The position numbers were made by a program, and so were the translations under genes. Below the pieces are notes generated by a model that was not told where the DNA came from, did not search any database, and saw nothing but the letters and a program-made list of their open reading frames with translations. From assembly GCF_001542905.1 (NCBI RefSeq), contig NZ_LOAJ01000001.1, forward strand, positions 1,674,001 to 1,738,000: a DNA stretch of 64,000 nucleotides, read 5' to 3'. This document shows, in pieces, positions 1 to 64,000 of this stretch (positions are counted from its first letter, which is position 1; each line of letters starts with the position of its first letter). Source of the DNA: Halorubrum aethiopicum. Its GTDB lineage: Archaea > Halobacteriota > Halobacteria > Halobacteriales > Haloferacaceae.

Positions 1-161
1 GTCGAGACGAACACCTCGTCGACCCGGTCGTCGGCCTCGAGATCGGCGAAGATCTCGTCGATGACGGTCCGTTCCCCCACGGGGAGGAACATCTTGGGAC
101 GGTCCTTGGTTATCGGCCAGAGCCTCGTCGCGTATCCACCGGCAAGTACCACTGCCTTCAT
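1..161 (-). CDS. Sugar-phosphate nucleotidyltransferase (N-terminal fragment, cut by window edge)
   Basis: The first 53 residues are visible, starting MKAVVLAGGYATRL. This is the glycine-rich nucleotide-binding motif of NDP-sugar pyrophosphorylases (GGxxTRL type), followed by the usual KDRPKMFLPV segment. Members of the family transfer a nucleotide from dNTP or NTP to a sugar 1-phosphate and supply activated sugars for surface glycans. The rest of the gene lies beyond position 1, so the sugar specificity cannot be told. The start is the ATG whose complement ends at 161; no upstream in-frame alternative is better. The neighbouring small regulator is divergent. Confidence 0.85.
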   Translation of the reverse strand, partial: MKAVVLAGGYATRLWPITKDRPKMFLPVGERTVIDEIFADLEADDRVDEVFVS

Positions 162-257
162 ACACGTACCCCTGCGGGCGAGCGACATACTTCTTGTGAC
201 TGTGTCACCGTCTCGAAACTCCGTCGCCGTTTTATCTCACCCCGACGAGCGGGACTC

Positions 258-542
258 ATGGAGACGACCCGCCAGCGGATCGCGGACGCGCTCCGCGAGG
301 AACCGCGGACCGCGAGCGACCTCGGCGCGGCGCTGTCGCTGCCGACGCCGACGGTCTACGAGCACCTCGAACACGTCTCCCGGTCGGTCGGGGAGGGCGA
401 CGCCGACGAGGAGTTCCTCGTGGCCCCGCCGACGTGTCGCGACTGCGGGTTCGACGGCTTCGACGACCCGCTCAACGAGCCCTCGCGGTGTCCCGAGTGT
501 CGGAGCGAGCGGATCGACGAGCCCGCGTTCGTGATCCGGTAG
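258..542 (+). CDS. Predicted regulator: HTH domain fused to C-terminal Zn-ribbon (COG3357-like)
   Basis: A 94-residue protein. Residues 1-45 form a winged-HTH-like unit (METTRQRIADALREEP, then ASDLGAALSL and TPTVYEHLEHV). Residues 55-90 carry a CRDCGFDGF...CPECRSERI four-cysteine zinc ribbon. This arrangement matches the archaeal family of predicted transcriptional regulators in which an HTH is fused to a Zn-ribbon. No target is known. A TATA-like TTTTATC at 230-236 lies 22-28 bases before the ATG, so the transcript is probably leaderless. The family assignment comes from domain order and cysteine spacing; DNA binding is inferred. Confidence 0.8.
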   Translation: METTRQRIADALREEPRTASDLGAALSLPTPTVYEHLEHVSRSVGEGDADEEFLVAPPTCRDCGFDGFDDPLNEPSRCPECRSERIDEPAFVIR

Positions 543-573
543 GTCGTCGGCTGTCCGGCGGGCTAGCGGCGGA

Positions 574-1251
574 TCAGAGTCGGTCGAGCAGGGCCCTCGC
601 GGCGGCCGACGACGACCCCGGCCCGCGGGCGGTGATCAGGTCGCCGTCCTCGGTCACGCTCTCGTCGGCGTCGAGTTCGGCGTCCCACTCCGCGCCGGCC
701 AGCCGGACCTCGTCTTCGACCCAGTACGGGAGCTTCCGGCCGTCGGGCAGCACGTCCGCGTCGTCGACGATCCCCTCCTCCCACTCGTTCGGGAACCCCG
801 TCACGGAGCGTCCCTCGACGAGGGCCGTCCCGTCGGCCTCGCGCGTGAACGCGAGGATGCCGACCGCGTGACAGACGACGAGCGCGACGCCCTCGCCGCC
901 GCCGACCGCCTCGAGCAGCAGCTGGCGCGCGTGTCGGTCCTGGTTCACGTCCCACACCGTCCCGTGGCCGCCGGGGAACACCACCGCGTCGTGGTCGGTG
1001 GCCTCGACGCTCGCGAGCGGTTCGGGGTCGTTGAGCCTCGGATGGCTCTCGTCGACCTCGCGGTACTCCGCGGCGACCTCCTCGCCGCCCGCCGCGTCCG
1101 GCTCCAGCGAGCGCTCGTCGACGACCGGCGGCGAGCCCGAGGGCGTCGCGACCGTCACGTCGACGCCCTCGCTCTCGAGGGTCGAAAGCGGCTCGATACA
1201 CTCCTCGGCCCAGTACCCCTCCTCGCTCACGACGAACAGCGCGCTTGTCAT
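574..1251 (-). CDS. DJ-1/PfpI family protein (type 1 glutamine amidotransferase-like)
   Basis: A 225-residue protein starting MTSALFVVSEEGYWAEE. The nucleophile-elbow cysteine lies in VVCHAVG near residue 128, after the VVFPGGHGTVWD segment, as in class I glutamine amidotransferase-like DJ-1/PfpI proteins. Relatives of this subgroup (Hsp31-like) act as glyoxalases, deglycases or chaperones on stress-damaged metabolites and proteins. The annotation of any one activity is inferred. The start was placed at the ATG at 1251 because a TTTTACC box at 1279-1285 sits 28-34 bases upstream; longer upstream frames are unlike real protein. It is divergent from the lipoprotein at 1387. Confidence 0.85.
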   Translation of the reverse strand: MTSALFVVSEEGYWAEECIEPLSTLESEGVDVTVATPSGSPPVVDERSLEPDAAGGEEVAAEYREVDESHPRLNDPEPLASVEATDHDAVVFPGGHGTVWDVNQDRHARQLLLEAVGGGEGVALVVCHAVGILAFTREADGTALVEGRSVTGFPNEWEEGIVDDADVLPDGRKLPYWVEDEVRLAGAEWDAELDADESVTEDGDLITARGPGSSSAAARALLDRL

Positions 1252-1386
1252 GTCCGCCCGACCGTTCGGACGCGCGAGGTAAAAGGACCCCGTGCCCGGC
1301 AGCGATCGGGGTCGACCGAAGGAGGGGATCCGGCCGCGACGCGGGGGTCCACAAGACGTATCCCGTTCCTCGGCGAACCGCCGCCG

Positions 1387-2109
1387 ATGCCCCGCACGAC
1401 CCGCAGACGAGCCCTCCTCGCGGCGGCGTCCGGGATCGCGGCGCTCTCCGGCTGTGCCGGCTCCAGCGAGCACTCGGCGTCCGTCCCGGCACCGACCGAG
1501 GACCGGATCCGCGACTACGAGGTTCGCCGCGTCCGCAACGAGGCCGGGACCCCGCTCTTCGTCCGTAAGGACGGCCGACGGAGCGACGTCGACGACGGCG
1601 GAAACGAAAGCGACGACGGAAACGAAAGCGACGACGGAAACGAAAGCGAGGACGGCCGCGAGACCGAAACCCGGCGCTACCGCGGCGGGCGGCGCGTCCT
1701 CGTCTCGGCGGAGGACCTCGCGGACCTCTCGTTCGCCGACGCGCCCGAGGCACGGGCGCTTCGCGAGTTCGTCGCGGAGACGGCGTTCGAGACGGCGTCG
1801 GTGTACCTCCTCTCGATGCCGATCGACGAGTGTTACGAGATCCGGCTCCGGTCGGTCTCGGTCGAGCGGGACGAACTCGCGGACGACGACCTCCACCCGC
1901 GTGCCGACTTCTGCCGGAGCTCCCGTCCGGCCGACGTCGCGTGCGAGACCGGACGGATCCACACCGTGGGATTCGCGATCCGGCTGCCGGTCGCGGCCGA
2001 CCGGTCCACGGGGAGCGGTCGCGGCATGTCCGGCTCCTGTCGCCCGGTCCCCCGGAGCGAGCCGTTCGATCCCGACCTCGACCCCGCGAGCGGGGGTGAC
2101 GACGAGTGA
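1387..2109 (+). CDS. Tat-type lipoprotein of unknown function with GNESDD tandem repeat
   Basis: A 240-residue protein. The N terminus MPRTTRRRALLAAASG...LSGCAG has the twin-arginine run and the lipobox (LSGC) typical of haloarchaeal Tat lipoproteins, so it is probably anchored outside the membrane through Cys22 or nearby. After residue 70 there are three tandem copies of Gly-Asn-Glu-Ser-Asp-Asp, encoded by an 18-base repeat at 1600-1653; the third copy differs by one residue. The remainder is not recognised. The stop overlaps the start of the next gene in GTGA, so the two lipoproteins are co-transcribed. A TATA-like element (GACGTATCC) lies about 25-32 bases before the ATG. Confidence 0.75.
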   Translation: MPRTTRRRALLAAASGIAALSGCAGSSEHSASVPAPTEDRIRDYEVRRVRNEAGTPLFVRKDGRRSDVDDGGNESDDGNESDDGNESEDGRETETRRYRGGRRVLVSAEDLADLSFADAPEARALREFVAETAFETASVYLLSMPIDECYEIRLRSVSVERDELADDDLHPRADFCRSSRPADVACETGRIHTVGFAIRLPVAADRSTGSGRGMSGSCRPVPRSEPFDPDLDPASGGDDE

Positions 2110-3410
2110 CCTCGCGCCGGTCGCTGCTCGCCGGGGTCGCGAGCGCCGGCGTCGCCGCCCTCGCCGGCTGTGCCGGGATCGCTCCGTGGCGCGACGACGA
2201 GACCGACCGAGCCGACGTCGACCTCGCGCCGGACGCGGTCGAGCCGGTCGAGCGACCCGCCTCGCCGTTTCCGGTCGCGGTCCCCTCGTCGCTCGCGGCG
2301 GCCCACGAGGAACGCGCCCGCGGCCTGCTCGAAACCGTTCCGGCGGAACCGTCGGTCCCCAACGCCGCCGTTACCCGGCGGCTCCGGAACGAGCGCGAGC
2401 GCGCCGCGGATCGGATCGAGAACGGGGTCGACCGACCGTGGCCGACCGAGCGGCTCGCGGGGTGGCGCGGGACCCGGAGCGAGGCGGCGACCGTCCGCGG
2501 CGCGCACCGGGCGGCGACCGGCGAGCACGACGCGGCGGCGCTCGAGGAACGCCGACGGACGGTGCGCGAGGACCTGGCGTCGTTCGCGGCCGGCCACGAG
2601 TACCGCGCCCGCTCCCCGCGGGAGGCGGTGCTCGCGCACGCGCCGGTCGAGGACCTCGCGGCGACGTGTCGGCGGCGCGTTCGGCCCGTCCTGACGTACC
2701 CGTCCGACCCCGTCGCGCGCCCCTTCCGCGCCGGCGAGGCAGTCGGACGGGTCGAACACGCGCGGGCGTCGCTCGCCGACGCGATCGGGCTGCTGGAGGC
2801 GTACGATGGAGAACGCGCCGAGACGCCCTCGCAGTGGAGCGCCCTGATCGCGTCGGCCGACCGCCTGCGCGCCGCGGTCTATCGCTCGCGGTCGCGGGTC
2901 GGGGAGTACCTCGGGGACGACACGCCGCCGGTCGACGACGACCTCGCCGGGACCCCGGCCCGCCGGCTGTACGACACGGCGAGCGGGCGGGCGGAGTCGC
3001 TGGTCGAGGAGACCCGGGAACGCGTCGACGACGGCGACGTGGCGACGGCCGCCAGCGCCGCCGGCCGGGCGCTCGCCGCCGTCGCGGCCCTCGAGACGGC
3101 GGTCGAGGGGATCCGCGGGGACGGCTATCGGGAGCCGGTGACCGCCGAGTCGGTCGAGCGGGCGGCCGATCGGGCCCGGGAGGCGCTCGCCGGCGTCGCG
3201 GAGAGCGACGACCCGCGGCTCGCGGCCCGGTTCGCCGAGCCCGCCCTCGGGACGCACGCGTACGTCGTCGACCGGCTCGACGAGGGGTACGCCGATCCGG
3301 TCCGCGTCCAGGGCGACCTGACGTGGATCGACCTCCACGCCCGCGCCGTGCCGCCGGCGACACGGTTCGTGCTCGAGCGGCTCGAGCGGCTCGGGCGATC
3401 GGCGGAGTAG
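2106..3410 (+). CDS. Tat-type lipoprotein, helical, unknown function
   Basis: A 434-residue protein with a GTG start overlapping the preceding stop by four bases. The N terminus (MTSRRSLLAGVASAG...ALAGCAG) combines a twin-arginine-like SRRSLL motif with a lipobox, so it is an exported lipid-anchored protein. The mature part is rich in Ala, Arg and Glu and looks almost entirely helical, with many short amphipathic repeats. No catalytic motif is visible. Its translational coupling to the 240-residue lipoprotein upstream suggests that the pair works together at the cell surface. The function is unknown. Confidence 0.75.
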   Translation: MTSRRSLLAGVASAGVAALAGCAGIAPWRDDETDRADVDLAPDAVEPVERPASPFPVAVPSSLAAAHEERARGLLETVPAEPSVPNAAVTRRLRNERERAADRIENGVDRPWPTERLAGWRGTRSEAATVRGAHRAATGEHDAAALEERRRTVREDLASFAAGHEYRARSPREAVLAHAPVEDLAATCRRRVRPVLTYPSDPVARPFRAGEAVGRVEHARASLADAIGLLEAYDGERAETPSQWSALIASADRLRAAVYRSRSRVGEYLGDDTPPVDDDLAGTPARRLYDTASGRAESLVEETRERVDDGDVATAASAAGRALAAVAALETAVEGIRGDGYREPVTAESVERAADRAREALAGVAESDDPRLAARFAEPALGTHAYVVDRLDEGYADPVRVQGDLTWIDLHARAVPPATRFVLERLERLGRSAE

Positions 3411-3475
3411 GCGGCGGCCTCGCGGTCGCGGTGATCGGGCGGAACGCCGCGGAAAATCCGGTCCGGTTCGGACGG

Positions 3476-4045
3476 CTACTCGTCGCCCTGCGCGTCGACG
3501 ATCACGACCTCGCCGTCCTCGACGGTGACGTTGATCAGCGTCTTCACGTCGTAGTCGGTTCCGTCGAGCTCGTTCTCGCCGGCCTTCTTGATCACGGCGA
3601 CGACGTCGACGACCTCCGCGCCGACCTCGTCGGTGAGCGCGTCGAGGATCGCCTTCATCGTGCCGCCCGTCGAGAGCACGTCGTCCAAGACGAGCACGCG
3701 GTCGCCCTGCTCGACGTCGTTGATGTACATCTCCGACTCGGAGTAGCCGGTCTCCTGGAACAGCGGGACCTCGCCGTCGAGGCCGTACTGGCGCTTGCGG
3801 ATGACGACGAGCGGGATGTCGGTCATGAGAGAGAGCGCGGTCGAGATGTGGATCCCCATCGCGGCGGGGGTGACGATCTTGTCGACGTTCTCCAACTCCG
3901 CCTTCCGGATGATCCGGATGACGATCTCCCGGAGGAGCTCCGGTTCGAGCATGGGGACGCCGTCGCTGATGGGGTGGACGAAGTACTGGTACTCGCCTTT
4001 CTCGATGATCGGCGCGTCGAGGAGCGACTGCCGCAACTGGTCCAT
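3476..4045 (-). CDS. hpt: Hypoxanthine/guanine-type phosphoribosyltransferase (archaeal HPRT family)
   Basis: A 189-residue protein. The PRPP-binding loop [17 protein letters not shown] is near residues 115-132, and the ITPAAMG-like substrate region ([14 protein letters not shown]) is near residue 60. This matches the archaeal adenine/hypoxanthine phosphoribosyltransferase-like family, which salvages purine bases with PRPP to make nucleotides in the cytoplasm. Haloarchaea also use relatives of this fold as regulators (GfcR), but those carry an N-terminal HTH that is absent here. A TTTATTAA box at 4065-4072 is 20-27 bases before the ATG. The base preference cannot be read from the sequence. 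Confidence 0.85.
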
Positions 4046-4126
4046 GTCGCCGGTACTCGTGGCGGTTAATAAAGCGTGGCGATTGCGGGGTCTCGTGGGG
4101 TGCGGTGGCAGGGGTCGGCGACGACC

Positions 4127-4348
4127 TCAGATCTCCTCGCGGGCGTCGATCTCGGTGTAGATGTACCACGCCGCGGTGTACGCCGACAGGAAGAGCAGGT
4201 AGCCGACGACGAGCCCGGCGGTTCGCCGCGCGTCGAGGCCGCCGGGGAGCGTCGCGGACAGGACGGCGAGCGCGACGAGGAACACGAGAAACGAGAAGCC
4301 CCCCGAGAGCGCGTAGACGCCGAGGTCGGAGGTGAGTCGGTCGCGCAT
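4127..4348 (-). CDS. Small two-helix membrane protein
   Basis: A 73-residue protein, MRDRLTSDLGVYALSGG..., with two hydrophobic segments (about residues 14-31 and 43-64) and a short charged tail (TEIDAREEI). It is a typical small haloarchaeal membrane protein of unknown function. The ATG at 4348 was preferred over longer frames because a TTTATCG box lies 22-28 bases upstream (4370-4376) and the region beyond does not look coding. It is divergent from aroC. Confidence 0.65.
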   Translation of the reverse strand: MRDRLTSDLGVYALSGGFSFLVFLVALAVLSATLPGGLDARRTAGLVVGYLLFLSAYTAAWYIYTEIDAREEI

Positions 4349-4431
4349 GACACGACCCACGGCGTCGCCCGATAAACCGGCGTCGGTTCGTCGGGGAGCG
4401 CCGCCGCGACCGCGTTCGCGGATTGCAATCC

Positions 4432-4437
4432 CTATAT
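4432..4437 (+). promoter_or_regulatory. TATA box of aroC (leaderless start)
   Basis: CTATAT lies 23-28 bases before the aroC ATG at 4460, the usual archaeal distance from TATA to the transcription start. It implies a leaderless mRNA and supports the 4460 start over an in-frame ATG at 4436 inside the box itself. Confidence 0.6.
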
Positions 4438-4459
4438 GCCCCCGGCCACACGTGGGGGT

Positions 4460-5647
4460 ATGAACGGGAACCGGTTCGGTCGCCTCTTCCAGGTGACCAC
4501 CTACGGCGAGAGCCACGGCGACGCGATGGGCGTGACCGTCTCGGGCGTCCCCGCGGGCGTCGAGCTCGACGAGGAGGCGATCCAGGCGCAGCTCGACCGG
4601 CGCAAGCCGGGACAGTCGATGATCACCACCTCGCGCGGCGAGCCCGACGAGGTCGTCGTCAACTCCGGCGTCCAGGACGGCTACACCACCGGCACCCCGA
4701 TCGGGATGACCATCCAGAACAAGGACGCGCGCTCGGGCAAGTACGAGCCGTACGTCACCGCGCCCCGCCCCTCACACGGCGACTACACCTACTCCGCGAA
4801 GTTCGGGACGCGGAACTGGGGCGGTGGCGGGCGCTCCTCCGCTCGCGAGACCGTGAACTGGGTGGCCGCGGGCGCGGTCGCGGAACAGGTGCTCGACGCC
4901 TCCGACTACGACGTGGAGATCAAAGCCCACGTCAACCGGATCGGCGAGGTCGAGGCCGACGAGGTGAGCTTCGAGCAGCTGCTCGAGCACAGCGAGGAGA
5001 ACGACGTGCGGTGTGCGGACCCCGAGGCGGCCGCGGAGATGCAGGAGCTGATCGAGGAGTACCAGGAGCGCGGCGACTCCATCGGCGGCTCCATCTACTT
5101 CGAGTGCCGGGGCGTCCCGCGCGGACTGGGCGCGCCGCGGTTCGACGGCTTCCCGAGCCGACTGGGGCGGGCGATGTTCTCCATCCCCGCGACCACCGCC
5201 GTCGAGTTCGGGCTCGGGCGGGAGGCGGTCGGCGTCTCCGGCAGCGACCGCAACGAGGACTGGACGTTCGACGACGGCGAGTCGTTCGACCACGTCGAGA
5301 GCGACGAGGGCGACCCGGTGCCGGTCGGCAACGACCACGGCGGGCTCCAGGGCGGGATCACGACGGGCGAGCCGATCTACGGCGAGGCGACGTGGCACGC
5401 GCCCACCTCGATCCCGAAGAAGCAGCGGACCGCGGACTGGGAGACGGGCGAGGAGAAGGAGATCCAGGTCGTCGGCCGTCACGATCCCGTGCTCCCGCCC
5501 CGGGCGGTCCCCGTCGTCGAGGCGATGCTGTACTGTACCGTCCTCGATTTCATGCTGCTCGCTGGCCGGATCAACCCCGACCGCGTCGACGGGAACCCCG
5601 GCCAGTACGACACGCAGTACCACCCGAGCAGCCCGCGGAACGACTAA
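4460..5647 (+). CDS. aroC: Chorismate synthase
   Basis: A 395-residue protein beginning MNGNRFGRLFQVTTYGESHG. It carries the chorismate synthase signatures: the GESHGxAxG start, the RPSHGDYTYSAKFG segment near residue 105, GGGRSSARETVNWVAAGA near residue 120, and GNDHGGLQGGITTGEP near residue 290. The enzyme converts 5-enolpyruvylshikimate 3-phosphate to chorismate using reduced FMN, the last common step of aromatic amino acid synthesis. The length is normal for the family. It is a single gene between a divergent membrane protein and a convergent transporter. Confidence 0.97.
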   Translation: MNGNRFGRLFQVTTYGESHGDAMGVTVSGVPAGVELDEEAIQAQLDRRKPGQSMITTSRGEPDEVVVNSGVQDGYTTGTPIGMTIQNKDARSGKYEPYVTAPRPSHGDYTYSAKFGTRNWGGGGRSSARETVNWVAAGAVAEQVLDASDYDVEIKAHVNRIGEVEADEVSFEQLLEHSEENDVRCADPEAAAEMQELIEEYQERGDSIGGSIYFECRGVPRGLGAPRFDGFPSRLGRAMFSIPATTAVEFGLGREAVGVSGSDRNEDWTFDDGESFDHVESDEGDPVPVGNDHGGLQGGITTGEPIYGEATWHAPTSIPKKQRTADWETGEEKEIQVVGRHDPVLPPRAVPVVEAMLYCTVLDFMLLAGRINPDRVDGNPGQYDTQYHPSSPRND

Positions 5648-5791
5648 ACCGAGTCGCGTCCGAAGCAACGAGTCCCGTCAGGAGAGGAGTCGCGTCCGAA
5701 GCCGCGTTCGGCGCGCGCCTCCGACCGCCCGAAGGGCGGGAGGAGCCCGCGCGAGGGAGTCGGCCGACCGGAGCAACGCGGAGGCGGCCGA

Positions 5792-5818
5792 CGAGGCTGG
5801 GGAGGCGTGAGGTGCGGT
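5792..5818 (+). repeat. Dispersed intergenic repeat, copy 1
   Basis: A 27-base sequence (CGAGGCTGGGGAGG...) that recurs at 15063-15089 with one difference. The gap 5648-5839 has no gene; it also holds a short direct repeat, GAGTCGCGTCCGAAGC, twice (near 5651 and 5690), and a GC-rich hairpin (GACCGCCCGAAGGGCGG). Confidence 0.6.
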
Positions 5819-5839
5819 CGCGGTCGGCCGCCCGGCCGG

Positions 5840-6718
5840 TCACACCGCCACGACCGCGTCGACGACGACCAGCAGGACGAACCCGCCGAGGAAGGCGGCC
5901 GTCGCGGCGTCGGCGTGGCCGTGGCCGTGCGAGGAGGGGATCAGCTCGCGGAAGACGACCGCGAGCATCGCGCCCGCCGCGAACCCGGCCGCGACGGGGA
6001 AGAGCCCGGTCGACAGCGAGACGAGCGAGAAGCCGACCGTCGCGGCGATCACCTGCGGAACCGTCCCCGACAGCGCCGTGTACGCCAACACCTTCGCGTT
6101 CCCCATCCCCGTCTCGGCCATCGGGATCGCGAACGCGAACCCGTCCGGGACGTTCTGGAGGCCGATCACGACGGCCAACACGAGCGCGACCTCCTCGAGC
6201 CCGGAGGCGAACGCGACGCCGATCGCGAGCCCCTCGGGCGCGTTGTGGAGCGTGATGGCCCCGCCGACGAGCAGCGCCCGGCGGAGCGTGGCGTCGATGG
6301 CCGCGGTCGCGTCGTCATCCTCGCGGGAGCCGTCCTCGCGGGAGCCGTCCTCACGAGAGCCGCCCTCTCCGACAGCTCCGCTCCGCGTCATTCCGGCGAC
6401 GTCCGCGCGGGTCGCCCCGCCCTCCGCGCGCCAGCCGCGGTAGCGGGCGTGGAGGTGCGGGATGAGTCGGTTGCCGGCGAGGAGGCCGAACCCGCCGACG
6501 AGGAGTCCGGCGAGGACCTCCGCGAGGCTCCCCTCCTCGGTGCCGGGGAGGATCAGTCCGAAGACGCTGGCCGCGACCATCAGCCCGGCGGCGAGGCCGA
6601 GGGCGGCGTCGTACGTCCGGTGGCTCACGCGGGCGCGGACGAACACCGGGAGCGCGCCGAGTCCGGTCACGAGCCCGGTCACCGCGGCGATCCCGATCAC
6701 GGTCGGGAGGTCGGTCAT
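5840..6718 (-). CDS. ZIP-family divalent metal transporter
   Basis: A 292-residue membrane protein with about eight hydrophobic helices. The ZIP signature is clear: HNAPEGLAIGVAF in one helix and LQNVPDGFAFAIPM in the next, plus a terminal FRELIPSSHGHGHAD with a metal-binding histidine cluster. ZIP proteins carry Zn, Fe or Mn into the cytoplasm. The loop between helices 3 and 4 contains a three-copy GSRED repeat encoded by 15-base units at 6318-6362. The start at 6718 is favoured by a TATA-like TTTATACC about 23-30 bases upstream. The gene is divergent from gyrB. The metal cannot be assigned from sequence. Confidence 0.88.
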   Translation of the reverse strand: MTDLPTVIGIAAVTGLVTGLGALPVFVRARVSHRTYDAALGLAAGLMVAASVFGLILPGTEEGSLAEVLAGLLVGGFGLLAGNRLIPHLHARYRGWRAEGGATRADVAGMTRSGAVGEGGSREDGSREDGSREDDDATAAIDATLRRALLVGGAITLHNAPEGLAIGVAFASGLEEVALVLAVVIGLQNVPDGFAFAIPMAETGMGNAKVLAYTALSGTVPQVIAATVGFSLVSLSTGLFPVAAGFAAGAMLAVVFRELIPSSHGHGHADAATAAFLGGFVLLVVVDAVVAV

Positions 6719-6727
6719 GTCGGGTGA

Positions 6728-11268
<4,541 letters not shown>

Positions 11269-11299
11269 CCCCGTGCCGACGAGCCGATCCACGCTGTCC

Positions 11300-11674
11300 A
11301 TGGACCGCCGCCGGTTCCTCGCCGCGGCCGGCGCGAGCGCCTTCGCCGGCTGTCTCGGCTCGGGCGGGAACGAGCCGGGTCGCCTCGATCTCACGGTCCG
11401 GAACGACGGCGAGGAGGCGGTCGACGTGGAGATCGCCGTACGCGGCGACGACGGGACGACCTACGCGGAGGAGTCCGACCGGATCGACCCCGGCGTCGCC
11501 CGCGCGTTCGAGGCGACGGTCGCGGCGACGGGCCGCCACGAGGTCGCCGCGACGGGCGACGACTGGGAGGGGCGGCTCGCGTGGGACGCCGGGGTCTGTG
11601 CCACCTTCGACGGGACGGTCGTCGTCGACGCCGGGACCGTCGAGGTCGCGGGCGAGTGTCTCGACCTCCGGTAG
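11300..11674 (+). CDS. Small Tat lipoprotein
   Basis: A 124-residue protein, MDRRRFLAAAGASAFAGCLG, with an RRRF twin-arginine motif and the lipobox FAGC. The mature part is acidic and beta-rich (RLDLTVRNDGEEAVDVEIAV...), resembling small immunoglobulin-like extracellular domains. No function is recognised. It sits 31 bases after gyrA on the same strand and may be read through from it, but the ATG at 11300 and the absence of overlap leave this open. Confidence 0.7.
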   Translation: MDRRRFLAAAGASAFAGCLGSGGNEPGRLDLTVRNDGEEAVDVEIAVRGDDGTTYAEESDRIDPGVARAFEATVAATGRHEVAATGDDWEGRLAWDAGVCATFDGTVVVDAGTVEVAGECLDLR

Positions 11675-11790
11675 CCGCGTCGTCCCCGCTCCGCCGGAAG
11701 GACCGCCACGAGCCGGAGCGGACCGCCCCGCCTCCGACGACGAACCTTCAGGAAAGTTACTTACTGTCCCCGCGGGAACGGTCGGTCGAG

Positions 11791-13803
11791 ATGGACGAGT
11801 ACGAGGCGATATCCGAGGTGGTCCACGAGCCCGATCCCGCGTTCGCGGAGTCGACGAACGTCGCCGCGTTCATGCGGGAGTACGGGATGGAGGACTACGA
11901 GGAACTGATCGCGCGTACCACCTCGTCCGTCGACGGGGAGCCCGAGTCGGGCGTCGACTGGTTCTGGGACGAGGTCGTCGACTACCTCGACGTCGATTTC
12001 TACACCGACTACGACGCGGTCCGGAACGACGAGAACGGCCCGCAGTTCACGGAGTGGTACCCGGGCGGCGAGATCAACGTCGCCCACAACGTCGTCGACC
12101 GCCACGCCGCCGTCGACTCGCCGAACCGGAACCGCGTCGCGCTGATCTGGGAGGGCGAGCCGGGCGACGTGCGCGAGGTCACCTTCCACGAGCTCCATCG
12201 AGAGAGCAACCGCGTCGCCAACTACCTCGAGTCGGTCGGGGTGGAGACCGGCGACACGGTCGGGCTGTACATGCCGATGGTCCCGGAGGTCGTCTCGATC
12301 CTCTACGGCTGTCTGAAGGTCGGCGCGATCGCCGTCCCGATCTTCTCGGGGTTCGGTCGGGAGGCGACCGCGACCCGGATCGACGACGCCGAGCCGGCGG
12401 TGCTCTTCACCGGCGACGGCTTCCACCGCCGCGGGAGCGAGGTCCGGCTGAAGGCGACCGCGGACGCGGCGATCGCCGACGCGGGCCACGTCGAGGACGC
12501 GGTCGTCTACGACCGCCTCGGCGCGACCCCCGACGGGGACGCGGACGAACCGGTTCCGTGGAACGCGGAGCGCGACGTCGCGTGGAGCGACGCGATCGAG
12601 CCGCAGTCGCCCGAGTACGAGACGAATCGGCTCCCCTCGAACGCGGAGTCGATGCTCCTCTACTCGTCCGGGACGACCGGGACGCCGAAGGGGATCGTCC
12701 ACACCCACGCCGGCGTCCTCGTTCAGTGCGCCAAGGAGATCCACTTCGGCTTCGATCGGAAGCCGGCGGACCGGTTCTTCTGGGTCGCCGACATCGGCTG
12801 GATGATGGGACCGTGGACGCTGATCGGCAACCACGCCTTCGGCGGGACGGTGTTCATGTACGAGGGCGCGCCCGACCACCCCGAGCCCGACCGGTACTGG
12901 GAGCTGATCGACCGCCACGGGATCACCCAGTTCGGCGTCTCGCCGACGGCGATCCGGGCGCTGCGGAAACACGGGGACGAGTGGGTCGAGGGCCACGACC
13001 TCTCGAGTCTCCGGATCCTGGGCTCCACCGGCGAGCCGTGGGACCCCGAGTCGTGGACGTGGTTCTACGAGGAAGTCGGCGGCGGCGACTGTCCGATCAT
13101 CAACATCTCGGGCGGCACGGAGATCTGCGGCTGTTTCCTGATGCCGATGCCGAACCGACCGCTCAAACCGTGTACCCTCGGCGGTCCCGGACTGGGGATG
13201 GCCATCGACGTCGTCGACGAGACGGGCGAGTCGGTGCTGGAGGACAACGAGCGGGGCTACCTCGTCGCGCGCGACTCGTGTCCCTCGATGACCAAGAGCC
13301 TCTGGTCGGGCGACGAGCGCTACCTCGAGGAGTACTGGTCGACGTGGCCCGACCTGTGGGACCACGGCGACTTCGCCCAGAAGGACGCGGACGGCTTCTG
13401 GTTCCTCCACGGCCGCGCCGACGACGCGCTCAACGTCGCCGGACGGAAGGTCGGTCCGGCCGAGATAGAGGGGGTGTTGATCGACCACGACGCGGTCAAC
13501 CAGGCGGCCGCGGTCGGCGTCCCGGACGAGACGACGGGGACCGCCGTCGTCGCCTACGTCGTCTTGGAGCCCGGCGTCGAGCCGACGGCGGCGCTCCGCG
13601 AGGAGCTGCGGGACCTGGTCGGCGCGGAACACGGCAAGCCGTTCCGGCCGCGCGAGGTGCTCTTCGTCGACGCCTTCCCGAAGACGCAGTCGGGGAAGGT
13701 CATCCGGCGCGCCATCGCCGCCGTCCACCGCGGCGACGACCCCGGCGACCTCTCGTCGATGGAGAACCCCGAGGCGCTCGAAGGGCTTCGAGACGCCGAG
13801 TGA
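11791..13803 (+). CDS. AMP-forming acyl-CoA synthetase (acetate/propionate-CoA ligase-like)
   Basis: A 670-residue protein of the ANL superfamily. The ATP/AMP motif YSSGTTGTPKGIVHTHAG begins near residue 291. The A5 motif NISGGTEICG, the A7 aspartate in DLWDHGDFAQ, the hinge GRADDALNVAGRKVGPAEIE and the catalytic lysine region KTQSGKVIRR near the end are all present. It activates a short or medium carboxylic acid to acyl-adenylate and then acyl-CoA. The acetyl-CoA-synthetase-like N terminus (tryptophan-rich FTEWYPGGEINVAHNVVDRHA) suggests a short-chain substrate; which acid is not decided by sequence. It appears to be monocistronic. Confidence 0.88.
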   Translation: MDEYEAISEVVHEPDPAFAESTNVAAFMREYGMEDYEELIARTTSSVDGEPESGVDWFWDEVVDYLDVDFYTDYDAVRNDENGPQFTEWYPGGEINVAHNVVDRHAAVDSPNRNRVALIWEGEPGDVREVTFHELHRESNRVANYLESVGVETGDTVGLYMPMVPEVVSILYGCLKVGAIAVPIFSGFGREATATRIDDAEPAVLFTGDGFHRRGSEVRLKATADAAIADAGHVEDAVVYDRLGATPDGDADEPVPWNAERDVAWSDAIEPQSPEYETNRLPSNAESMLLYSSGTTGTPKGIVHTHAGVLVQCAKEIHFGFDRKPADRFFWVADIGWMMGPWTLIGNHAFGGTVFMYEGAPDHPEPDRYWELIDRHGITQFGVSPTAIRALRKHGDEWVEGHDLSSLRILGSTGEPWDPESWTWFYEEVGGGDCPIINISGGTEICGCFLMPMPNRPLKPCTLGGPGLGMAIDVVDETGESVLEDNERGYLVARDSCPSMTKSLWSGDERYLEEYWSTWPDLWDHGDFAQKDADGFWFLHGRADDALNVAGRKVGPAEIEGVLIDHDAVNQAAAVGVPDETTGTAVVAYVVLEPGVEPTAALREELRDLVGAEHGKPFRPREVLFVDAFPKTQSGKVIRRAIAAVHRGDDPGDLSSMENPEALEGLRDAE

Positions 13804-13842
13804 GCGCCGGACCGGCCCGGACGCGTTCGCGTTCGAGTTCGA

Positions 13843-14325
13843 TCAGTTCGGCGTGATCGCCCCGGTCGCGGCGTCGGCGACCGCGGCGTAGTCGGGCTCC
13901 TGGCCGTGCCCGTCGGCCAGCCAGCGGTACGTGACGGTTCCCTCGGCGTCGATCACGAACACCGACCGGCGGGCGACGGCGTCGACGCCGTAGCCCTCGA
14001 AGTCCGCGACCGCGTCGTATGCCTCGATCGCGCGGTGATCGGGGTCCGCGACGAGCCCGAAGGGGAGGTCGTACTCCTCGCGGTAGGCGGAGAGCGCGTG
14101 CGGGAGGTCCGTGCTGACGCCGAGGACGGTACACGCCTCCGGGAACCGGTCGAACTCGTCGCGGATCGTCCGCATCTCGTCGGTACAGGTGCTCGAGAAC
14201 GCGGCCGGGAAGAAGGCGAGCACGACCGGGCCGTCGCCGATCCGGTCCGAGAGCCGGAACGGTTCGATGTCGTCGGTCACGAGCGAAGCGGCGAAGTCGG
14301 GCGCGTCGTCGCCTACGTCGACCAT
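13843..14325 (-). CDS. Peroxiredoxin (AhpC/TSA family)
   Basis: A 160-residue thioredoxin-fold protein. The peroxidatic cysteine is Cys47 in FFPAAFSSTCTDE, matching the PxxxTxxC pattern with conserved Pro and Thr/Ser. No second nearby cysteine matches the Bcp CxxxxC pattern; the only other cysteine is Cys65 in FPEACTVLGVS, which might be the resolving residue. It reduces hydroperoxides in the cytoplasm. A GTATATAC TATA box (14348-14356) lies 23-31 bases before the ATG, so the transcript is leaderless. It converges with the acyl-CoA synthetase gene. Confidence 0.9.
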   Translation of the reverse strand: MVDVGDDAPDFAASLVTDDIEPFRLSDRIGDGPVVLAFFPAAFSSTCTDEMRTIRDEFDRFPEACTVLGVSTDLPHALSAYREEYDLPFGLVADPDHRAIEAYDAVADFEGYGVDAVARRSVFVIDAEGTVTYRWLADGHGQEPDYAAVADAATGAITPN

Positions 14326-14443
14326 ACGGACCGATGGTCGCGAGCGCGTATATACCGGACGGTCGACGGCGTCCCGGACCGGTCGTCGGGACCCCCCGAA
14401 GGCAAAAAGACTATAATCGACACAGGGTTACCACCGGGTAGAG

Positions 14444-14758
14444 ATGACAAGCGCGATTCCACTGATCGGCGGCATTCCGGCGGGGCCGGAGCTCCTCATA
14501 ATCCTGCTCGTGTTGGTCCTGTTGTTCGGCGCGAACAAGATCCCGAAGCTCGCACGCTCGACCGGGCAGGCGATGGGCGAGTTCAAGAAGGGCCGCGAGG
14601 AGGTCGAAGAGGAGCTACAGAAGATGCAAGAGGGCGACCTCGACACGGACACGACGACCGAGACGACGGCCGAGCCGCCCACCGAGGCGACGACGGATAC
14701 GACGGCCGACGACGACCTCGAGACCGAAACCGAGACCGAGAAGGAATCGAGCGCGTAA
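14444..14758 (+). CDS. tatA: Sec-independent protein translocase TatA
   Basis: A 104-residue protein with the TatA/B layout: one N-terminal hydrophobic helix (PELLIILLVLVLLFGANKIP), the FGxxKxPxLARSTGQAMGEFKKG hinge and amphipathic helix, and a long acidic, Thr-rich tail. TatA forms the pore of the twin-arginine system, the main export route for haloarchaea, including the lipoproteins of this window. An ACTATAATC box at 14410-14418 precedes it. The DxE and DT-rich tail is a usual halophilic adaptation. Confidence 0.93.
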   Translation: MTSAIPLIGGIPAGPELLIILLVLVLLFGANKIPKLARSTGQAMGEFKKGREEVEEELQKMQEGDLDTDTTTETTAEPPTEATTDTTADDDLETETETEKESSA

Positions 14759-14823
14759 CCGACAGCACGCGTAGCCGACGCCTCCTCCCGCGGTCCCCGT
14801 TCGATCGTCCCCTTTTCCATCTC

Positions 14824-14896
14824 GGGCGCGTGGCCTAGCGGATAGGGCGAGGGGTTCCTAACCCCTCGATCGCGGGTTCGAATCCCGTCGCGCCCG
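14824..14896 (+). tRNA. tRNA-Arg (anticodon CCU)
   Basis: A complete cloverleaf can be folded. The acceptor GGGCGCG pairs with CGCGCCC, and the anticodon stem AGGGG/CCCCT has the loop TTCCTAA, with CCT at positions 34-36. The T arm is GCGGG-TTCGAAT-CCCGT. The CCA end is not encoded. It reads AGG codons. It lies directly downstream of tatA. Confidence 0.93.
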
Positions 14897-14953
14897 TTCC
14901 CTCACTACGTTCGGTCACGGGCGCGACTGACCCACGCTCGCTTCGCTCGCGTG

Positions 14954-14971
14954 GATCCCGTCGCGCCCGTT
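14954..14971 (+). repeat. Duplicated 3' end of tRNA-Arg (possible att remnant)
   Basis: ATCCCGTCGCGCCCGTTC is an 18-base exact copy of the tRNA-Arg 3' end plus three flanking bases (14882-14899), 72 bases downstream. No integrase or other gene lies between the copies. Confidence 0.5.
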
Positions 14972-15062
14972 CGTTCGCTTCGTCCGATCGCGGTGATTCA
15001 TATTCGAACCGGTCAGTACAGGCGAAGGAGCGATCGCCCGAGCGGTGGCGCGAACCCGACCG

Positions 15063-15290
15063 CGAGGCTGGGGAGGTGTGAGGTGCGGTGCTGTGCGGTG
15101 GGGGTGGGACTCAAGGGGGCAGCCGCGAGGGCGAAGCCCGACGACGTAAGCACCGGAGCGAGTGAGCGGAGCGAACGAGCGAGGAGCACAGCGAGTCGTG
15201 CGAGTCCTCGCGGCTGGGGCTTTGGAGATGTTCATCGTCCCAGGAACGATCCCGTTCTCACCACCCCGATCTCTACTGAAACACCCGTGC
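15063..15290 (+). repeat. Dispersed structured intergenic repeat, copy 2
   Basis: It begins with the 27-base sequence shared with 5792-5818 and continues with a GC-rich stretch. An 11-bp perfect inverted repeat (CAGCCGCGAGG at 15120-15130 and CCTCGCGGCTG at 15206-15216) could form a long stem. I recall similar sequences as common intergenic repeats in Halorubrum genomes. The gap 14897-15325 holds nothing else that looks coding. Confidence 0.55.
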
Positions 15291-15325
15291 TATAAGCATT
15301 CGACTTCTACCGTCTCGTCCGCCTC

Positions 15326-16021
15326 TCAGGCCGGATCTTCATCCAGCCGCCGAAACGACCGGCTCGCGAGCCACACCGAGAGTGCGGCGATCCCGAGGGT
15401 GGCGAGCGCCAGGCCGACGCCCGGCTCGTACAGGAGCGGCGGATAGTAGCCGACCCAGTAGTCGACGACGACGTTCGCGACGCCGAGCGCGCCGGCGACC
15501 GCCAGCGCGCCGCGGGTCGTCCGCCCGAACGCCGGGAAAAGCAGCGCGAGGCCGACGAAACACAGGTGGGTCCCCAACACGCCCCAGTAGTAGATCCACG
15601 CGTCGGGGGCGATCACGTACGACTCGAACGCCAGGTTCAGCGAGACCAGCGGCCACAGCCCGAACTGGACGAGCCAGACGAACGAGAGCGTGTGGAGGTA
15701 CGCGAGGGCTCGGTTCGTCGGCGTCTCGGCCACCGGGTCGCCGGAGCCGACGGTCGGCAGCAGCGTCGCGAGCGAGAGCGCGCCGAGCGCGACCGCCACC
15801 GCCGAGTCGGCGTACAGCGGCCACAGGACGGTCGGGACCTCCCCGAGGGTGCCGGCGTAGTAGTCGACGCCGATGAGGAACATGAACGCCGTCAGCGCGA
15901 GGGTGACGACGAGGCTGCGCGGCTCCCCGAGCAGCTCCTCCGCGACCGCGTCGCGCACTCGTCGACGAACCGCCCGATCACGCAGGCGACGGAGACCGTG
16001 CAGCCGACGGAGAGGAGTCAC
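15326..16021 (-). CDS. DUF1405-like (YpjA-type) membrane protein
   Basis: A 231-residue protein. A charged N-terminal stretch of about 35 residues is followed by six hydrophobic segments, with motifs GVDYYAGTLGEVP near residue 52 and DAWIYYWGVLGTHL near residue 140. The size, topology and these motifs fit the DUF1405/YpjA family of uncharacterised membrane proteins. No function is known. The family call is from memory of the pattern and is moderately certain. It is divergent from the pilus operon, with about 110 bases between the starts. Confidence 0.65.
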   Translation of the reverse strand: MTPLRRLHGLRRLRDRAVRRRVRDAVAEELLGEPRSLVVTLALTAFMFLIGVDYYAGTLGEVPTVLWPLYADSAVAVALGALSLATLLPTVGSGDPVAETPTNRALAYLHTLSFVWLVQFGLWPLVSLNLAFESYVIAPDAWIYYWGVLGTHLCFVGLALLFPAFGRTTRGALAVAGALGVANVVVDYWVGYYPPLLYEPGVGLALATLGIAALSVWLASRSFRRLDEDPA

Positions 16022-16132
16022 GTCACCGACTGCGCGGAGGGACGGCTAAAAGTTCACGCTCCCGACACCGGGGTTATCAATCCCGGATATTTGCGAGACA
16101 CCTTTTTCAACGGGAGAGGAGTGGATCACCCT

Positions 16133-19100
16133 ATGGACGGAGGGGACGCGGGGCACGACCCCGTCACCGACGGGAACGGTGACGAGGGGGAGGGGGCGGA
16201 AGCGACGCCCGCGTCCGACGACGGTGCGAACGCGACGAACAGGCCGGATCCGCCCACCTCCGGTGACCCCGTCAGGGTCGGCCGGTACACCTGGCGGGAG
16301 TTCCTCCAGGAACGCGGCGACGACGACGTCGCCGCAACGCTGTACGAGTGGGTCCCGAACGTCCCCACGGTGCCGGCGGGGGCGGTCAAAGGCCGGTTCG
16401 CTACCGCGGACCGCACGGGCGGGACCCTCCGGGCGGTCGGCGTCGTGGAGCCCTTCCTGGCGGACGGCAAGACGGCCGTCGACGGTCACGGAACGCCCGA
16501 GGAGGGGACGCTCGTCGTCGGCGACCGGGACGTCGTCGTCGACGGTCGCGCCGTCTTCGAGGACCGTACCGCCCTCGACGAGGACACTGACCTCGACGAG
16601 GACACCGACCTCGACGACGAGCCTGCCGAACCGGACGGCGCGTCGGAGTCGGTCGTCGTCTCCGGCACGGACGTCGAGCCGGCCCCGGCCGGCCCGCCAA
16701 CGGATCTCGACTGGGACCGCGTCGCGTTCGATCCCGCCGAGCTCCTCGGATTTCACCCGACGGCGGGCGCGGACCGGATCCGGTCGGCCGCCGCGGTCGG
16801 CGAGGTGCTCTGGGACCGGTGTCACGCCCGGTACAACCTCTACGAGGTGCCGGTCCTCAAGGGGTACTACACGTGGGACGACTACGCCGACGAGTACTTC
16901 TACGACGAGGAGGGGAACCCGCCGACCGACGAGGAGGGGGAGCCGCTCGCGTTCACCCACGCGGACAAGGTCGACGCGCTGGGATTCGACCCGGACCGGA
17001 TCGGCGAGGCGCTCTCGGCCGGCGGAGAGGCGGCCGCGGAGCTCGCCGACCTCGTCGACGAGCGGACCGTCGACGTGGATCCCGACCTCGACGAGGACGC
17101 GTTCTTCTCGACGGCCGACGGGGCGACGACCTTCGTGAACCGGTACGACCTCGAGAAGGCGGTGCCGATGCCGAAGAAGACGCACTTCCGCGAGGAGGAG
17201 CGCTACTGGGTGAACGAGCCGTACGCGTTCGTGATCGTCTTCCGCTCGACGAAGGAGAACGAGCGGAAGTACTACGCGGTCCAGCCGTACCTGACGCGGA
17301 TCGAGACGGACCTGATCGAGTTCCTCACGGGGAAGCTCCGGACGTCGATCAAGTACGCCGACGAGTCGATCGCGGGCGGCGACGAGGCGTTTCGGGAGGG
17401 CGTCATCGCCGAGGAGACGCGAACGCTACTCGACCGATACGGCCTCTACGAGGAGTCGTCCGGGACGAACGAGTTCGTGAGCGACCTCCTCGGCCGGCTC
17501 GATCGGATCGACCTCGGACGGTTCGGCATCGATCCGACCGCGGGGGTTCCGGGCCGGCTCGCCGAGGCGCTCGGGTATCAGCCGACCGACGGGGGAAGCG
17601 ACGGTGACGCCGAGGACGCCCCCGTCCGGATCAGCGCCCGCCCGGAGCCGGCGGTGCTCGAGGAGGACGCGCGGACCCTCTCGGCGTACCAGGTCGAGAA
17701 ACTGCTGTACTACCTCAAACGCGACTTCATCGGATACGAGCGGATCGACCCCATCAAACACGACATCAACGTCGAGGACATCTCCTGTGACGGGTACGAC
17801 TCGCCGGTCTTCGTCTACCACGCCGACTACGAGCAGGTCATCACCAACGTCTACCACGGCACCGACGAGCTCGACGACTTCGTCGTGAAGCTCGCCCAGC
17901 GGTCCGGTAAGGGGATCTCGAAGCGCCGACCGCAGGTGGACGCGACCCTCCCCGACGGCTCGCGGGCGCAGCTCACGCTCGGCAGGGAGGTCTCCGACCA
18001 CGGGACCAACTACACGATCCGGCAGTTCAACGACGTCCCCTTCACGCCGATCGACCTGATCAACTGGCGGACGTTCTCGCTCGACCAGATGGCGTTCCTC
18101 TGGCTGTGTATCGAGAACAACAAGAACCTGATCTTCGCGGGCGGGACCGCCTCCGGGAAGACGACGAGCCTGAACGCCGTCTCGCTTTTCATCCCCTCGA
18201 ACGCGAAGATCGTCTCGATCGAGGACACCCGCGAGGTCGAGCTCCCGCAGCGCAACTGGATCGCCTCCGTCACGCGCCCCTCCTTCTCGGACGACGACAA
18301 GGGCGACGTCGACGAGTTCGACTTGCTCGAGGCCGCGCTCCGGCAGCGTCCCGACTACATCGTGATGGGCGAGATCCGCGGCGAGGAGGGCCGGACCGCC
18401 TTCCAGGTGATGTCGACTGGCCACACCACCTACACGACGTTCCACGCCGACTCCGTCGGTGAGGTGCTCAAGCGGTTCACCACCGACCCGATCAACGTCT
18501 CGAAGACGATGTTCACCGCCCTCGATCTGGTGTCGATCCAGACGTCGACGCGGGTCCAGGGGCGGAAGGTGCGCCGGAACAAGTCGCTCACCGAGATCAA
18601 CCACTACGACGCCGAGAACGACGAGATCAACGTCCAGGACGTCTTCCAGTGGCAGGCCGAGACGGACGAGTTCCTCCGGATGGGCGACTCGAACGTCCTC
18701 GAGGAGATCATGTTCGACCGGGGGTGGAGCCGGGCCACCCTCGACGAGGAGCTCCGCAAGCGTCGGATCGTCTTGGCCTACCTCATCGACCGCGGGCTCA
18801 ACAGCTACGCGCAGGTGGCCGCGACGTTCCAGGCGTTCATCAACGACCCCGAGACGGTCCTCGCGCTGATGGCCAACGACGAGCTGGAGCGTTCCCTGGA
18901 GGACCTCCGGGAGATGGAGTCGGTCCTGATCGACGTCGACCGGGACAAGGAGGAGATGGTGCCGCGGCCCGACCCCGACGAGGACGGGCGCGAGGAGGCG
19001 GCGGCGATCCTCGCGGACGCCGAGGACGTGTTCGAGACCTACCGCGGGTCGATCCCCGACTCGGTCGCCGACGCGCTGCTCGCGGTCGATCCCGCCCGGA

Positions 19101-19723
19101 GCGTCGAGGCCCGCCCCGACGACGATCGGGAGGCGCTCGCCGCGGTCGCGGCCGGCGCCGCCGAGTTCGAGGCGGAGGCGAGCGGCCCGTCTGAGGCGGA
19201 GGCGAACGGGGCGTCCGAGGCGAGAGCGAGCACCCCGTCCGAAAGGAGCGGGACGACCGCCGGCAGCGACCCCGCTCCCGACGACGGCTCCGCGGACGCC
19301 GACGGCGACATCGACTTCGGCCGCCCGTTCGGCGACGGGATAGACGTGGTCGGACCGGTTCCCGAGGCCGACGCCGGAGTGGACGACCTCGTCGGAGGCG
19401 GCGAGTCGATCGAGGGGACGCCGGCGGACTCGATCGATCGCGAGTGGGACGACGAACCCGCCGAGGAGAACGGCGAGGTTGACGGCGAATCCGTCGACGG
19501 GGGGCGCCTCGACGAGAGGGCCCTCGACGGGGTGGAAGACACGGTCGACGACGCGGATCCGGATGCGAGTGAGGCGGAAGGCGACGAGGAGAGGGACGAC
19601 GAGGGTGGGATCGACCGCGACGACGAGAACGAGATCGAAGGCGACGAGGACGGCGACGACGCCGACCCCGTCGACGACGGGTGGGGGTTCGAGGCCGTCG
19701 AGCCGGCCGAGGAGGAGGGGTGA
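16133..19723 (+). CDS. pilB: Type IV pilus/secretion assembly ATPase (PilB/FlaI-like)
   Basis: A 1196-residue cytoplasmic motor ATPase of the type II/IV secretion superfamily. Walker A is GGTASGKTTS near residue 669. An acidic EDTREVELP segment follows, and the Walker B region is VMGEIRGEEGRTAFQVMSTGHTTYTTFHAD near residue 744, with the His box within it. The N-terminal 400 residues contain the archaeal N-domain, extended by an acidic linker. The last 240 residues are a long, low-complexity acidic tail rich in Asp, Glu and Ala, which is unusual in length. It energises pilin assembly with PilC. The start at 16133 follows the last plausible ATG before the conserved part. Confidence 0.9.
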   Translation: MDGGDAGHDPVTDGNGDEGEGAEATPASDDGANATNRPDPPTSGDPVRVGRYTWREFLQERGDDDVAATLYEWVPNVPTVPAGAVKGRFATADRTGGTLRAVGVVEPFLADGKTAVDGHGTPEEGTLVVGDRDVVVDGRAVFEDRTALDEDTDLDEDTDLDDEPAEPDGASESVVVSGTDVEPAPAGPPTDLDWDRVAFDPAELLGFHPTAGADRIRSAAAVGEVLWDRCHARYNLYEVPVLKGYYTWDDYADEYFYDEEGNPPTDEEGEPLAFTHADKVDALGFDPDRIGEALSAGGEAAAELADLVDERTVDVDPDLDEDAFFSTADGATTFVNRYDLEKAVPMPKKTHFREEERYWVNEPYAFVIVFRSTKENERKYYAVQPYLTRIETDLIEFLTGKLRTSIKYADESIAGGDEAFREGVIAEETRTLLDRYGLYEESSGTNEFVSDLLGRLDRIDLGRFGIDPTAGVPGRLAEALGYQPTDGGSDGDAEDAPVRISARPEPAVLEEDARTLSAYQVEKLLYYLKRDFIGYERIDPIKHDINVEDISCDGYDSPVFVYHADYEQVITNVYHGTDELDDFVVKLAQRSGKGISKRRPQVDATLPDGSRAQLTLGREVSDHGTNYTIRQFNDVPFTPIDLINWRTFSLDQMAFLWLCIENNKNLIFAGGTASGKTTSLNAVSLFIPSNAKIVSIEDTREVELPQRNWIASVTRPSFSDDDKGDVDEFDLLEAALRQRPDYIVMGEIRGEEGRTAFQVMSTGHTTYTTFHADSVGEVLKRFTTDPINVSKTMFTALDLVSIQTSTRVQGRKVRRNKSLTEINHYDAENDEINVQDVFQWQAETDEFLRMGDSNVLEEIMFDRGWSRATLDEELRKRRIVLAYLIDRGLNSYAQVAATFQAFINDPETVLALMANDELERSLEDLREMESVLIDVDRDKEEMVPRPDPDEDGREEAAAILADAEDVFETYRGSIPDSVADALLAVDPARSVEARPDDDREALAAVAAGAAEFEAEASGPSEAEANGASEARASTPSERSGTTAGSDPAPDDGSADADGDIDFGRPFGDGIDVVGPVPEADAGVDDLVGGGESIEGTPADSIDREWDDEPAEENGEVDGESVDGGRLDERALDGVEDTVDDADPDASEAEGDEERDDEGGIDRDDENEIEGDEDGDDADPVDDGWGFEAVEPAEEEG

Positions 19724-19750
19724 CGCCGTGAGTTCCAATCGGAGGCGCCG

Positions 19751-21790
19751 ATGAGCCTCGACGCGGATGTCGGGGGAGAGTCGGTCGACGGCGACCTCCT
19801 CGGGCAGCTGTTCTACCCCGTCTTCGGGCTGCTCTTCGACCCCGACGGCGACCTCGTCGGCGATGTCGAGCGCAAGCTCGCGGAGGCGCGGATGCCCGAT
19901 CCGGTCGAGATGTACGTCTCGCGAGCGCTCGGGATCGGCGTCCTGATCGGGATCGCGTTCGCCGTCGTCGGGACGCTTCTGGGGTACGGCGTCTTCGCGC
20001 TCGGGCTGATCTCGCCCGAGTCGCTGTCGCTCGGGATCCCCGTTCCGAACCCGGGGACTCGACGGCTGCTGCGGTCGCTCGTGGTGCCGGTCGCGGTCCT
20101 CACGAGCGGGATCGTCTTCGGGTCGATCGGCTTCGCGACGGGGTTCGGCGGGCTCCTCGCGGTCCCGTACTCGCGGTCGGCGAGCCGGGAGCGGGAGATC
20201 AACCTGCTTTTAGCCGACTCCGTCTCCTTCATGTACGCGCTCTCGGTCGGCGGGCTCAACCAACTGGAGATCCTCCGGGCGATGGCGACCGCCGAGGACA
20301 CCTACGGGGAGGTCTCGCGGGAGTTTCAAAACATCATCAACGAGACGGAGTACTTCGGCACCGACTACCGGAACGCGATCCGGACGCAGTCGATGGAGAC
20401 GCCCTCCGAGGAGCTCTCGCAGTTCCTCGCGGACATGCTCTCCATCGTCAACTCCGGCGGGGAGATGGAGCCGTTCCTGAAGGACAAAAAGGAGAAGCAC
20501 CTCCGCACGTCCAAACAGGAGCGCGAGATGACCCTCGAGACGCTGGAGCTGTTCGGGGAGATGTACATGACGCTCTCGCTTTTCCCGCTTCTGCTCATCA
20601 TCATCCTCGTGATCATGGGGATGATGGGCGAGGCCGACGACCGCCTGCTGTACGCCACGGTGTACGTCCTCATCCCGCTCACGGGGCTCGGCTTCCTCGT
20701 GTTGGTCTCGACCGTCAAACAGGACGAGCCGGGCGACGGCTACCTCCGGCCCGACGGCGGCAGCGACCGGCTCCGCCAGACGAGTCGCGAGGGACTCCTC
20801 CACTTCGGACTGATAGAGGCGTTCGTCGGGCGCGCGAGCGTCTTCGACCGGATCCGCGACCGCGAGGGGACCCACAAGACGAAGCGGATCCTCGCGGCTC
20901 CGCACCACTTCCTGCGGGACAACCCGCTGTACACGCTCGCGATGACGGTCCCGGCCGCGCTGGCGCTCGTCGCCGTCGCGGTCGCGTCGGGGTCCGCGCC
21001 GACGACCGTCGACGGCTGGATCGACCGCCCCGTCTGGTCGGCGTTCATCTGGGTGTACGTTCCGGCGTATCTGACGCTCGTGCCGCTCACGGCGTTCTAC
21101 GAGTGGGACCAGCGCGCCAAACGGTCGGTCACGGGGAAGCTCTCGGAGAACCTCCGGAAGCTCTCCTCCGCCAACGACACGGGCCAGACGCTGTTGGAGT
21201 CGATCCGGACGGTCGCGGATACCTCCTCGGGGACGCTCGCCGAGGAGTTCGAGGTGATCCACGCGAAGGTGAACTACGGGATGAGCCTGCGAGACGCCCT
21301 CGTCGAGTTCAACAACACGTACGCGGTCCCGCGGCTCGCGCGCACCGTGAAACTGATCTCGGAGGCACAGGAGGCGTCCTCACAGATCACGGACGTGTTG
21401 ACCACCGCGGCGCAGGCCTCCGAGAACCAGGACGACATCGAGCGCGAGCGCCGGTCGCGGACCCGGATGCAGGTGGCTATCATCGTCATGACGTACGTGA
21501 CGCTGCTCGGCGTGATGGCGATCCTCCAGACGCAGTTCATCGACGTGATGGGCGGGCTCGCGGAGGGCGCGTCGGGAGCCTCGGGCGGCGCGGCCGGCGC
21601 GGGGTTCGGCGGCGGTGGCGGCGTCGATCCCGAGGTCCTCTCGCTTCTGTTCTTTCACGCGGTGACGATCCAGGCCGTGCTCTCGGGGTTCATCGCCGGC
21701 TACATCCGGGACGCCCGGCTCCTCTCCGGGCTGAAGTTCGCCGTCGCCCTGATGACGCTCGCGCTGGGGGTGTGGATCTATGTCGGGTGA
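19751..21790 (+). CDS. pilC: Type IV pilus platform membrane protein (PilC/TadC-like)
   Basis: A 679-residue polytopic protein containing two T2SSF-type domains (about residues 130-310 and 430-650), separated by membrane segments. This is the duplicated layout of archaeal FlaJ-like platform proteins. It anchors the ATPase to the membrane and guides pilin extraction. It begins 27 bases after pilB with a GGAGGCG ribosome-binding sequence at 19741-19747. Its last 11 bases overlap the next gene, which indicates tight coupling with the prepilin-like genes that follow. Confidence 0.9.
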   Translation: MSLDADVGGESVDGDLLGQLFYPVFGLLFDPDGDLVGDVERKLAEARMPDPVEMYVSRALGIGVLIGIAFAVVGTLLGYGVFALGLISPESLSLGIPVPNPGTRRLLRSLVVPVAVLTSGIVFGSIGFATGFGGLLAVPYSRSASREREINLLLADSVSFMYALSVGGLNQLEILRAMATAEDTYGEVSREFQNIINETEYFGTDYRNAIRTQSMETPSEELSQFLADMLSIVNSGGEMEPFLKDKKEKHLRTSKQEREMTLETLELFGEMYMTLSLFPLLLIIILVIMGMMGEADDRLLYATVYVLIPLTGLGFLVLVSTVKQDEPGDGYLRPDGGSDRLRQTSREGLLHFGLIEAFVGRASVFDRIRDREGTHKTKRILAAPHHFLRDNPLYTLAMTVPAALALVAVAVASGSAPTTVDGWIDRPVWSAFIWVYVPAYLTLVPLTAFYEWDQRAKRSVTGKLSENLRKLSSANDTGQTLLESIRTVADTSSGTLAEEFEVIHAKVNYGMSLRDALVEFNNTYAVPRLARTVKLISEAQEASSQITDVLTTAAQASENQDDIERERRSRTRMQVAIIVMTYVTLLGVMAILQTQFIDVMGGLAEGASGASGGAAGAGFGGGGGVDPEVLSLLFFHAVTIQAVLSGFIAGYIRDARLLSGLKFAVALMTLALGVWIYVG

Positions 21791-22388
21791 GCGCGCTCGG
21801 TCGCGGTCGCGGTCCCTCGCGGGCGGGATCCGCGGGGCGGGCCGCGGCCAGACCCAGATCGACTTCGCCGTCGGCGCTGGCGTGTTCCTGATCACGCTCG
21901 CGTTCGTGGTCGCGTTCGTTCCGACGCTCTTCGAGCCGTTCGCGGCCGGGGAGACTGCCTCGCCGCTCGTGGCCGACCGGATCGCCGCCGGAACCGTCGA
22001 CCTGCTCGGGGTCTCCGCGAACGCCTCCGGCGGTTCCGCCGCGGTCCACGCGCCGACCCAGCCGGGCGTCCTTTCGCCGGCGTGTACGGTCGCGTTCTTC
22101 GAGCCGAACGCGACGCTCGCGGACGACGCCGGGTGTCCGTTCGACCCCGACACCGATCCCGCCGCGCTGTTCGGCGTCGACGACGACGTCCGGGTGGCGA
22201 TCCACGAACTCGACGGGAGCGCCGAGAACGCGACCGACGTCGAGTTCGACACCCGGCACGGGACGGTCGGGACGACGCTGAACCGATCGACGACGGACTC
22301 GACCGTGACGGCCGACGGCGTCACCGTCTCCGGCCGCATCGTCTCGCTCCGGGGGGACCAGTACCGCCTGACGGTGTGGGTGTGGTGA
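21780..22388 (+). CDS. Prepilin-like protein 1 of the pil operon
   Basis: A 202-residue protein. After a basic N terminus (MSGERARSRSRSLAGG) comes a class III-like signal (RGQTQIDFAVGAGVFLITLAFVVAFV) in which a prepilin peptidase could cut after the Gly before Gln, leaving a hydrophobic helix for pilus packing. The rest is an acidic beta-rich ectodomain with two cysteines (CTVAFFEPN, CPFDPD). It overlaps pilC by 11 bases. It is presumably a minor pilin or an assembly-associated pseudopilin; the role is inferred from position. Confidence 0.7.
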   Translation: MSGERARSRSRSLAGGIRGAGRGQTQIDFAVGAGVFLITLAFVVAFVPTLFEPFAAGETASPLVADRIAAGTVDLLGVSANASGGSAAVHAPTQPGVLSPACTVAFFEPNATLADDAGCPFDPDTDPAALFGVDDDVRVAIHELDGSAENATDVEFDTRHGTVGTTLNRSTTDSTVTADGVTVSGRIVSLRGDQYRLTVWVW

Positions 22389-22390
22389 CG

Positions 22391-23053
22391 ATGTCGCGTT
22401 CCCGCCCCCTCCGTCCGACCGGTTCCGACGACCGCGGCCAGGCGCACACGCTGGAGGCGTTCGTGGCGGCGATCCTGCTCGTGGCCGGACTCACGTTCGC
22501 GCTCCAGGCCACGGCGGTGACGCCGCTGTCGGCGAGCACGTCGAACCAACACATCGAGAACCAGCAGCGCGCGGCCGCGACCGGCCTCCTCGAGACGAGC
22601 GCCGCGAACGGCGACCTCCGCGAGGCCGTCCTCGACTGGCACCCCGGCAACGCGACCGTCTCGCCGGGGTTCGATCCGAGCACCGAGGAGCGCGCGTACT
22701 ACACTCGGGGCGGTCCGCCGAACGCCTTCGGCGACGCGCTCGATCGAACCTTCCTCGACCGGCGGATCGCGTTCAACGTGTACGTCCAGTACCACGTCGA
22801 TCCGGTGACGGCAGACGGGACGCCGGTGAAACGACAGGTCATGGTGGACATGGGCACGCCGAGCGACAACGCGGTGACGGCGAGCCAGTCGATCGCGGTG
22901 TCGAACGACACCACGCTGACCGCCGACGGGTTCGAGGGCCGGACCCTCGAGGCGGTTGCCGCCGACCCGGACGCGGAGTTCTACGCGCCCCCGGTCGACG
23001 ACGGCCCGACGTACAACGTCCTGGAGGTGTACATCGTCGTATGGCGGATGTGA
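22391..23053 (+). CDS. Prepilin-like protein 2 of the pil operon
   Basis: A 220-residue protein, with DDRGQAHTLEAFVAAILLVAGLTFALQ giving a class III-like cleavage context (RGQ) and a hydrophobic helix. The ectodomain is acidic and lacks cysteines. A GTG at 22385, overlapping the upstream stop in GTGA, is an equally possible start that adds two residues. The protein ends in YIVVWRM, and its last 13 bases overlap the next gene. It is probably exported and assembled with the other small members. Confidence 0.7.
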   Translation: MSRSRPLRPTGSDDRGQAHTLEAFVAAILLVAGLTFALQATAVTPLSASTSNQHIENQQRAAATGLLETSAANGDLREAVLDWHPGNATVSPGFDPSTEERAYYTRGGPPNAFGDALDRTFLDRRIAFNVYVQYHVDPVTADGTPVKRQVMVDMGTPSDNAVTASQSIAVSNDTTLTADGFEGRTLEAVAADPDAEFYAPPVDDGPTYNVLEVYIVVWRM

Positions 23054-24033
23054 GTCTTGGTCCTCCCGACGGGAAGCGGCTTCGCGAAGCCGACCGCGGC
23101 CAGCTGCTGGTGGTCGCCGGACTCGTGATGGCGGTCTCGCTCGTCGCGCTCGTCGTCCTGTTGAACGCGACGATATTCACCGAGAACCTCGCGACTCGGG
23201 GGATCGAGACCGCGGACGGCGAGACCGCCGACGTCAGAGCGACCGCGGTCGGGAGCGTCGGGGAGCTGATCGACGCGACGAACCGCGCGGACCCGGATTC
23301 ACACGATGCCGCGAACGACACCGTCCGCGAGGGCGTCGCCGATCTGGACGAACGGATGGCGCGGAGCTACGCGGAGCGGGGCGGCGTGGTCCACCTCGAG
23401 ACCGACGAATCCCGGATGACCGAGGGATGGCACCTCTCTACCGCGGGCAACGCCACGTCGCTCGCGAACGCCACGGGCGCGACGGCGTACGCGTTCGTCG
23501 ACGGGATCGACCGGACGCGGGGGTTCTCGCTGTCGCTCTCCGTCGACGACCTCGCGACGACGACCCCGAGCAACGCGACCGGCGAGGCGTTCCACGTCGC
23601 CTTCGACGGGCCCGCGCTCTCGGAGAGTCGGGAAGTGTACGTCTACCGGAACGGCTCCGGCGACGTCGTCGTCGCGAACGGGACCGCCGGCGGCGACCCG
23701 GACGTTCGGTGCTCGACCGCGGCCGCGTCGGGCGAGGACGTGGCACTCGATCTCACCGACGAGCGGCTCGGCGACGCCGCCTGTCCGGGACTCTGGCCCG
23801 CGGAGCTGGTCGTTCCGACCGACGGGTACGCGATCCGGTTCGGGAACGCCGACGCGGCCGACGGGACCGCGACCGCGACCGTCCGACCGCGGCCGGCGGG
23901 GTCGGATCCCGGAGCCGACCACGGCGGGGTCTCGCCCGCCGTCTACGACGCCACGGTCGACCTCCGCTACCGGACGGCCGACCTCCGGTTCGAAACCACC
24001 GTTCGGGTCGCTCCGGGTGAGCCGCGTGCGTGA
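23041..24033 (+). CDS. Prepilin-like protein 3 of the pil operon
   Basis: A 330-residue protein. The N-terminal segment is DRGQLLVVAGLVMAVSLVALVVLLNATIF, again with Arg-Gly-Gln before a hydrophobic helix. It has a large ectodomain with many Asn-Ala-Thr and Asn-Gly-Ser/Thr sites, which are candidate N-glycosylation sequons, and one pair of cysteines (CSTAAASG, ACPGLW). It resembles haloarchaeal proteins that recur beside pilC genes. The exact role is unknown. Confidence 0.7.
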   Translation: MADVSLGPPDGKRLREADRGQLLVVAGLVMAVSLVALVVLLNATIFTENLATRGIETADGETADVRATAVGSVGELIDATNRADPDSHDAANDTVREGVADLDERMARSYAERGGVVHLETDESRMTEGWHLSTAGNATSLANATGATAYAFVDGIDRTRGFSLSLSVDDLATTTPSNATGEAFHVAFDGPALSESREVYVYRNGSGDVVVANGTAGGDPDVRCSTAAASGEDVALDLTDERLGDAACPGLWPAELVVPTDGYAIRFGNADAADGTATATVRPRPAGSDPGADHGGVSPAVYDATVDLRYRTADLRFETTVRVAPGEPRA

Positions 24034-24586
24034 CCGGATCTCCCGTGGCGGGCCGCTCGGCTCGGGGGACTCGATGTCCCGCGACGACCGGGGTGTGAGC
24101 ACGACCGTCGGCTACGTGTTGACGCTCGCGATCGGGGCGGTGCTGCTCTCCGGGGTCGTCGTCGGCGTCGGCGGCGTCCTCGACGCACAGACCGAGCGGG
24201 CGGTCCACGGCGACCTCGAGGTCACGGGACAGTCGCTCGCCGCGAACCTCGAGGCCGCGGACCGGATCGCCCGACTCGCGGAGGCTGGCCGGACCGACCC
24301 GGACCTCGACCCCGGCGACGGGACCGCGGTCGCGGCCGTCGACGTCGACCTCCCGACGCGGGTGGGGGGGCTCCCCTACTCCGTCGAGATCGTTGACGGT
24401 CCGGCTCCCGACGCCGACTCCGCGGTGATCCTCCGAACGACTCGACCGGACGCCAGCGTCAGGGTTCCGTACCGGTCGAACACGACGGTCGAGGAGACGA
24501 CGTTCCGGGGTGGGCCGGTCCGGATCACGTACGTCGCCGACCCGACCGACCCGAGCGCCGGCACGCTGGAGGTGACGGAGCGATGA
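24017..24586 (+). CDS. Prepilin-like protein 4 of the pil operon
   Basis: A 189-residue protein from a GTG overlapping the preceding gene by 17 bases; an ATG at 24074 (MSRDDRGVSTTVGYVL) is a good alternative and would leave a canonical short pilin N terminus. DDRGVSTTVGYVLTLAIGAVLLSGVVVGVGGVL is the class III-type signal of archaeal pilins. The ectodomain has no cysteine. It ends in an ATGA overlap with the next gene. Confidence 0.7.
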   Translation: MSRVRDRISRGGPLGSGDSMSRDDRGVSTTVGYVLTLAIGAVLLSGVVVGVGGVLDAQTERAVHGDLEVTGQSLAANLEAADRIARLAEAGRTDPDLDPGDGTAVAAVDVDLPTRVGGLPYSVEIVDGPAPDADSAVILRTTRPDASVRVPYRSNTTVEETTFRGGPVRITYVADPTDPSAGTLEVTER

Positions 24587-25410
24587 GTCCCGACCGTCGT
24601 GTCGGACGGGGGAGGAGCCGCGAGCGTCCGTCTCCCCTCGACGACCGGGCGGTGAGCGACGTGGTCGGCTACGTGTTGGTGTTCGCGCTCGTCACGGCGA
24701 CGATCGCCTCGGTGTTCGCCGTCGGCATGACCGGACTGGAGGACAGACGGAACGCCGAGCGCGTGGAGAACGTCGAGCGCGCGTTCGACGTGTTCGACGA
24801 CAACCTGCGCGACATCCAGCGGTACGGCGATCCCGGTCGTGCGACCGAGGTTCGGCTCAGCGGCGGCGAGCTGTCGCTGTCCTCGACCACCAACGTGACG
24901 ATCGAACAGGTCGACGCGAGCGGCGCGCGGGTCGGCAACGCCAGCGTCTCGACGACGGTCGACGCGGTGACGTACACCCGCGGGGAGACGACGATCGGCT
25001 ACGACGCGGGTGCGCGGTTTCGCACGGACGGGGAGACGACGCTGTTCCGCTCGACCCCCCGGTTCGTCTCGGCGGCGGGCGACCCGAACCGCACGGTCGT
25101 TCCGATCGTCCGAACCACGCACTCGGGGAACGGGCCGTCCGCGGTCGACGGCGAGGGGACGGTACAGATAGCCGCCGAGATCGGGGGGATGAATCGTGTC
25201 GCGCTCCCGCAGCCGGGTACCGATCCGCACGCGATCCGGATCCGGATCGAGTCGCCGCGAGCCGACGCGTGGGAGCGGTACCTCGCGGAGACGGACGGGT
25301 TCACGGTCGACCCGACGGAGACGTCCGGCGACGTGGTCGTCGCGGACGTCGACCGCGACGCGGCGGTGTACGTGCGCGTGATCGTGGTGGAGGTCTCCTA
25401 CCGGCGGTGA
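24583..25410 (+). CDS. Prepilin-like protein 5 of the pil operon
   Basis: A 275-residue protein. DDRAVSDVVGYVLVFALVTATIASVFAVGM is very close to the archaeal class III signal (DRAVSxVVGxxL), which PibD-type peptidases cleave. The ectodomain is acidic, beta-rich and lacks cysteines. It is the last gene of the operon; its start overlaps the previous stop (ATGA). Haloarchaeal relatives belong to surface-protein families of unknown function next to pilB-pilC. Confidence 0.72.
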   Translation: MSPDRRVGRGRSRERPSPLDDRAVSDVVGYVLVFALVTATIASVFAVGMTGLEDRRNAERVENVERAFDVFDDNLRDIQRYGDPGRATEVRLSGGELSLSSTTNVTIEQVDASGARVGNASVSTTVDAVTYTRGETTIGYDAGARFRTDGETTLFRSTPRFVSAAGDPNRTVVPIVRTTHSGNGPSAVDGEGTVQIAAEIGGMNRVALPQPGTDPHAIRIRIESPRADAWERYLAETDGFTVDPTETSGDVVVADVDRDAAVYVRVIVVEVSYRR

Positions 25411-25452
25411 GGCGACGAAACGCGCCTCGGGACGCCGAACCGAGTCGCGCCG

Positions 25453-26859
25453 TCAGTCGAACCGGAGCGCGACCTCGTTCCGGCTCACGTGGAGGTACGT
25501 GATCGGGTTCTGTCCGGGGCCGCCGGTGATCGTCAACTCGAAGTCGCTCAGGTCGGCGTCGTACGCCATCGAGGACGCGCCGCCGAGGTCGAGCCGCTCG
25601 AACACGAACGCACCTCTGAGCGTCGGGTTCCCGTTCGCCTCCACGTCCGCGTTCGGCGCGTAGATGATCGCGTCTATCTCGGCGTTCCCGATCCCGTTGG
25701 TGTTCTCCGCGATCCCGCCGTTCACGTAGAACTGGGTCCGCTTCGCGTCGATCGACGACGCCGTGGTCCCTATCGTCGGGTTGTTGAGATCGACGCTGCC
25801 GTTGACGTAGTACTTGACCGTATTGTCGCTCCCGTCGGTGATCTGAAGGTCGTTGCCGCCGATGTCGAAGTCCCCGTCGATCGCGATCGTCACGTTGCCG
25901 CCGGTGGTGTCGAACTCGACGTCGTTGCTCAACGCCACGTCGCCGCCGGCGTGGTAGACCCCAGCGGTACACGTCCCGCCGCCGAAACAGTCACCGATCG
26001 ACGACGGATTGTTCGTCGAGGCGTTCCCGATCCGCTCGTCGATGACGGCGGACGGCGACGGGTGGGAGGCCCCGAGCTCGTAGTCGTCCTCGTCGAGCGG
26101 AATGTCCGTGTGGGTGTCCTCGCTGCCGAGCGAGAGCGGCTTGTCCAACTCGACCTCGCCGGGAACGACGAGCCGCGCGGTGGCCGTGCGGTTCGCGTCG
26201 TCCTTGGTCACGTCGCCCTCCGCGCGCTGGCTGAAGAAGTCGTACCACCCCTCGTAGTAGTCGCTCCGGACCTCCACGACGACCGTCCCGTTCTCGAGCG
26301 GGTTCGAGACGTTCGGGAACACCTCCTCGCTGGCGTTCGCCCGAACGACCCCGCTTCCGCGGTCCGGTGTCGTTTCGTCTCCGGTCAACTGAACGATCGG
26401 GAACGTGAGCGTCTCCCCGCGGTAGTGGTACTCCGGCGGCGACACCATTCGCCCGCGGGTGCCGTCGCTCGACCAGACGCCGCCGCCCTGGACCGCCACC
26501 TCCCGACCGTCGCCGGCGTACACCAGCGTTCCGAGCGAGTAGGACTCCGCGGTGACGCTCCCGTCGGGCCGTTCGATCCGGACCTCGACGCGGCCGGCGT
26601 CCTCCTCGAGGCGGAGGTCGCCGCCGTCGACCGAGCCCAGGTCGAACCGCTTGGCGTCCGTCCCGCCGAGCGCGACGAGGCTCGCCCGCGAGGTGAACTG
26701 GGACATCCCGTTCTCGACGCCCGCCGTCTGCGCCTCGTCGGTGACGGCCGCGAGCGCCACGCTCCCCGTCGCCACCGTGGCCGTCACGGCGGCGATCGTG
26801 ATCCCCAAGAGCAGCACGGTCCCGATCACCTCGCTCTGGGCGCGCTCGCCGGGGTACAT
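25453..26859 (-). CDS. Pilin-like surface protein (DUF7289-type)
   Basis: A 468-residue protein, MYPGERAQSEVIGTVLLLG, with a class III-type signal (ERAQSEVIGTVLLLGITIAAVTATVA). A long mature part follows, including Asn/Gly-rich beta-helix-like sequence from about residue 300 (GGDVALSNDVEFDTTGGNVTI...) and a small Cys pair (GDCFGGGTCTAG). It is convergent with the pil operon, only 42 bases from its end, and may be a large pilin or adhesin partner. The start at 26859 is the ATG that gives a short signal; the longer frame upstream is not coding. Confidence 0.75.
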   Translation of the reverse strand: MYPGERAQSEVIGTVLLLGITIAAVTATVATGSVALAAVTDEAQTAGVENGMSQFTSRASLVALGGTDAKRFDLGSVDGGDLRLEEDAGRVEVRIERPDGSVTAESYSLGTLVYAGDGREVAVQGGGVWSSDGTRGRMVSPPEYHYRGETLTFPIVQLTGDETTPDRGSGVVRANASEEVFPNVSNPLENGTVVVEVRSDYYEGWYDFFSQRAEGDVTKDDANRTATARLVVPGEVELDKPLSLGSEDTHTDIPLDEDDYELGASHPSPSAVIDERIGNASTNNPSSIGDCFGGGTCTAGVYHAGGDVALSNDVEFDTTGGNVTIAIDGDFDIGGNDLQITDGSDNTVKYYVNGSVDLNNPTIGTTASSIDAKRTQFYVNGGIAENTNGIGNAEIDAIIYAPNADVEANGNPTLRGAFVFERLDLGGASSMAYDADLSDFELTITGGPGQNPITYLHVSRNEVALRFD

Positions 26860-27054
26860 GTCCCTCCCTCGGTGCCCGGAACGGTTAAACGCCGCCCGCC
26901 GGCTATCGCGTCTGATAGCGGCCCGCTCCCGGGTTCGGGATCGAGATCGGTCGGGGGTCAGTCGAGATCGGTCGGATTCGGTCGGGTTCGGGCGGGCCGG
27001 ACGGGGTCGCGCCGGGACGCACCACTTAACACCGACGGCGAGCGACGTTCGGGC

Positions 27055-27996
27055 ATGACGGCTCGCCCGCGACGGGAGGAGAAGCGACGGTTCAGGCGGG
27101 CGGCCGGGGTGAACGTTCTCGGCAACGCCGCGAAGATCGTCGCCGAGGGGGCCGCGGGGCTCGCGTTCGGGAGCGTGGCGCTTCTGGCCGACGCGGCCCA
27201 CTCCGTCGCCGACCTCGTCGCCAGCGGCGTGGTGTTCGTCTGGGGCGGGGCCCGCTACGACGACGCCGACGCGGAGCACCCGCACGGCCACCAGCGGATC
27301 GAGCCCCTGACCGCGCTCTTCGTCGGCGCGGTGGTCGCCCTCCTCGGACTCAATCTGCTGTGGAGCTCGATCGAGGGGATCCGGTTCGGCACCGACGTGC
27401 GCTTCAGCCGGCTGTTGCTCGTCGCGCTGGCGTTCGCACTCGTCGACATGTACGTCCTCTACTGGTACACGATGCGAGTGAACGCGGAGCTGGGGTCGAC
27501 CGCGCTCTCGGCGCTCGCGGTCGACTGCCTCAACGACATCTACACCACGGTCGCGGCGGTGATCGGCGTCTTCGGCGTCTTCTTCGACCTCCCGATCCTC
27601 GACCCGATCGCGGGCGGGGTCGTGAGCCTGCTCGTCGTGTACCAGGGCGTCGAGATCGGTCGCGAGAACGTCACGTACCTCGTCGGGGCCGCGCCGCCGC
27701 CGGGCGATCGCGACCGGATCACCGAGTCGCTCCGCGAACACCCCGAGGTCGTCGGCGTCCACGACCTGCGCGTGTTCTACGACGGGACCGACCTCGAGGT
27801 CGAGGTCCACGTCGAGGTCGACGGCGAGATGACGCTCCGGCGAGCCCACGACATCGAGACCGAGCTCGTCACGCGGCTCCGCGGGCTGGAGGACGTCGGC
27901 GACGTCCACGTCCACCTCGATCCCTCCGGCGTCGGCGAGTGGAAGGACGCGGACGACGCGGGAGCGGACGGGGCGGGCGACGGCGGGAGCGAGTGA
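27055..27996 (+). CDS. Cation diffusion facilitator (CDF) family transporter
   Basis: A 313-residue protein. Motifs include LADAAHSVADLVAS near residue 45 (the DxxxD metal site) and AVDCLNDIYTT near residue 155 (HD/DD site), and it has six hydrophobic helices. The C-terminal ferredoxin-like cytoplasmic domain has VHDLRVFYDGTDLEVEVHVEVDG. CDF proteins export Zn, Fe, Mn or Co in exchange for protons. The acidic tail (DADDAGADGAGDGG) is low complexity. The metal is not decidable from sequence. Confidence 0.9.
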   Translation: MTARPRREEKRRFRRAAGVNVLGNAAKIVAEGAAGLAFGSVALLADAAHSVADLVASGVVFVWGGARYDDADAEHPHGHQRIEPLTALFVGAVVALLGLNLLWSSIEGIRFGTDVRFSRLLLVALAFALVDMYVLYWYTMRVNAELGSTALSALAVDCLNDIYTTVAAVIGVFGVFFDLPILDPIAGGVVSLLVVYQGVEIGRENVTYLVGAAPPPGDRDRITESLREHPEVVGVHDLRVFYDGTDLEVEVHVEVDGEMTLRRAHDIETELVTRLRGLEDVGDVHVHLDPSGVGEWKDADDAGADGAGDGGSE

Positions 27997-28077
27997 GGAC
28001 GGCGGGAGCGGAAACGGCGACGGGCGAGTATGGGAAGGGCAGGGACGGCGAGTACGGGAACGGATACCGGTGGCCGC

Positions 28078-29388
28078 CTACGGGAACAGCCCGCGGTACT
28101 CGTGGGCGCTCGCGGTGCGCTCGAGCGCGAGGGTGTAGGCGGCGGTCCGGAGGTCCGGGACCGCGCCCTCGTCGTAGCGCTCGATCGTCTCGTCGAAGGC
28201 GGAGCCGATGCGGCGCTCTAGCTCGACGTTGACCGTCTCGAGCGGCCAGGAGAACTCCTGGGAGTTCTGGACCCACTCGAGGTACGAGACGATGATCCCG
28301 CCGGCGTTCGCGAGGATGTCCGGGACCACGGGGACGTCGCGCTCGGTGAGCACCTCGTCGGCGGCCACCGTGGTCGGGCCGTTCGCCGCCTCGACGACCG
28401 CGCTCGCGCGGAGGTCGTCGACGTTGTCGGCGGTGATCACGCCCTCGACGGCCGCGGGGATGAGGACGTCGACGTCGAGCGCCAGCAGCTCCTCGTTCGA
28501 GACGAGGTCGGCGTCGTCCTCCGAGGAGCCGCCGGCCCCCGTTCCGCGGACCTCCCCCTCGGTGTACTCCGCGATCATGCCGCCCGCCTCGACGTGTGCC
28601 CCCAGCGCGGCCACGTCGAGGCCGTCGGGGTCGTAGGCGGCTCCGGTCACGTCGGAGGTCGCGACGATCCGCGCGCCCGCGTCGTCGAGCAGGCGGGCCG
28701 CGTTCGACCCCACGTTCCCGAAGCCCTGGATCGCGATGCTCGCGTCGGTGAGGTCCCGCTCCAAGTACTCGAAGAGCTTCTGGGTGATGAGCGAGACGCC
28801 CCGGCCCGTCGCCTCGACGCGCCCCGGCGTGCCGCCGATCTCGAGGGGTTTGCCGGTGACGACCTTGGGGACCGTGTACCCCTCGTACATGGAGTAGGTG
28901 TCCATCATCCACGCCATCGTCTGGGGGTTCGTGTTCATGTCGGGCGCTGGCACGTCGACGTCGGGGCCGATCATGCGGCGGATGCCCTCGGTGTAGCGCC
29001 GGGTGAGCCGTTCGAGGTCGCGCTCGGTGAGGTCTTTCGGTTCACAGATGACGCCGCCCTTCGCGCCGCCGTACGGGAGGTCGACGAGCGCCGCCTTCCA
29101 GGTCATCCACCCCGCGAGCGCCTCGACCTCGCGCTGGGAGACCGTCGGGTGGTAGCGGACGCCGCCCTTGAACGGTCCGCGCGCGCCGTCGAACTGGCAC
29201 CGGAACCCCTCGAAGACCTCCACCTCGCCCGACTCCAACTCGACGGGAAGCGTGACCTTCAGCGTCCGCTCGGGGTGTTTGAGCCGCTCGAAGACGCCGT
29301 GATCGACGTCCGCGTACGCCTCGGCGCGGTCCATCTGTGCGAGCATGTTCTCGAACGGGTCGTCGGCCATCGTCCGAGGGTCCTCCAT
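28078..29388 (-). CDS. gdh: Glutamate dehydrogenase (Glu/Leu/Phe/Val family)
   Basis: A 436-residue protein. The substrate lysine regions FKGGVRYHP and LPYGGAKGGVICEP near residues 75-115 and the Rossmann motif GFGNVGSNAARLL near residue 222 are typical of hexameric glutamate dehydrogenase. It interconverts glutamate and 2-oxoglutarate plus ammonia. A second in-frame ATG at 29370 (MADDPFEN) is possible. Haloarchaea often have several paralogues with different coenzyme use, which cannot be resolved here. Confidence 0.92.
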   Translation of the reverse strand: MEDPRTMADDPFENMLAQMDRAEAYADVDHGVFERLKHPERTLKVTLPVELESGEVEVFEGFRCQFDGARGPFKGGVRYHPTVSQREVEALAGWMTWKAALVDLPYGGAKGGVICEPKDLTERDLERLTRRYTEGIRRMIGPDVDVPAPDMNTNPQTMAWMMDTYSMYEGYTVPKVVTGKPLEIGGTPGRVEATGRGVSLITQKLFEYLERDLTDASIAIQGFGNVGSNAARLLDDAGARIVATSDVTGAAYDPDGLDVAALGAHVEAGGMIAEYTEGEVRGTGAGGSSEDDADLVSNEELLALDVDVLIPAAVEGVITADNVDDLRASAVVEAANGPTTVAADEVLTERDVPVVPDILANAGGIIVSYLEWVQNSQEFSWPLETVNVELERRIGSAFDETIERYDEGAVPDLRTAAYTLALERTASAHEYRGLFP

Positions 29389-29521
29389 GATCGATTATAT
29401 TCCTTTCGCAAATATTGCGGAAGCGTGTAAATAACACGCATGGAAGGGGATCGCCGGGACGGACGGCGGCCTCGCGGTCGGTCACTCGGCCCTGCGGCGA
29501 CCGCTCTCGTTCCGCCGGATC

Positions 29522-29527
29522 TTATAA
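29522..29527 (+). promoter_or_regulatory. TATA box before the mini-cistron
   Basis: TTATAA in CTTATAAG lies 24-29 bases before the ATG at 29551, not before the ATG at 29583, so the transcript start is expected at the mini-cistron. Confidence 0.5.
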
Positions 29528-29550
29528 GCGCCCGTCGACAACGGTGGCCC

Positions 29551-29586
29551 ATGAGCCCTCGACACGCGACGGAGGACGGCCGATGA
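29551..29586 (+). CDS. Leaderless 11-codon mini-cistron upstream of PH-domain genes
   Basis: ATG-AGC-CCT-CGA-CAC-GCG-ACG-GAG-GAC-GGC-CGA-TGA encodes MSPRHATEDGR. The TATA box is placed so that this ATG would be the first base or so of the mRNA. Its TGA overlaps the ATG of the next gene in ATGA. It looks like a leader peptide that hands ribosomes to the PH-domain gene. No experimental support is available; it could be chance. Confidence 0.4.
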   Translation: MSPRHATEDGR

Positions 29587-30047
29587 CGACCCAGCGACTC
29601 CATCCCCGCGTCCGGGTCGTCTGGGTCCTCCGCGCCGTTCTCGCGGCCGCGATACTCGCCGTCCCCGTCGCCGGCGCGCACTACCTCGGGTACGTGCCCC
29701 GGTGGGCACCGGTCGTCGCCGGCGCGGCCCTCCTCGCGCTCGGCGTCGTCCACGCGCTCCTCCGGTACCGACGGTGGAGCTACGAGATCCGCGAGGACGC
29801 CCTCTACCTCGACCGCGGCGTGATCACGCAGGTCAGAACGACGGTCCCGCTCGTGCGCATCCAGCACGTCGACTCGCGGCGCGGCCCGGTCGAACGGGGC
29901 GTCGGGCTGGCCTCCTGTGTGGTGTACACCGCCGGCTCCCGCGGGGCGGACGTCCGCATCCCCGGCCTGACGCCCGAGGGAGCGAGCGACCTCCGCGAGG
30001 AGCTGAAACGGTTGGCGATCCGCGCGGACGGGGAGGACGCGGTGTGA
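29583..30047 (+). CDS. PH-domain (bPH2/YdbS-like) membrane protein
   Basis: A 154-residue protein with two N-terminal hydrophobic helices, followed by a bacterial PH-like domain (YEIREDALYLDRGVITQVRTTVPLVRIQHVDSRRGPVERGVGL...). YdbS-type proteins are membrane-associated with unknown ligands. It overlaps the following larger relative by GTGA, so the two are one operon, matching the YdbS-YdbT pairs of bacteria. The start at 29583 overlaps the mini-cistron stop. Confidence 0.75.
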   Translation: MTTQRLHPRVRVVWVLRAVLAAAILAVPVAGAHYLGYVPRWAPVVAGAALLALGVVHALLRYRRWSYEIREDALYLDRGVITQVRTTVPLVRIQHVDSRRGPVERGVGLASCVVYTAGSRGADVRIPGLTPEGASDLREELKRLAIRADGEDAV

Positions 30048-31954
30048 AACTCGCACCCCAGTCGATCCCGTACCGCGCGCTCCAGAAGGTCGCGGGGGTC
30101 GTCGTCGTCCTCTTCTTCGTCGTGAACGACACCGGGTGGGGGTTCCCGGCTGCCGCCGGGGCCGGACTCGCCGTGCTGCTCGTCGCCGGCGCGTACGAGG
30201 TCGCCTACTACCGGCGGTTCGAGTACGAGCTCACCGAGGACACCCTCGACATCCGATCCGGCGTGATCTCGAGACGCGAACGGGAGATCCCCTACCGACG
30301 GATCCAGAACGTCGACGTGAGCCGGAGCGTGATCCAGCGCGCGATCGGGGTCGCCGCCGTCGACCTCGAGACCGCGGGCGGGTCGAGCACCGAGGGGTCG
30401 ATCCGCTTCGTGACCCCCGAGGAGGCCACGCGGCTCCAGCGGGAGGTCCAGCGACGGAAGTCCGCCGACGACGCGGCGGACGGCGGCGACGCCGACTCGC
30501 CGGGCCCCGTCGAGGAGGAGCTGTTCGCCATCTCGCCGCGCGAGCTCGCGCTCGTCGGCGCGCTCTCGTTCGACGGCCGGCTCATCGGGCTCCTCGCGTT
30601 CGCGGGGTCAGGGTCGGTCCCGGTGGTGTCGGGCTACCTGCCCGACGTGTCGACGCTGGCGCTCGGCGCGGTCGCGGTCGCCGCCGCCGCCGCGCTGTTC
30701 CTCGTCTCGTGGGCGATCGGCGCGGCGGTGTCCTTCTCGAACTACTACGGGTTCCGGCTCTCGCGCGCCGGCGACGAGCTCCGGTACGAGCGCGGGCTGT
30801 TCCGCCGGTACAGCGGCTCCATCCCGACCGAGAAGGTCCAGACGCTGACGGTCTCCGACAACCCCGCGAAGCGCGCGCTCGGGTACGCGACGCTCTCGAT
30901 CGAGACCGCGGGGTACGCGCCGGGGCAGGGCGGCGAGTACGGGAGCGAGGCGGCGGTCCCCATCGCGACCGCCGACCGCGTCTACGAGCTGGCCCGCGAG
31001 ATCGAACCGTTCGGCGAGCCGTCGTTCCGCCGTCCGCCGAGACGGATCCGCTGGCGGTACGCGTTCCGGTACGCCCTGCTTCTCGCCGTCCTCGTCGGCG
31101 TCGCGTTCGCCGTCGACTGGTACGTCGCCGCCGACGTCCCGTGGTACGCGCCCGCGGCGCTGCTTCTCGCGGTGCCGCCGGCCGCACACCTGAAGTGGAA
31201 ACACCGGGGCTACTGGCTCGGCGAGGACCACCTCGTGACCCGGAACGGGTTCTGGAGCCGCAGCGTGCGGGTCGTTCCGTACTACCGGATCCAGAACGTG
31301 ATCGACAGCCGGTCCGTCTTCCAGCGCCGGTGGAACGTGGCGACGGTCGTCGCCGACACCGCCGGCACGAGTTCCCTCACCGGGAGCGACGCCGCGGCGG
31401 TCGACTTCGACGTCGAGGAGGCGATGGACCTCCAGTCGGCGCTCGGCGACCGGCTCCAGGAGGCCCTTCGCGACCGTCGAAGCGGGGAGGGGTCCTTCGA
31501 GTGGATCGAAGGGGACGGCGAGGCTGGCGACGCGGACGAGGCGGACACGGCGGGTGGGGCTGGCGTCGCGGACACGGCGGACGAGGCGGACACGACGGGC
31601 GAGAGCGAGGCGGACGCGGAAGCGGCCGATACGAGTCCGGAAGCCCCCGACGAGGGGGTCGTCCGACCCGACTTCTCGGCGTCGACCCGCGACTACTCGG
31701 AGCCCGCCGAGCGCGTCGACACCGGGGAGTACGCGGTCGACCGTTTCCCCTCGGACGCCGACGTCGCGTACCGACCCGACGGCGAGGAGGGTGCGACGGA
31801 CGCGGTCGAGGACGCCGGGAGCGGTGACGGTGCCGACGACGGTGACGGTGTTGACGACGGTGGCGGTGACGGTAAGGGAGACGACAGCGGTGATGACGAC
31901 GCGGACCGGGACCCGGACGAACCGTCCGGGGCCGACGGCGACTCGGAGCGCTGA
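30044..31954 (+). CDS. Multi-PH-domain (YdbT-like) membrane protein with long acidic tail
   Basis: A 636-residue protein with three bPH2-like units (around residues 55-145, 240-330 and 385-470). Each has the IPYRRIQNV- or VPYYRIQNV-type motif and is preceded by paired membrane helices. The last 150 residues are a low-complexity acidic tail built of Ala, Asp, Glu and Gly (TADEADT...), probably halophile-specific. The GTG start overlaps the previous stop. Its role is unknown; coupling to the smaller PH protein suggests a heteromeric membrane complex. Confidence 0.78.
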   Translation: MKLAPQSIPYRALQKVAGVVVVLFFVVNDTGWGFPAAAGAGLAVLLVAGAYEVAYYRRFEYELTEDTLDIRSGVISRREREIPYRRIQNVDVSRSVIQRAIGVAAVDLETAGGSSTEGSIRFVTPEEATRLQREVQRRKSADDAADGGDADSPGPVEEELFAISPRELALVGALSFDGRLIGLLAFAGSGSVPVVSGYLPDVSTLALGAVAVAAAAALFLVSWAIGAAVSFSNYYGFRLSRAGDELRYERGLFRRYSGSIPTEKVQTLTVSDNPAKRALGYATLSIETAGYAPGQGGEYGSEAAVPIATADRVYELAREIEPFGEPSFRRPPRRIRWRYAFRYALLLAVLVGVAFAVDWYVAADVPWYAPAALLLAVPPAAHLKWKHRGYWLGEDHLVTRNGFWSRSVRVVPYYRIQNVIDSRSVFQRRWNVATVVADTAGTSSLTGSDAAAVDFDVEEAMDLQSALGDRLQEALRDRRSGEGSFEWIEGDGEAGDADEADTAGGAGVADTADEADTTGESEADAEAADTSPEAPDEGVVRPDFSASTRDYSEPAERVDTGEYAVDRFPSDADVAYRPDGEEGATDAVEDAGSGDGADDGDGVDDGGGDGKGDDSGDDDADRDPDEPSGADGDSER

Positions 31955-32041
31955 GACGCGGACTCCGGATCGGCGAGCGTGACCGTCCGCTCCGTCCCGC
32001 GAGGCTTTTTTATGGGTCGTGCCGTAAGAACGGGTAACTGA

Positions 32042-33109
32042 ATGAGCGGACGAGAACACGGCACGGCCGATCCCGACCTCGAGTGGTGTCACGAGGCGGT
32101 TCAAGGCGTGTCCCGTACCTTCGCGTTGACCGTGGACGTGTTGGAGGAGCCGATGGCCTCACAGATCTGTCTCGGCTACCTCCTCTGTCGCGTCGCCGAC
32201 ACCGTCGAGGACGCCGGCCACATCCCGCCGGCGGAACAGACTGCGGTCCTCGAGACCTACCGGGAGGCGATCGACCCCGACGGCGACGCCGAGATCGGCG
32301 ACTTCCGCGCGGCGGTCGACGAGTGGCTCCCCGCCCCCGAGGAGCGCGACGAGGACTGGGCGGTCGTCGCCGAGTCGCCGACGATCGTCGCGACGTTCGA
32401 GGACTTAGAGCCCGAGGCGCGCGAGGCGATCGTCCCGCCCGTCCTCGAGATGGTCGACGGGATGGCGATGTTCGTCGACCGCCACGCCGAGGAGGGCGGG
32501 CTCCGGATCGACGACCGCGACGAGCTCGAACAGTACTGTTACTACGCCGCCGGCACCGTCGGCAACCTCATCACGAACCTCCTCACGCGCGGCGAGGTCG
32601 GCGAGGCGCGCGCGCGGCGGCTCCGCGAGACCGCAGAGGAGTTCGGCCTCCTCTTACAGTTAGTCAACGTCTCGAAGGACGTCTACGACGACTTCACGGA
32701 GGAGAACAACGTCTACCTGCCCGCGCAGTGGCTGGAGGACGAGGGCGTCGACCAGGAGGCGGTGATAGACCCCGAGAACCGCGAGTCGTCCGCCCGCGTC
32801 GTCGACCGCACCGCCGACTACGCCCGGTCGTTCCTCGACGACGCGCAGGCGTACCTCGAGACGATGCCGCTCTCGCACGGGAACACGATGGAGGCGTGGA
32901 CGGTGCCGTACCTGCTCGCGGTCGGCACGCTCAGGGAGCTCCGTTCCCGGCCCGAGGACGCGCTGACCGAACGCGGCGTGAAGATATCCAGGGAGGAGGT
33001 GTTCGCGGTGATGGCCGTCGCCGGCGACGCCGGCCGCGACTCGCTCGCGGAACTCAGAGAGACCATCGCGGACACACCGTACCACAGAGCGGTCGAGCCG
33101 GCCGACTGA
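32042..33109 (+). CDS. Squalene/phytoene synthase family protein (probably squalene synthase)
   Basis: A 355-residue isoprenoid head-to-head condensing enzyme. The first aspartate-rich motif is CRVADTVEDAGH near residue 54, and the second is NVSKDVYDDFTEENNVYLP near residue 210. VSRTFALTV near residue 22 and the DTVED form resemble squalene synthases more than haloarchaeal phytoene synthases, which carry a different N terminus. It would join two farnesyl diphosphates to squalene for menaquinone-associated and membrane lipids; phytoene synthesis from geranylgeranyl diphosphate is the alternative. A TTTTTTAT box lies about 30 bases before the ATG. Confidence 0.8.
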   Translation: MSGREHGTADPDLEWCHEAVQGVSRTFALTVDVLEEPMASQICLGYLLCRVADTVEDAGHIPPAEQTAVLETYREAIDPDGDAEIGDFRAAVDEWLPAPEERDEDWAVVAESPTIVATFEDLEPEAREAIVPPVLEMVDGMAMFVDRHAEEGGLRIDDRDELEQYCYYAAGTVGNLITNLLTRGEVGEARARRLRETAEEFGLLLQLVNVSKDVYDDFTEENNVYLPAQWLEDEGVDQEAVIDPENRESSARVVDRTADYARSFLDDAQAYLETMPLSHGNTMEAWTVPYLLAVGTLRELRSRPEDALTERGVKISREEVFAVMAVAGDAGRDSLAELRETIADTPYHRAVEPAD

Positions 33110-33158
33110 GCCATTTTCGGCTTTCGTCTCCGCTTCCATCTGATCTCCGCGTTCCCGA

Positions 33159-35123
33159 TCAGATCCGGCTTCGCGCCCGCGTCACCGCCGGCACCGAGAC
33201 GCCGATCGTGTCCGCGAGCGCCTCCGCCGCGCTCAACAGCCACTCCGCGCGCTCGACGCGCGAGTCGAGATCTCCCGGACCGAGCCGGTACGCCTCGACC
33301 AGCTCCTCGACGGTCGCGCCGCCGATCCACTCGTCCAAGATCCGCGCGGTCTTCACGGACTCCAACCATCCCTCGAAGTCGTCGGGCTCGCCCATTCCGG
33401 TCGTCAGCTTCGCCGCGTTCCGCCGGGCGAACCGGTACATCTCGGCGCGCTCGCGGTTCCCGAGGTACGTGTCCTGCATGTCCGGCGTGTCACACACCAC
33501 CTCGAAGACGGTGAGCGTCGTCGCCCCCGCCATCCCGGCCGCGGTCCGGAGCCCGTCCACGATCCGCGCGCCGGTCTCCGGCCGGACGTACTGTCTCGAG
33601 GTGGTCTCGCCGACCGGCGTCGCGGCGATCCGGTAGCGTTCCGCGTCTCCCCGTCGCCGGACCATCCCCGCCTCGACGAGGTCGTCGACCGCGACGGCGA
33701 CCGCGTCGGCGAGGCCGCCCGCGCCCGCCTCGCGGGCGTAGAACGTGCCGTCGAGGACGTCGAGGATCTCCGCCTCCGTCTCCGCGAAGCCAGTCGCGAC
33801 CGCCGAGAGCACGTGCGTCCGGAGCGAGGCCGGCTCGGCGAGCTTGGACTCGACCGCCTCCGGCTCCCCCTCGACGTACCGCTCCACCAGCTCCTCGCGG
33901 GTCGACTCCTCGCCGACGAGCACCGCCTCGCCGTGCGGGTCGAGCCCCGGCCGGCCGGCCCGCCCGCACATCTGGTGGACCTCGAGCGTCGGCAGCCACT
34001 CCATCGAGGAGCCCGTGTATCGCTTCTGGTCGCGGACCACGACGCGCCGCGCGGGGACGTTCACGCCGGCCGCGAGCGTCGGGGTGGCACAGATACACGC
34101 GAGTTCCCGGTCGCGGAAGGCCGTCTCGACCGCGGCGCGGTGGTCGGCGCGAAGCCCCGCGTGGTGGAACGCGACGCCCCTCCGGAGGCGGTCCGCCAGC
34201 TCCCGGCCCGTCACCGTCCCGTCGATGTCTGCCACCTCGTCGCCGACCGCGGCCGCGGCCGACCCGATCCCCAGCCGCTCGGCGAGCCCTTCCTCGGCGA
34301 GCCGCTCGGCGAGCGCCGCGGCCTCCGCCCGCGAGCGGACGAACGCCAGACACTGGCCGCCGGATTCGACCGCGTCGACGACGAGCGCGGCCGTCTGATC
34401 CGTCGCGTCGGGGTCGTCGGTGGCGGGATCGGTGTCGGGTTCGTCGTCCGGGTCGCCGACCGGGACGCGGCGCGTCGTGCCGTCGTCGAACGCCACCTCG
34501 CCGCCGACGCAGACGCCCGTGCGGAGGTCGACGGGTCGCCACTCCGACTCCACGAGCGTCGCGTCGAGCCAGTCGGCGATCTCCTCGGGGTTGTCGACGG
34601 TCGCGGAGAGCGCGACGATCTGGATCGACGGGCTCCGCCGGCGAAGCGTCGCCAGCGTCACCTCGAGCGTCGGGCCGCGCCGCTCCGCGCCGAGCAGGTG
34701 GACCTCGTCGACGGCGACGCACGCGAGGTCGTCGACCCACTCCGCGCCGTTGCGGATCGCGGAGTCGACCTTCTCGCTCGTGGCGACCACCACGTCGTGG
34801 CCCGCCAGCTCCTCGCCGCTCGATTCGAAGTCGCCCGTCGAGATGGCCACGTCGACGCCGGGCAGCGCCGCGAACGCCTCGTACTTCTCCCGGGCGAGCG
34901 CGCGGAGCGGACAGACGTACAGCCCCGGCCCGTCGGCGGTCAGAAGCGCCGCCTGCGCGACGAAGGTCTTCCCGGACGCGGTCGGGACCGCCGCGACGAC
35001 GTTCGCCCCGTCACAGACGCCGGCCTCGACGGCGGCGATCTGCGGCGGGTACAGCTCGCGGATCCCCCGATCCGCGAAGTGGTCGACGAGCCGCTCGGGA
35101 AGCGGCAGGGAACGGACGCGCAT
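33159..35123 (-). CDS. Hel308-type superfamily 2 DNA helicase
   Basis: A 654-residue Ski2-like helicase. Walker A is PTASGKT (47-53) and motif II is DEVH (139-142). Later motifs are visible as ALSATVDN, AFVRSRAEAAALA, VAFHHAGL, ATPTLAAGVNVPARRVVV and MCGRAGRPGLDPHGEA. The C-terminal part has a winged helix and ratchet region. Hel308 enzymes unwind stalled replication forks 3' to 5' and limit recombination. The length is slightly short of other haloarchaeal Hel308 proteins, so it may be a paralogue. A TTTTAAATA box lies 24-32 bases before the start. Confidence 0.85.
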   Translation of the reverse strand: MRVRSLPLPERLVDHFADRGIRELYPPQIAAVEAGVCDGANVVAAVPTASGKTFVAQAALLTADGPGLYVCPLRALAREKYEAFAALPGVDVAISTGDFESSGEELAGHDVVVATSEKVDSAIRNGAEWVDDLACVAVDEVHLLGAERRGPTLEVTLATLRRRSPSIQIVALSATVDNPEEIADWLDATLVESEWRPVDLRTGVCVGGEVAFDDGTTRRVPVGDPDDEPDTDPATDDPDATDQTAALVVDAVESGGQCLAFVRSRAEAAALAERLAEEGLAERLGIGSAAAAVGDEVADIDGTVTGRELADRLRRGVAFHHAGLRADHRAAVETAFRDRELACICATPTLAAGVNVPARRVVVRDQKRYTGSSMEWLPTLEVHQMCGRAGRPGLDPHGEAVLVGEESTREELVERYVEGEPEAVESKLAEPASLRTHVLSAVATGFAETEAEILDVLDGTFYAREAGAGGLADAVAVAVDDLVEAGMVRRRGDAERYRIAATPVGETTSRQYVRPETGARIVDGLRTAAGMAGATTLTVFEVVCDTPDMQDTYLGNRERAEMYRFARRNAAKLTTGMGEPDDFEGWLESVKTARILDEWIGGATVEELVEAYRLGPGDLDSRVERAEWLLSAAEALADTIGVSVPAVTRARSRI

Positions 35124-35196
35124 CCGGGCGTGAGTTCGCCGCGACCGTATTTAAAAGGTGTCCGCCGTCCGCCGAATCGACCCCGTCCGACGCGGC

Positions 35197-35781
35197 TCAC
35201 TCCTCGGCGTCGAACTCCCTGAACAGGCCCTCGAAGTCGTCCTTCTCCGTGACCGCCTCGAGCGAGCGGTCGACCTCCTCGCGGAGCGTCTCGATCCGCG
35301 CCGTCAGCTCCTGGTACTCCTCGTTGTCGGCGAGCTCGCTGGCGCTTTTTTCGGCCTCGAGCATCGCCTTCTTCGAGGTCAACGCGAACAGGTCCTGGAC
35401 GCCGGCGTCGTACTCCCCGCGCCGGAGGAGCCCCTCGACGGTCTCTCTGAGGGTGTCGCTCGCGACCGGCTTGACGAGGTAGTCGTCGAACCCCATCTCG
35501 AGAATGTCGAAGTCCGGCTCGACGGCGGTCACCATCGCGACCCGACAGTCGATCCCCCGCTCTCTGACGGCGGCGAGGACCTCGTCGCCGGAGAGCCCGG
35601 GCATCCGCCGGTCGAGGAGGATCGCGTCGACGTCGTCGTCGAGGTCGTCGATGGTTTCGAGTGCCTCGTGGCCGCCGTACGCCGTCCGGACCCGGTACTC
35701 GTCGCCGAGCCAGGCGGCGTACAAGTCTGCCAGGTCGGGTTCGTCCTCCACGACGAGGACGAGCGGCGGTTGTTCACTCAT
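35197..35781 (-). CDS. Response regulator with C-terminal HalX domain
   Basis: A 194-residue protein. The receiver domain has acidic residues VEDEP (11-15), phosphoacceptor Asp57 in LLDRRMPG, Thr near 85 (MVTA) and Lys104 in LVKPV. A HalX-type helical domain of about 70 residues follows (QDLFALTSKKAMLEAEKSASEL...DRSLEAVTEKDDFEGLF). Such proteins are common in Halobacteria; there is no DNA-binding domain, so output is probably through protein contacts. No histidine kinase is adjacent. A TATA-like run (TTTTAATATA) at about 35832-35845 suggests a 5' leader of some 30 bases. Confidence 0.9.
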   Translation of the reverse strand: MSEQPPLVLVVEDEPDLADLYAAWLGDEYRVRTAYGGHEALETIDDLDDDVDAILLDRRMPGLSGDEVLAAVRERGIDCRVAMVTAVEPDFDILEMGFDDYLVKPVASDTLRETVEGLLRRGEYDAGVQDLFALTSKKAMLEAEKSASELADNEEYQELTARIETLREEVDRSLEAVTEKDDFEGLFREFDAEE

Positions 35782-35931
35782 GGGTCACCCGAGCGACGAC
35801 GAGTTCGCTCACACGTTTCGTCTCGCCGCGGACTATATTAAAATACCTCTTCGATGCCGACCGAGAGACGAGAGCGCCGCGAGCGCCGGGAGCCGCGGCC
35901 CGGGCGGGAGCCTCCGGGGTCGTCCTCCCGG

Positions 35932-37032
35932 TCACACGTCGACGCCTCCCGGGATCGCCTCCTCCGGCCCGTCGTACCCCGTCACGGTGATGCGTCTCGC
36001 CTCGACGTCCTCGACGACCGCGCCCCAGCCGCCGACGGTCCAGCGTCGGTCCGCCGCCGAGACCTCGACGGTCACCTGTCCGGCGAGCTGGCCGATCGGG
36101 ATCTCGCCGTCGCTCCGCGGCTCGCCGGCGTACACCACGTCGGTGACCGTTCCCGAGACGGTGACGGGGTCGCCCGACCCGATCTCCGACCCCTCGACGG
36201 TGACGTGGACGTCGGCCCCCTCCGCGAAGAGCGGCTCGATGTCGCGGACGAACCGGCGGAGGTTGGCGTACGCGAGCGGGGGGTCCTCCGGTCGCCCGTC
36301 GTAGACGACGTCCCACACCTCCCAGAGGCTGGTGTCGAAGTACCAGCGGAAGACGTACGTCAGCGAGAAGTCGCGGACGAGCACGCCGTACTCGTTGACG
36401 GAGCGTCGGTGCGGGGCGAAACACGTGGTCGTCCGGTCCACGATGGCCACGAACGGCGTCGGGAGCGTTCGGTGACGGACCTCCGTGGCGACGCCCTCGT
36501 ACTCCGTCGGGATATCCCCGTTCCCGTCCGCGGTGTGGATCGACGCCTTCACGATCGCGCCGTTGTCGTGGGCGGTCGCGAGCGACTCCCGAAGCCCGTC
36601 GAACCCCTCCGGCGTCACCGCCACCTGTACCTCCGTTTGGGCCTCGGCTATCGCCTCGCGCGCGTGTTCGAACACCGTGTCGAACCGAGTGACGATGTCG
36701 ACGCGGTGATGCTCGAGGGAGGGGGCCTCCCAGCGCGTCTCGATCTCGTCCGCTGCCTCGGAGAGCTCCTCGGAGCGTCGTCGCAGGTCCGAGAGGGCGG
36801 TGTCCGGCTCCGACGCGCGCGCTCTCAGCGTGTCGCCGTCGTACGTCTCGACGTAGCCCTTCTCCTCGAGGTCCCGGAGGACGTCGTAGATCCGCGCGGC
36901 GGGGACGCCGCTTTCGTCCGCGAGTTCGGTCGCGCTCGCCGTCCCGAGCCGGAGGAGCGCGGTGTACGCCTGCGACTGGTATTTCGAGAGGCCGGCGTCG
37001 CGCAACACCCGGCACAGCTCGGATGTGTCCAT
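35932..37032 (-). CDS. TrmB-family sugar-responsive transcriptional regulator
   Basis: A 366-residue protein. The N-terminal TrmB winged helix (residues 8-75: GLSKYQSQAYTALLRLG, ELADESGVPAARIYDVLRDLEEKGYVE) is followed by a coiled segment, a PLD-like effector domain (about 100-240), and a beta-rich C-terminal domain. This is the layout of TrmB proteins that sense sugars and control sugar transport and central metabolism in haloarchaea. No target operon is adjacent. The start was set at 37032 because an ACTTAATGCC element is 22-31 bases upstream. Confidence 0.88.
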   Translation of the reverse strand: MDTSELCRVLRDAGLSKYQSQAYTALLRLGTASATELADESGVPAARIYDVLRDLEEKGYVETYDGDTLRARASEPDTALSDLRRRSEELSEAADEIETRWEAPSLEHHRVDIVTRFDTVFEHAREAIAEAQTEVQVAVTPEGFDGLRESLATAHDNGAIVKASIHTADGNGDIPTEYEGVATEVRHRTLPTPFVAIVDRTTTCFAPHRRSVNEYGVLVRDFSLTYVFRWYFDTSLWEVWDVVYDGRPEDPPLAYANLRRFVRDIEPLFAEGADVHVTVEGSEIGSGDPVTVSGTVTDVVYAGEPRSDGEIPIGQLAGQVTVEVSAADRRWTVGGWGAVVEDVEARRITVTGYDGPEEAIPGGVDV

Positions 37033-37119
37033 GTCACGGTACACAGTCACGCGGGCATTAAGTCCAACGCGTGGGGGACCGTCTCACGGAGGGCGACGGA
37101 GCGCCCGGCCGGATCGCGG

Positions 37120-38607
37120 TCACTCCTGCGGGCTGTAGTTCGGTGCCTCGTCCGTGATCATCACGTCGTGAGGGTGACCCTCCGTCTGGCCCGCGCTGGA
37201 GACGCGGACGAACCGGGCCGTCTCGTGGACCTCCGGGATCGTCTCGGCCCCGACGTATCCCATCCCCGAGCGCATGCCGCCGGTGAGCTGGTGGAGCTCC
37301 GAGGCGAGCGTGCCCTTGTACGGGGTCGCGGCCTCGACGCCCTCGGGGACGAACTCCTCGTCGCCGTCGTCGTCCTTGAGGTAGCGGTCGCCGCCGCCGG
37401 ACTTCATCGCGCCGACCGAACCCATCCCGCGGTACTGTTTGTACTTCTTCCCCTGCATCGTGATGACGCGTCCGGGAGCCTCCTCGGTGCCGGCGAAGTA
37501 CGAGCCGAGCATGACCGCGTCCGCGCCGGCGGCGATCGCCTTGATCGCGTCGCCGGAGTAGCGGATCCCGCCGTCGGCGATGACCGGCACGTCGCGCTCG
37601 GCGGCGACGTCAGCGACCTCCGAGACGGCGGTGATCTGCGGCATCCCCGCGCCGCTGACGACGCGCGTGGTACAGATCGAGCCCGGCCCGATCCCGACCT
37701 TGAGCCCGTCGGCGAAGTCGACGGCCGCCTCGGCGGCCTCCCGCGTGCCGACGTTGCCGACGACGACGTCGGCCTCGACGGTCCCTTTTATCGCCTCCGC
37801 GGACTCGAGCACGTTGAGGTTGTGCGCGTGCGCGCAGTCGATGAAGAGCACGTCGGCGTCGGCCTCGTCGGCGGCGACGGCGCGCTCCTCCTCGAACGGC
37901 CCCACGGCCACGCCGACGAGCAGCCGGCCGTCCTCGTCGCGGGCGGCCTGCTCGTGCTCGCGTCGCTGGAGGACGCCCTGCATCGTGACGAGCCCGACCA
38001 GGTGGTTTCCGTCGTCGACGACGGGGACGCGCTCGATCTTGTGGTCGTACATCAGCTCGAGCGCCTCGCGGGCGTCGACCGACTCCGGGGCGGTGATGAC
38101 CTCGTCGGTCATCGCCTCCCGGACCGCGTCCTCCTCGCCGACCTCGAGGTACGGGCGGATGTCCGTCCCGGAGATGATGCCGAGGACGACGTCGTCGTCG
38201 TCGACGACCGGGGCACCGGAGACGCCCTCGCGCTCCATCAGCGTGTCCGCCTCCCGCACCGTGTCGTCCGGCGAGACCGTGACGACGTTCTCGCGACGGA
38301 TGACGAGCTCGTGGGCGCGTTTGACGCGTTCGACCTCCGCGGCCGTCTCCTCGACGGTCATGTTGCGGTGGAGGACGCCGAGCCCGCCCTCGCGGGCCAT
38401 CGCGATCGCGAGGTCGCTCTCGGTGACCGTGTCCATCGCCGCCGAGAGGACGGGAACGTTGAGCTCGACGTTCCGCGAGACGCGAGAGGAGAGGTCGGCG
38501 TCGTCGGGTTCGACGCGGCTCTCCATCGGACGGAGAAGCACGTCGTCGAACGTCAGCGCTTCCGGCACGTCGAGTTTCGCCGAGAATCGGTCGGAATCTG
38601 TCGCCAT
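37120..38607 (-). CDS. guaB: Inosine-5'-monophosphate dehydrogenase
   Basis: A 495-residue protein. The (beta/alpha)8 core is interrupted by two CBS domains (about residues 100-215). The catalytic cysteine loop is [15 protein letters not shown] near residue 312, and the mobile flap contains [11 protein letters not shown] near residue 400. It oxidises IMP to XMP, the first committed step to GMP. The length and domain order are standard. The ATG at 38607 gives the conserved N terminus; the longer frame to 38673 is unlikely. Confidence 0.96.
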
Positions 38608-39199
38608 GTAAACCGTCGTGAGAGCGGAATCAAAAACGTTGCGAGTCAGCACGGATGTGGTGGGAACTCTCATTCGAGCGCGCTCGGTTGATCAGGATCG
38701 TGGATTGATCCGCCCGCCGGCCCCGGGTGATCCGCCCATCGGTTCCGGTCGGTCCGCTCACCAGTTCCGGTCGATCCGTTTCTCGTCCCTCCGAGGAGCG
38801 TCGTCGCGATCGTCCCGGCGATAGACGGGATCCGGATCGTATCTCATGGTATTCGTTTACCGAGGATCGTTCGAGCAGTTGGGACTTCTTTTTGAAATCC
38901 GTTACCCCGATACATAAGTAAATATTTGGAAACGACAGTGTCGTGCGACCACTCCTCACACAACGTTTAACCCAAACGCAACACGTAATACGGGTATGGA
39001 CTCCGACAGTCCCGTGAACGTGCGTATCGCCGGCCAGCCGACGATCGAACTCGGCGCCCCCTTTACAGCCGGCAATACGCGCTCCGTCTTTACACGGACT
39101 CGTCGGACCCACGTCGGATCCGACTCCGATGACCGTCTCGGTCATCGGAGGTCGTCCGCTTCCCGCCGCGTGCCCCACGGTCACGGGCATCGTCCCTGA
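38608..39199. other. Intergenic region before DUF5794 gene
   Basis: About 590 bases lack a convincing gene. A short frame (38996-39199, plus) has no coding character. An AT-rich patch near 38909-38930 (ATACATAAGTAAATATT) may be a promoter. CCGGTCGGTCCGCTCACCAGTTCCGGTCGATCCG-like short repeats occur near 38744-38778. Nothing more can be supported. Confidence 0.4.
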
Positions 39200-40213
39200 A
39201 TGAGCGTCTCACGTCACCCCGTCGCGCTCCGCCTGGAGCGACAGGTAGGCGGCGCGACGAAGCTGCTCGCGACCGTGATGGCGCTTCCGCTCGTCGACGG
39301 GATCTTCCCGGCGCTCGTGGTCGCCGGCGTGATGGGATCGGCAGCGGGCGTCGTCGAGACGGGCATCCTCATCTTCGGCGGCTCCGCGACGATCGCCGTG
39401 ATCCTCGCGGAGATGGACGGCAGCCGCAGGGAGATGGCCACCTCGGTACTGCTCATCGGCGCGGTCATCGTCCCGGTCGCCGCGATCGAGGCCGCGTTCG
39501 CGCCGACTCTCCGCGGATTCCTGGAGCTCGCCATCTTCGAGCGGTTCGCCGGCCTCGTGATCCTGTCCATCGCCGCGAAGACCGCGAGCGCCGAGTTCGG
39601 CGAGTACCTCCCGAGCCCCGCCGTCATCATCGGGCTGGGTCTCGTCGCGAGCTTCGATCCGAGCGGGTTCGCCGTCGAGACGTCGACGGAGTACGTCGTG
39701 AACGGCACGGCGGCCGCCGCCATCGGCGTCGGCTTCGCGCTCGCGGTCGCGCTGATGTCCCCCCATCTGCGCGGCCGCGTCGACATCGACCGGTTCCGGT
39801 TCGGATCGGCGGTCGCGCTCGGCGTGCTCGCGCTCCCCATCCTGTTGCGGCCGTTCGGCCTGATGCAGACGGAGGTCCCCATCGCGCTTGCGGTCCTCGG
39901 CGTCACCGCGCTGTTCGCCTACGACCCGAACGCCGAGGGCGTCGGGGCGGCCGTCGGCGACTCCGACGACGAGTCCTCGGACGACGAGGCCGCGGAAGGT
40001 GGCTCGGACCGCGACGACGACGCGGACGATCCGGACGACTCGGACGAGGACGTCGACTCGACGGTGCCGGACTCGAGCGACCGACCGGCGGAGACGCCGG
40101 GCGATCCCGGCGGTCTCGTCGACGACGACGTTGCGGTGGCGGGCGACGACGGGGACGGCGAGGAGCCCGCGAACCCGTTCACCGAGGACGACTCCCGCGC
40201 GCCGTGGCTGTAG
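39200..40213 (+). CDS. DUF5794-type haloarchaeal membrane protein
   Basis: A 337-residue protein with about seven hydrophobic helices in residues 20-245, followed by a very acidic tail (SDDESSDDEAAEGGSDRDDD...). I recall it as the DUF5794 family, restricted to Halobacteria; its usual neighbour is a DUF5795 gene, which is present here 90 bases downstream. The function is unknown. The ATG at 39200 begins a clean membrane protein (MSVSRHPVALRLERQVGG). Confidence 0.75.
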   Translation: MSVSRHPVALRLERQVGGATKLLATVMALPLVDGIFPALVVAGVMGSAAGVVETGILIFGGSATIAVILAEMDGSRREMATSVLLIGAVIVPVAAIEAAFAPTLRGFLELAIFERFAGLVILSIAAKTASAEFGEYLPSPAVIIGLGLVASFDPSGFAVETSTEYVVNGTAAAAIGVGFALAVALMSPHLRGRVDIDRFRFGSAVALGVLALPILLRPFGLMQTEVPIALAVLGVTALFAYDPNAEGVGAAVGDSDDESSDDEAAEGGSDRDDDADDPDDSDEDVDSTVPDSSDRPAETPGDPGGLVDDDVAVAGDDGDGEEPANPFTEDDSRAPWL

Positions 40214-40303
40214 CGCGGGCCGTTCGCGTTCGGCTGGGCGTCTCTCCCGAGCCCCGCCGACCGGCTTGACGGGTTTTAGGTAGCTCCGTCGCGTACGTCG
40301 GGT

Positions 40304-40528
40304 ATGTCAAATCGCGTCGTGCAGGGGCGGATGGTGACGCCGGAAACGCTCGCGGAACTGGTGGAGGGCGAGTCGGTCCTCGAGGCCGAGGACATCGCCG
40401 ACGCCGACCGCGAGTGTCCAGACTGCGGCGGCGATGTCATCACCGTCGGGTACATGCCGAGCGTCACCGAGTTCGTGACGGGGTACAAGTGCCAGGAGTG
40501 CGACTGGTCCGACGACGACCGGGAGTAG
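40304..40528 (+). CDS. DUF5795-type small zinc-ribbon protein
   Basis: A 74-residue protein with an acidic N-terminal half and a C-terminal zinc ribbon (CPDCGGDVI...YKCQECDW). It matches the conserved haloarchaeal DUF5795 family. A GGTTTTAGG TATA-like element at 40271-40279 is 25-33 bases upstream, so it has its own promoter despite following DUF5794. The function is unknown. Confidence 0.78.
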   Translation: MSNRVVQGRMVTPETLAELVEGESVLEAEDIADADRECPDCGGDVITVGYMPSVTEFVTGYKCQECDWSDDDRE

Positions 40529-40609
40529 TCCGGCGGCCGTCGCGTCCGCGGATCGCGCGGGATCGAAACCCCTTTATCCGCGTTTCGGCAACGTTCGATC
40601 GCAGACAGC

Positions 40610-40783
40610 GGGGCTGTGGCCAAGCCAGGCATGGCGACTGACTCCAGAGGCCACGCCCGGGACGACGCTCCAGACTGATATACCGAGCGGGCGACTGATC
40701 ATCGTCCGTGTTGACGACCCTCTGGAGTTCCGAGGCGTACCGGAGATATCAGTCGATCGGGGGTTCAAATCCCTCCGGCCCCA
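40610..40783 (+). tRNA. tRNA-Trp (CCA) with 100-base archaeal intron
   Basis: The exons fold into a cloverleaf. The acceptor GGGGCTG pairs with CGGCCCC, the anticodon stem is ACTGA/TCAGT with loop CT-CCA-GA, and the T arm is TCGGGGG...TTCAAAT...CCCTCCG. The gene is interrupted after position 37. A CCTTTATCC box 32-39 bases upstream is a plausible promoter. It is the last gene before the composition change. Confidence 0.95.
40648..40747 (+). ncRNA. tRNA-Trp intron, likely box C/D guide RNA
   Basis: A bulge-helix-bulge can be drawn: CTCC (40642-40645) pairs with GGAG (40742-40745), with three-base bulges AG^A and AT^A at the cut sites. The intron holds two CTGA elements (40675-40678 and 40695-40698). 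In Haloferax the corresponding intron is a box C/D RNA that guides 2'-O-methylation of its own exon; the same role is inferred here. Confidence 0.75.
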
Positions 40784-41196
40784 TTACATATATTAAACTT
40801 TCTTAGCTTTGCTTACAGATACCTGTTAGACGGAATACACGATTTCTGGGCAACTCTACGTGGTAAACAGGATACGGACCAAACAACCAAAGAAAACAAT
40901 GCTCGGTTAAGAACCACACCCGGCACACTCTGGTCCGATTTCGACGAAGAAAGCTCCGACAAGCCTGTAACAGACTCTCCCCCAATAACGGTTCACACGT
41001 CTCAGGGCTGCTACTCGCCAGATAGCACTTTCCTCACCCTTAGTGGCCAGACGCGAGTGCCTAGAGAACACTCTTCTTCTTCTTTCTGCAAAGAACCAGA
41101 TCGATTACTTACTACGATCTGCGTTCGAGAAGAAGCAGAAAAGAACCAGCCTGGTTCACATCGTGTTCCCGCCGGTCGAACGAGGGGGTGGAACGA
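40784..41196. other. Intergenic boundary region after tRNA-Trp
   Basis: About 410 bases with a sharp drop in GC immediately after the tRNA. No gene is supported. No second copy of the tRNA 3' end (GGGGTTCAAATCCCTCC) occurs in the rest of the window, so an attachment-site pair cannot be shown. Confidence 0.5.
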
Positions 41197-42513
41197 ATGA
41201 GTCGTCGGCCACAGTTGAGCCGACAGGTCCCGGCGGAGTCCGTGGCGAAATTCGATGACTGGTGCGAACGTGAGGGGCACGTGAACGGCGGTGACAAAGG
41301 CCGACACGCGGAACAGGCCATCATCGAGTATCTCCCACCGACGTATCGACCTGAGCGCTTCCGCGACGACCTGGACGCGCTTGAAGCGGACTTGCGTGCT
41401 GACCTGGATGAGGCGGGACTCCTGAGTGACCATTCTTCGTTGAAGGAGAACACTACTTCAAGGCCCGGTGTCGAAACAGACAAACTCACTTACCGCATCG
41501 CCGAAGACGTTCAGAACTCACTTGAACGATACGTCTACGATCAAGAGGGGAAAGTTCGGGAAGTGATTGGAGAATACGTGGCGACAGCGCTAGACGAATA
41601 CCGGGACGGGGGTCAAGTTGCACGCGTCCGCCGTTACTACGAGCAACTGCGGGAGAGCGTAGATATGGTGTCCGAAGATCGCGTCAGTACAGTTATTGAG
41701 CAGTTACACTCCGAGGCTGGTGAACGCAATCATTACAACATCGAGACGATCAGATGTGCTGTTGGTGACGCTTTAGCTGTACATTCCGATGACGTCCGAA
41801 ACGACTTCGCAGACCGGGTGATTGAGCGTCTGGGGCTCGTGTCTGTAGAAACAAGTGATGGAGTGTATGCTACACCGGAAGAGGCAGAGAAGATGGTTCA
41901 ACAGCATACGGTCGGCTCTGATTTCAACTGGTCTTTGACGGACAAGGAAGAGCGTGTGGAGTACCTCAAGCAAGCTGTAAAGGCTCGTTCCAAGAGCTCA
42001 GCGATGGGTGCCGGTGTTGATTATAATCAGGTCCGCGACGAGGTATTCGATCAACATCCCAGCAACGATTATTGCTATGAACTGATGGAATTGGCTGGCG
42101 AGAATGCTGGCTTTGAATATGGTGAACACAACGGGAAGTTGATGCTGCGCTACACTGGTAAGACCGACCCGTTAGAAGGAAAACCGGATGACGAGTGGGT
42201 CAGTGATGCTGCAAAACGTGTACAGGAGTTCTGTGATGAGACTGGGATGAACCCGAGAGAAGTGGATCAGCCAATCCTCAACAATCGGATTGCCCGAGCA
42301 AAGTTCACTGACGAATACGATGAGGTGATAGGGCCGAGCGACCGGGCAATGGAAGCAGTAACTGAGGATGATCGAAAGACTGTGCGAAATCGCGTTTCCG
42401 ATTGGTCTGACTCCAATGAGGTTCAATCAGAAGAGATCGTGAAAGAGGAGATGAACCGGATAATTACGGAAGCAGAGCCGGTTACAGACGGTGGCCTACG
42501 TAGAAAATCATAA
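41197..42513 (+). CDS. Unknown protein with two ribbon-helix-helix-like units
   Basis: A 438-residue protein that I do not recognise. Residues 5-45 (LSRQVPAESVAKFDDWCEREG...AEQAIIEYL) and 92-130 (KLTYRIAEDVQNSLERYVYDQEG...GEYVATALDEY) share a beta strand-two helix pattern like tandem ribbon-helix-helix domains. The rest is helical and acidic with no catalytic motif. Codon use and GC are clearly lower than in the genes before tRNA-Trp. It is the first gene of the island. A plasmid partition, replication or regulatory role is possible but not shown. Confidence 0.6.
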   Translation: MSRRPQLSRQVPAESVAKFDDWCEREGHVNGGDKGRHAEQAIIEYLPPTYRPERFRDDLDALEADLRADLDEAGLLSDHSSLKENTTSRPGVETDKLTYRIAEDVQNSLERYVYDQEGKVREVIGEYVATALDEYRDGGQVARVRRYYEQLRESVDMVSEDRVSTVIEQLHSEAGERNHYNIETIRCAVGDALAVHSDDVRNDFADRVIERLGLVSVETSDGVYATPEEAEKMVQQHTVGSDFNWSLTDKEERVEYLKQAVKARSKSSAMGAGVDYNQVRDEVFDQHPSNDYCYELMELAGENAGFEYGEHNGKLMLRYTGKTDPLEGKPDDEWVSDAAKRVQEFCDETGMNPREVDQPILNNRIARAKFTDEYDEVIGPSDRAMEAVTEDDRKTVRNRVSDWSDSNEVQSEEIVKEEMNRIITEAEPVTDGGLRRKS

Positions 42514-42591
42514 CGACTGAAGAAACTCACTGGAAGGTCCGTCGGGCATTGATATTGGAGTTGTGGTCCTCTTCGGTTCCGACACAAATCC

Positions 42592-43190
42592 CTAGTTTGT
42601 ATACCGGAGTCTCGCGGTGCCATCGTACCGCTCCGGTTTCACTGTTGACTGCGACAGCGCCGTACGAGTGGTAACGAATACAATCCCACCGTCAACGGCG
42701 ACCGTGTGAGGAACGACAGCGTCGTCCTCACCGAACGAGCCGAGTTCACGGCGCTGGTCACCGGTTTCTCTGTCGTGAACGACGAGCGTTCGGTCGTCGG
42801 AGACGACCACTCCATTCTGAGTCGCAACTGGCGCGGCGGACTCCGGTATGGCCGTGAGTTCGCTCTGCCAGCGATCCGAGCCATCCGCTACCGAGAAGGC
42901 GGCGAGTGACGGCGATCCATCCACGTCCCTGACGGCGAACACGCGCCCGTCGTATACTGCAGGCGCATGGACGAGTTGACGTACCGTATCAGTTTCCCAG
43001 CGCCTCTTCCCCGTCCGCTGCCCGAAACGCCTCGATACCCCCGTCGGAAGCAACCAGTACCATCCCAGTGGCCTCGTCCGCGACGAGCTGTTCGAACCCG
43101 TTTCTCGCCGACCAGATCCGCTCGCCGGTTTGGGAATCAAGCGCAACTATTTCTTCATCGTACGCCACGACACAACGATAGTCGACTGTC
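42592..43190 (-). pseudogene. PQQ-like beta-propeller protein, truncated and frameshifted
   Basis: Two adjacent frames carry pieces of one outer-membrane-BamB/PQQ-type propeller. Residues such as VVAYDEEIVALDSQTGERIW...GIEAFRAADGE lie in one frame (43190 to about 43003). RRWETDTVRQLVHAPAVYDGRVFAVRD, ALAAFSVADGSDRWQ and VVVHDRETGDQRREL lie in the other (about 43003 to 42592). A single indel near 43003 separates them, and the 5' end is replaced by TnpB-derived sequence. It is a decayed gene. Confidence 0.7.
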
Positions 43191-43570
43191 GCCCGCCCGC
43201 CGAGACGACTGTTGGTCCCGACGGACATACCGCACCCCAATATTCTTCACCGCGTTGTAGTCCGCGTTCGCTTCCGCCTCACATTGCACGCACCGGAAGT
43301 CGGTGCGAGTCGCGCGATTCTCGTCTGCTGTGAACCCACACTCGGCGCACCGCTTCGACGTGTACGCCGACCTGACTTGCTTCACCGCGATACCGGCAGT
43401 TTCGGCTTTGTATTCCACTTGTTCGTACAGCGTTCGGAACGCCCACGTATGCCCCCACGACGCTCCCGTGCGGTCGCGGATGTGGGATAGATCCTCGAAC
43501 GCGATCACATCGCACTCATACCGGAGTGCTTTGTCTACGTGTGTTATTGTAGCTGATTTCTTGATAGAAT
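43170..43570 (-). pseudogene. C-terminal remnant of an IS1341-type TnpB
   Basis: The translation ALRYECDVIAFEDL, DRTGASWGHTWAFRTLYEQV, SKRCAECGFTADENR and NADYNAVKNIGVRYV matches the last part of the intact TnpB at 49751-51007, including the second RuvC motif, zinc ribbon and final aspartate. The first 240 or so residues are missing. The remnant runs into the PQQ pseudogene, so an old insertion or deletion joined the two. Confidence 0.8.
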
Positions 43571-43785
43571 GCGAGTGAGTGGAGTGTTTGAGACGACCTG
43601 TAGAGGGGGCAAATTGGGGAAGAAGGGACTGCTGAGAAACTTCGGAATGCCGGGAGTTATCATATTTCTTTCACAGGTTGGGTTTGGCGTTATGACTACG
43701 ATTTAGATTGTACTTCATTTTATCTAAGATTCTATACTGATCTTATCTTACTGTTAGGATAACCAGTCACACACAATTCTTATTC

Positions 43786-44100
43786 GATTTACAATGAACC
43801 AGACTGTATCGTGATTTTTCACTCTCCATATCCTATTTATAATGAGGGCGGATTTTTGCCATCTTGTGTATTTCAGTGTTCGATATGCTATTTACAACGA
43901 GGCAATTTTCAGTTTCCATCTGTATGTTGTTAGGTCGTTTTGCTGACTATTACTGCGGGTTGAGCGGTGCGAATTGAGATATTTGAGCAGATCGTAGATA
44001 CGTCTACGAATCTTGGGTAATACATACTATTTTTCTGTGAAAATAGTGGGTGCTTGCTTGCACGTGGTTTCTATGAATTAATACTGAATTTATAACGAGC
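43786..44100 (+). repeat. Iteron-like 13-base repeats
   Basis: Four copies of a TATTTAYAAYGAG-like sequence, all on the plus strand: 43786-43798 (GATTTACAATGAA), 43834-43846 (TATTTATAATGAG), 43889-43901 (TATTTACAACGAG) and 44088-44100 (AATTTATAACGAG). Spacing is 48, 55 and 199 bases. They lie in non-coding AT-rich DNA. Confidence 0.45.
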
Positions 44101-44694
44101 CTATAGCATAGATCAAATTATGTCTCCACAACTGCCGAACATCTCCCGATCTCTCAGGATTTCACCCTGCTTCCATCCGGCGATTTTCTGATTCCCTTAT
44201 TGAATTTATTGTGAATTCACCAATTCTATCAGATTAATGTTAAAAGTGCCGAGAGAGAGCTTAGTGTTTCTAAGAACTTTAGAAACAACAAGGAGTTATT
44301 AAAATCTGTTATTGTCCTCTCGAACAGTTCTATTACCCCCGTGATTTTCCGTAGGTGTGTGTAGTAATAGATGGGTGTGAGATATTCAATCTAGGTGATA
44401 TATGATTTTGCCGCCGGTTGGCGTGAACTATTCAAGCGCCATATTGGTTCTCGGCTTTTGTATTTTGTATCACGATTTCGAAATATGTTCGACACCCCCC
44501 ATGAGTCGAAGTATTTCTCGGGACTATAGTGGTCTATCTCAGGTTCCCTGTGTAGTGTGTGCAGCGGTTGCTGGCTTCTGTGCAAGCACAGACGCGCGGT
44601 AGATGTGACCGCGCTGTTGGTTGCCTGTGGAATACAGTCCACGCTGCCCTCAGCAGTGTGGAGACAACGTGTGGTCACAGGGACCGCTGTCCCC

Positions 44695-44852
44695 CAGCCC
44701 CCGCGATGCTCGCGGTGCTGCGCGTCGCGGGGGGCTGAGCGAGGAGAGACAGTGTTCCTGTGGTGGGGTGCACGGTGAGTATGTAGCGCGGCGAGGTAGC
44801 CGGCGCTTAGGGAGATGTCTGGCGGCATCTCCCGTTGCCTTTGGAGCGCCGG
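44695..44852 (+). ncRNA. Candidate structured RNA (nested GC-rich hairpins)
   Basis: CAGCCCCCGCGA (44695-44706) pairs with TCGCGGGGGGCTG (44725-44737) with one bulged G. Further on, CCGGCGCT (44800-44807) pairs with AGCGCCGG (44845-44852) and encloses a second perfect stem, GGGAGATG (44810-44817) with CATCTCCC (44826-44833). Such nested perfect stems in GC-rich sequence, set in AT-rich non-coding DNA, suggest an RNA gene or a DNA structure. The strand is arbitrary. Confidence 0.4.
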
Positions 44853-45010
44853 GTCGTGAAGTGCGGTTAAGTTGCGTTGAAATAATGGCAGGTGCGGCTG
44901 GCGGATCACAGGGCACTATAGCGGTAGAGGTACGTGACGTACCTTGCGGGATTGAGATACCTTATTTCACTAACCCGGTACGTGTACATCAGGGAGTTTG
45001 TGTTCGTGGT

Positions 45011-45041
45011 GTTCCTCGTGAACCTGAGGAACCTAAGGTTC
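45011..45041. repeat. Overlapping inverted repeats
   Basis: GTTCCTC (45011-45017) pairs with GAGGAAC (45026-45032), and GAACCT (45029-45034) pairs with AGGTTC (45036-45041); the two stems share bases and so are mutually exclusive. A further near-palindrome, AGGTACGT-G-ACGTACCT, lies at about 44928-44944. Confidence 0.45.
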
Positions 45042-45260
45042 GTCCCGTCCCTGAATCGCGGGAACTGGCTGACGCACCGCATCACTCTGGACATAGCATA
45101 CCGATCGGCCAGTGATTTCCCACGGAACTGACACAGCGACACTTACAACGGCTCACCGCATTATTGCCGCATCGGTCTCCGAACAACACCGGACACGCCG
45201 TTCACTATCTGATTTGCCCATCCAGAATAGCTAAAGCAGAAATAAATCAGCGAACCATAG

Positions 45261-45270
45261 ATATATATCG
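45261..45270 (+). promoter_or_regulatory. TATA box of HTH/TumE-like operon
   Basis: GATATATATC lies about 37-46 bases before the ATG at 45307, in an otherwise featureless approach, and is the best promoter candidate for the two-gene unit. It is itself a palindrome, which would suit autoregulation. Confidence 0.45.
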
Positions 45271-45306
45271 CAAGAAGCAGTAGGTTACAGTACGGAGACC
45301 CCGCGT

Positions 45307-45882
45307 ATGGAGATCACAGACATTCCCGATGACGCATATGGTACTCAAGAGTCAGCACCTGATCTCGACGAGTTAGAATCGGCTGAGTCGCTGCTCAAAG
45401 GCGGACCGATCCGAAAACGACTCCTCGATGTTGTCGTCGCGCTTCGTACGCCGACGAAGGTCTCGACAATCGCCAAGCGTGCCGATTGCGACACCGAAAC
45501 AGCACGAGATTATCTAGAGTGGTTCGACGAGATGGGGATGGTTCACCGCCACGACGGCCGTCCAGTTCGCTACGAGCGCAACGATGCGTACTTCCAGTGG
45601 CGACGTATCGACCGGCTCCGCGAGGAATACTCCGAACAGGAGATCGTCGACGCACTCGGCGACGTGCTCGAACAGATCGAAGACTACAGGACACGGTTCG
45701 ATGCCGAACATCCGGACGAAGTCTCGCTCGTCGAAACCACACGGGATCAGGATCTGTCCACAGAAGCGGCCTGGGAAGCGCTCTCCGAGTGGGAGACACT
45801 CAAACAGCGAGCAGCACTCCTTGACGCAGCACGCCGAAACAATCCAGTCACCGGTAGCAAGCCCGGTCCAGTCGATGCCTGA
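45307..45882 (+). CDS. Winged-helix regulator (DUF7342-like), candidate antitoxin
   Basis: A 191-residue protein. The central part (residues 35-95: RKRLLDVVVALRTPTKVSTIAKRADCDTETARDYLEWFDEMGMV) is a winged helix with a clear recognition helix. It continues with RPVRYERNDAYFQWRRIDRLREEYS and a helical tail. This matches the haloarchaeal DUF7342-like HTH family. Its stop overlaps the next gene by eight bases. The pairing with a TumE-like gene suggests an antitoxin or autoregulator; that role is inferred. Confidence 0.65.
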   Translation: MEITDIPDDAYGTQESAPDLDELESAESLLKGGPIRKRLLDVVVALRTPTKVSTIAKRADCDTETARDYLEWFDEMGMVHRHDGRPVRYERNDAYFQWRRIDRLREEYSEQEIVDALGDVLEQIEDYRTRFDAEHPDEVSLVETTRDQDLSTEAAWEALSEWETLKQRAALLDAARRNNPVTGSKPGPVDA

Positions 45883-46312
45883 GGACACGTCGGACCCACC
45901 CAGTCGCGGTCCCATCGATACGGAAATCCTCAACCGGATTGCTGCACACCTCGCCCGTAGTGATCGATTCGGTGACATCCAGACACGACTGGAATACGCA
46001 CCAAACGCAGTCGTCGCTGACTACGATCTCGGATACTTTCCAGGCGGCGTCACCCGTGCATATCTACGGATCCGCTGGTTCGAGACCGACGACTTCAGCA
46101 TCCACTATTCGGAGCAATACCAGACCGGCAACGAGTGGGAGTGCCGATGGGACCGGCACCCGAATGACCATAACACCCGCAAGCACTTCCACCCACCTCC
46201 AGATGCGCCGACTCCCGGAGAGGATGCCAACTATCCTGACGACTGGCGGGACGTACTCGCAGCTGTTCTCACTCGGCTCGACAACCGGATCAAAGCCTTC
46301 TGGGATGAGTAA
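45875..46312 (+). CDS. TumE/DUF6516-like protein, candidate toxin
   Basis: A 145-residue protein with the pattern seen in TumE (DUF6516) proteins: a beta strand rich in aromatic residues (FSIHYSEQYQ) followed by RWDRHPNDHNTRKHFHPPPD, resembling the YDNHxxKxHxH segment, and a final helix (DVLAAVLTRLDNRIKAF). TumE is the toxin component of some toxin-antitoxin pairs with an HTH partner. Overlap with the HTH gene supports such a pair. The assignment rests on pattern recognition only. Confidence 0.5.
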   Translation: MPEDTSDPPSRGPIDTEILNRIAAHLARSDRFGDIQTRLEYAPNAVVADYDLGYFPGGVTRAYLRIRWFETDDFSIHYSEQYQTGNEWECRWDRHPNDHNTRKHFHPPPDAPTPGEDANYPDDWRDVLAAVLTRLDNRIKAFWDE

Positions 46313-46344
46313 CGACCCAGCGAAGCGGGGCTTTCAGGGGTGTT

Positions 46345-46557
46345 AGAACGGATCGAGTACGAGAGCTGGAAAGGGCCGATGGCAGATTCACAGTCGGGCA
46401 ACCAGACTCACAGCACGCCTATACCATACTGGCCCAGTACTACCAGGATCCTGATGGGGGATCACTAACTGAACCACGCATCAACGACGCAGTGATCATT
46501 ACGCTTGAGCAGTCCTCCCACCTGTGTCTGATCTCACCTCCGCGGCCAGTCATTTGA
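46345..46557 (+). pseudogene. C-terminal gene remnant without start
   Basis: The frame reads RADGRFTVGQPDSQHAYTIL, then AQYYQDPDGG and INDAVIITLEQSSHLCLISPP, ending at TGA 46555-46557. It has protein-like composition but no start codon in a sensible place and no recognised domain. It is probably the tail of a deleted gene. The rest of the gap 46313-46676 has no feature. Confidence 0.4.
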
Positions 46558-46676
46558 CACACCACAGCCACCTTAGAATGATGGCGCAATCAATCGGTTT
46601 GTCCCCCGATAGTCGTAATTCGGCGTAGCAACTTTGCAAGCGTATAAGTCAGTCACCCAACCACGCGAAGTTGATT

Positions 46677-47216
46677 ATGACAGATTCACCAAACACAGCG
46701 TCGACTGACCAGGCGAATACAGTTGAGCTCAGCGATCTTGCAGCGATTCAAGAAGGAGATCGAATCGCGGTTCGTGCGGTTCATAAGACGACAGCAACGG
46801 TACTCGTCGGCACAGTTGCAAGCAAACTGTTCGAGGAGCCGGACCCACAGGAGCCACACCCGCAGTCTGCTACAGCAGACGACTCCGAGTCGTCGCCCGG
46901 TGGAACGTATTTGTCACTGAACTACGCGACGATCTGGGAAATTGATGATGGTGATCCTGTTGACGTGACGTCCGATATTACTGATCGACCACCGTACCGC
47001 TTGCATGCGCAAGGCCAGCTGCGTGATCCACCGACTCCAGCACTCCAATACTGCTCCGATGATCGCTTCGAGTTACTGATCCCAGAACCGATGTCAAATG
47101 GGAGTTATATAAATGCATACTATCCAGCATCGGTCGGAACCGTCACCGACGTTGTTTTCGGCGAGACGATCTGGCCAGAAGAAGTACCCCAAACACCCCC
47201 GTCCTCCCCACGCTGA
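46677..47216 (+). CDS. Hypothetical acidic protein
   Basis: A 179-residue acidic protein that I do not recognise. Residues 20-55 (VELSDLAAIQEGDRIAVRAVHKTTATVLVGTVASKL) and 77-100 look like a small beta-barrel. The end (TVTDVVFGETIWPEEVPQTP) is Pro-rich. A CGTATAAG box at 46641-46648 lies 29-36 bases before the ATG at 46677, so it probably has its own leaderless promoter. Composition is island-like. Confidence 0.6.
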   Translation: MTDSPNTASTDQANTVELSDLAAIQEGDRIAVRAVHKTTATVLVGTVASKLFEEPDPQEPHPQSATADDSESSPGGTYLSLNYATIWEIDDGDPVDVTSDITDRPPYRLHAQGQLRDPPTPALQYCSDDRFELLIPEPMSNGSYINAYYPASVGTVTDVVFGETIWPEEVPQTPPSSPR

Positions 47217-47306
47217 AACGCGAGGATTCCCGAGCGTTGGGATATTACGGTTTGCAATCTACCACCCCTGTCTGCGGTTGGAATCCGGTATCAGGAAAAG
47301 TTAGAC

Positions 47307-47545
47307 TTATGACTCATTCTTCGATTCTGCTTCCCGCCACTGTTCTTTCTGCTTGGCAAACGCGGCGCGTTCGACAATCATAGGCTCCCCTTCCCCAGGA
47401 ACCAGTCGGAGTTCCCCGTCCTGAATAACGACATCGACAACATCGTTTTCGACTGGATCGATACCTAACCGGAGAAGATCGGGCCCCGTAAGGTGAATAC
47501 CACATCCGAGAGGAGTTCCATCACGAAACACCGATACTGTCTTCG
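47307..47545 (-). pseudogene. AbrB-like small protein, apparently lacking its start
   Basis: The frame KTVSVFRDGTPLGCGIHL...TGPDLLRLGIDPVENDVVDVVIQDGELRLVPG looks like a haloarchaeal AbrB/SpoVT-type DNA-binding unit with a short basic tail (AAFAKQKEQWREAESKNES). No ATG or GTG is present where the family begins. The frame continues upstream into sequence belonging to another remnant on the plus strand, so the gene was probably truncated at its 5' end. Confidence 0.5.
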
Positions 47546-47553
47546 AAGCCCGG

Positions 47554-47787
47554 AAAGACTGCCTCCCCGAGCACGGCGGCAAATCATTCCGACCAGTGAT
47601 AGACCTCGTCGACGACCGACGCACAAACAGTTGCTGGCACCACCGCATCCAGTCAGGCCGTGTCGACGATGTCCTCGATGCCGCCATCCTCGCACCAACA
47701 GCACACGACACCACCGGCACCTACCCCACGCTCCCAGCAGATGCCGATCCCACCTGTGATCCCTCGATTATCTATCCAGGCACTTGA
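47554..47787 (+). pseudogene. C-terminal remnant of unrecognised gene
   Basis: The frame DCLPEHGGKSFRPVIDLVDD, then RIQSGRVDDVLDAAILAP, ends in SIIYPGT and TGA 47785-47787. It has good coding character but no start in the region before 47596. A shortened protein could begin at the ATG at 47596. It abuts the AbrB-like remnant head to head, a sign of rearrangement. Confidence 0.45.
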
Positions 47788-47810
47788 CCAGTACCCTCTT
47801 TGCTTGAACG

Positions 47811-47842
47811 AACTTTGGAGTCTTCTTGTAGACTCCAAAGTT
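47811..47842. repeat. Perfect 13-6-13 inverted repeat beside recombinase gene (candidate recombination site)
   Basis: AACTTTGGAGTCT (47811-47823), spacer TCTTGT, and AGACTCCAAAGTT (47830-47842) are perfectly complementary. An 11-base direct copy of the right arm's core, ACTCCAAAGTT, lies at 47904-47914 inside the recombinase gene. Arms of about 11-13 bp around a 6-8-bp spacer are the classic core of a tyrosine recombinase site. A transcription terminator is the alternative, but no T-rich run follows. Confidence 0.55.
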
Positions 47843-47887
47843 AAGGCGGTCGAGACGTATAGCCATATATAAAGAGAGAGTGCTAGA

Positions 47888-48505
47888 ATGAGCGAATCTG
47901 TAAACTCCAAAGTTCGGGCGAAAGTCTGGATGACACCAGACCAAATCGAGAAACTCCGCTCGGCATCCTATCGGACTGGGGCAGAATACCTACAGCAACG
48001 GAACGAGGCCATCATCGCGTTTATGTACGATACTGGGCTGCGGGTCGGAGAACTCGTTCAAGTTGACGTACATCTGCTACGGAACGGAAATACAGAGCTC
48101 TATGTTCCTGCGGAGATTCAGAAAGACTACCCGAACGAGAACTCGCCCCCACCAGCAACACTCACCCTCTCAAACGATACCACGAGACTCCTCTCAGCGT
48201 ACCTCAATACTCGGTGGAAGGATTCACCGGCACTCTTCCCATCTCGTTCTGCAGACCGGATCTCCGAACAAGGCGTGCGGAATATGCTACACAAGGTTGC
48301 TGACGAGGCCGGTGTCCAACCCTACAATGTCGATGGTAGTCGGGGCGATGCTAGTGACGTAACCCCACACGCTCTGCGACACAGCGTGGCATATCGAATG
48401 ATGAACGACGAAAAGGAGAACACGCTCTATGATGTTCGGAACCGACTGCGCCACGGAAGCATCCAAACGACTGAGCGAATCTACGACCACCTGCTGAAAG
48501 TCTGA
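47888..48505 (+). CDS. Tyrosine recombinase, catalytic domain only
   Basis: A 205-residue phage-integrase-type protein. Motifs present are DTGLRVGELVQVDV (first Arg, near 53), TPHALRHSVAYRM (H-x-x-R, near 158-162), LRHGSIQTTERIYDHL (second His and the Tyr nucleophile, near 188-200). The usual N-terminal core-binding domain is missing, so it is shorter than most integrases (about 300 residues). The start at 47888 is supported by a CATATATAAAG box close upstream. It may be a mini-integrase or a 5'-truncated one. Confidence 0.85.
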   Translation: MSESVNSKVRAKVWMTPDQIEKLRSASYRTGAEYLQQRNEAIIAFMYDTGLRVGELVQVDVHLLRNGNTELYVPAEIQKDYPNENSPPPATLTLSNDTTRLLSAYLNTRWKDSPALFPSRSADRISEQGVRNMLHKVADEAGVQPYNVDGSRGDASDVTPHALRHSVAYRMMNDEKENTLYDVRNRLRHGSIQTTERIYDHLLKV

Positions 48506-48550
48506 TTCACCTGCGAAATGAATCTCTCCATCTGACCGTCTCACAAATCA

Positions 48551-48595
48551 GTCGTTGGTAACAGGTCCGCACTCAGTGTGGTTGTTACCAACGAC
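48551..48595. repeat. Perfect 13-bp inverted repeat between convergent genes
   Basis: GTCGTTGGTAACA (48551-48563) and TGTTACCAACGAC (48583-48595) are perfect complements with a 19-base loop. They sit between the recombinase gene and the convergent gene ending at 48585, whose stop lies in the right arm. It could be a two-way terminator or a protein-binding site. Confidence 0.5.
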
Positions 48596-49025
48596 ACAAC
48601 GCAGCAACAGCCCAGTGGTCATCCCGCTGGATCAGATTGTTGTAGTGGCGTGGTGACAACACTGGCCGGGCCTGTTCGTCATAAATGAGGGTTTCTCGAG
48701 ATCTCATCACAGTGCACGCCGGAGCGTAGCCACTCTCATCATCCTCATAAGATTGGAATTTGTCTACCATGCTATCCCGAACGGCATCCATCAGATCCTT
48801 TGTCTCGTCCTCTGATGTATGGTAAATTCCGTCACCATCCGGTATCGAATATCTGCTGTCCTCTTCTGCGAGAACAGGATACAAGCGGTACCAGTCAAAG
48901 ATCGGATTCGTTCCACCAGGAGCCTCGCTCTTCGTGTGACATAACTCAAGAAATGCTCCGTGCGCATTTTCGATTGCCTCTTCTCGTGTTTCGCCGGATA
49001 CAATCGCGTATAGTGTTATTTTCAT
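48585..49025 (-). CDS. Hypothetical protein
   Basis: A 146-residue protein, MKITLYAIVSGETREEAIENAH, with an alternating beta-alpha start, an acidic middle (DESGYAPACTVMRSRETLIYDEQA) and no recognised domain. The composition fits the island. It converges with the recombinase gene and is 21 bases downstream of a small gene on the same strand, so the two could be one operon. Confidence 0.6.
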   Translation of the reverse strand: MKITLYAIVSGETREEAIENAHGAFLELCHTKSEAPGGTNPIFDWYRLYPVLAEEDSRYSIPDGDGIYHTSEDETKDLMDAVRDSMVDKFQSYEDDESGYAPACTVMRSRETLIYDEQARPVLSPRHYNNLIQRDDHWAVAALCRW

Positions 49026-49046
49026 AGGTTGTGTGGGTTGGCTGCT

Positions 49047-49343
49047 TCAGTTGGTTTCGGGCTGTCCAATGATTGCCCGCTCGATACCGTTAGAGACGGG
49101 ACTGCTGTGCTGTTCCTGCTGCGTGGTATGCTTTCGCCGCACGGCGAGGTTGCACCTACAGTTCCCTACGCTACCGAGCAGGACGAGCGGTGCTGGACTC
49201 TCACCGCTGGCCCTACGTTCGCGTACCGACTCAGGCGACAGGAACTCACCTTCAGCCGGGTCTGCTATCAATCGGGGCTGATTAGCCGAACGGTCGTTCT
49301 GCGTGTGGTTGTCTTCTGTGTTGATGTGGTTGTGTTCCGTCAT
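49047..49343 (-). CDS. Small hypothetical protein
   Basis: A 98-residue hydrophilic protein, MTEHNHINTEDNHTQND, rich in Asn, His, Gln and Glu, with no recognised motif apart from a single CRC. It has an ATG start, and it lies just upstream of the 146-residue gene on the same strand. It could be a disordered small protein; coding status is moderately likely. Confidence 0.4.
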   Translation of the reverse strand: MTEHNHINTEDNHTQNDRSANQPRLIADPAEGEFLSPESVRERRASGESPAPLVLLGSVGNCRCNLAVRRKHTTQQEQHSSPVSNGIERAIIGQPETN

Positions 49344-49736
49344 TAGTGACGTGTGGTCTATTGTCTAACTTTCTGAGCTGTTTGCTATCCATCTCCGCCG
49401 ATTTAGCGTCGATTCGTGCCCGCGTCATAACTTTCAACCACCGTGTGAACCACGGCTGTGTAGGCGAGGTGGATTGACTGACATAAATGCTCGTAAAATG
49501 GTGACGCCCCCACCCGCCCTCACACTGACTCCTTGCGTTTGGTCTCACGTCTGTAGCTAGTGATCCCGTGTTCGTGGCCACGGGAACACTAGTACCTATA
49601 AACAATTGTAGAAAGCACGTTACGGGATGGAGAGTACTAAATCAAATATTACCCACGGTCGCTATCTCGCGGAAATCGAAGTTTCCATTCTGGACCGCGC
49701 TGATTCGCCCTCCGAGGTTACACTATGTCAACTAAC
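49344..49736. other. Intergenic region beside the TnpB element
   Basis: About 390 bases without a supported gene. A CCCGTG-TTCGTGGC-CACGGG hairpin lies near 49564-49583, and TATAAACAATTG near 49596 is promoter-like. Confidence 0.35.
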
Positions 49737-49779
49737 CCTCCCTACTTCGCTCACCCTGACGGGTTCGCTCGTTGAGGGA
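49737..49779 (-). mobile_element. Right-end hairpin region of the IS1341-type element (possible reRNA 3' part)
   Basis: CTCCCT (49737-49742) and AGGGAG (49774-49779) form a stem that overlaps the last codons of tnpB. Subterminal hairpins and a guide (re)RNA overlapping the 3' end of tnpB are typical of IS200/IS605-group elements. The exact element ends cannot be fixed from this sequence; a similar GC-rich run lies on the other side at about 51067-51115. Confidence 0.45.
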
Positions 49780-51007
49780 GGGGCTTGTCCGTGAGCTCAG
49801 CCTCAAACCCGTCCGGGTGGGCGGAGAATCCGCCACTTGGCGTCACCGTTCCAGACTTTAGGGCGAGTTGACTGTCGCCCGTCCGCCGAGACGACTGTTG
49901 GCCTCGACGGACATACCGCATCCCGATGTTCTTCGCCGCATTGTAGTCCGCGTTCGCTTCCGATTCGCACTTCACGCACCGGAAGTCCGTGCGAGTTCGG
50001 CGATTCTCGTCTGCCGTGAATCCACACTCGGCGCACCGTTGCGACGTGTACGCCGACCCCACTTGCTTCACTGAGATGCCGACTGCTTCGGCTTTGTACG
50101 CCACTTGCTCGTACAGGGTTCGGAACGCCCACTTGTGCCCCCACGACGCACCCGTTCGGTCGCGGATGTCGGTCAAGTCCTCGAACGCGATCACGTCGCA
50201 CTCGTATCGAAGTGCTTCATCCACAATCGCGTTCGACGCTTGGTGAACCACATCACGAACGTATCGTCGTTCGCGTCCACTTGATTGTTCGAGCGTTCTG
50301 TGGGCGCTTCGCGTGCCTGTCTGTTGGAGTTTCGCACGGACTTTCTCGAACTCGCGGAGGTTGTGTGAGAGTTCGCGCCCATTGATGAATCGTGCTGTGC
50401 TGGTGACGGCGAGGTTTTCGCTACCGAGGTCGACCCCGAGAACCGTTCCGTCCTCGGCGGTGTCTTGCTCAGTGTCGGTCTTGGGTCGGCGGAAGCCGAT
50501 GTGTAAAAAGTAGTCGCCGTCACGAGCGGTGAGCGTGCTTTCCGTGACGCTCCAGTGGTCGGAGTCGAGGTACTGCCGTTGGTAGCCATCCTCGGCTTCA
50601 GGGAGAGCAAGTTCACATCGGACGCGACTCTCCGTCGTGGAGAGTGACACTGTATCGTCATCGAACAGCGTCATCGTTCGAGTGTCGTACGTTACCGTGG
50701 GTGCGGTGAACGTGGGTTTACTGACCTGCTTGCCGTTCGAGCGGCGTTCGAGACAGCCGGTGATGGCTTGTGCGGCGTGGTGGGTGGCGAGGATCGCGTG
50801 CTGACTCCCGAGGTCGGTTTCCTCGCGCACGTCGTCGTAGGCGAGGGGTTGTACGTCGCTCTTGGCGTTACACTTCCCCCACGCCATGTCCGTGGCGAGT
50901 TGGCACCCACGCTTCCACTCGGAGATGGTTTCCTCAAGCAACTCGCGTTGCTCATCGTCTACCGAGAGACGAGTGATTGCCGTCCGACGCACGTGGTCGT
51001 CTGCCAC
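49751..51007 (-). CDS. tnpB: TnpB, RNA-guided nuclease of IS1341 (IS200/IS605 group)
   Basis: A 418-residue intact TnpB. The RuvC triad is complete: Asp193 in GVDLGSENLAV, Glu276 in IAFEDL and Asp354 in NADYNAAKN. The zinc ribbon has Cys325, Cys328, Cys344 and Cys347. The N-terminal OTF-type region (RRTAITRLSVDDEQRELLEE) is also intact. TnpB nucleases cut target DNA guided by a reRNA from the element end and favour element retention. No tnpA is adjacent, so it is an IS1341-type element moved in trans or not at all. The start is GTG. Confidence 0.92.
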   Translation of the reverse strand: MADDHVRRTAITRLSVDDEQRELLEETISEWKRGCQLATDMAWGKCNAKSDVQPLAYDDVREETDLGSQHAILATHHAAQAITGCLERRSNGKQVSKPTFTAPTVTYDTRTMTLFDDDTVSLSTTESRVRCELALPEAEDGYQRQYLDSDHWSVTESTLTARDGDYFLHIGFRRPKTDTEQDTAEDGTVLGVDLGSENLAVTSTARFINGRELSHNLREFEKVRAKLQQTGTRSAHRTLEQSSGRERRYVRDVVHQASNAIVDEALRYECDVIAFEDLTDIRDRTGASWGHKWAFRTLYEQVAYKAEAVGISVKQVGSAYTSQRCAECGFTADENRRTRTDFRCVKCESEANADYNAAKNIGMRYVRRGQQSSRRTGDSQLALKSGTVTPSGGFSAHPDGFEAELTDKPLPQRANPSG

Positions 51008-51182
51008 AGTTTCAATGTGTATGAGCGGCTATTTATAACCGGGTGTTTGTTACAGATACGAACGCGCTCCCTACTCGCTCCCTTCGGTCGCTCCTTGAGG
51101 AAGGGGACTCCGCGCTACCGCTTCAGTTGAAGTCGAAGATACTGCTGGAAATCAATTCATCGTCGGCAGTGTTGCTGATCAA

Positions 51183-53318
51183 ATGAACTCGCTGGCAATC
51201 GGGGAGACGTATCGCATAGAACATGGACTCGGCATTAACCCCGATTTCAACGCCCAGGACGCGTTCCCAGATCAGTTCGAGCAAGCCGCGTCTCACGACT
51301 GCCCCGAATGTGGCTCAGATCTAACCTTCGAGCCCGGAGTCGAATCACTTCCAAACGCAGTCAGTAGCGCACTCACCCAACAAGGACACAAAGGCCTACA
51401 CCTCGTAATCACCGAAGAATCAGCACTCCATCAGCTCACGGACACGGATGATTGGCGACCGTTCCGAGAATCAAAGAGTCCTCGCACCCCTCAGCACCAC
51501 TATCGGTGTACTGATTGCTCGCTATCAATTCCCGAAGGTGAATTAGATCGGTATCTCGCACATGGCGGACGACCAGTCGAAAACTATGCAGATGAAGCGG
51601 CCATGCTGGAGTCGTCAATGGCCGATACATCAGAATCGCTCGGGATGGCTACTGGTGGTGCCAAGGACATCGATAACTTTCGGGACAATATCTCAGAGGG
51701 GTATCTGCCTGGCGACGATGCACTCACAACTGAAGGACTGTTTTACGACTACTACTTCGACACAGGCGATGACCGCGACGACAAGAACAGTCTCTTCTAT
51801 CCATCGTACAGCACGGCAGTCACCAACCATCCCCTCACAGATCGGACCGAACACTACCTGACCGTCGGCCTCAATTCCACAATCAGCGTCGAAGAGTTCG
51901 AACGCCGGCAAATCAACCTGGTCGCCGTTCTCGATGTCTCCGGATCGATGGGCAGCCAGTTCGATCAGTACTACTACGATGAATCCGGGCAACGCCGATC
52001 AGTGGACTCGGCATCGAGTACAACGAAAATGGCTGCTGCGACAGACTCCCTCGCAGCCCTCACCACGCACTTGGAAGCGGACGATCGGCTCGGAGTCGTC
52101 CTCTATAACTCACAAGCCCACATCGCCAAACCACTCTCGCTCGTCGGCGAGACAGATATGGACGCGATCCGTGGCCACATTCGTGATGTGACAGCTGGTG
52201 GTGGAACAAATATGAGTGCCGGCCTTGAGACCGCGATCGATCTCCTCGCAGACCACGAGGATGCAGATGCGACGCAAATCGAGAACCGGATCGTATTCCT
52301 GACGGATATGATGCCGAATACTGGTGCAACCGGGAGCAACACGATCACCGACACGGTTGCGGACGCAGCGACACGAGGCATCCACACGACGTTTATTGGG
52401 ATGGGACTCGACGAAAACCCTGATCTGGCGGACTCACTCTCGAAAATCCGGGGAGCAAACCACTACTTCGTCCACTCCGCTACGGAATTCAAGCAACGAC
52501 TCGACGACGAATTCGAGTATATGGTCACACCACTAGTGTTCGATCTCCAACTGGAGCTGGACGGAGATGGCGAGATCGACGCCATCTACGGGAGTCCCAA
52601 CTCGGACCGATCGACCGGCAAAATCATGTCCGTCTCAACATTGTTCCCATCGCCAACGACCGACGGCGAAACTCGAGGTGGAGTCATACTGTTACGTCTC
52701 GATGACTCTCCCTCGGAGTCGATGGATCTTGTTGCAAGTTGGGAAGAGATCGACGGCACCATCGAATCGGATCGAGTTCACATCTCACCCGCTGCTGAGT
52801 CACCAGAGCACTTCGAAACAAGTGGAATCAAAAAAGCGGTGTGTCTCGCCCGGTATGCCAGCACGCTTCAAGACTGGCTCACCGCCGTACGTGGCAACGA
52901 CGACTGGACTCCGATGAACGGCCAGCAACACGGACAGTGGGAACGAGACTCCGACCAGCTCCGCGTCCCAGAGCAATATCAAGAGAAGTTCCGGACGATT
53001 CAGACCTACATCGACGAGACAGCAGACGACATCGATGACGCACTACAGCAGGAAGTTTCCTTACTCGACACGCTCATCGAGTATCAACGCCCACGTCCCG
53101 ACCACGACTTGTCCGATCAAGCGCTAGACCGTCTCGGCGACCTCGTCGAGTTGGAACCAACATCGAACGGCGAACTCGCAGAGGCTTGGGGAGTAAAGAC
53201 CGGGACTGAAGTCCACGCCTACCTCGAATCCGAACTTGAAGGATATTATCGACGCGACAAAAACCATATGCTCCGACCGACAGAGAAAGCTATGGAGCTA
53301 ACGCAAACCCAACTATAG
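51183..53318 (+). CDS. von Willebrand factor A protein with N-terminal Zn-ribbon and C-terminal winged helix
   Basis: A 711-residue protein. The N terminus holds a CPECGSDLTFEP...YRCTDCSLSI zinc-ribbon pair. The middle is a VWA domain with an intact MIDAS: DVSGSMGSQ at 251, Thr in AGGGTNMSAGLE near 340, and Asp in FLTDMMPNTG near 370. It continues with the beta-rich region seen in Ca-activated channel-like or CoxE-like proteins. The last 60 residues (DLVELEPTSNGELAEAWGVKTGTEVHAYL) resemble a winged helix. VWA proteins assemble complexes in a metal-dependent way. Its role is unknown; the C-terminal HTH suggests a link to DNA. Confidence 0.75.
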   Translation: MNSLAIGETYRIEHGLGINPDFNAQDAFPDQFEQAASHDCPECGSDLTFEPGVESLPNAVSSALTQQGHKGLHLVITEESALHQLTDTDDWRPFRESKSPRTPQHHYRCTDCSLSIPEGELDRYLAHGGRPVENYADEAAMLESSMADTSESLGMATGGAKDIDNFRDNISEGYLPGDDALTTEGLFYDYYFDTGDDRDDKNSLFYPSYSTAVTNHPLTDRTEHYLTVGLNSTISVEEFERRQINLVAVLDVSGSMGSQFDQYYYDESGQRRSVDSASSTTKMAAATDSLAALTTHLEADDRLGVVLYNSQAHIAKPLSLVGETDMDAIRGHIRDVTAGGGTNMSAGLETAIDLLADHEDADATQIENRIVFLTDMMPNTGATGSNTITDTVADAATRGIHTTFIGMGLDENPDLADSLSKIRGANHYFVHSATEFKQRLDDEFEYMVTPLVFDLQLELDGDGEIDAIYGSPNSDRSTGKIMSVSTLFPSPTTDGETRGGVILLRLDDSPSESMDLVASWEEIDGTIESDRVHISPAAESPEHFETSGIKKAVCLARYASTLQDWLTAVRGNDDWTPMNGQQHGQWERDSDQLRVPEQYQEKFRTIQTYIDETADDIDDALQQEVSLLDTLIEYQRPRPDHDLSDQALDRLGDLVELEPTSNGELAEAWGVKTGTEVHAYLESELEGYYRRDKNHMLRPTEKAMELTQTQL

Positions 53319-53364
53319 CTTCCCTTCGCAGTGTCGAATGGCGTCTCACACCGTGACTTCTGAT

Positions 53365-53817
53365 TCAAATACCTCTATCTGATACTAGGTCGGTTGTGGG
53401 CGGGACAGTCAGCCCGATCTCTCCTTGTCGGATGTGCTTGACGAAGTCCCACGCGTGGTAGTGCTCCCAGCCATCGACGTGCCCCAGATCGAGATCGTCG
53501 ACGGCGATATATCCCTCGGCATCCGGGAACAATTCCGCGAGAATGCGGAGGCGTTCTTCACGTTCAGGCCACCACTCATAGTACCCGTACTCGTCCTGCT
53601 CACCAAGCGCATCGATGTACTCGTCACGCCGCCGAATTGACTCCACTGTGCCCGGGATATCTGCTTCCTCGACGAGGTCCTGATTCCCGATCGCCCAGAC
53701 TTCATGACCGGCTTCGTGTGCCCAGTACCGCACCCACTCAAGCGGCACCGCTTCTCGCCGCGGATGCGGATTCACGTCCACCGTCCAGTCCCGATCGAAC
53801 GCCAGGATGTACATCAT
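53365..53817 (-). CDS. Small HAD-like protein
   Basis: A 150-residue protein, MMYILAFDRDWTVDVNPHP, with a DxDxT-like first motif (FDRDWTVD), then EAVPLEWVRYWAHEAGHEVWAIGNQ resembling HAD motif II, and YIAVDDLDLGH as a candidate final acidic motif. It may be a phosphatase or a binding protein of the HAD fold. Its start overlaps the stop of the ADP-ribosylglycohydrolase gene (ATGA). The adjacent Met codon at 53814 is the alternative start. Confidence 0.65.
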   Translation of the reverse strand: MMYILAFDRDWTVDVNPHPRREAVPLEWVRYWAHEAGHEVWAIGNQDLVEEADIPGTVESIRRRDEYIDALGEQDEYGYYEWWPEREERLRILAELFPDAEGYIAVDDLDLGHVDGWEHYHAWDFVKHIRQGEIGLTVPPTTDLVSDRGI

Positions 53818-54722
53818 GCTACGTCGACGAGTCGCTTGGCCAACGTTTCGAGTTCGTCGGTCTCGTCGATAGCATTCAGCCATCGATCCGGAAGCTGTGA
53901 CGCCCCGAACCGTGCCCCAGCGACCGCACCCGCAATCGCGCCAATCGTGTCCGTGTCACCGCCGCGATTCACGGCCGTCACTACCGCTTCCTCGGCACTG
54001 TCCGAAACGAGGCCATCGTGGAGGGCCGTCTGCAGCGAATGCACAACGTACCCTGACGTTTCCAGCGTGCCGGGTGAGTCACCACGTGCGAGTGGTTCGA
54101 GCGCCGTCACGAGTTCATCAGGCGCGTCTACACTGACGTAGTCGAGGGCGTCCTGCAACGGTGTGTCCACATCTTCGAGGAGACCAGCCACCGTGAGGTT
54201 CAGAACCGCACAGCCCTCTGTACACCGTGGATCCGCGTGCGTGATCTGCGAGGATTGGCGACTCACCTCGGCGAGTCGGTCCCAGTCACTCGCGTACGGG
54301 ATAGCGAGCGGCGGGCACCGCATCACACTCCCGTTCCCCGCGTTCTGCCCTTCTCGGCTTTGCTCCCAAACGTGCTTACCCGCCTCGTCCCACGCGTCGC
54401 CGTGTTTGAGCCGGCTGAGCGACTTCATCGTCATCCGCCCGATGTCGAACGGGCCGCTATCGTACCACGCGACGAACCGGTCAGCGATGTCTGCTGGGTC
54501 GAAACCCTGCTGTTCGGCGAGGCTCCGTGTGATGCACAGCGCCTGCTCGGTGTCGTCTGTGATCGTGCCCGCGGGCTGGTTCCACGTGCCGTGCCCAATC
54601 ATCTCGTCGAGTCGGCCGTGCTCAGCACTGATCTCCGACGCGGAGTTGAACTCAACCGGCCGGCCAAGCGCATCCCCACACGCTAACCCAAGCAACATCC
54701 CACTGGCTCGATCTGAATCCAT
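53814..54722 (-). CDS. ADP-ribosylglycohydrolase family protein
   Basis: A 302-residue protein with the family metal-binding motifs: GLACGDALGRPVEF near residue 12, GTITDDTEQALC near residue 52, GNGSVMRCPPLAI near residue 130 and NRGGDTDTIGAIAGAVAGARFG near residue 262. Relatives (DraG/ARH) remove ADP-ribose from proteins, DNA or small molecules using two Mg or Mn ions. It leads a two-gene operon with the HAD-like protein. In an island it could counter ADP-ribosylating toxins; that is inference. Confidence 0.88.
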   Translation of the reverse strand: MDSDRASGMLLGLACGDALGRPVEFNSASEISAEHGRLDEMIGHGTWNQPAGTITDDTEQALCITRSLAEQQGFDPADIADRFVAWYDSGPFDIGRMTMKSLSRLKHGDAWDEAGKHVWEQSREGQNAGNGSVMRCPPLAIPYASDWDRLAEVSRQSSQITHADPRCTEGCAVLNLTVAGLLEDVDTPLQDALDYVSVDAPDELVTALEPLARGDSPGTLETSGYVVHSLQTALHDGLVSDSAEEAVVTAVNRGGDTDTIGAIAGAVAGARFGASQLPDRWLNAIDETDELETLAKRLVDVA

Positions 54723-54765
54723 ACGTCACTCAACGACTACGCCAGAGAAAAACGTCAGGGGGAGG

Positions 54766-55035
54766 TCATTCGCCAGGCTTCGTTCCCGTGCGGCGATTTT
54801 CCCGGTACTGCGCCCATATCTGGTACATTTCCACTCGTTCCTCTTCGGTCATCGTCTCGTGCTCATCCTCGTCGTAAAACGGGAGCTCATCCTTCTCAGG
54901 CATCGCCATCACCTGCCCAAGCGGGTAGAGCTGCTCGTAGTAGTGCTCCAACACCCAGTCTTCGCCGTGCTCATCAACGGCTTGCTGGATATATGGGGTG
55001 GCTTCTGGGTACTCATCAGCGGGTGTCTCAGTCAT
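54766..55035 (-). CDS. Small acidic hypothetical protein
   Basis: An 89-residue acidic, probably helical protein (MTETPADEYPEATPYIQQAVDEHGEDWVLEHYYEQLYPLGQ in separate segments) without recognised domains. It sits 43 bases upstream of the ADP-ribosylglycohydrolase gene on the same strand and may belong to its transcript. Confidence 0.6.
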   Translation of the reverse strand: MTETPADEYPEATPYIQQAVDEHGEDWVLEHYYEQLYPLGQVMAMPEKDELPFYDEDEHETMTEEERVEMYQIWAQYRENRRTGTKPGE

Positions 55036-55089
55036 TAGTCGTCATTTGTTCGTCTGAGTTGCTGGGGTAGTGCTCCCACGAGTCTATGG

Positions 55090-55446
55090 TTACGCGTCCG
55101 TGAATTCGGCGAGTGAGTGGTTCGTGCTGGTACTGTTCCACTTGCCGATTTGAATGAGGTCAAACGTATCGAGTGGGGCTTCTAATACATCGCCGACCTC
55201 GGTGTGCACCGCGGTGGGGAGACTGTCGACGGGGATCGCGGTGAGCGCGTGCTGGGTGAGGAAGTAACTGGTTGCGAGGTTCGTTGGGGCGACGACGATG
55301 ACATCCTCGCCATCAACGTCGTTGAGCGCGAGCTGGGCATCACGGTACTGGCGCACCGTCGCATCCAGGTCATCGACGGGAAAGAGACAGCCAGCAGCAC
55401 CGTACTCGATACTCGCCCCCGCCGACCCGAAATGTCCTTTGGACAT
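55090..55446 (-). CDS. Hypothetical protein under a palindromic operator
   Basis: A 118-residue protein starting MSKGHFGSAGASIEYGAAG. It has no recognised domain; a beta-alpha pattern (DVIVVAPTNLATSYFLTQHALTAI) is visible. The ATG at 55446 lies inside the left half-site of a 9-bp inverted repeat with a TATA-like ATATATTT in its spacer, so expression is likely repressed by a dimeric protein. An in-frame ATG at 55470 would add eight residues. Confidence 0.6.
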   Translation of the reverse strand: MSKGHFGSAGASIEYGAAGCLFPVDDLDATVRQYRDAQLALNDVDGEDVIVVAPTNLATSYFLTQHALTAIPVDSLPTAVHTEVGDVLEAPLDTFDLIQIGKWNSTSTNHSLAEFTDA

Positions 55447-55470
55447 AATTAGATAGAAATATATGTCCAA
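55439..55470. promoter_or_regulatory. Operator: TTGGACATA-14-TATGTCCAA
   Basis: A perfect 9-bp inverted repeat (55439-55447 and 55462-55470) with centres 23 bp apart, about two helical turns. It brackets the TATA-like sequence and overlaps the start of the gene at 55446. Confidence 0.6.
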
Positions 55471-55714
55471 TAAGCATTAACTTTGTGGTGGATGGGTCGA
55501 TCAATCTGCTGCTCCCGTACGTCTTGTTCCCCAGTTTGAGTTCCGGATTGAGAGAAACTTGTTACAAGAGGTGTACAAAATACAGAGGATGGGCCAAGTA
55601 CGGTCACTATTCGAAGCAATCCCGGAAATAGACTAGTCCGCGCTAGACAGCATCTGAATACTGCGTATCGATCACGCGGTCCCGCCCACAGACGAAGAGG
55701 ATGAAACGATTCAA

Positions 55715-56128
55715 CTACTCGTAGTAACTTACGCGCTCAACAACTTCCGCGAAGGCGACATTCTCACGTACATCAGTAATATCGATAGTGACACGTTCGC
55801 TCTGTTCAGTGTCGGGAACGATAACGACGAACCCGCGATCAACACGGGTAATCCCGTCGCCTTGGTCACCAATGTTTTCGATTTCGACGGTCCGTTGTTC
55901 GCCTACCTTGACGGGGGGTTTCTGTGGTGGTTGCTCGGACTGTGGAACGGTGTCAGTGTTGTCGGCCTCGTTGGTTGCGGGTCCTGGCAGAACAGCCACA
56001 CGGTACATTTCGTTTGCTTGTAGGTCGCCAAGACGGAGTTCTTGTTCCGGTACCTCAACCACATATGACCCATTACGCTCTTCGACCGTGCCCGAGAACA
56101 GACACCGAAGTTCCTCTGAAATCTCCAT
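55715..56128 (-). CDS. TRAM-domain protein
   Basis: A 137-residue protein. The C-terminal half (VKVGEQRTVEIENIGDQGDGITRVDRGFVVIV...ERVTIDITDVRENVAFAEVV) is a TRAM domain, a small beta-barrel that binds RNA; single-domain TRAM proteins act as RNA chaperones in archaea. The N-terminal half (LFSGTVEERNGSYVVEVPEQELRLGDLQANEMYRVAVL) looks like a second small beta-rich unit. It lies close to two tiny zinc-ribbon genes. Confidence 0.82.
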   Translation of the reverse strand: MEISEELRCLFSGTVEERNGSYVVEVPEQELRLGDLQANEMYRVAVLPGPATNEADNTDTVPQSEQPPQKPPVKVGEQRTVEIENIGDQGDGITRVDRGFVVIVPDTEQSERVTIDITDVRENVAFAEVVERVSYYE

Positions 56129-56165
56129 TTGTAGACCTTACTCCGGCTACGCGACAAAGAACACT

Positions 56166-56330
56166 TTACTCTGCTGTCTGCTCCGGGGCTACAACGTTCT
56201 CACACGCTGGACACTCGGTCCACACGCCCTCGGTGCCGTCGTCCTTCTCGTACTCAACAAGAACCCACGCTTCCGAGATGTCCTCACCACATTCCGGACA
56301 GCGACCGAGGAACGATTCATCAGCATTCAT
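56166..56330 (-). CDS. 54-residue zinc-ribbon protein
   Basis: The frame from the ATG at 56330 to TAA 56166 gives MNADESFLGRCPECGEDI, then EAWVLVEYEKDDGTEG and WTECPACENVVAPEQ. The two CPxC pairs are spaced as in rubredoxin-like zinc ribbons. It is 37 bases upstream of the TRAM gene on the same strand, and the two could be one operon. Small zinc-ribbon proteins of this size are common in haloarchaea; their roles are mostly unknown. Confidence 0.65.
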   Translation of the reverse strand: MNADESFLGRCPECGEDISEAWVLVEYEKDDGTEGVWTECPACENVVAPEQTAE

Positions 56331-56493
56331 GGAAAGGGGGTGGAAGGAGCGTGTGACAGCGGTCCTTCCAAATGAATGTCATCCGGCCTTGAACGTAAGC
56401 CTTTGGCAGCTTTACGGGTTGAACGCACCGGATTTCCGGGAGGATACTGATTACCAGTAGCATTAACTCACAGCCACCAAAACTCCGGATCCT

Positions 56494-56649
56494 ATGAGTG
56501 TCCGCGCAGTACTGACTCGACTACTGCCCGGTGACGAGACAGAGGTAGTCGTGGAATGCCGCCAGTGCGGTGAGACTCTTGCGTCAGGCGCAGACGAGTG
56601 TCCCAAATGTGGGTCAGATGAGATAGAGCGCTTCCAGATTTCAGAGTAG
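56494..56649 (+). CDS. 51-residue zinc-ribbon protein
   Basis: The frame from ATG 56494 to TAG 56647-56649 encodes MSVRAVLTRLLPGDETEV, then CRQCGETLASGADECPKCGS and DEIERFQISE. The C-x2-C pairs form a clean zinc ribbon of the halobacterial micro-zinc-finger type. It has its own promoter region, separated from the nuclease gene that follows. The function is unknown; regulatory or protein-binding roles are usual for the type. Confidence 0.65.
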   Translation: MSVRAVLTRLLPGDETEVVVECRQCGETLASGADECPKCGSDEIERFQISE

Positions 56650-56757
56650 ACTGCCGTGTTCGAGATACACCAGTCAATATCGCCAATCAGTTTAGCCGCT
56701 CAAAACCACTCACTGAGCGGAAGAACGAATATTTGTGAGCTCCTGTTTGGCTGGTAA

Positions 56758-57720
56758 ATGGACATTGAGAACGGTGAATCAATCGCAAGTGCTGGTGAAC
56801 AGGAAGTTGATTTCATACTCGTCCAGTTGCTTGAGACCTCGGTGGATTTCAGGCAGTGGTTTGTTCGCCAAGCCGTCCCCGACCTCGAAATCAGTCGCTA
56901 CCTCGGGAGCGTTATGCACGCGACGTACGCTGGTGAAGGGGAGTCAGATGTTGAATTCGGATTTCGGTCGGTGTCGGGTGACCGGCACTTGGTCTTGATT
57001 GAAGACAAGATCGACGCGAGTAAGCAACCGGATCAAGTTGAGCGGTATTTTAATCGAGGGCAATACCGGGTTGATCGTGGGTCGTGGGATTCATTTACTG
57101 TCTGTCTGGTAGCGCCGGAGAGCTACGTATCGGACGAAGACGAAGCAGAATTCGACTCGATCATCCGGTACGAGGACGTACTCGACTATCTCGAAGATGC
57201 TACCCACGATAGTGCGGCGTTCTTCTCGACGGTATTCGAGTCGGGGATGCGGAGAGGTAGATCTCCGACAACCGATGCATCCGGTGTGCTGCGATCCATC
57301 GCTAACCAATTCCAGACGAAGACCGAAATTTCGGATCTCGTCCAGACGGTTGATTTGAAAAAGCGTGCGGGGTTCCGATCGACGCACCCGCAACATCCAG
57401 ATGCGGTCCAGTACGACGTGTATATCGGTGAGACAGGTGAGAGTGGACGATCGACCGTTCGACTACAGATTGCTAGCATAGAGGGATTGACCGACTCAGA
57501 GCGAGAGGCACTCACAGCAATCGCCTCTCAACACGTGGACTCTCTATCAAACTATGAGTGGCATCCCCATCGCAAGAAGAACATCATCAATACGAAGGTC
57601 TGGCACGAAGATGCCGTCCAGGACCCGGAATACGATTCGTATGTCGACGCGATCGTCGATGAACTCATCACGCTTTCCGAGACCTTCCATCCACTATTCG
57701 TGGAGAATTCCATCGACTGA
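56758..57720 (+). CDS. PD-(D/E)XK nuclease-superfamily-like protein
   Basis: A 320-residue protein. Residues 55-105 (ESDVEFGFRSVSGDRHLVLIEDKIDASKQPDQVERYFN) hold the pattern D-x(n)-E-D-K with a downstream Gln-x2-QVERY, as in the PD-(D/E)XK_4 family, whose members often sit in defence islands. The C-terminal half is alpha/beta with no other motif. It is a lone gene with its own approach region. Nuclease activity is inferred from motifs; a specific system is not identified. Confidence 0.68.
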   Translation: MDIENGESIASAGEQEVDFILVQLLETSVDFRQWFVRQAVPDLEISRYLGSVMHATYAGEGESDVEFGFRSVSGDRHLVLIEDKIDASKQPDQVERYFNRGQYRVDRGSWDSFTVCLVAPESYVSDEDEAEFDSIIRYEDVLDYLEDATHDSAAFFSTVFESGMRRGRSPTTDASGVLRSIANQFQTKTEISDLVQTVDLKKRAGFRSTHPQHPDAVQYDVYIGETGESGRSTVRLQIASIEGLTDSEREALTAIASQHVDSLSNYEWHPHRKKNIINTKVWHEDAVQDPEYDSYVDAIVDELITLSETFHPLFVENSID

Positions 57721-58142
57721 GTCTAAAGATGTTCTGAGTACCGTCGGAACGGCAAAACATACTGCTGAACTTGTTGATCCGCTCTTTTGAATGTGTATGG
57801 CGTTTGAGTCGTTGAGGTTACTACACAACGGCTCTGTTGAAATCATCAGCAGTTGACAGCTCGATATAGTGCAATCGCTCAGTAAAGCCCGTATGTCCAT
57901 ATTTGAGGTATGGTAACTGGACATCGCTCGCAGAACAGTTAATAACTTGACTGTACAACGATCAGTTGCCGCGCGGGAAACCCAAATCGTGTGCCTCTGA
58001 CAACCGAATTTGGTTCGTCGTCCCCCCGACGATTCCCCCTCCCACGCGGCTTTTCGACGTGAGTGTTTCGCGTCGGTGTCGCAGCCATCACCGATTCACG
58101 AGAACTGCACCAACAGCGAGCATCGGAGCGTGATTCCTGCCC
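57721..58142. other. Intergenic region with possible insertion-sequence end
   Basis: About 420 bases without a convincing gene. GGCTCTGTTGAAATC at 57830-57844 resembles the terminal repeat of IS6-type elements in haloarchaea, but no transposase or second end is found. It is probably insertion-sequence debris. Confidence 0.3.
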
Positions 58143-58979
58143 TCAGTCATTGAATTCATCTCGTTTGCCTGTATCGACGAACCCTGAGTCCCCCTCCTCT
58201 ACGTACCCGTACGCTTCGAGTCGCCGCAGTTGCTCCTCAACGTGACTCCGGTCGAGCCCGCGTTCCTCTGCAATCGCTTCGACCGACATCGGCTCGTCCT
58301 CGCTCAAGACGAGCCTGACTTCCAACTCGTCCATATACTGCGCGTAGTACTCATCGACACCGTCTTCGAGCGGTGTTTGTACCTCGTATTGATCGTATAA
58401 GTCGTCAAGCGACTCGCGGATATGCGTCGTGAACTGCTTTCCGTTCAGTAACTCAACTTGGGCTGCGATTTCGCTCTCGATCGCCTCGAAGTCCAGGCTT
58501 GTCTGTACCAGCGTATTCATATCATCAATGTCGTCAGGACGCTTAGCGACTGATTTGAACAGGAAAATATCTTCCAGCGCGGTTAACTGGACGGACAGTT
58601 GGGTAGCTGTGAGGTATTCCTCGCTTCGCTGCTGCATCCCGTCGCTGAAGATGAGTTTGTTGGCAACCTGGCGGTTGAATACGTCTATTCGGCACCCATC
58701 CTGGTTTTCAACGCAAAGTCTGGCACCCAATTGCCGGTACGTCTCGCCGAGTTCGGACACTTCCTCGTATCCAGAGGCATCTAACGCAGCAAGCAGCCGG
58801 TCGAATTCCGTCTCGGTTGTGACCACCAAGTCAATATCCTTGGTCGTATCCTTCAGCCCTCGAAACGCCATTGCCCCGCCGCCGATGAGAAAGGCCGTGA
58901 CCTCGGTACGTAGCGTTGTACCGAGGTCTTGCAGCTCTGCTTCGATATACGCAGCGTCGAACTGTGGCCGGGGCGTCAT
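58143..58979 (-). CDS. Nucleotidyltransferase with C-terminal HTH (AbiEii-like candidate toxin)
   Basis: A 278-residue protein. LIGGGAMAFRGLKDTTKDIDLVV (residues 31-53) is the nucleotidyltransferase core, with the glycine turn and paired Asp48/Asp50. A third acidic residue may be the Asp in CRIDVFNRQ near residue 97. Then come a helical middle and a C-terminal winged helix (MSVEAIAEERGLDRSHVEEQLRRLEAYGYV). AbiEii-type toxins transfer nucleotides. It overlaps the upstream HTH gene in ATGA, matching a two-gene toxin-antitoxin layout. The toxin role is inferred. Confidence 0.72.
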   Translation of the reverse strand: MTPRPQFDAAYIEAELQDLGTTLRTEVTAFLIGGGAMAFRGLKDTTKDIDLVVTTETEFDRLLAALDASGYEEVSELGETYRQLGARLCVENQDGCRIDVFNRQVANKLIFSDGMQQRSEEYLTATQLSVQLTALEDIFLFKSVAKRPDDIDDMNTLVQTSLDFEAIESEIAAQVELLNGKQFTTHIRESLDDLYDQYEVQTPLEDGVDEYYAQYMDELEVRLVLSEDEPMSVEAIAEERGLDRSHVEEQLRRLEAYGYVEEGDSGFVDTGKRDEFND

Positions 58980-59926
58980 ACGGATATATCGTACTCAGCG
59001 GCTGTCGATTTGAACGTGTCCCATTCAGGAAGCTGCTCCCCAGATACGCCACCGTTGGATTCGAGGTACGTACAGAGGTCTTGAACGATCGTACTGAGGT
59101 CAATCTCGGCTTCCCGATCGTACCGTTCCGCCGTCTGGATCAGCCCGTCTCTGTCAATCTCACAGACCGCGATCAGTAACAGGCAGTACGAGCGGTACCG
59201 GGCACCATCGTCGATCAACAGCAGATGGCACACGAGATCGCCAGGTGTGAGTTCGGGTCGCTCCTCGGAGCGGAAATAGTACTGCTGCTCACGTGTTAAC
59301 AGCGAAATTCCATACTGATCAAGCGCGTCCGGTCCAGTCTGATGAAAGCGTGGGCCAGTCACGTCCGTTCGGCAACTGAACAGATACTCGCCGACATCTG
59401 TCCAGATAAGCCGGACGCCAACAGCGTAGTTGCGTGCTTCCTGTCGGTGCATATGCTGAACAAGCGACCGTGCAAACGCGGCCACTCCTTCGAATTGACT
59501 TGTGAGGGCGAATCGAGTGTCGTGTTTCGTGATAATTCCGACGTTTCGTAACTGTTTGAGTCGACGATAGACTGTCGCTCGACTCACGCCGGTCCATTCG
59601 GTGAGTTCCGCTGCGGTTCGCTCACCAGTCAAACAATAGAGCAGCTGGATCGTCGATCCAGCGAGTAGATCAGGGAAATCAACGTGCGGGAATTCGCGTA
59701 CGAGATCACCGAATCGTTCGGTCGGTTCCGCGTTCGAGAGTGATATTTCGTACCGCCCGTCCCGCTGCTCTCTAATGAGCAGCCCATTCTCTGCCAGTCC
59801 CGACACGACACGAGAAGTATGACCCGGATCCCAATCCAGTTCGTCCGCTAACTCTCGCTGGGTCAGGGTTTCGTCTACCGCCGTGCTGAGATACGAGAGA
59901 ACGGTGAGTTCCGATTCAGAGAGCAC
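58976..59926 (-). CDS. Double winged-helix regulator (candidate AbiEi-like antitoxin)
   Basis: A 316-residue protein. There are two winged helices: residues 1-50 (LTQRELADELDWDPGHTSRVVSGLAENGLL) and about 95-145 (TAAELTEWTGVSRATVYRRLKQLRNVGII). The remaining part is mixed alpha/beta. It starts with GTG at 59926, with TTTATAAAT 24-31 bases upstream inside a large palindrome, so it is leaderless and probably controls itself. Coupled to the nucleotidyltransferase gene downstream. Confidence 0.75.
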   Translation of the reverse strand: MLSESELTVLSYLSTAVDETLTQRELADELDWDPGHTSRVVSGLAENGLLIREQRDGRYEISLSNAEPTERFGDLVREFPHVDFPDLLAGSTIQLLYCLTGERTAAELTEWTGVSRATVYRRLKQLRNVGIITKHDTRFALTSQFEGVAAFARSLVQHMHRQEARNYAVGVRLIWTDVGEYLFSCRTDVTGPRFHQTGPDALDQYGISLLTREQQYYFRSEERPELTPGDLVCHLLLIDDGARYRSYCLLLIAVCEIDRDGLIQTAERYDREAEIDLSTIVQDLCTYLESNGGVSGEQLPEWDTFKSTAAEYDISV

Positions 59927-59930
59927 TCTA

Positions 59931-59976
59931 TCTCAATTCACGCAATACATTTATAAATATGTTGCGTGATTTGAGA
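59931..59976. promoter_or_regulatory. Operator-promoter: 15-bp inverted repeat around TATA
   Basis: TCTCAATTCACGCAA (59931-59945) and TTGCGTGATTTGAGA (59962-59976) are complementary at 14 of 15 positions. The 16-base spacer contains TTTATAAAT, the TATA box of the minus-strand gene starting at 59926. A regulator bound to both arms would cover the promoter. Confidence 0.65.
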
Positions 59977-60008
59977 CAATGATTTTCGGTGTTGCCGCCG
60001 AAGCCAAC

Positions 60009-61046
60009 CTACGTAATCCGCTGCAACGCCGTAATCGCCGTCTCCAACTGCTCTCGCAGCTCCGGATCACCCTCATCCACCGTCACCTCACTGTCCTCAA
60101 CAGGGCTCTGCTGTGCAGACTCCCCGGAAACTACGGGGCCAGTCTGACAATCATCCGCAGTCTCGTCACCAACAGCATCCAGTTGCTGTTGGCCATCGGC
60201 ACCAGCACCACTCGGATCAGACTCACTCTCGCCCGCCGCAGGACCCGCCGGGTGCTGCCCACCGTCCCCGCTGCGTCGGAACGCATCGAGGGGGAAATCG
60301 TACGCCATCGCGCGTTTTTCCTTGTGGAACGTGGTCCGACGAGAGACATCGAGCACGTCCATAATCTCCTGCCGGTCACACCCGCGTTCTAATGCCTGCC
60401 TGACTTGCTCGTCTTCAACACGCTGAATCAACGCTTGTGGATCAGACGGGATATGCCCACGCGCTGACTGCTCAACCTGCTCGGTCAAGCCCCATTCACC
60501 GGTGTCAGCGTCCTGATCGACGATCTGCTGGTCCCGAGAGTCGACCATATTGTCAAGCCCCATCAGCAACGCCAGCCGCTCCCGAACCGTGGTGACGGAC
60601 AACTCAGCCGTCAACCCGTTCGAGATCTCACCGGTCCGCGCCGGCCCCTCATCGGCCAAGTACCGCAGGATCTCGATGTCCTGCGGGAGCAGCACACTCT
60701 CATCTTCCTCAGTGATATCCACTGGCAACTCATCCGGCGTACTCTGCTGGTGGAACCAACTATGGCACGACCGACACAGCAACGTTAAATTCTCCAGGTC
60801 GTGCTCGTCTATCCCGTCGGGGTCCCGCTCGATGTGATGGACGTGCAGCGTCGCCAGCCCGCCTTGTTCAGGCCCGCGTCGCCCGCACGCCTGGCACCGA
60901 TGCTGGTACTCCGTCAGGACCTCGTCGCGCGTCGCCGGGTCAACCGTCTCGTGACACTCACGAGGGCTCGTCGTCCCGGCGTCCTTGCCGTCTGTAGTTG
61001 GACTGCTTGATTCATCCGCTCGGGGTCGTGTATCAGCTTCTGCCAT
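60009..61046 (-). CDS. HNH endonuclease domain protein
   Basis: A 345-residue protein. After a short disordered start, the HNH core has EYQHRCQACGRR, then LHVHHIERDPDGIDEHDLENLTLLCRSCHSWFH, including both zinc cysteine pairs and the HH catalytic motif. A winged helix follows (ILRYLADEGPARTGEISNGL), and a long acidic Gly/Ser-rich tail ends it. It is the most downstream gene of the minus-strand cluster with the exonuclease and the RAMP-like protein, and may be the effector nuclease of that system, though such HNH genes also occur alone. Confidence 0.75.
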   Translation of the reverse strand: MAEADTRPRADESSSPTTDGKDAGTTSPRECHETVDPATRDEVLTEYQHRCQACGRRGPEQGGLATLHVHHIERDPDGIDEHDLENLTLLCRSCHSWFHQQSTPDELPVDITEEDESVLLPQDIEILRYLADEGPARTGEISNGLTAELSVTTVRERLALLMGLDNMVDSRDQQIVDQDADTGEWGLTEQVEQSARGHIPSDPQALIQRVEDEQVRQALERGCDRQEIMDVLDVSRRTTFHKEKRAMAYDFPLDAFRRSGDGGQHPAGPAAGESESDPSGAGADGQQQLDAVGDETADDCQTGPVVSGESAQQSPVEDSEVTVDEGDPELREQLETAITALQRIT

Positions 61047-61242
61047 ATTGTCTCTCAGTTCACGTCGTGTTCAGTTGCGACCGATACTGCACTGCGCTGC
61101 CGTGAGTCTTGGTGTATTGCTTCACTCCGCACCGACAGCACCGATGGAACCGCCTGTCGACACCGCGCGTCAGTCCGGCGGCACCACCCAGTCACGCACT
61201 TGCCCAGCCCGCCACGCGGCTACGACTCCCGGCACCTGCATC

Positions 61243-61902
61243 TCAACTCGACCTCGTTGGCGTCAACGATTTCACGTTGAACTCTGCCTTGCTACAGTAC
61301 CGTTCAGCAATCCGGCCGAGCGCCCGCGTCCGCAACACATCCGCCACGTTATGCAGCACGAGCTCCACGAACCGCCCGTCTTCGAAGGCGGTCACCGCCG
61401 CGGCACTGTCCTCGAATGGATCAAGGTCACTATGCGACCCGTCGCCGAGCAGCCTGTACACAGCCGCCAACCCGCGCTGTTCCTCACCGTCAACCATCGT
61501 GTTGAACCGATCCGAAATCACCGGCAACACGTCCGCATACGCCACATCGAACGGCCACGCCATCCTATGCGCCGCGTACCGACTCCGCAGGAACGGCAGA
61601 TCGAACCCGCCACTCCACACCTCACCGTTAAACGCAACGAGCAACGACTCCGCGTCCTGTATCCGGTCACCGATGAACGCCGCGACAGCCGCCAACAGCG
61701 CGGACTCATCAGGGTGTGTCGACACATTCACAAGTGTGTCCGACAGCCGCGCCGACACGCTGGCCTCGACATCGCCGGCGGCCCGCCCAGCGGTCTGGAC
61801 GAACACCCGGACACCCATCGGCATCGCAAACCCGACGACCGTCACCTCATCACTGATGTCAAATCCAGTCGTCTCAATATCGAACGCCACCTGCTCAAGC
61901 AT
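61243..61902 (-). CDS. DEDD-type 3'-5' exonuclease-like protein
   Basis: A 219-residue RNase H-fold protein. FDIETTGF near residue 8 gives the first Asp and Glu of the exonuclease triad; GGFDLPFLRSRY near residue 99 gives the second Asp; and ELVLHNVADVLRTRAL near residue 190 supplies His and the last Asp. It resembles DnaQ/PolB-type exonuclease domains. The ATG at 61902 shares one base with the stop of the RAMP-like gene; a GTG at 61905 would give a GTGA overlap. The two genes are therefore coupled and probably act together. Confidence 0.78.
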   Translation of the reverse strand: MLEQVAFDIETTGFDISDEVTVVGFAMPMGVRVFVQTAGRAAGDVEASVSARLSDTLVNVSTHPDESALLAAVAAFIGDRIQDAESLLVAFNGEVWSGGFDLPFLRSRYAAHRMAWPFDVAYADVLPVISDRFNTMVDGEEQRGLAAVYRLLGDGSHSDLDPFEDSAAAVTAFEDGRFVELVLHNVADVLRTRALGRIAERYCSKAEFNVKSLTPTRSS

Positions 61903-62846
61903 CACACCACCCCCTCACGCTCCGGCACGCGATCACGACCCGCCGGCCGCACCCGCAGCTCGCCGAACCCGAATCGTGCGTGTGTTCCGATTCGCAACAC
62001 GCCGTTTTTCGCCGTCTGTATCGGGTCGTTTCCGGCGTAGCCGACAAGTTGCCCGTGATCGATCGTCGCCAAGTCGTACACCGACTCCCCAGCGAGTCGC
62101 TCCTCGCGGCGACGCAACCGCCGGTCTCGCGTCGGCGCATCACTTCCCATGCCCGTAACCGACGTATCCCACCACCACGGCACCGACTGGGTGTCCGCGT
62201 CCGGGGCCTCACTCTGCAAGACGTACGGCGTCACCAGCTCGATGGAGTACTGGTCGTGCCCCCGCAGCCCATCGAACGACAGCGCGTCGAGATCGACGAC
62301 CTGTGAGTCGACAAGCGATATCTCCCCGAACCCGTAGTTCCGCGCGCCGCCCACCCGGATCCCATCAAGCACGCTCTCATCAAGCGGGAGCACGCCCTCG
62401 CGCTCACTGTGAAGATACGCGTGAACGTACCATGTCACGCGGCGCTTCGAATTCCGCTGGTGTGCCGGCACCCCGAAGAACGACTCCGGCGCGACCGCGA
62501 GCCGCCCGCCGTGCGACTGGACATCCATCGTATTCTGCGCCTCACGCGGCCGGGACGCCTGCAACCATCGCTGCGCCGCATCCCGAAACACGAACAGATC
62601 AGCGTACGACTCGACCGGCGGGAGCGACCCGCCGAGCTTCCCCGCATACCCATCCTGTGAATGCTCATCCGGGTACGACCCGTACTCAGACGGCGTGAAC
62701 ACCCCGTGGCTCACCTGTAACTCGCGTCGCGCCCGGTCGTCGACGTCCGCCGCGATCGCTTGAAACAACGCGTGACCCGACACGTGATACGGCCGCCCCG
62801 CGTACGGCGCTGTCAACTCGAACACGACCTGCTGGATCCGCGTCAT
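61902..62846 (-). CDS. RAMP-superfamily-like protein with two glycine-rich loops (HRAMP candidate)
   Basis: A 314-residue protein. Residues 163-176 read IRVGGARNYGFGEI, and residues 285-296 read RIGTHARFGFGE. Both match the glycine-rich G-x-G-x2-x2-GFG loop of RAMP proteins (Cas5/Cas6/Cas7 families), once in each half. The N terminus begins with a beta strand (MTRIQQVVFEL) and HVSGHALFQAIAAD, in line with a ferredoxin-like fold. It is coupled to the DEDD exonuclease. I believe it is the diverged Cas5- or Cas7-like component of a haloarchaeal HRAMP locus; profile comparison is needed to say which. Confidence 0.65.
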   Translation of the reverse strand: MTRIQQVVFELTAPYAGRPYHVSGHALFQAIAADVDDRARRELQVSHGVFTPSEYGSYPDEHSQDGYAGKLGGSLPPVESYADLFVFRDAAQRWLQASRPREAQNTMDVQSHGGRLAVAPESFFGVPAHQRNSKRRVTWYVHAYLHSEREGVLPLDESVLDGIRVGGARNYGFGEISLVDSQVVDLDALSFDGLRGHDQYSIELVTPYVLQSEAPDADTQSVPWWWDTSVTGMGSDAPTRDRRLRRREERLAGESVYDLATIDHGQLVGYAGNDPIQTAKNGVLRIGTHARFGFGELRVRPAGRDRVPEREGVV

Positions 62847-63312
62847 ACCACACCACACCCCCTTCGGTTCACATCGAGATCATAACACACCGACCCATCC
62901 CGGGTAACTGCATCACCACAGCGAGCCCCCACTCGACTCAACCACCACTCACCACCAGCAGGAGACACAGCCCCACCAAGCACCCGCAACGCACGGCGAA
63001 CCGCTGGTGAGGCGTGTACTACCGGGCGGTCCAACGACCCTCGACCCTGGAGAGCCGGGAACACAACCGGACACGCAGTCCGGCCTGCCGACTCACCGCA
63101 CGACCATACTGCCCGACCCGCACACCACCACACCCCGCCTGTGCAGCTCGACGCGATCGACGATCCCGCGCCCGGGAGTGGGCGGTCCGGGACGCATCGA
63201 CCCTGGAGAGCCGGGAACGCGACCGGACACGCAGTCCGACCCGCCGACTCACCGCACGACCATATCGCATAACCGGAGTCAGCAGCCCGGCCGTCACGAC
63301 CGTGACGACGGG
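62847..63312. other. Non-coding stretch in the RAMP locus
   Basis: About 465 GC-rich bases between the RAMP-like gene and the gene cut by the window edge. No gene is supported on either strand; its one structure is the pair of long direct repeats described separately. Confidence 0.5.
63024..63264 (-). repeat. 85-bp imperfect direct repeat pair with internal hairpin (possible RNA component)
   Basis: Copies at 63024-63108 and 63180-63264 have a period of 156 bases. The last 68 bases of each (63041-63108 and 63197-63264) differ at only four positions; the first nine (GGGCGGTCC) are identical. Each contains a stem, CCGGAC-ACGCA-GTCCGG in copy 1 and one pair shorter in copy 2. The 71-base segment between the copies is unrelated. 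Both lie between genes of the minus-strand locus. Confidence 0.55.
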
Positions 63313-64000
63313 TCACGCATCCACCCCCACCGTGCCGCGCATCTCACCCGCGACAGCATCCTCAATGTACTGTAGCGCCGTCGACCACGACCGGATGCGA
63401 CGGAGCTGTGCGTCGACGTGTCGCCACCATACCGTGTCACGGTCCACCGGCGACCCAGACACGCGACTCCACACATCCGCAAACGACTCAGCCGGCGCCG
63501 GACCAAGCCACGCCGCCGACCCGTCCGGTGACGCCGTCAACCGCATCGTCACCCCATCCAACCACAGGATCGTTCGATGCGGCACCACCACGTCCACGTC
63601 GAGCGCCGCCTGCTGTCTCACCACTCGATCCGCATCTCCTGGCGGTGCGTCCGCTGCTGGTTCAACAACCAAGAACAGGTCATCAAACACGTGGCCCGCC
63701 CGGTACGCATCAAGCAACGCCGACACCAACAACACGTGATACTTCAACGACGAATACGGCAGAAACACCGACTCATTCACCAGCGACGCAGTCTCACTCG
63801 TCAACCACGCCGCGTGCAACTCTTCCGGCGACCCATCAACCAGCGGCGTGATCGAAGTATCCTGTACGGGGACCACCCCCGTTTCGAGTACCGAGCCCGT
63901 GAGCAGCGACAGCCGCGCTGGCGACGCGTGATTCGCCACCGTCTGCTCGGGTTCGCCGTCCGGCCGGCTCAACAACGCCGCATCCCGATCCGCTCCCAGC
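63313..64000 (-). CDS. Unrecognised protein of the RAMP-like locus (5' end beyond window)
   Basis: At least 228 residues. The frame stays open to the window edge, so the start is outside. Visible segments include SLLTGSVLETGVVPVQDTSI, YSSLKYHVLLVSALLDAYRAG, VFDDLFLVVEPAADAP and LRRIRSWSTALQYIEDAV. I recognise no catalytic motif. It is upstream of the RAMP-like and exonuclease genes on the same strand and is probably a further component of that system. Confidence 0.55.
   Translation of the reverse strand, partial: LGADRDAALLSRPDGEPEQTVANHASPARLSLLTGSVLETGVVPVQDTSITPLVDGSPEELHAAWLTSETASLVNESVFLPYSSLKYHVLLVSALLDAYRAGHVFDDLFLVVEPAADAPPGDADRVVRQQAALDVDVVVPHRTILWLDGVTMRLTASPDGSAAWLGPAPAESFADVWSRVSGSPVDRDTVWWRHVDAQLRRIRSWSTALQYIEDAVAGEMRGTVGVDA

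What the first reader, a model, noticed from the sequence alone, without database searches (positions are those of the whole stretch)
60009..64000. Likely HRAMP-type, CRISPR-derived defence locus with its own nucleases
Four minus-strand genes lie together: an unrecognised protein (cut by the edge), a protein with two RAMP glycine loops (IRVGGARNYGFGEI and RIGTHARFGFGE), a coupled DEDD exonuclease and an HNH nuclease. Established knowledge: haloarchaeal HRAMP loci combine very diverged Cas5/Cas7-like proteins, an uncharacterised conserved protein and varied nucleases, with no CRISPR array recognised. The match is by pattern and context; the exact subunit identity is inferred. If right, this is a largely uncharacterised RNA-guided or RNA-sensing system.
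Basis: partly seen in the sequence, partly recalled or inferred. Interest (0 to 1): 0.88.

Follow-up and report, generated by a model that had tools for sequence, protein, structure and literature searches.

The report
HRAMP defence locus with untranslated gap
This is a haloarchaeal gene cluster descended from a type III CRISPR system (HRAMP) that has kept the RNA-binding subunits, lost the CRISPR array and gained two nucleases; it matters because it is widespread and untested, and because its relatives hold conserved non-coding repeats and a jumping-gene branch that I did not find described.

Summary
The window edge cuts an HRAMP operon; the assembly completes it (minus strand): g1 zinc-motif protein, g2 Cas7/Csm3-like RAMP, g3 unrecognised protein, g4 Cas5/Cmr3-like double RAMP, g5 DEDD exonuclease, g6 HNH nuclease. 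The g4 model matches Cas6 and Csm4 folds. The g3 model's best PDB hits are all Csm1/Cas10, each weak alone, so g3 may be a shrunken large subunit. Relatives of g4 occur in 85 of 294 Halobacteria genomes. The window genome has no Cas1 and no type I Cas7.

New here: a 454-nt non-coding gap between g3 and g4 holds an 85-nt repeat in two copies. In relatives the same gap holds two other features: same-strand repeats matching Orc1/Cdc6 origin boxes (64 found, 0.2 expected), and a covarying hairpin with loop CGUGGUGG. A near-invariant element, NTTGAAGCGATACnnCA, lies upstream of g6 in nearly every locus with the HNH gene. A sister clade lacks nucleases and rides a DDE transposon.

Identity is about 95% sure. 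Mechanism, an RNA-binding effector that delivers nucleases to invaders, is about 45%; neither the guide RNA nor the role of the gap is shown.

The parts
63313..64000 (-). g3, 'uncharacterised' HRAMP protein (297 aa, continues to 64206 in the assembly); candidate reduced Cas10/Csm1-like large subunit
   Evidence: AF2 pLDDT 83.7, pTM 0.85; top 13 Foldseek PDB hits all Csm1/Cas10 (best E 0.24, prob up to 0.47); no sequence-level hit
62859..63312 (-). non-coding gap between g3 and g4
   Evidence: mismatches in gaps are flat over codon phase (146/122/106) while g4 is strongly phased (422/137/82)
63180..63264 (-). 85-nt repeat, copy 1 (first in transcription order)
   Evidence: 2 copies, 87% identical, spacing 156; one copy fewer in the near-identical locus of Halopenitus persicus
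63024..63108 (-). 85-nt repeat, copy 2
   Evidence: related units in Halorubrum loci; consensus fold with weak covariation
61902..62858 (-). g4, Cas5/Cmr3-like protein with two RAMP glycine loops (start likely ATG at 62846)
61243..61905 (-). g5, DEDD-type 3'-5' exonuclease
   Evidence: PF13482 E 2.4e-5; PADLOC DEDDh E 3e-4
61110..61128 (-). conserved element upstream of g6, GGAGTGAAGCAATACACCA (consensus GGATTGAAGCGATACnnCA)
60009..61046 (-). g6, HNH nuclease with helix-turn-helix part
   Evidence: (PF01844 E 1.5e-9)

Best explanation
A nuclease-armed HRAMP locus: a type III-derived effector (Cas10-like g3, Csm3-like g2, Cmr3-like g4, small zinc-motif g1) that binds an RNA and delivers a DEDD exonuclease and an HNH nuclease to foreign nucleic acid. 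Identity as HRAMP is shown (about 0.95). That the proteins form one complex, that the complex carries an RNA, and that it acts on invaders is inferred from the families (about 0.45 together). The non-coding stretch upstream of g4 is either the source of that RNA or a control region of the g4-g5-g6 half of the operon; I could not decide which.
For: Gene content and order kept over many genera. g2 = Csm3-like (best member E 1.8e-6; Pfam RAMPs E 0.0089). g4 = Cmr3-like in 32 of 32 members (best E 6.9e-9), predicted fold matching Cas6 and Csm4 (E 1.8e-4 to 8.7e-4, prob 0.94-1.0). g3 model like Csm1/Cas10. HNH and DEDD motifs read as intact; in other loci the HNH gene is replaced by a gene whose motif reads as PD-(D/E)xK, as expected of exchangeable effectors. 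The window genome has no Cas1 and no PF05107 Cas7, so the system cannot lean on a resident type I system there. The gap holds repeated, structured elements in many relatives.
Against: No guide RNA is shown, and no gap feature is shared by all loci: 20 of 52 non-redundant loci have gaps of 100 nt or less, 10 of them with g3 and g4 overlapping, so the gap cannot be the only RNA source. The Cas10 likeness of g3 rests on individually non-significant structure hits. No expression, binding or defence data. The g4 fold matches have low TM-scores (0.32-0.45).
Confidence: 0.55

Rival explanations
1. Replication-linked control: the gap repeats are DNA sites for Orc1/Cdc6 initiators. Initiator binding keeps the g4-DEDD-HNH half of the operon low; an invading replicon with many origin boxes draws the initiator away and releases the nucleases.
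For: In 20 of 32 non-redundant loci with a long gap there are 2-5 copies of CACTGGAAACGGGGTGTG: 64 on the sense strand in all, 0 on the other, 0.2 expected. Outside HRAMP the same sequence forms clusters; 9 of 10 clusters examined hold an Orc1/Cdc6 gene, i.e. look like replication origins (origin boxes with G-string: PMC3528665). The array lies directly upstream of g4.
Against: The window locus and its Halorubrum relatives have no such repeats. All copies point one way, unlike origins. Spacings are nearly all multiples of 3 (38 of 42), which DNA binding does not explain. Many HRAMP loci have no gap.
Confidence: 0.15
2. crRNA-like fixed guide: the element upstream of g6 is a lone CRISPR-repeat remnant whose ATTGAAGC part is a crRNA handle and whose GATACnnCA part is a fixed seed, loaded by HRAMP (or by a type I-B effector, as in CreTA).
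For: Core invariant at nucleotide level over 22 divergent loci. It ends in the same TTGAAGC as haloarchaeal CRISPR repeats, seen in two real arrays. It is tied to the HNH gene: in nearly all g6 loci, in no g7 locus.
Against: No hairpin or second repeat near it. 22 of 36 HRAMP genomes lack PF05107 Cas7, so a resident type I-B effector is not needed. No target was found. The strict link to one gene fits a promoter or operator of g6 as well.
Confidence: 0.12
3. HRAMP is not a defence system but a mobile-element or regulatory module; defence is a label by ancestry.
For: A monophyletic sister branch (100/100 support) carries only g2-g3-g4 and ends at a transposon end with 4-bp target duplications.
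Against: The window's branch has two nucleases, exchangeable between HNH and PD-(D/E)xK-like types, and is not inside that transposon.
Confidence: 0.15

Closest known systems
HRAMP (haloarchaeal RAMP; PMC8730458, PMC12669027)
   Same: Diverged Cas5 and Cas7 homologues, uncharacterised conserved protein, HNH nuclease, no array, Halobacteria
   Different: Adds a DEDD exonuclease, a structured non-coding gap, and a Cas10-like reading of the 'uncharacterised' protein
Type III CRISPR-Cas effector (Csm/Cmr)
   Same: Csm3-like g2, Cmr3-like g4, Csm1/Cas10-like fold of g3
   Different: No GGDD polymerase motif seen in g3, no array, no Cas1, separate nucleases
Haloarchaeal replication origins (ORB arrays; PMC3528665)
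   Same: Repeat sequence in the gap of 20 relatives matches the ORB core at 16-17 of 18 positions
   Different: One orientation only, no orc1/cdc6 gene in the HRAMP loci searched, not recognisable in the window locus
CreTA / ectopic CRISPR repeats (PMC8501985, PMC9458426; abstracts only)
   Same: Lone repeat-like element beside an effector gene
   Different: No second repeat, no type I effector needed, no target identified
CRISPR-associated transposons
   Same: The sister branch pairs nuclease-less RAMP genes with a transposase
   Different: DDE_Tnp_1 (IS4-type) transposase, ordinary NTAN target sites, no own-element match in the flanks

Membership tests
HRAMP | diverged Cas7 homologue | tested here: met
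   Csm3, best member E 1.8e-6; PF03787 E 0.0089, below its cut-off
HRAMP | diverged Cas5 homologue | tested here: met
   Cmr3 in 32 of 32; Cas6/Csm4 fold
HRAMP | additional nuclease, HNH or PD-(D/E)xK | tested here: met
   HNH; PD-(D/E)xK-like motif read by eye in relatives; no Pfam hit
HRAMP | uncharacterised conserved protein | tested here: met
   g3, no family hit, conserved in 27 aligned loci
HRAMP | no CRISPR array or adaptation genes | tested here: met
   no array in the region; no Cas1 in the genome
HRAMP | found in Halobacteria | tested here: met
Type III CRISPR-Cas | Cas10 with polymerase palm | tested here: not met
   g3 only 297 aa, no sequence hit; fold likeness only
Type III CRISPR-Cas | CRISPR array and crRNA | tested here: not met
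   (region of the operon)
CreTA-like crRNA | one or two CRISPR-repeat copies with a guide matching a local promoter | tested here: inconclusive
   handle-like element present; no second repeat, target not identified
RNA-guided transposon (for the sister branch only) | insertion directed by a guide | tested here: not met
   NTAN target preference, no own-element match in the right-hand flanks

The most novel reading that the evidence does not exclude
HRAMP is a defence system wired to replication initiation: the spacer before its nuclease half carries arrays of Orc1/Cdc6 origin boxes (or RNAs made from them), so that a foreign replicon's origins, rather than a stored sequence, trigger or steer the nucleases.
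Probability: 0.12. Interest if true: 0.9.

Novelty: new member of a known kind. Interest (0 to 1): 0.58.

Why it matters
HRAMP occurs in about 3 of 10 Halobacteria genomes sampled, yet no function has been tested as far as the literature I could search shows. The work makes three open points testable: whether the 'uncharacterised' subunit is a reduced Cas10, whether an array-less CRISPR derivative uses RNA from its own operon, and why origin-box repeats lie in many of these operons. It also shows a nuclease-free branch carried by transposons, present in the model strain Halobacterium salinarum NRC-1.

Tried and rejected
1) Gap repeats as a CRISPR-like guide array: first favoured. The short repeat proved to be an origin box found at Orc1/Cdc6 loci, so the guide-array reading was dropped for that repeat. 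2) Gap as coding: repeat spacing is mostly a multiple of 3, but no frame is consistently open and mismatches show no codon phase. 3) Pairing between the g6-upstream element (GATACACCAC) and the gap repeat (GGGGTGTGTC): 9 of 10 bases by eye; no covariation between loci seen by eye; dropped. 4) Similarity of that element to the start of g1: explained by coding; dropped. 5) Type I-B Cascade as user of the element: lacking in 22 of 36 genomes. 6) Guided insertion of the sister transposon: no support. 7) Gap DNA in phages or plasmids: no match. 8) Rfam: no match. 9) Cas10 profile search in 294 genomes: none above cut-off; the weak hits listed cover only the N-terminal end of the profile and look like unrelated proteins. 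10) My first regular expression for the repeat was wrong and was corrected.

Full report
1. What is there. The window lies at G000:C1:1674001-1738000. Reading on past the edge (L002) shows the rest of the operon: g1 (164 aa, with cysteine motifs by eye; no family hit), g2 (307 aa) and the full g3 (297 aa). Order: g1, g2, g3, gap, g4, g5, g6. g1-g2, g2-g3 and g4-g5 overlap. Further upstream lies an unrelated-looking island with two TGT/DpdA-like proteins and an HSP90-type ATPase.

2. What the proteins are. Single-sequence searches are weak, as expected for HRAMP. With relatives the picture is clear: 13 of 26 g2 proteins hit Csm3, best E over all Csm3 models 1.8e-6, and 32 of 32 g4 proteins hit Cmr3, best E 6.9e-9. 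The predicted structure of g4 (pTM 0.79) matches Cas6 and Csm4 with probability 0.94-1.0, though with low TM-scores, so the two-domain RAMP fold is supported but Cas5-like versus Cas6-like is not settled by fold alone. g3 has no sequence relatives outside HRAMP in the libraries searched. Its predicted structure (pTM 0.85) gives Csm1/Cas10 chains as all of the top 13 hits and most of the 48 listed; the best single E-value is 0.24. I read this as a likely reduced Cas10; the motif YRHDVHK...GAD in g3 could be what is left of an HD domain (inference). g5 and g6 keep their catalytic motifs by eye (FDIETTG; HVHHI...N...H).

3. How common. g4 relatives are in 85 of 294 Halobacteria genomes and 41 of 78 genera. 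Named relatives include Halopenitus persicus (98%) and many Halorubrum (85-87%), which also suggests that the window comes from Halorubrum or a near relative. No match among phages; 27 plasmids, all below 60% identity.

4. Two branches. The g4 tree splits with full support into branch A (the window's: with g5 and/or a nuclease) and branch B. In A the nuclease is HNH (g6) or, in its place, g7, whose motif PDCxxxG..NRWIEFV looks like PD-(D/E)xK (no Pfam hit). In B, g2-g3-g4 are tightly coupled, have no recognised nuclease, and end 50-100 nt from a sequence GAATAAAGAAATCGTATT..CAACAACTG; beyond it nothing is shared between genomes. An inverted copy is found at the other end in several loci; four pairs have clean 4-bp duplications: TTAT (6.3 kb, Haloferax sulfurifontis), ATAT (5.8 kb) and GTAA (3.6 kb) (both Halopiger djelfimassiliensis), TTAA (3.8 kb, Halovenus MAG). 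The first two contain a transposase of the DDE_Tnp_1 kind. The same ends occur in 87 of 294 genomes, many away from HRAMP. Target sites prefer NTAN, and right flanks do not match their own element more than other elements, so I see no sign of guided insertion.

5. The gap. In branch A the g3-g4 distance ranges from overlap to 613 nt. Close pairs show that it is not translated: mismatches 146/122/106 over the three phases (sorted) against 422/137/82 in g4. (a) In 20 of 32 non-redundant loci with long gaps there are 2-5 copies of CACTGGAAACGGGGTGTG, all on the sense strand. This is the core of the Orc1/Cdc6 origin box: elsewhere in the genomes it clusters, and 9 of 10 clusters examined hold an Orc1/Cdc6 homologue (box with G-string described in PMC3528665). 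Spacings are multiples of 3 in 38 of 42 cases; I have no explanation. (b) In about ten loci the gap holds hairpins with the loop CGTGGTGG and stems that differ in sequence but stay paired: 81.8% of cells paired against 53.8 in shuffles, covariation 0.771 against 0.268, slid controls 0.11-0.23. A model of it finds mainly HRAMP gaps; one further whole-genome hit pair is the same locus split by assembly. Inverted repeats of this kind could act as RNA or as DNA. (c) The window and its Halorubrum relatives have neither; they have 1-3 copies of a 153-156-nt unit, one fewer in Halopenitus persicus. Its predicted fold has only weak covariation.

6. Element before g6. GGATTGAAGCGATACnnCA lies 67-250 nt before g6 in all but two lineages with g6, and in no locus with g7. 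TGAAGC and several other positions are invariant in 22 divergent loci, with no hairpin around. In 294 genomes other exact matches are scattered; two are real CRISPR arrays, because ..TTGAAGC is how haloarchaeal repeats end. It may be a crRNA-like handle or simply a g6 control site.

7. Mechanism. Shown: gene set, RAMP fold of g4, conserved elements. Inferred: assembly into a Csm-like complex, a bound RNA, delivery of DEDD and HNH to foreign nucleic acid. The nuclease choice varies while g2-g4 stay, which fits a recognition core with exchangeable effectors. The window genome lacks Cas1 and PF05107 Cas7, so HRAMP stands alone there.

8. Known or new. As a locus it is a member of HRAMP (PMC8730458, PMC12669027); the original 2019 description was not in the library, so what it says about gaps or transposons is unchecked. 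I found no paper linking HRAMP with origin boxes, hairpins, a Cas10-like subunit or transposons, but the library is partial.

Noticed in passing
L002:8383-13725 (just past the window, about window+58999): Island with two TGT/DpdA-like proteins, an HSP90-type ATPase and a DUF5591-bearing protein; looks like a 7-deazaguanine DNA-modification type defence island.
   Followed up: no
L201, L208, L209, L218 and about 25 further loci: Nuclease-less HRAMP genes at the end of IS4-type transposons with 4-bp duplications; decayed and multiple copies in some genomes (G129 has 7 pieces).
   Followed up: partly
L259 (NC_002608.1, pNRC200 of Halobacterium salinarum NRC-1, VNG_RS11520): A model archaeon carries the transposon-borne branch, annotated as hypothetical protein: a ready test strain.
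   Followed up: partly
gaps of L038-L068 and L170-L192: Origin-box-like repeats spaced by multiples of 3 (24, 33, 36, 45, 48, 51...) although the stretch shows no sign of translation.
   Followed up: partly
g2-g3 junction of several loci (e.g. L010, L012, L016, L025, L026): Acidic N-terminal extension of g3 with a repeated peptide motif (such as ELQPVESxLxxAQ), possibly a docking motif.
   Followed up: no
L198: Contig titled Elusimicrobia MAG carries a branch-B HRAMP trio like those of Halobacteria; probably a misbinned contig.
   Followed up: no
G215:C11 end and G215:C14 start (L281, L053): Assembly broken inside or beside the 33-nt repeat array of an HRAMP gap.
   Followed up: yes
G180:C48:230617: One perfect CGTGGTGG-loop hairpin with an 11-bp stem with no HRAMP gene in the 12 kb fetched around it.
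   Followed up: partly

Follow-up and report, generated by a model that had tools for sequence, protein, structure and literature searches.

A conserved repeat pair within the HRAMP operon of Halorubrum aethiopicum, tentatively read as a duplicated operator-like element

The window studied here is a stretch of 64,000 nucleotides of Halorubrum aethiopicum. We found that a pair of direct repeats in it, lying between genes C and D of an HRAMP locus, is kept at the same place in related loci. The first-pass annotation had noted that this pair looks like a minimal repeat-spacer-repeat arrangement. Our results indicated that the array reading is wrong and that the finding itself is conserved; a regulatory element is the best supported explanation, held tentatively, and an RNA element comes next as a clearly less probable one.

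HRAMP is a haloarchaeal RAMP derivative of class 1 CRISPR-Cas that contains Cas5 and Cas7 and has no array (PMC12669027; also PMC8730458), and reviews present it as an array-less CRISPR derivative without a known mechanism (PMC12669027, PMC8730458). The gene order in the window is A, B, C, the gap, D, E and F, all on the minus strand. The features that concern us are the following.

63313 to 64000, minus strand: HRAMP gene C, 297 amino acids, extending beyond the window end to about 64206.
62843 to 63316, minus strand: X, a 157-codon open frame filling the C-D gap; its GTG start overlaps the C stop and its TGA stop overlaps the D start.
63180 to 63264, minus strand: repeat copy nearer gene C, with half-site 1 at 63246-63264 and half-site 2 (GGTCGGACTGCGTGTCC) at about 63225-63241.
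63109 to 63179, minus strand: intervening sequence of 71 nt, in frame; together with one repeat it forms a 156-nt (52-codon) unit.
63024 to 63108, minus strand: repeat copy nearer gene D, with half-site 1 (TATGGTCGTGCGGTGAGTC) at 63090-63108 and half-site 2 (GGCCGGACTGCGTGTCC) at about 63069-63085.
61902 to 62846, minus strand: HRAMP gene D, a RAMP protein resembling Cas6 and Csm4-Cmr3 (Cas5-like).
61243 to 61905, minus strand: gene E, an RNase H/DEDD-type exonuclease.
60009 to 61046, minus strand: gene F, an HNH endonuclease with an HTH-like region.
46382 to 46425, minus strand: a third, intergenic copy of the element, found by a sequence-model search, 16.6 kb from the pair.

In addition, a TnpB-like protein of an IS200/IS605-type element, named by its sequence appearance, is encoded at 49751-51007 on the minus strand.

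The locus had been described as RAMP-like, and we identified it as HRAMP. Profile searches gave a weak RAMP-superfamily match for B and a weak Cmr3 match for D. Because solved structures searched with sequence profiles of B and D yielded no useful match, their predicted models were compared by fold. The B model matched Cas7 subunits of type VII, III, IV and I complexes with E-values down to about 1e-5. The D model, of lower confidence (pLDDT 66), matched Cas6 and, more weakly, III-D and Csm4 chains, and was closer to Cas6 than to Cas5. Thus, the fold of B is Cas7-like and that of D is Cas6/Cas5-like, and the DEDD exonuclease and HNH genes follow. The locus therefore has both the diverged Cas7 and Cas5 homologues and the associated nucleases (F, HNH; E, RNase H/DEDD) by which HRAMP is recognised, and it resembles HRAMP as described (PMC12669027, PMC8730458) in its Cas7-like and Cas5/6-like RAMP genes, its HNH and other nucleases and its occurrence in Halobacteria.

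Self-comparison of the window placed two direct copies of 85 nt at 63024-63108 and 63180-63264, with 87% identity and a period of 156. The inner 68 nt differ by four mismatches (self-match E-value 5e-25), and the similarity is far above chance expectation. Realignment thus agrees with the earlier report of two near-identical copies. The 301-bp repeat region is single-copy in the window's assembly (G000, 3.33 Mb). Each copy consists of two half-sites about 20 bp apart, and the hairpin noted earlier falls on half-site 2. That hairpin, CCGGAC-ACGCA-GTCCGG, had been assigned to both copies. The first copy does carry the perfect 6-bp stem, but the second reads CCGGAC-ACGCA-GTCCGA and has only 5 bp, because its right arm ends in GTCCGA.

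Conservation was examined by BLASTN over 171 genomes of the family and later by a protein search for HRAMP gene D. Eight loci (that of the window and seven related ones) carry one to three copies in the same C-D interval: one in G066, two each in G000, G109 and G111, and three each in G110, G147, G155 and G119. The search in other HRAMP loci that the annotation had proposed was therefore positive. Furthermore, the core is conserved across paralogous repeat units while the flanks diverge. Within the window's lineage the copies are spaced by multiples of 3. The frame-shifted G147 is the exception; in its locus (L035), HRAMP genes C and E as well as X contain frameshifts, which are probably assembly errors. 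Three of the weak BLAST matches from the family-wide search (L009, L014 and L016) are intergenic copies of the element.

The annotation had named a plain segmental duplication as the dull alternative. A neutral duplication without function would fit the G066 locus, which is 97% and 94% identical on the two sides and yet lacks exactly one 156-nt unit. Its single copy resembles one of the G000 copies in its left part and the second in its right part, the pattern expected after recombination between the two repeats. However, the repeat is kept at the same position in all eight loci and therefore is not a bare local duplication, and its core is conserved outside HRAMP too. Thus, neutral duplication is disfavoured, and we regard it as quite unlikely.

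The array reading rested on a true likeness, that is, direct repeats with intervening DNA adjoining Cas7/Cas5-like genes. However, the repeat is 85 nt long, imperfect and degenerate, and the copy spacings vary among loci (153, 156, 162 and 195). The intervening sequences, supposed to be spacers, are homologous between species and partly also between units, with no sign of spacer turnover or targets. The best match of the intervening sequences in the phage collection was at E 0.2, to mycobacteriophages; there was no match in the plasmid collection, and the core of the element had no pattern match among viral contigs. In addition, the 71 intervening bases of the pair lie in the same open frame as their surroundings and have no foreign look. 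We also found no CRISPR array in the examined HRAMP C-D intervals, which hold other repeat elements. We thus rejected the CRISPR array; a minimal array with an acquired spacer is highly improbable, and this reading is in practice refuted.

The gap had also been called non-coding. This does not hold for the frame, since X is open on the minus strand across the whole gap, but it holds in that the frame evolves unlike a protein. In G000, the start codon of X overlaps the C stop in GTGA, and its stop codon overlaps the D start in ATGA. Among the 34 HRAMP loci with a C-D interval longer than 100 nt, 27 have a frame without stops across the interval, which begins no more than 8 nt from the C stop and ends at the D start; the chance of an open frame per locus, estimated by shuffling, was 0 to 0.28. 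The seven exceptions are L121 (partial), L035 (G147), L084 and L085 (uncertain D starts), L117, L118 and L120. In the C-D interval of L116, at about 130-370 of the gap, we observed an in-frame AT-rich insertion that contains repeats and palindromes of its own (GATTGTAACAATC), and the frame there is stop-free over 200 codons.

A small protein gene was considered for the coupled frame and the multiple-of-3 spacings. In that case, a small repeat protein, which in the window's lineage would show a W-S-x-x-E-S-x-x-R motif, would be translated from the gap between C and D. However, the GC content of X by codon position (about 0.70/0.70/0.60) is unlike that of its neighbours (about 0.7/0.45/0.7-0.8). 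Substitutions by codon position, summed over six separate pairs, were 113:117:103 in X, 188:131:372 in C and 147:90:458 in D. Thus, codon-level purifying selection is absent from X, while in these pairs the substitutions in C and D are biased towards the third position. In addition, the short repeats of other loci are read in differing frames. Both composition and substitutions therefore speak against the protein gene, and we consider it improbable. Because the substitutions are flat, X is probably translated but encodes no conserved protein, and in our view the C-D interval is translated, or its frame is at least preserved to couple C to D, with a peptide that is probably little constrained. 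The B-C interval is a contrasting case: it is an acidic N-terminal extension of C with LDEL-type motifs and an ordinary coding pattern. This extension and its motifs were seen in L078, L080, L081, L087, L096, L105, L112 and others, and the motifs are probably short protein-binding motifs.

A profile of the repeat units gave weak intergenic matches outside HRAMP. When at most one mismatch was allowed, the core TATGGTCGTGCNGTGAGTC matched 48 times, in 36 of the 394 Halobacteria genomes searched, and the reversed control five times. When the core copies were aligned, a second half-site (GTCGTGCTGTGAGTC-like) appeared 20 bp on, at the position of the earlier-noted hairpin in the HRAMP copies. This spacing is equal in HRAMP and non-HRAMP copies, and half-site 2 is degenerate in the HRAMP copies. 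The single copies are intergenic and mostly same-oriented. Of those inspected, 17 lay 74-250 bp upstream of a same-oriented gene; in most of them, a BRE/TATA-like sequence (e.g. CTCAGGGCTAACCCTTTAATAC) stands some 45-55 bp past half-site 2. The single copies thus have the geometry of an operator or upstream promoter element, namely, a conserved site at a fixed distance before several core promoters. The flanking genes encode N6/Eco57I, HmaB/PglX-like and DUF1156-like methylases, a PDC-S11 protein and an integrase, and several belong to no family. Between the element and the TATA-like box, about 50-75 bp past the element, we observed an inverted repeat (TTCTAACG...CGTTAGAA) in L250, L254, L257, L267 and L269, which looks like a second operator.

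The element and HRAMP tend to occur together. With the eight window-type genomes left out, HRAMP gene D was present in 25 of 30 element-bearing genomes and in 80 of the 356 others (Fisher p = 3e-11, genomes being counted as independent, with no phylogenetic correction). Furthermore, 23 of 27 element matches on a D-bearing contig lie within 60 kb of D. The third copy in the window lies between a gene ending at 46312 and a gene starting at 46671, and there is no obvious gene directly downstream. A sequence model of the element found no copy in eight HRAMP-less Halorubrum genomes, and in G110, G147, G155, G109 and G119 it found none besides the HRAMP copies; since those are their only ones, these five of the eight genomes show no sign of a wider regulon. 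We also noted a gene for an HTH-like protein at 45307-45882 on the plus strand of the window, with relatives near the element at 2367-2960 of L246 and 2371-2964 of L016; these proteins are possible candidates for a regulator.

Archaeal upstream activating and operator sequences can be built of tandem half-sites. The element is similar to them in its fixed orientation, in the distance of about two helical turns between half-sites and, in the single copies, in its place about 50 bp before BRE/TATA. However, the HRAMP copies differ from such operators in being multi-copy and in lying within an operon and an open frame, without a TATA box. That the core is found in front of promoters outside HRAMP too suggests a control site bound by a protein, and the half-site geometry together with the promoter context favours a protein-binding DNA element.

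Our leading reading, which we put forward with some reserve, is that the pair may be a duplicated operator-like element inside the HRAMP operon that tunes D, E and F. The pair would be a tandem duplication of a cis-regulatory element of about 45 bp, with two half-sites 20 bp (about two helix turns) apart, most likely recognised by a haloarchaeal DNA-binding regulator. Single copies in other genomes stand some 50 bp before the core promoters of other operons, and these operons, several of which include methylase genes, share their islands with HRAMP. The window's lineage, which comprises Halorubrum and a relative, has one to three copies within the HRAMP operon itself, about 200-550 bp before D. 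The regulator, acting at the DNA, would tune D (Cas5/6-like), E (exonuclease) and F (HNH nuclease) separately from A-B-C. The interval is also kept free of stops in one frame that links the end of C with the beginning of D, so that ribosomes could continue from the former into the latter. The operator reading has its weak points: half-site 2 is degenerate in HRAMP, the regulator is missing, and no TATA-like sequence follows the window's two copies (only a BRE-like CTCCAGGGTCGAGGG follows one). The copies within HRAMP in general are not followed by a TATA box, and so no promoter is shown for them. The five genomes with no visible wider regulon and the lack of an obvious gene directly after the window's third copy also count against this reading.

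The main competitor is an RNA element. The repeats would serve as a scaffold, a guide or an autoregulatory site, either within the mRNA or in a processed RNA to which the Cas7-like B and the Cas5/6-like D bind. The interval is indeed flanked by RNA-binding RAMP genes. The covariation check proposed for the stem gave a mixed answer: there is one compensatory pair but little covariation otherwise. In the alignment, 87.5% of the cells of the noted stem are paired, with one double-change pair, and its covariation score was reached by 8 of 500 shuffles. The RNAalifold consensus prefers another, weak fold. Single-sequence folds of the repeats are unremarkable (z -1.4 and 0.2 on the gene strand), and the arms around the conserved core (G000-type) pair slightly better than shuffled ones (Z -2.2). 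A scan of all stems in the six-locus alignment gave 39 stems against 15-27 in column-permuted controls, and strongly covarying stems were not in excess. The noted hairpin, with one compensated pair only, was disfavoured as a conserved RNA stem; no support was found for alternative stems of the core, and a search of Rfam with the repeat gave no family match. Taken together, the structural support for the window's repeat as RNA is weak.

Other HRAMP lineages carry two further kinds of element in the same interval, as follows.

C-D intervals of L077-L080, L082-L085, L093, L101, L102, L105, L108, L111-L116 and L119, gene strand: 22-nt repeat GRCACTGGAAACGGGGTGTGTG.
C-D intervals of L077, L078, L081, L083, L096, L104, L105, L111 and L112: hairpins with a constant loop CGUGGUGG and non-homologous complementary stems.

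A profile of the 22-nt repeat matched 60 times in 22 loci, each time within the C-D interval and on the gene strand; outside that interval, about 580 kb held none on the same strand and two weak matches on the reverse strand. The exact pattern matched 51 times in 394 genomes, 48 times just upstream of D and three times beside HRAMP remnants or a split locus, and its reversed control had zero matches. Among 85,000 genomes, the contigs with at least two matches were all haloarchaeal HRAMP loci, and single matches elsewhere were at chance level; viral contigs gave only five single, chance-like matches. For example, Halorubrum californiense (L105/L218) has five copies with a period of 45-48 nt, and in many loci a degenerate copy precedes the D start. 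Some copies include a crRNA-handle-like TTGAAAC, and a handle-like TGGAAAC was also seen. For the CGUGGUGG hairpins, the stem score was 5.8 in C-D intervals versus 2.8 ± 0.2 in shuffled sequences and 2.7 elsewhere, and the arm duplex energy was -21.6 versus -15.4 ± 0.5 when shuffled (Z -12.3, versus -0.1 elsewhere). These are convincing RNA (or single-strand) hairpins under selection.

By analogy, such RNA-like hairpins with varying complementary arms, in the same interval of other HRAMP lineages, would favour an RNA role and count against the operator, as does a strand-specific repeat almost confined to HRAMP loci. On the RNA reading, the 22-nt repeat and the CGUGGUGG hairpins would have an equivalent role in those lineages. 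However, the homologues of the window's repeat lie upstream of promoters and hence are not transcribed from them. With this, the weak structure and the lack of an Rfam family, we consider the RNA element unlikely for the window's pair, though the strongest of the competing explanations.

A broader possibility, in our opinion doubtful, is that the C-D interval would be the RNA source of "array-less" HRAMP. It would be an open-frame, non-array RNA locus whose lineage-specific repeats (the 22-nt repeat, the CGUGGUGG hairpins and the two-half-site element) are bound by the Cas7/Cas5-like proteins. In the window's lineage, this RNA would have sequence in common with the elements upstream of promoters in nearby defence operons, to which it could guide the complex in the way that creA guides Cascade. 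RNAs of the creA and scaRNA type are regulatory RNAs that resemble CRISPR (PMC8730458), and the present case is like them in having a sequence beside cas-like genes that matches promoter regions. It differs in that there is no sign of a separate transcript and that the HRAMP copies match the window's single copy no better than the family consensus.

Upstream of HRAMP in L032, Tgt/DpdA-like genes (11383-13404 and 15029-16270) flank an ATPase-like gene (13478-15028), all on the minus strand and named by sequence appearance; these are possibly a DNA-modification cluster. HRAMP loci without a C-D interval, including those of a compact second HRAMP type, have none of the interval elements, so none of these is indispensable. 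Nevertheless, about half of the HRAMP loci examined have conserved repeat elements between C and D, and the "array-less" HRAMP therefore does carry conserved repeats. In this respect our results differ from HRAMP as described, and the literature searched made no mention of conserved repeats in its open, peptide-unconstrained interval. The element common to HRAMP and the neighbouring methylase operons suggests that they may be controlled together. Furthermore, with conserved repeats at one place, in an open but protein-unconstrained frame, the question of the HRAMP mechanism becomes directly testable.
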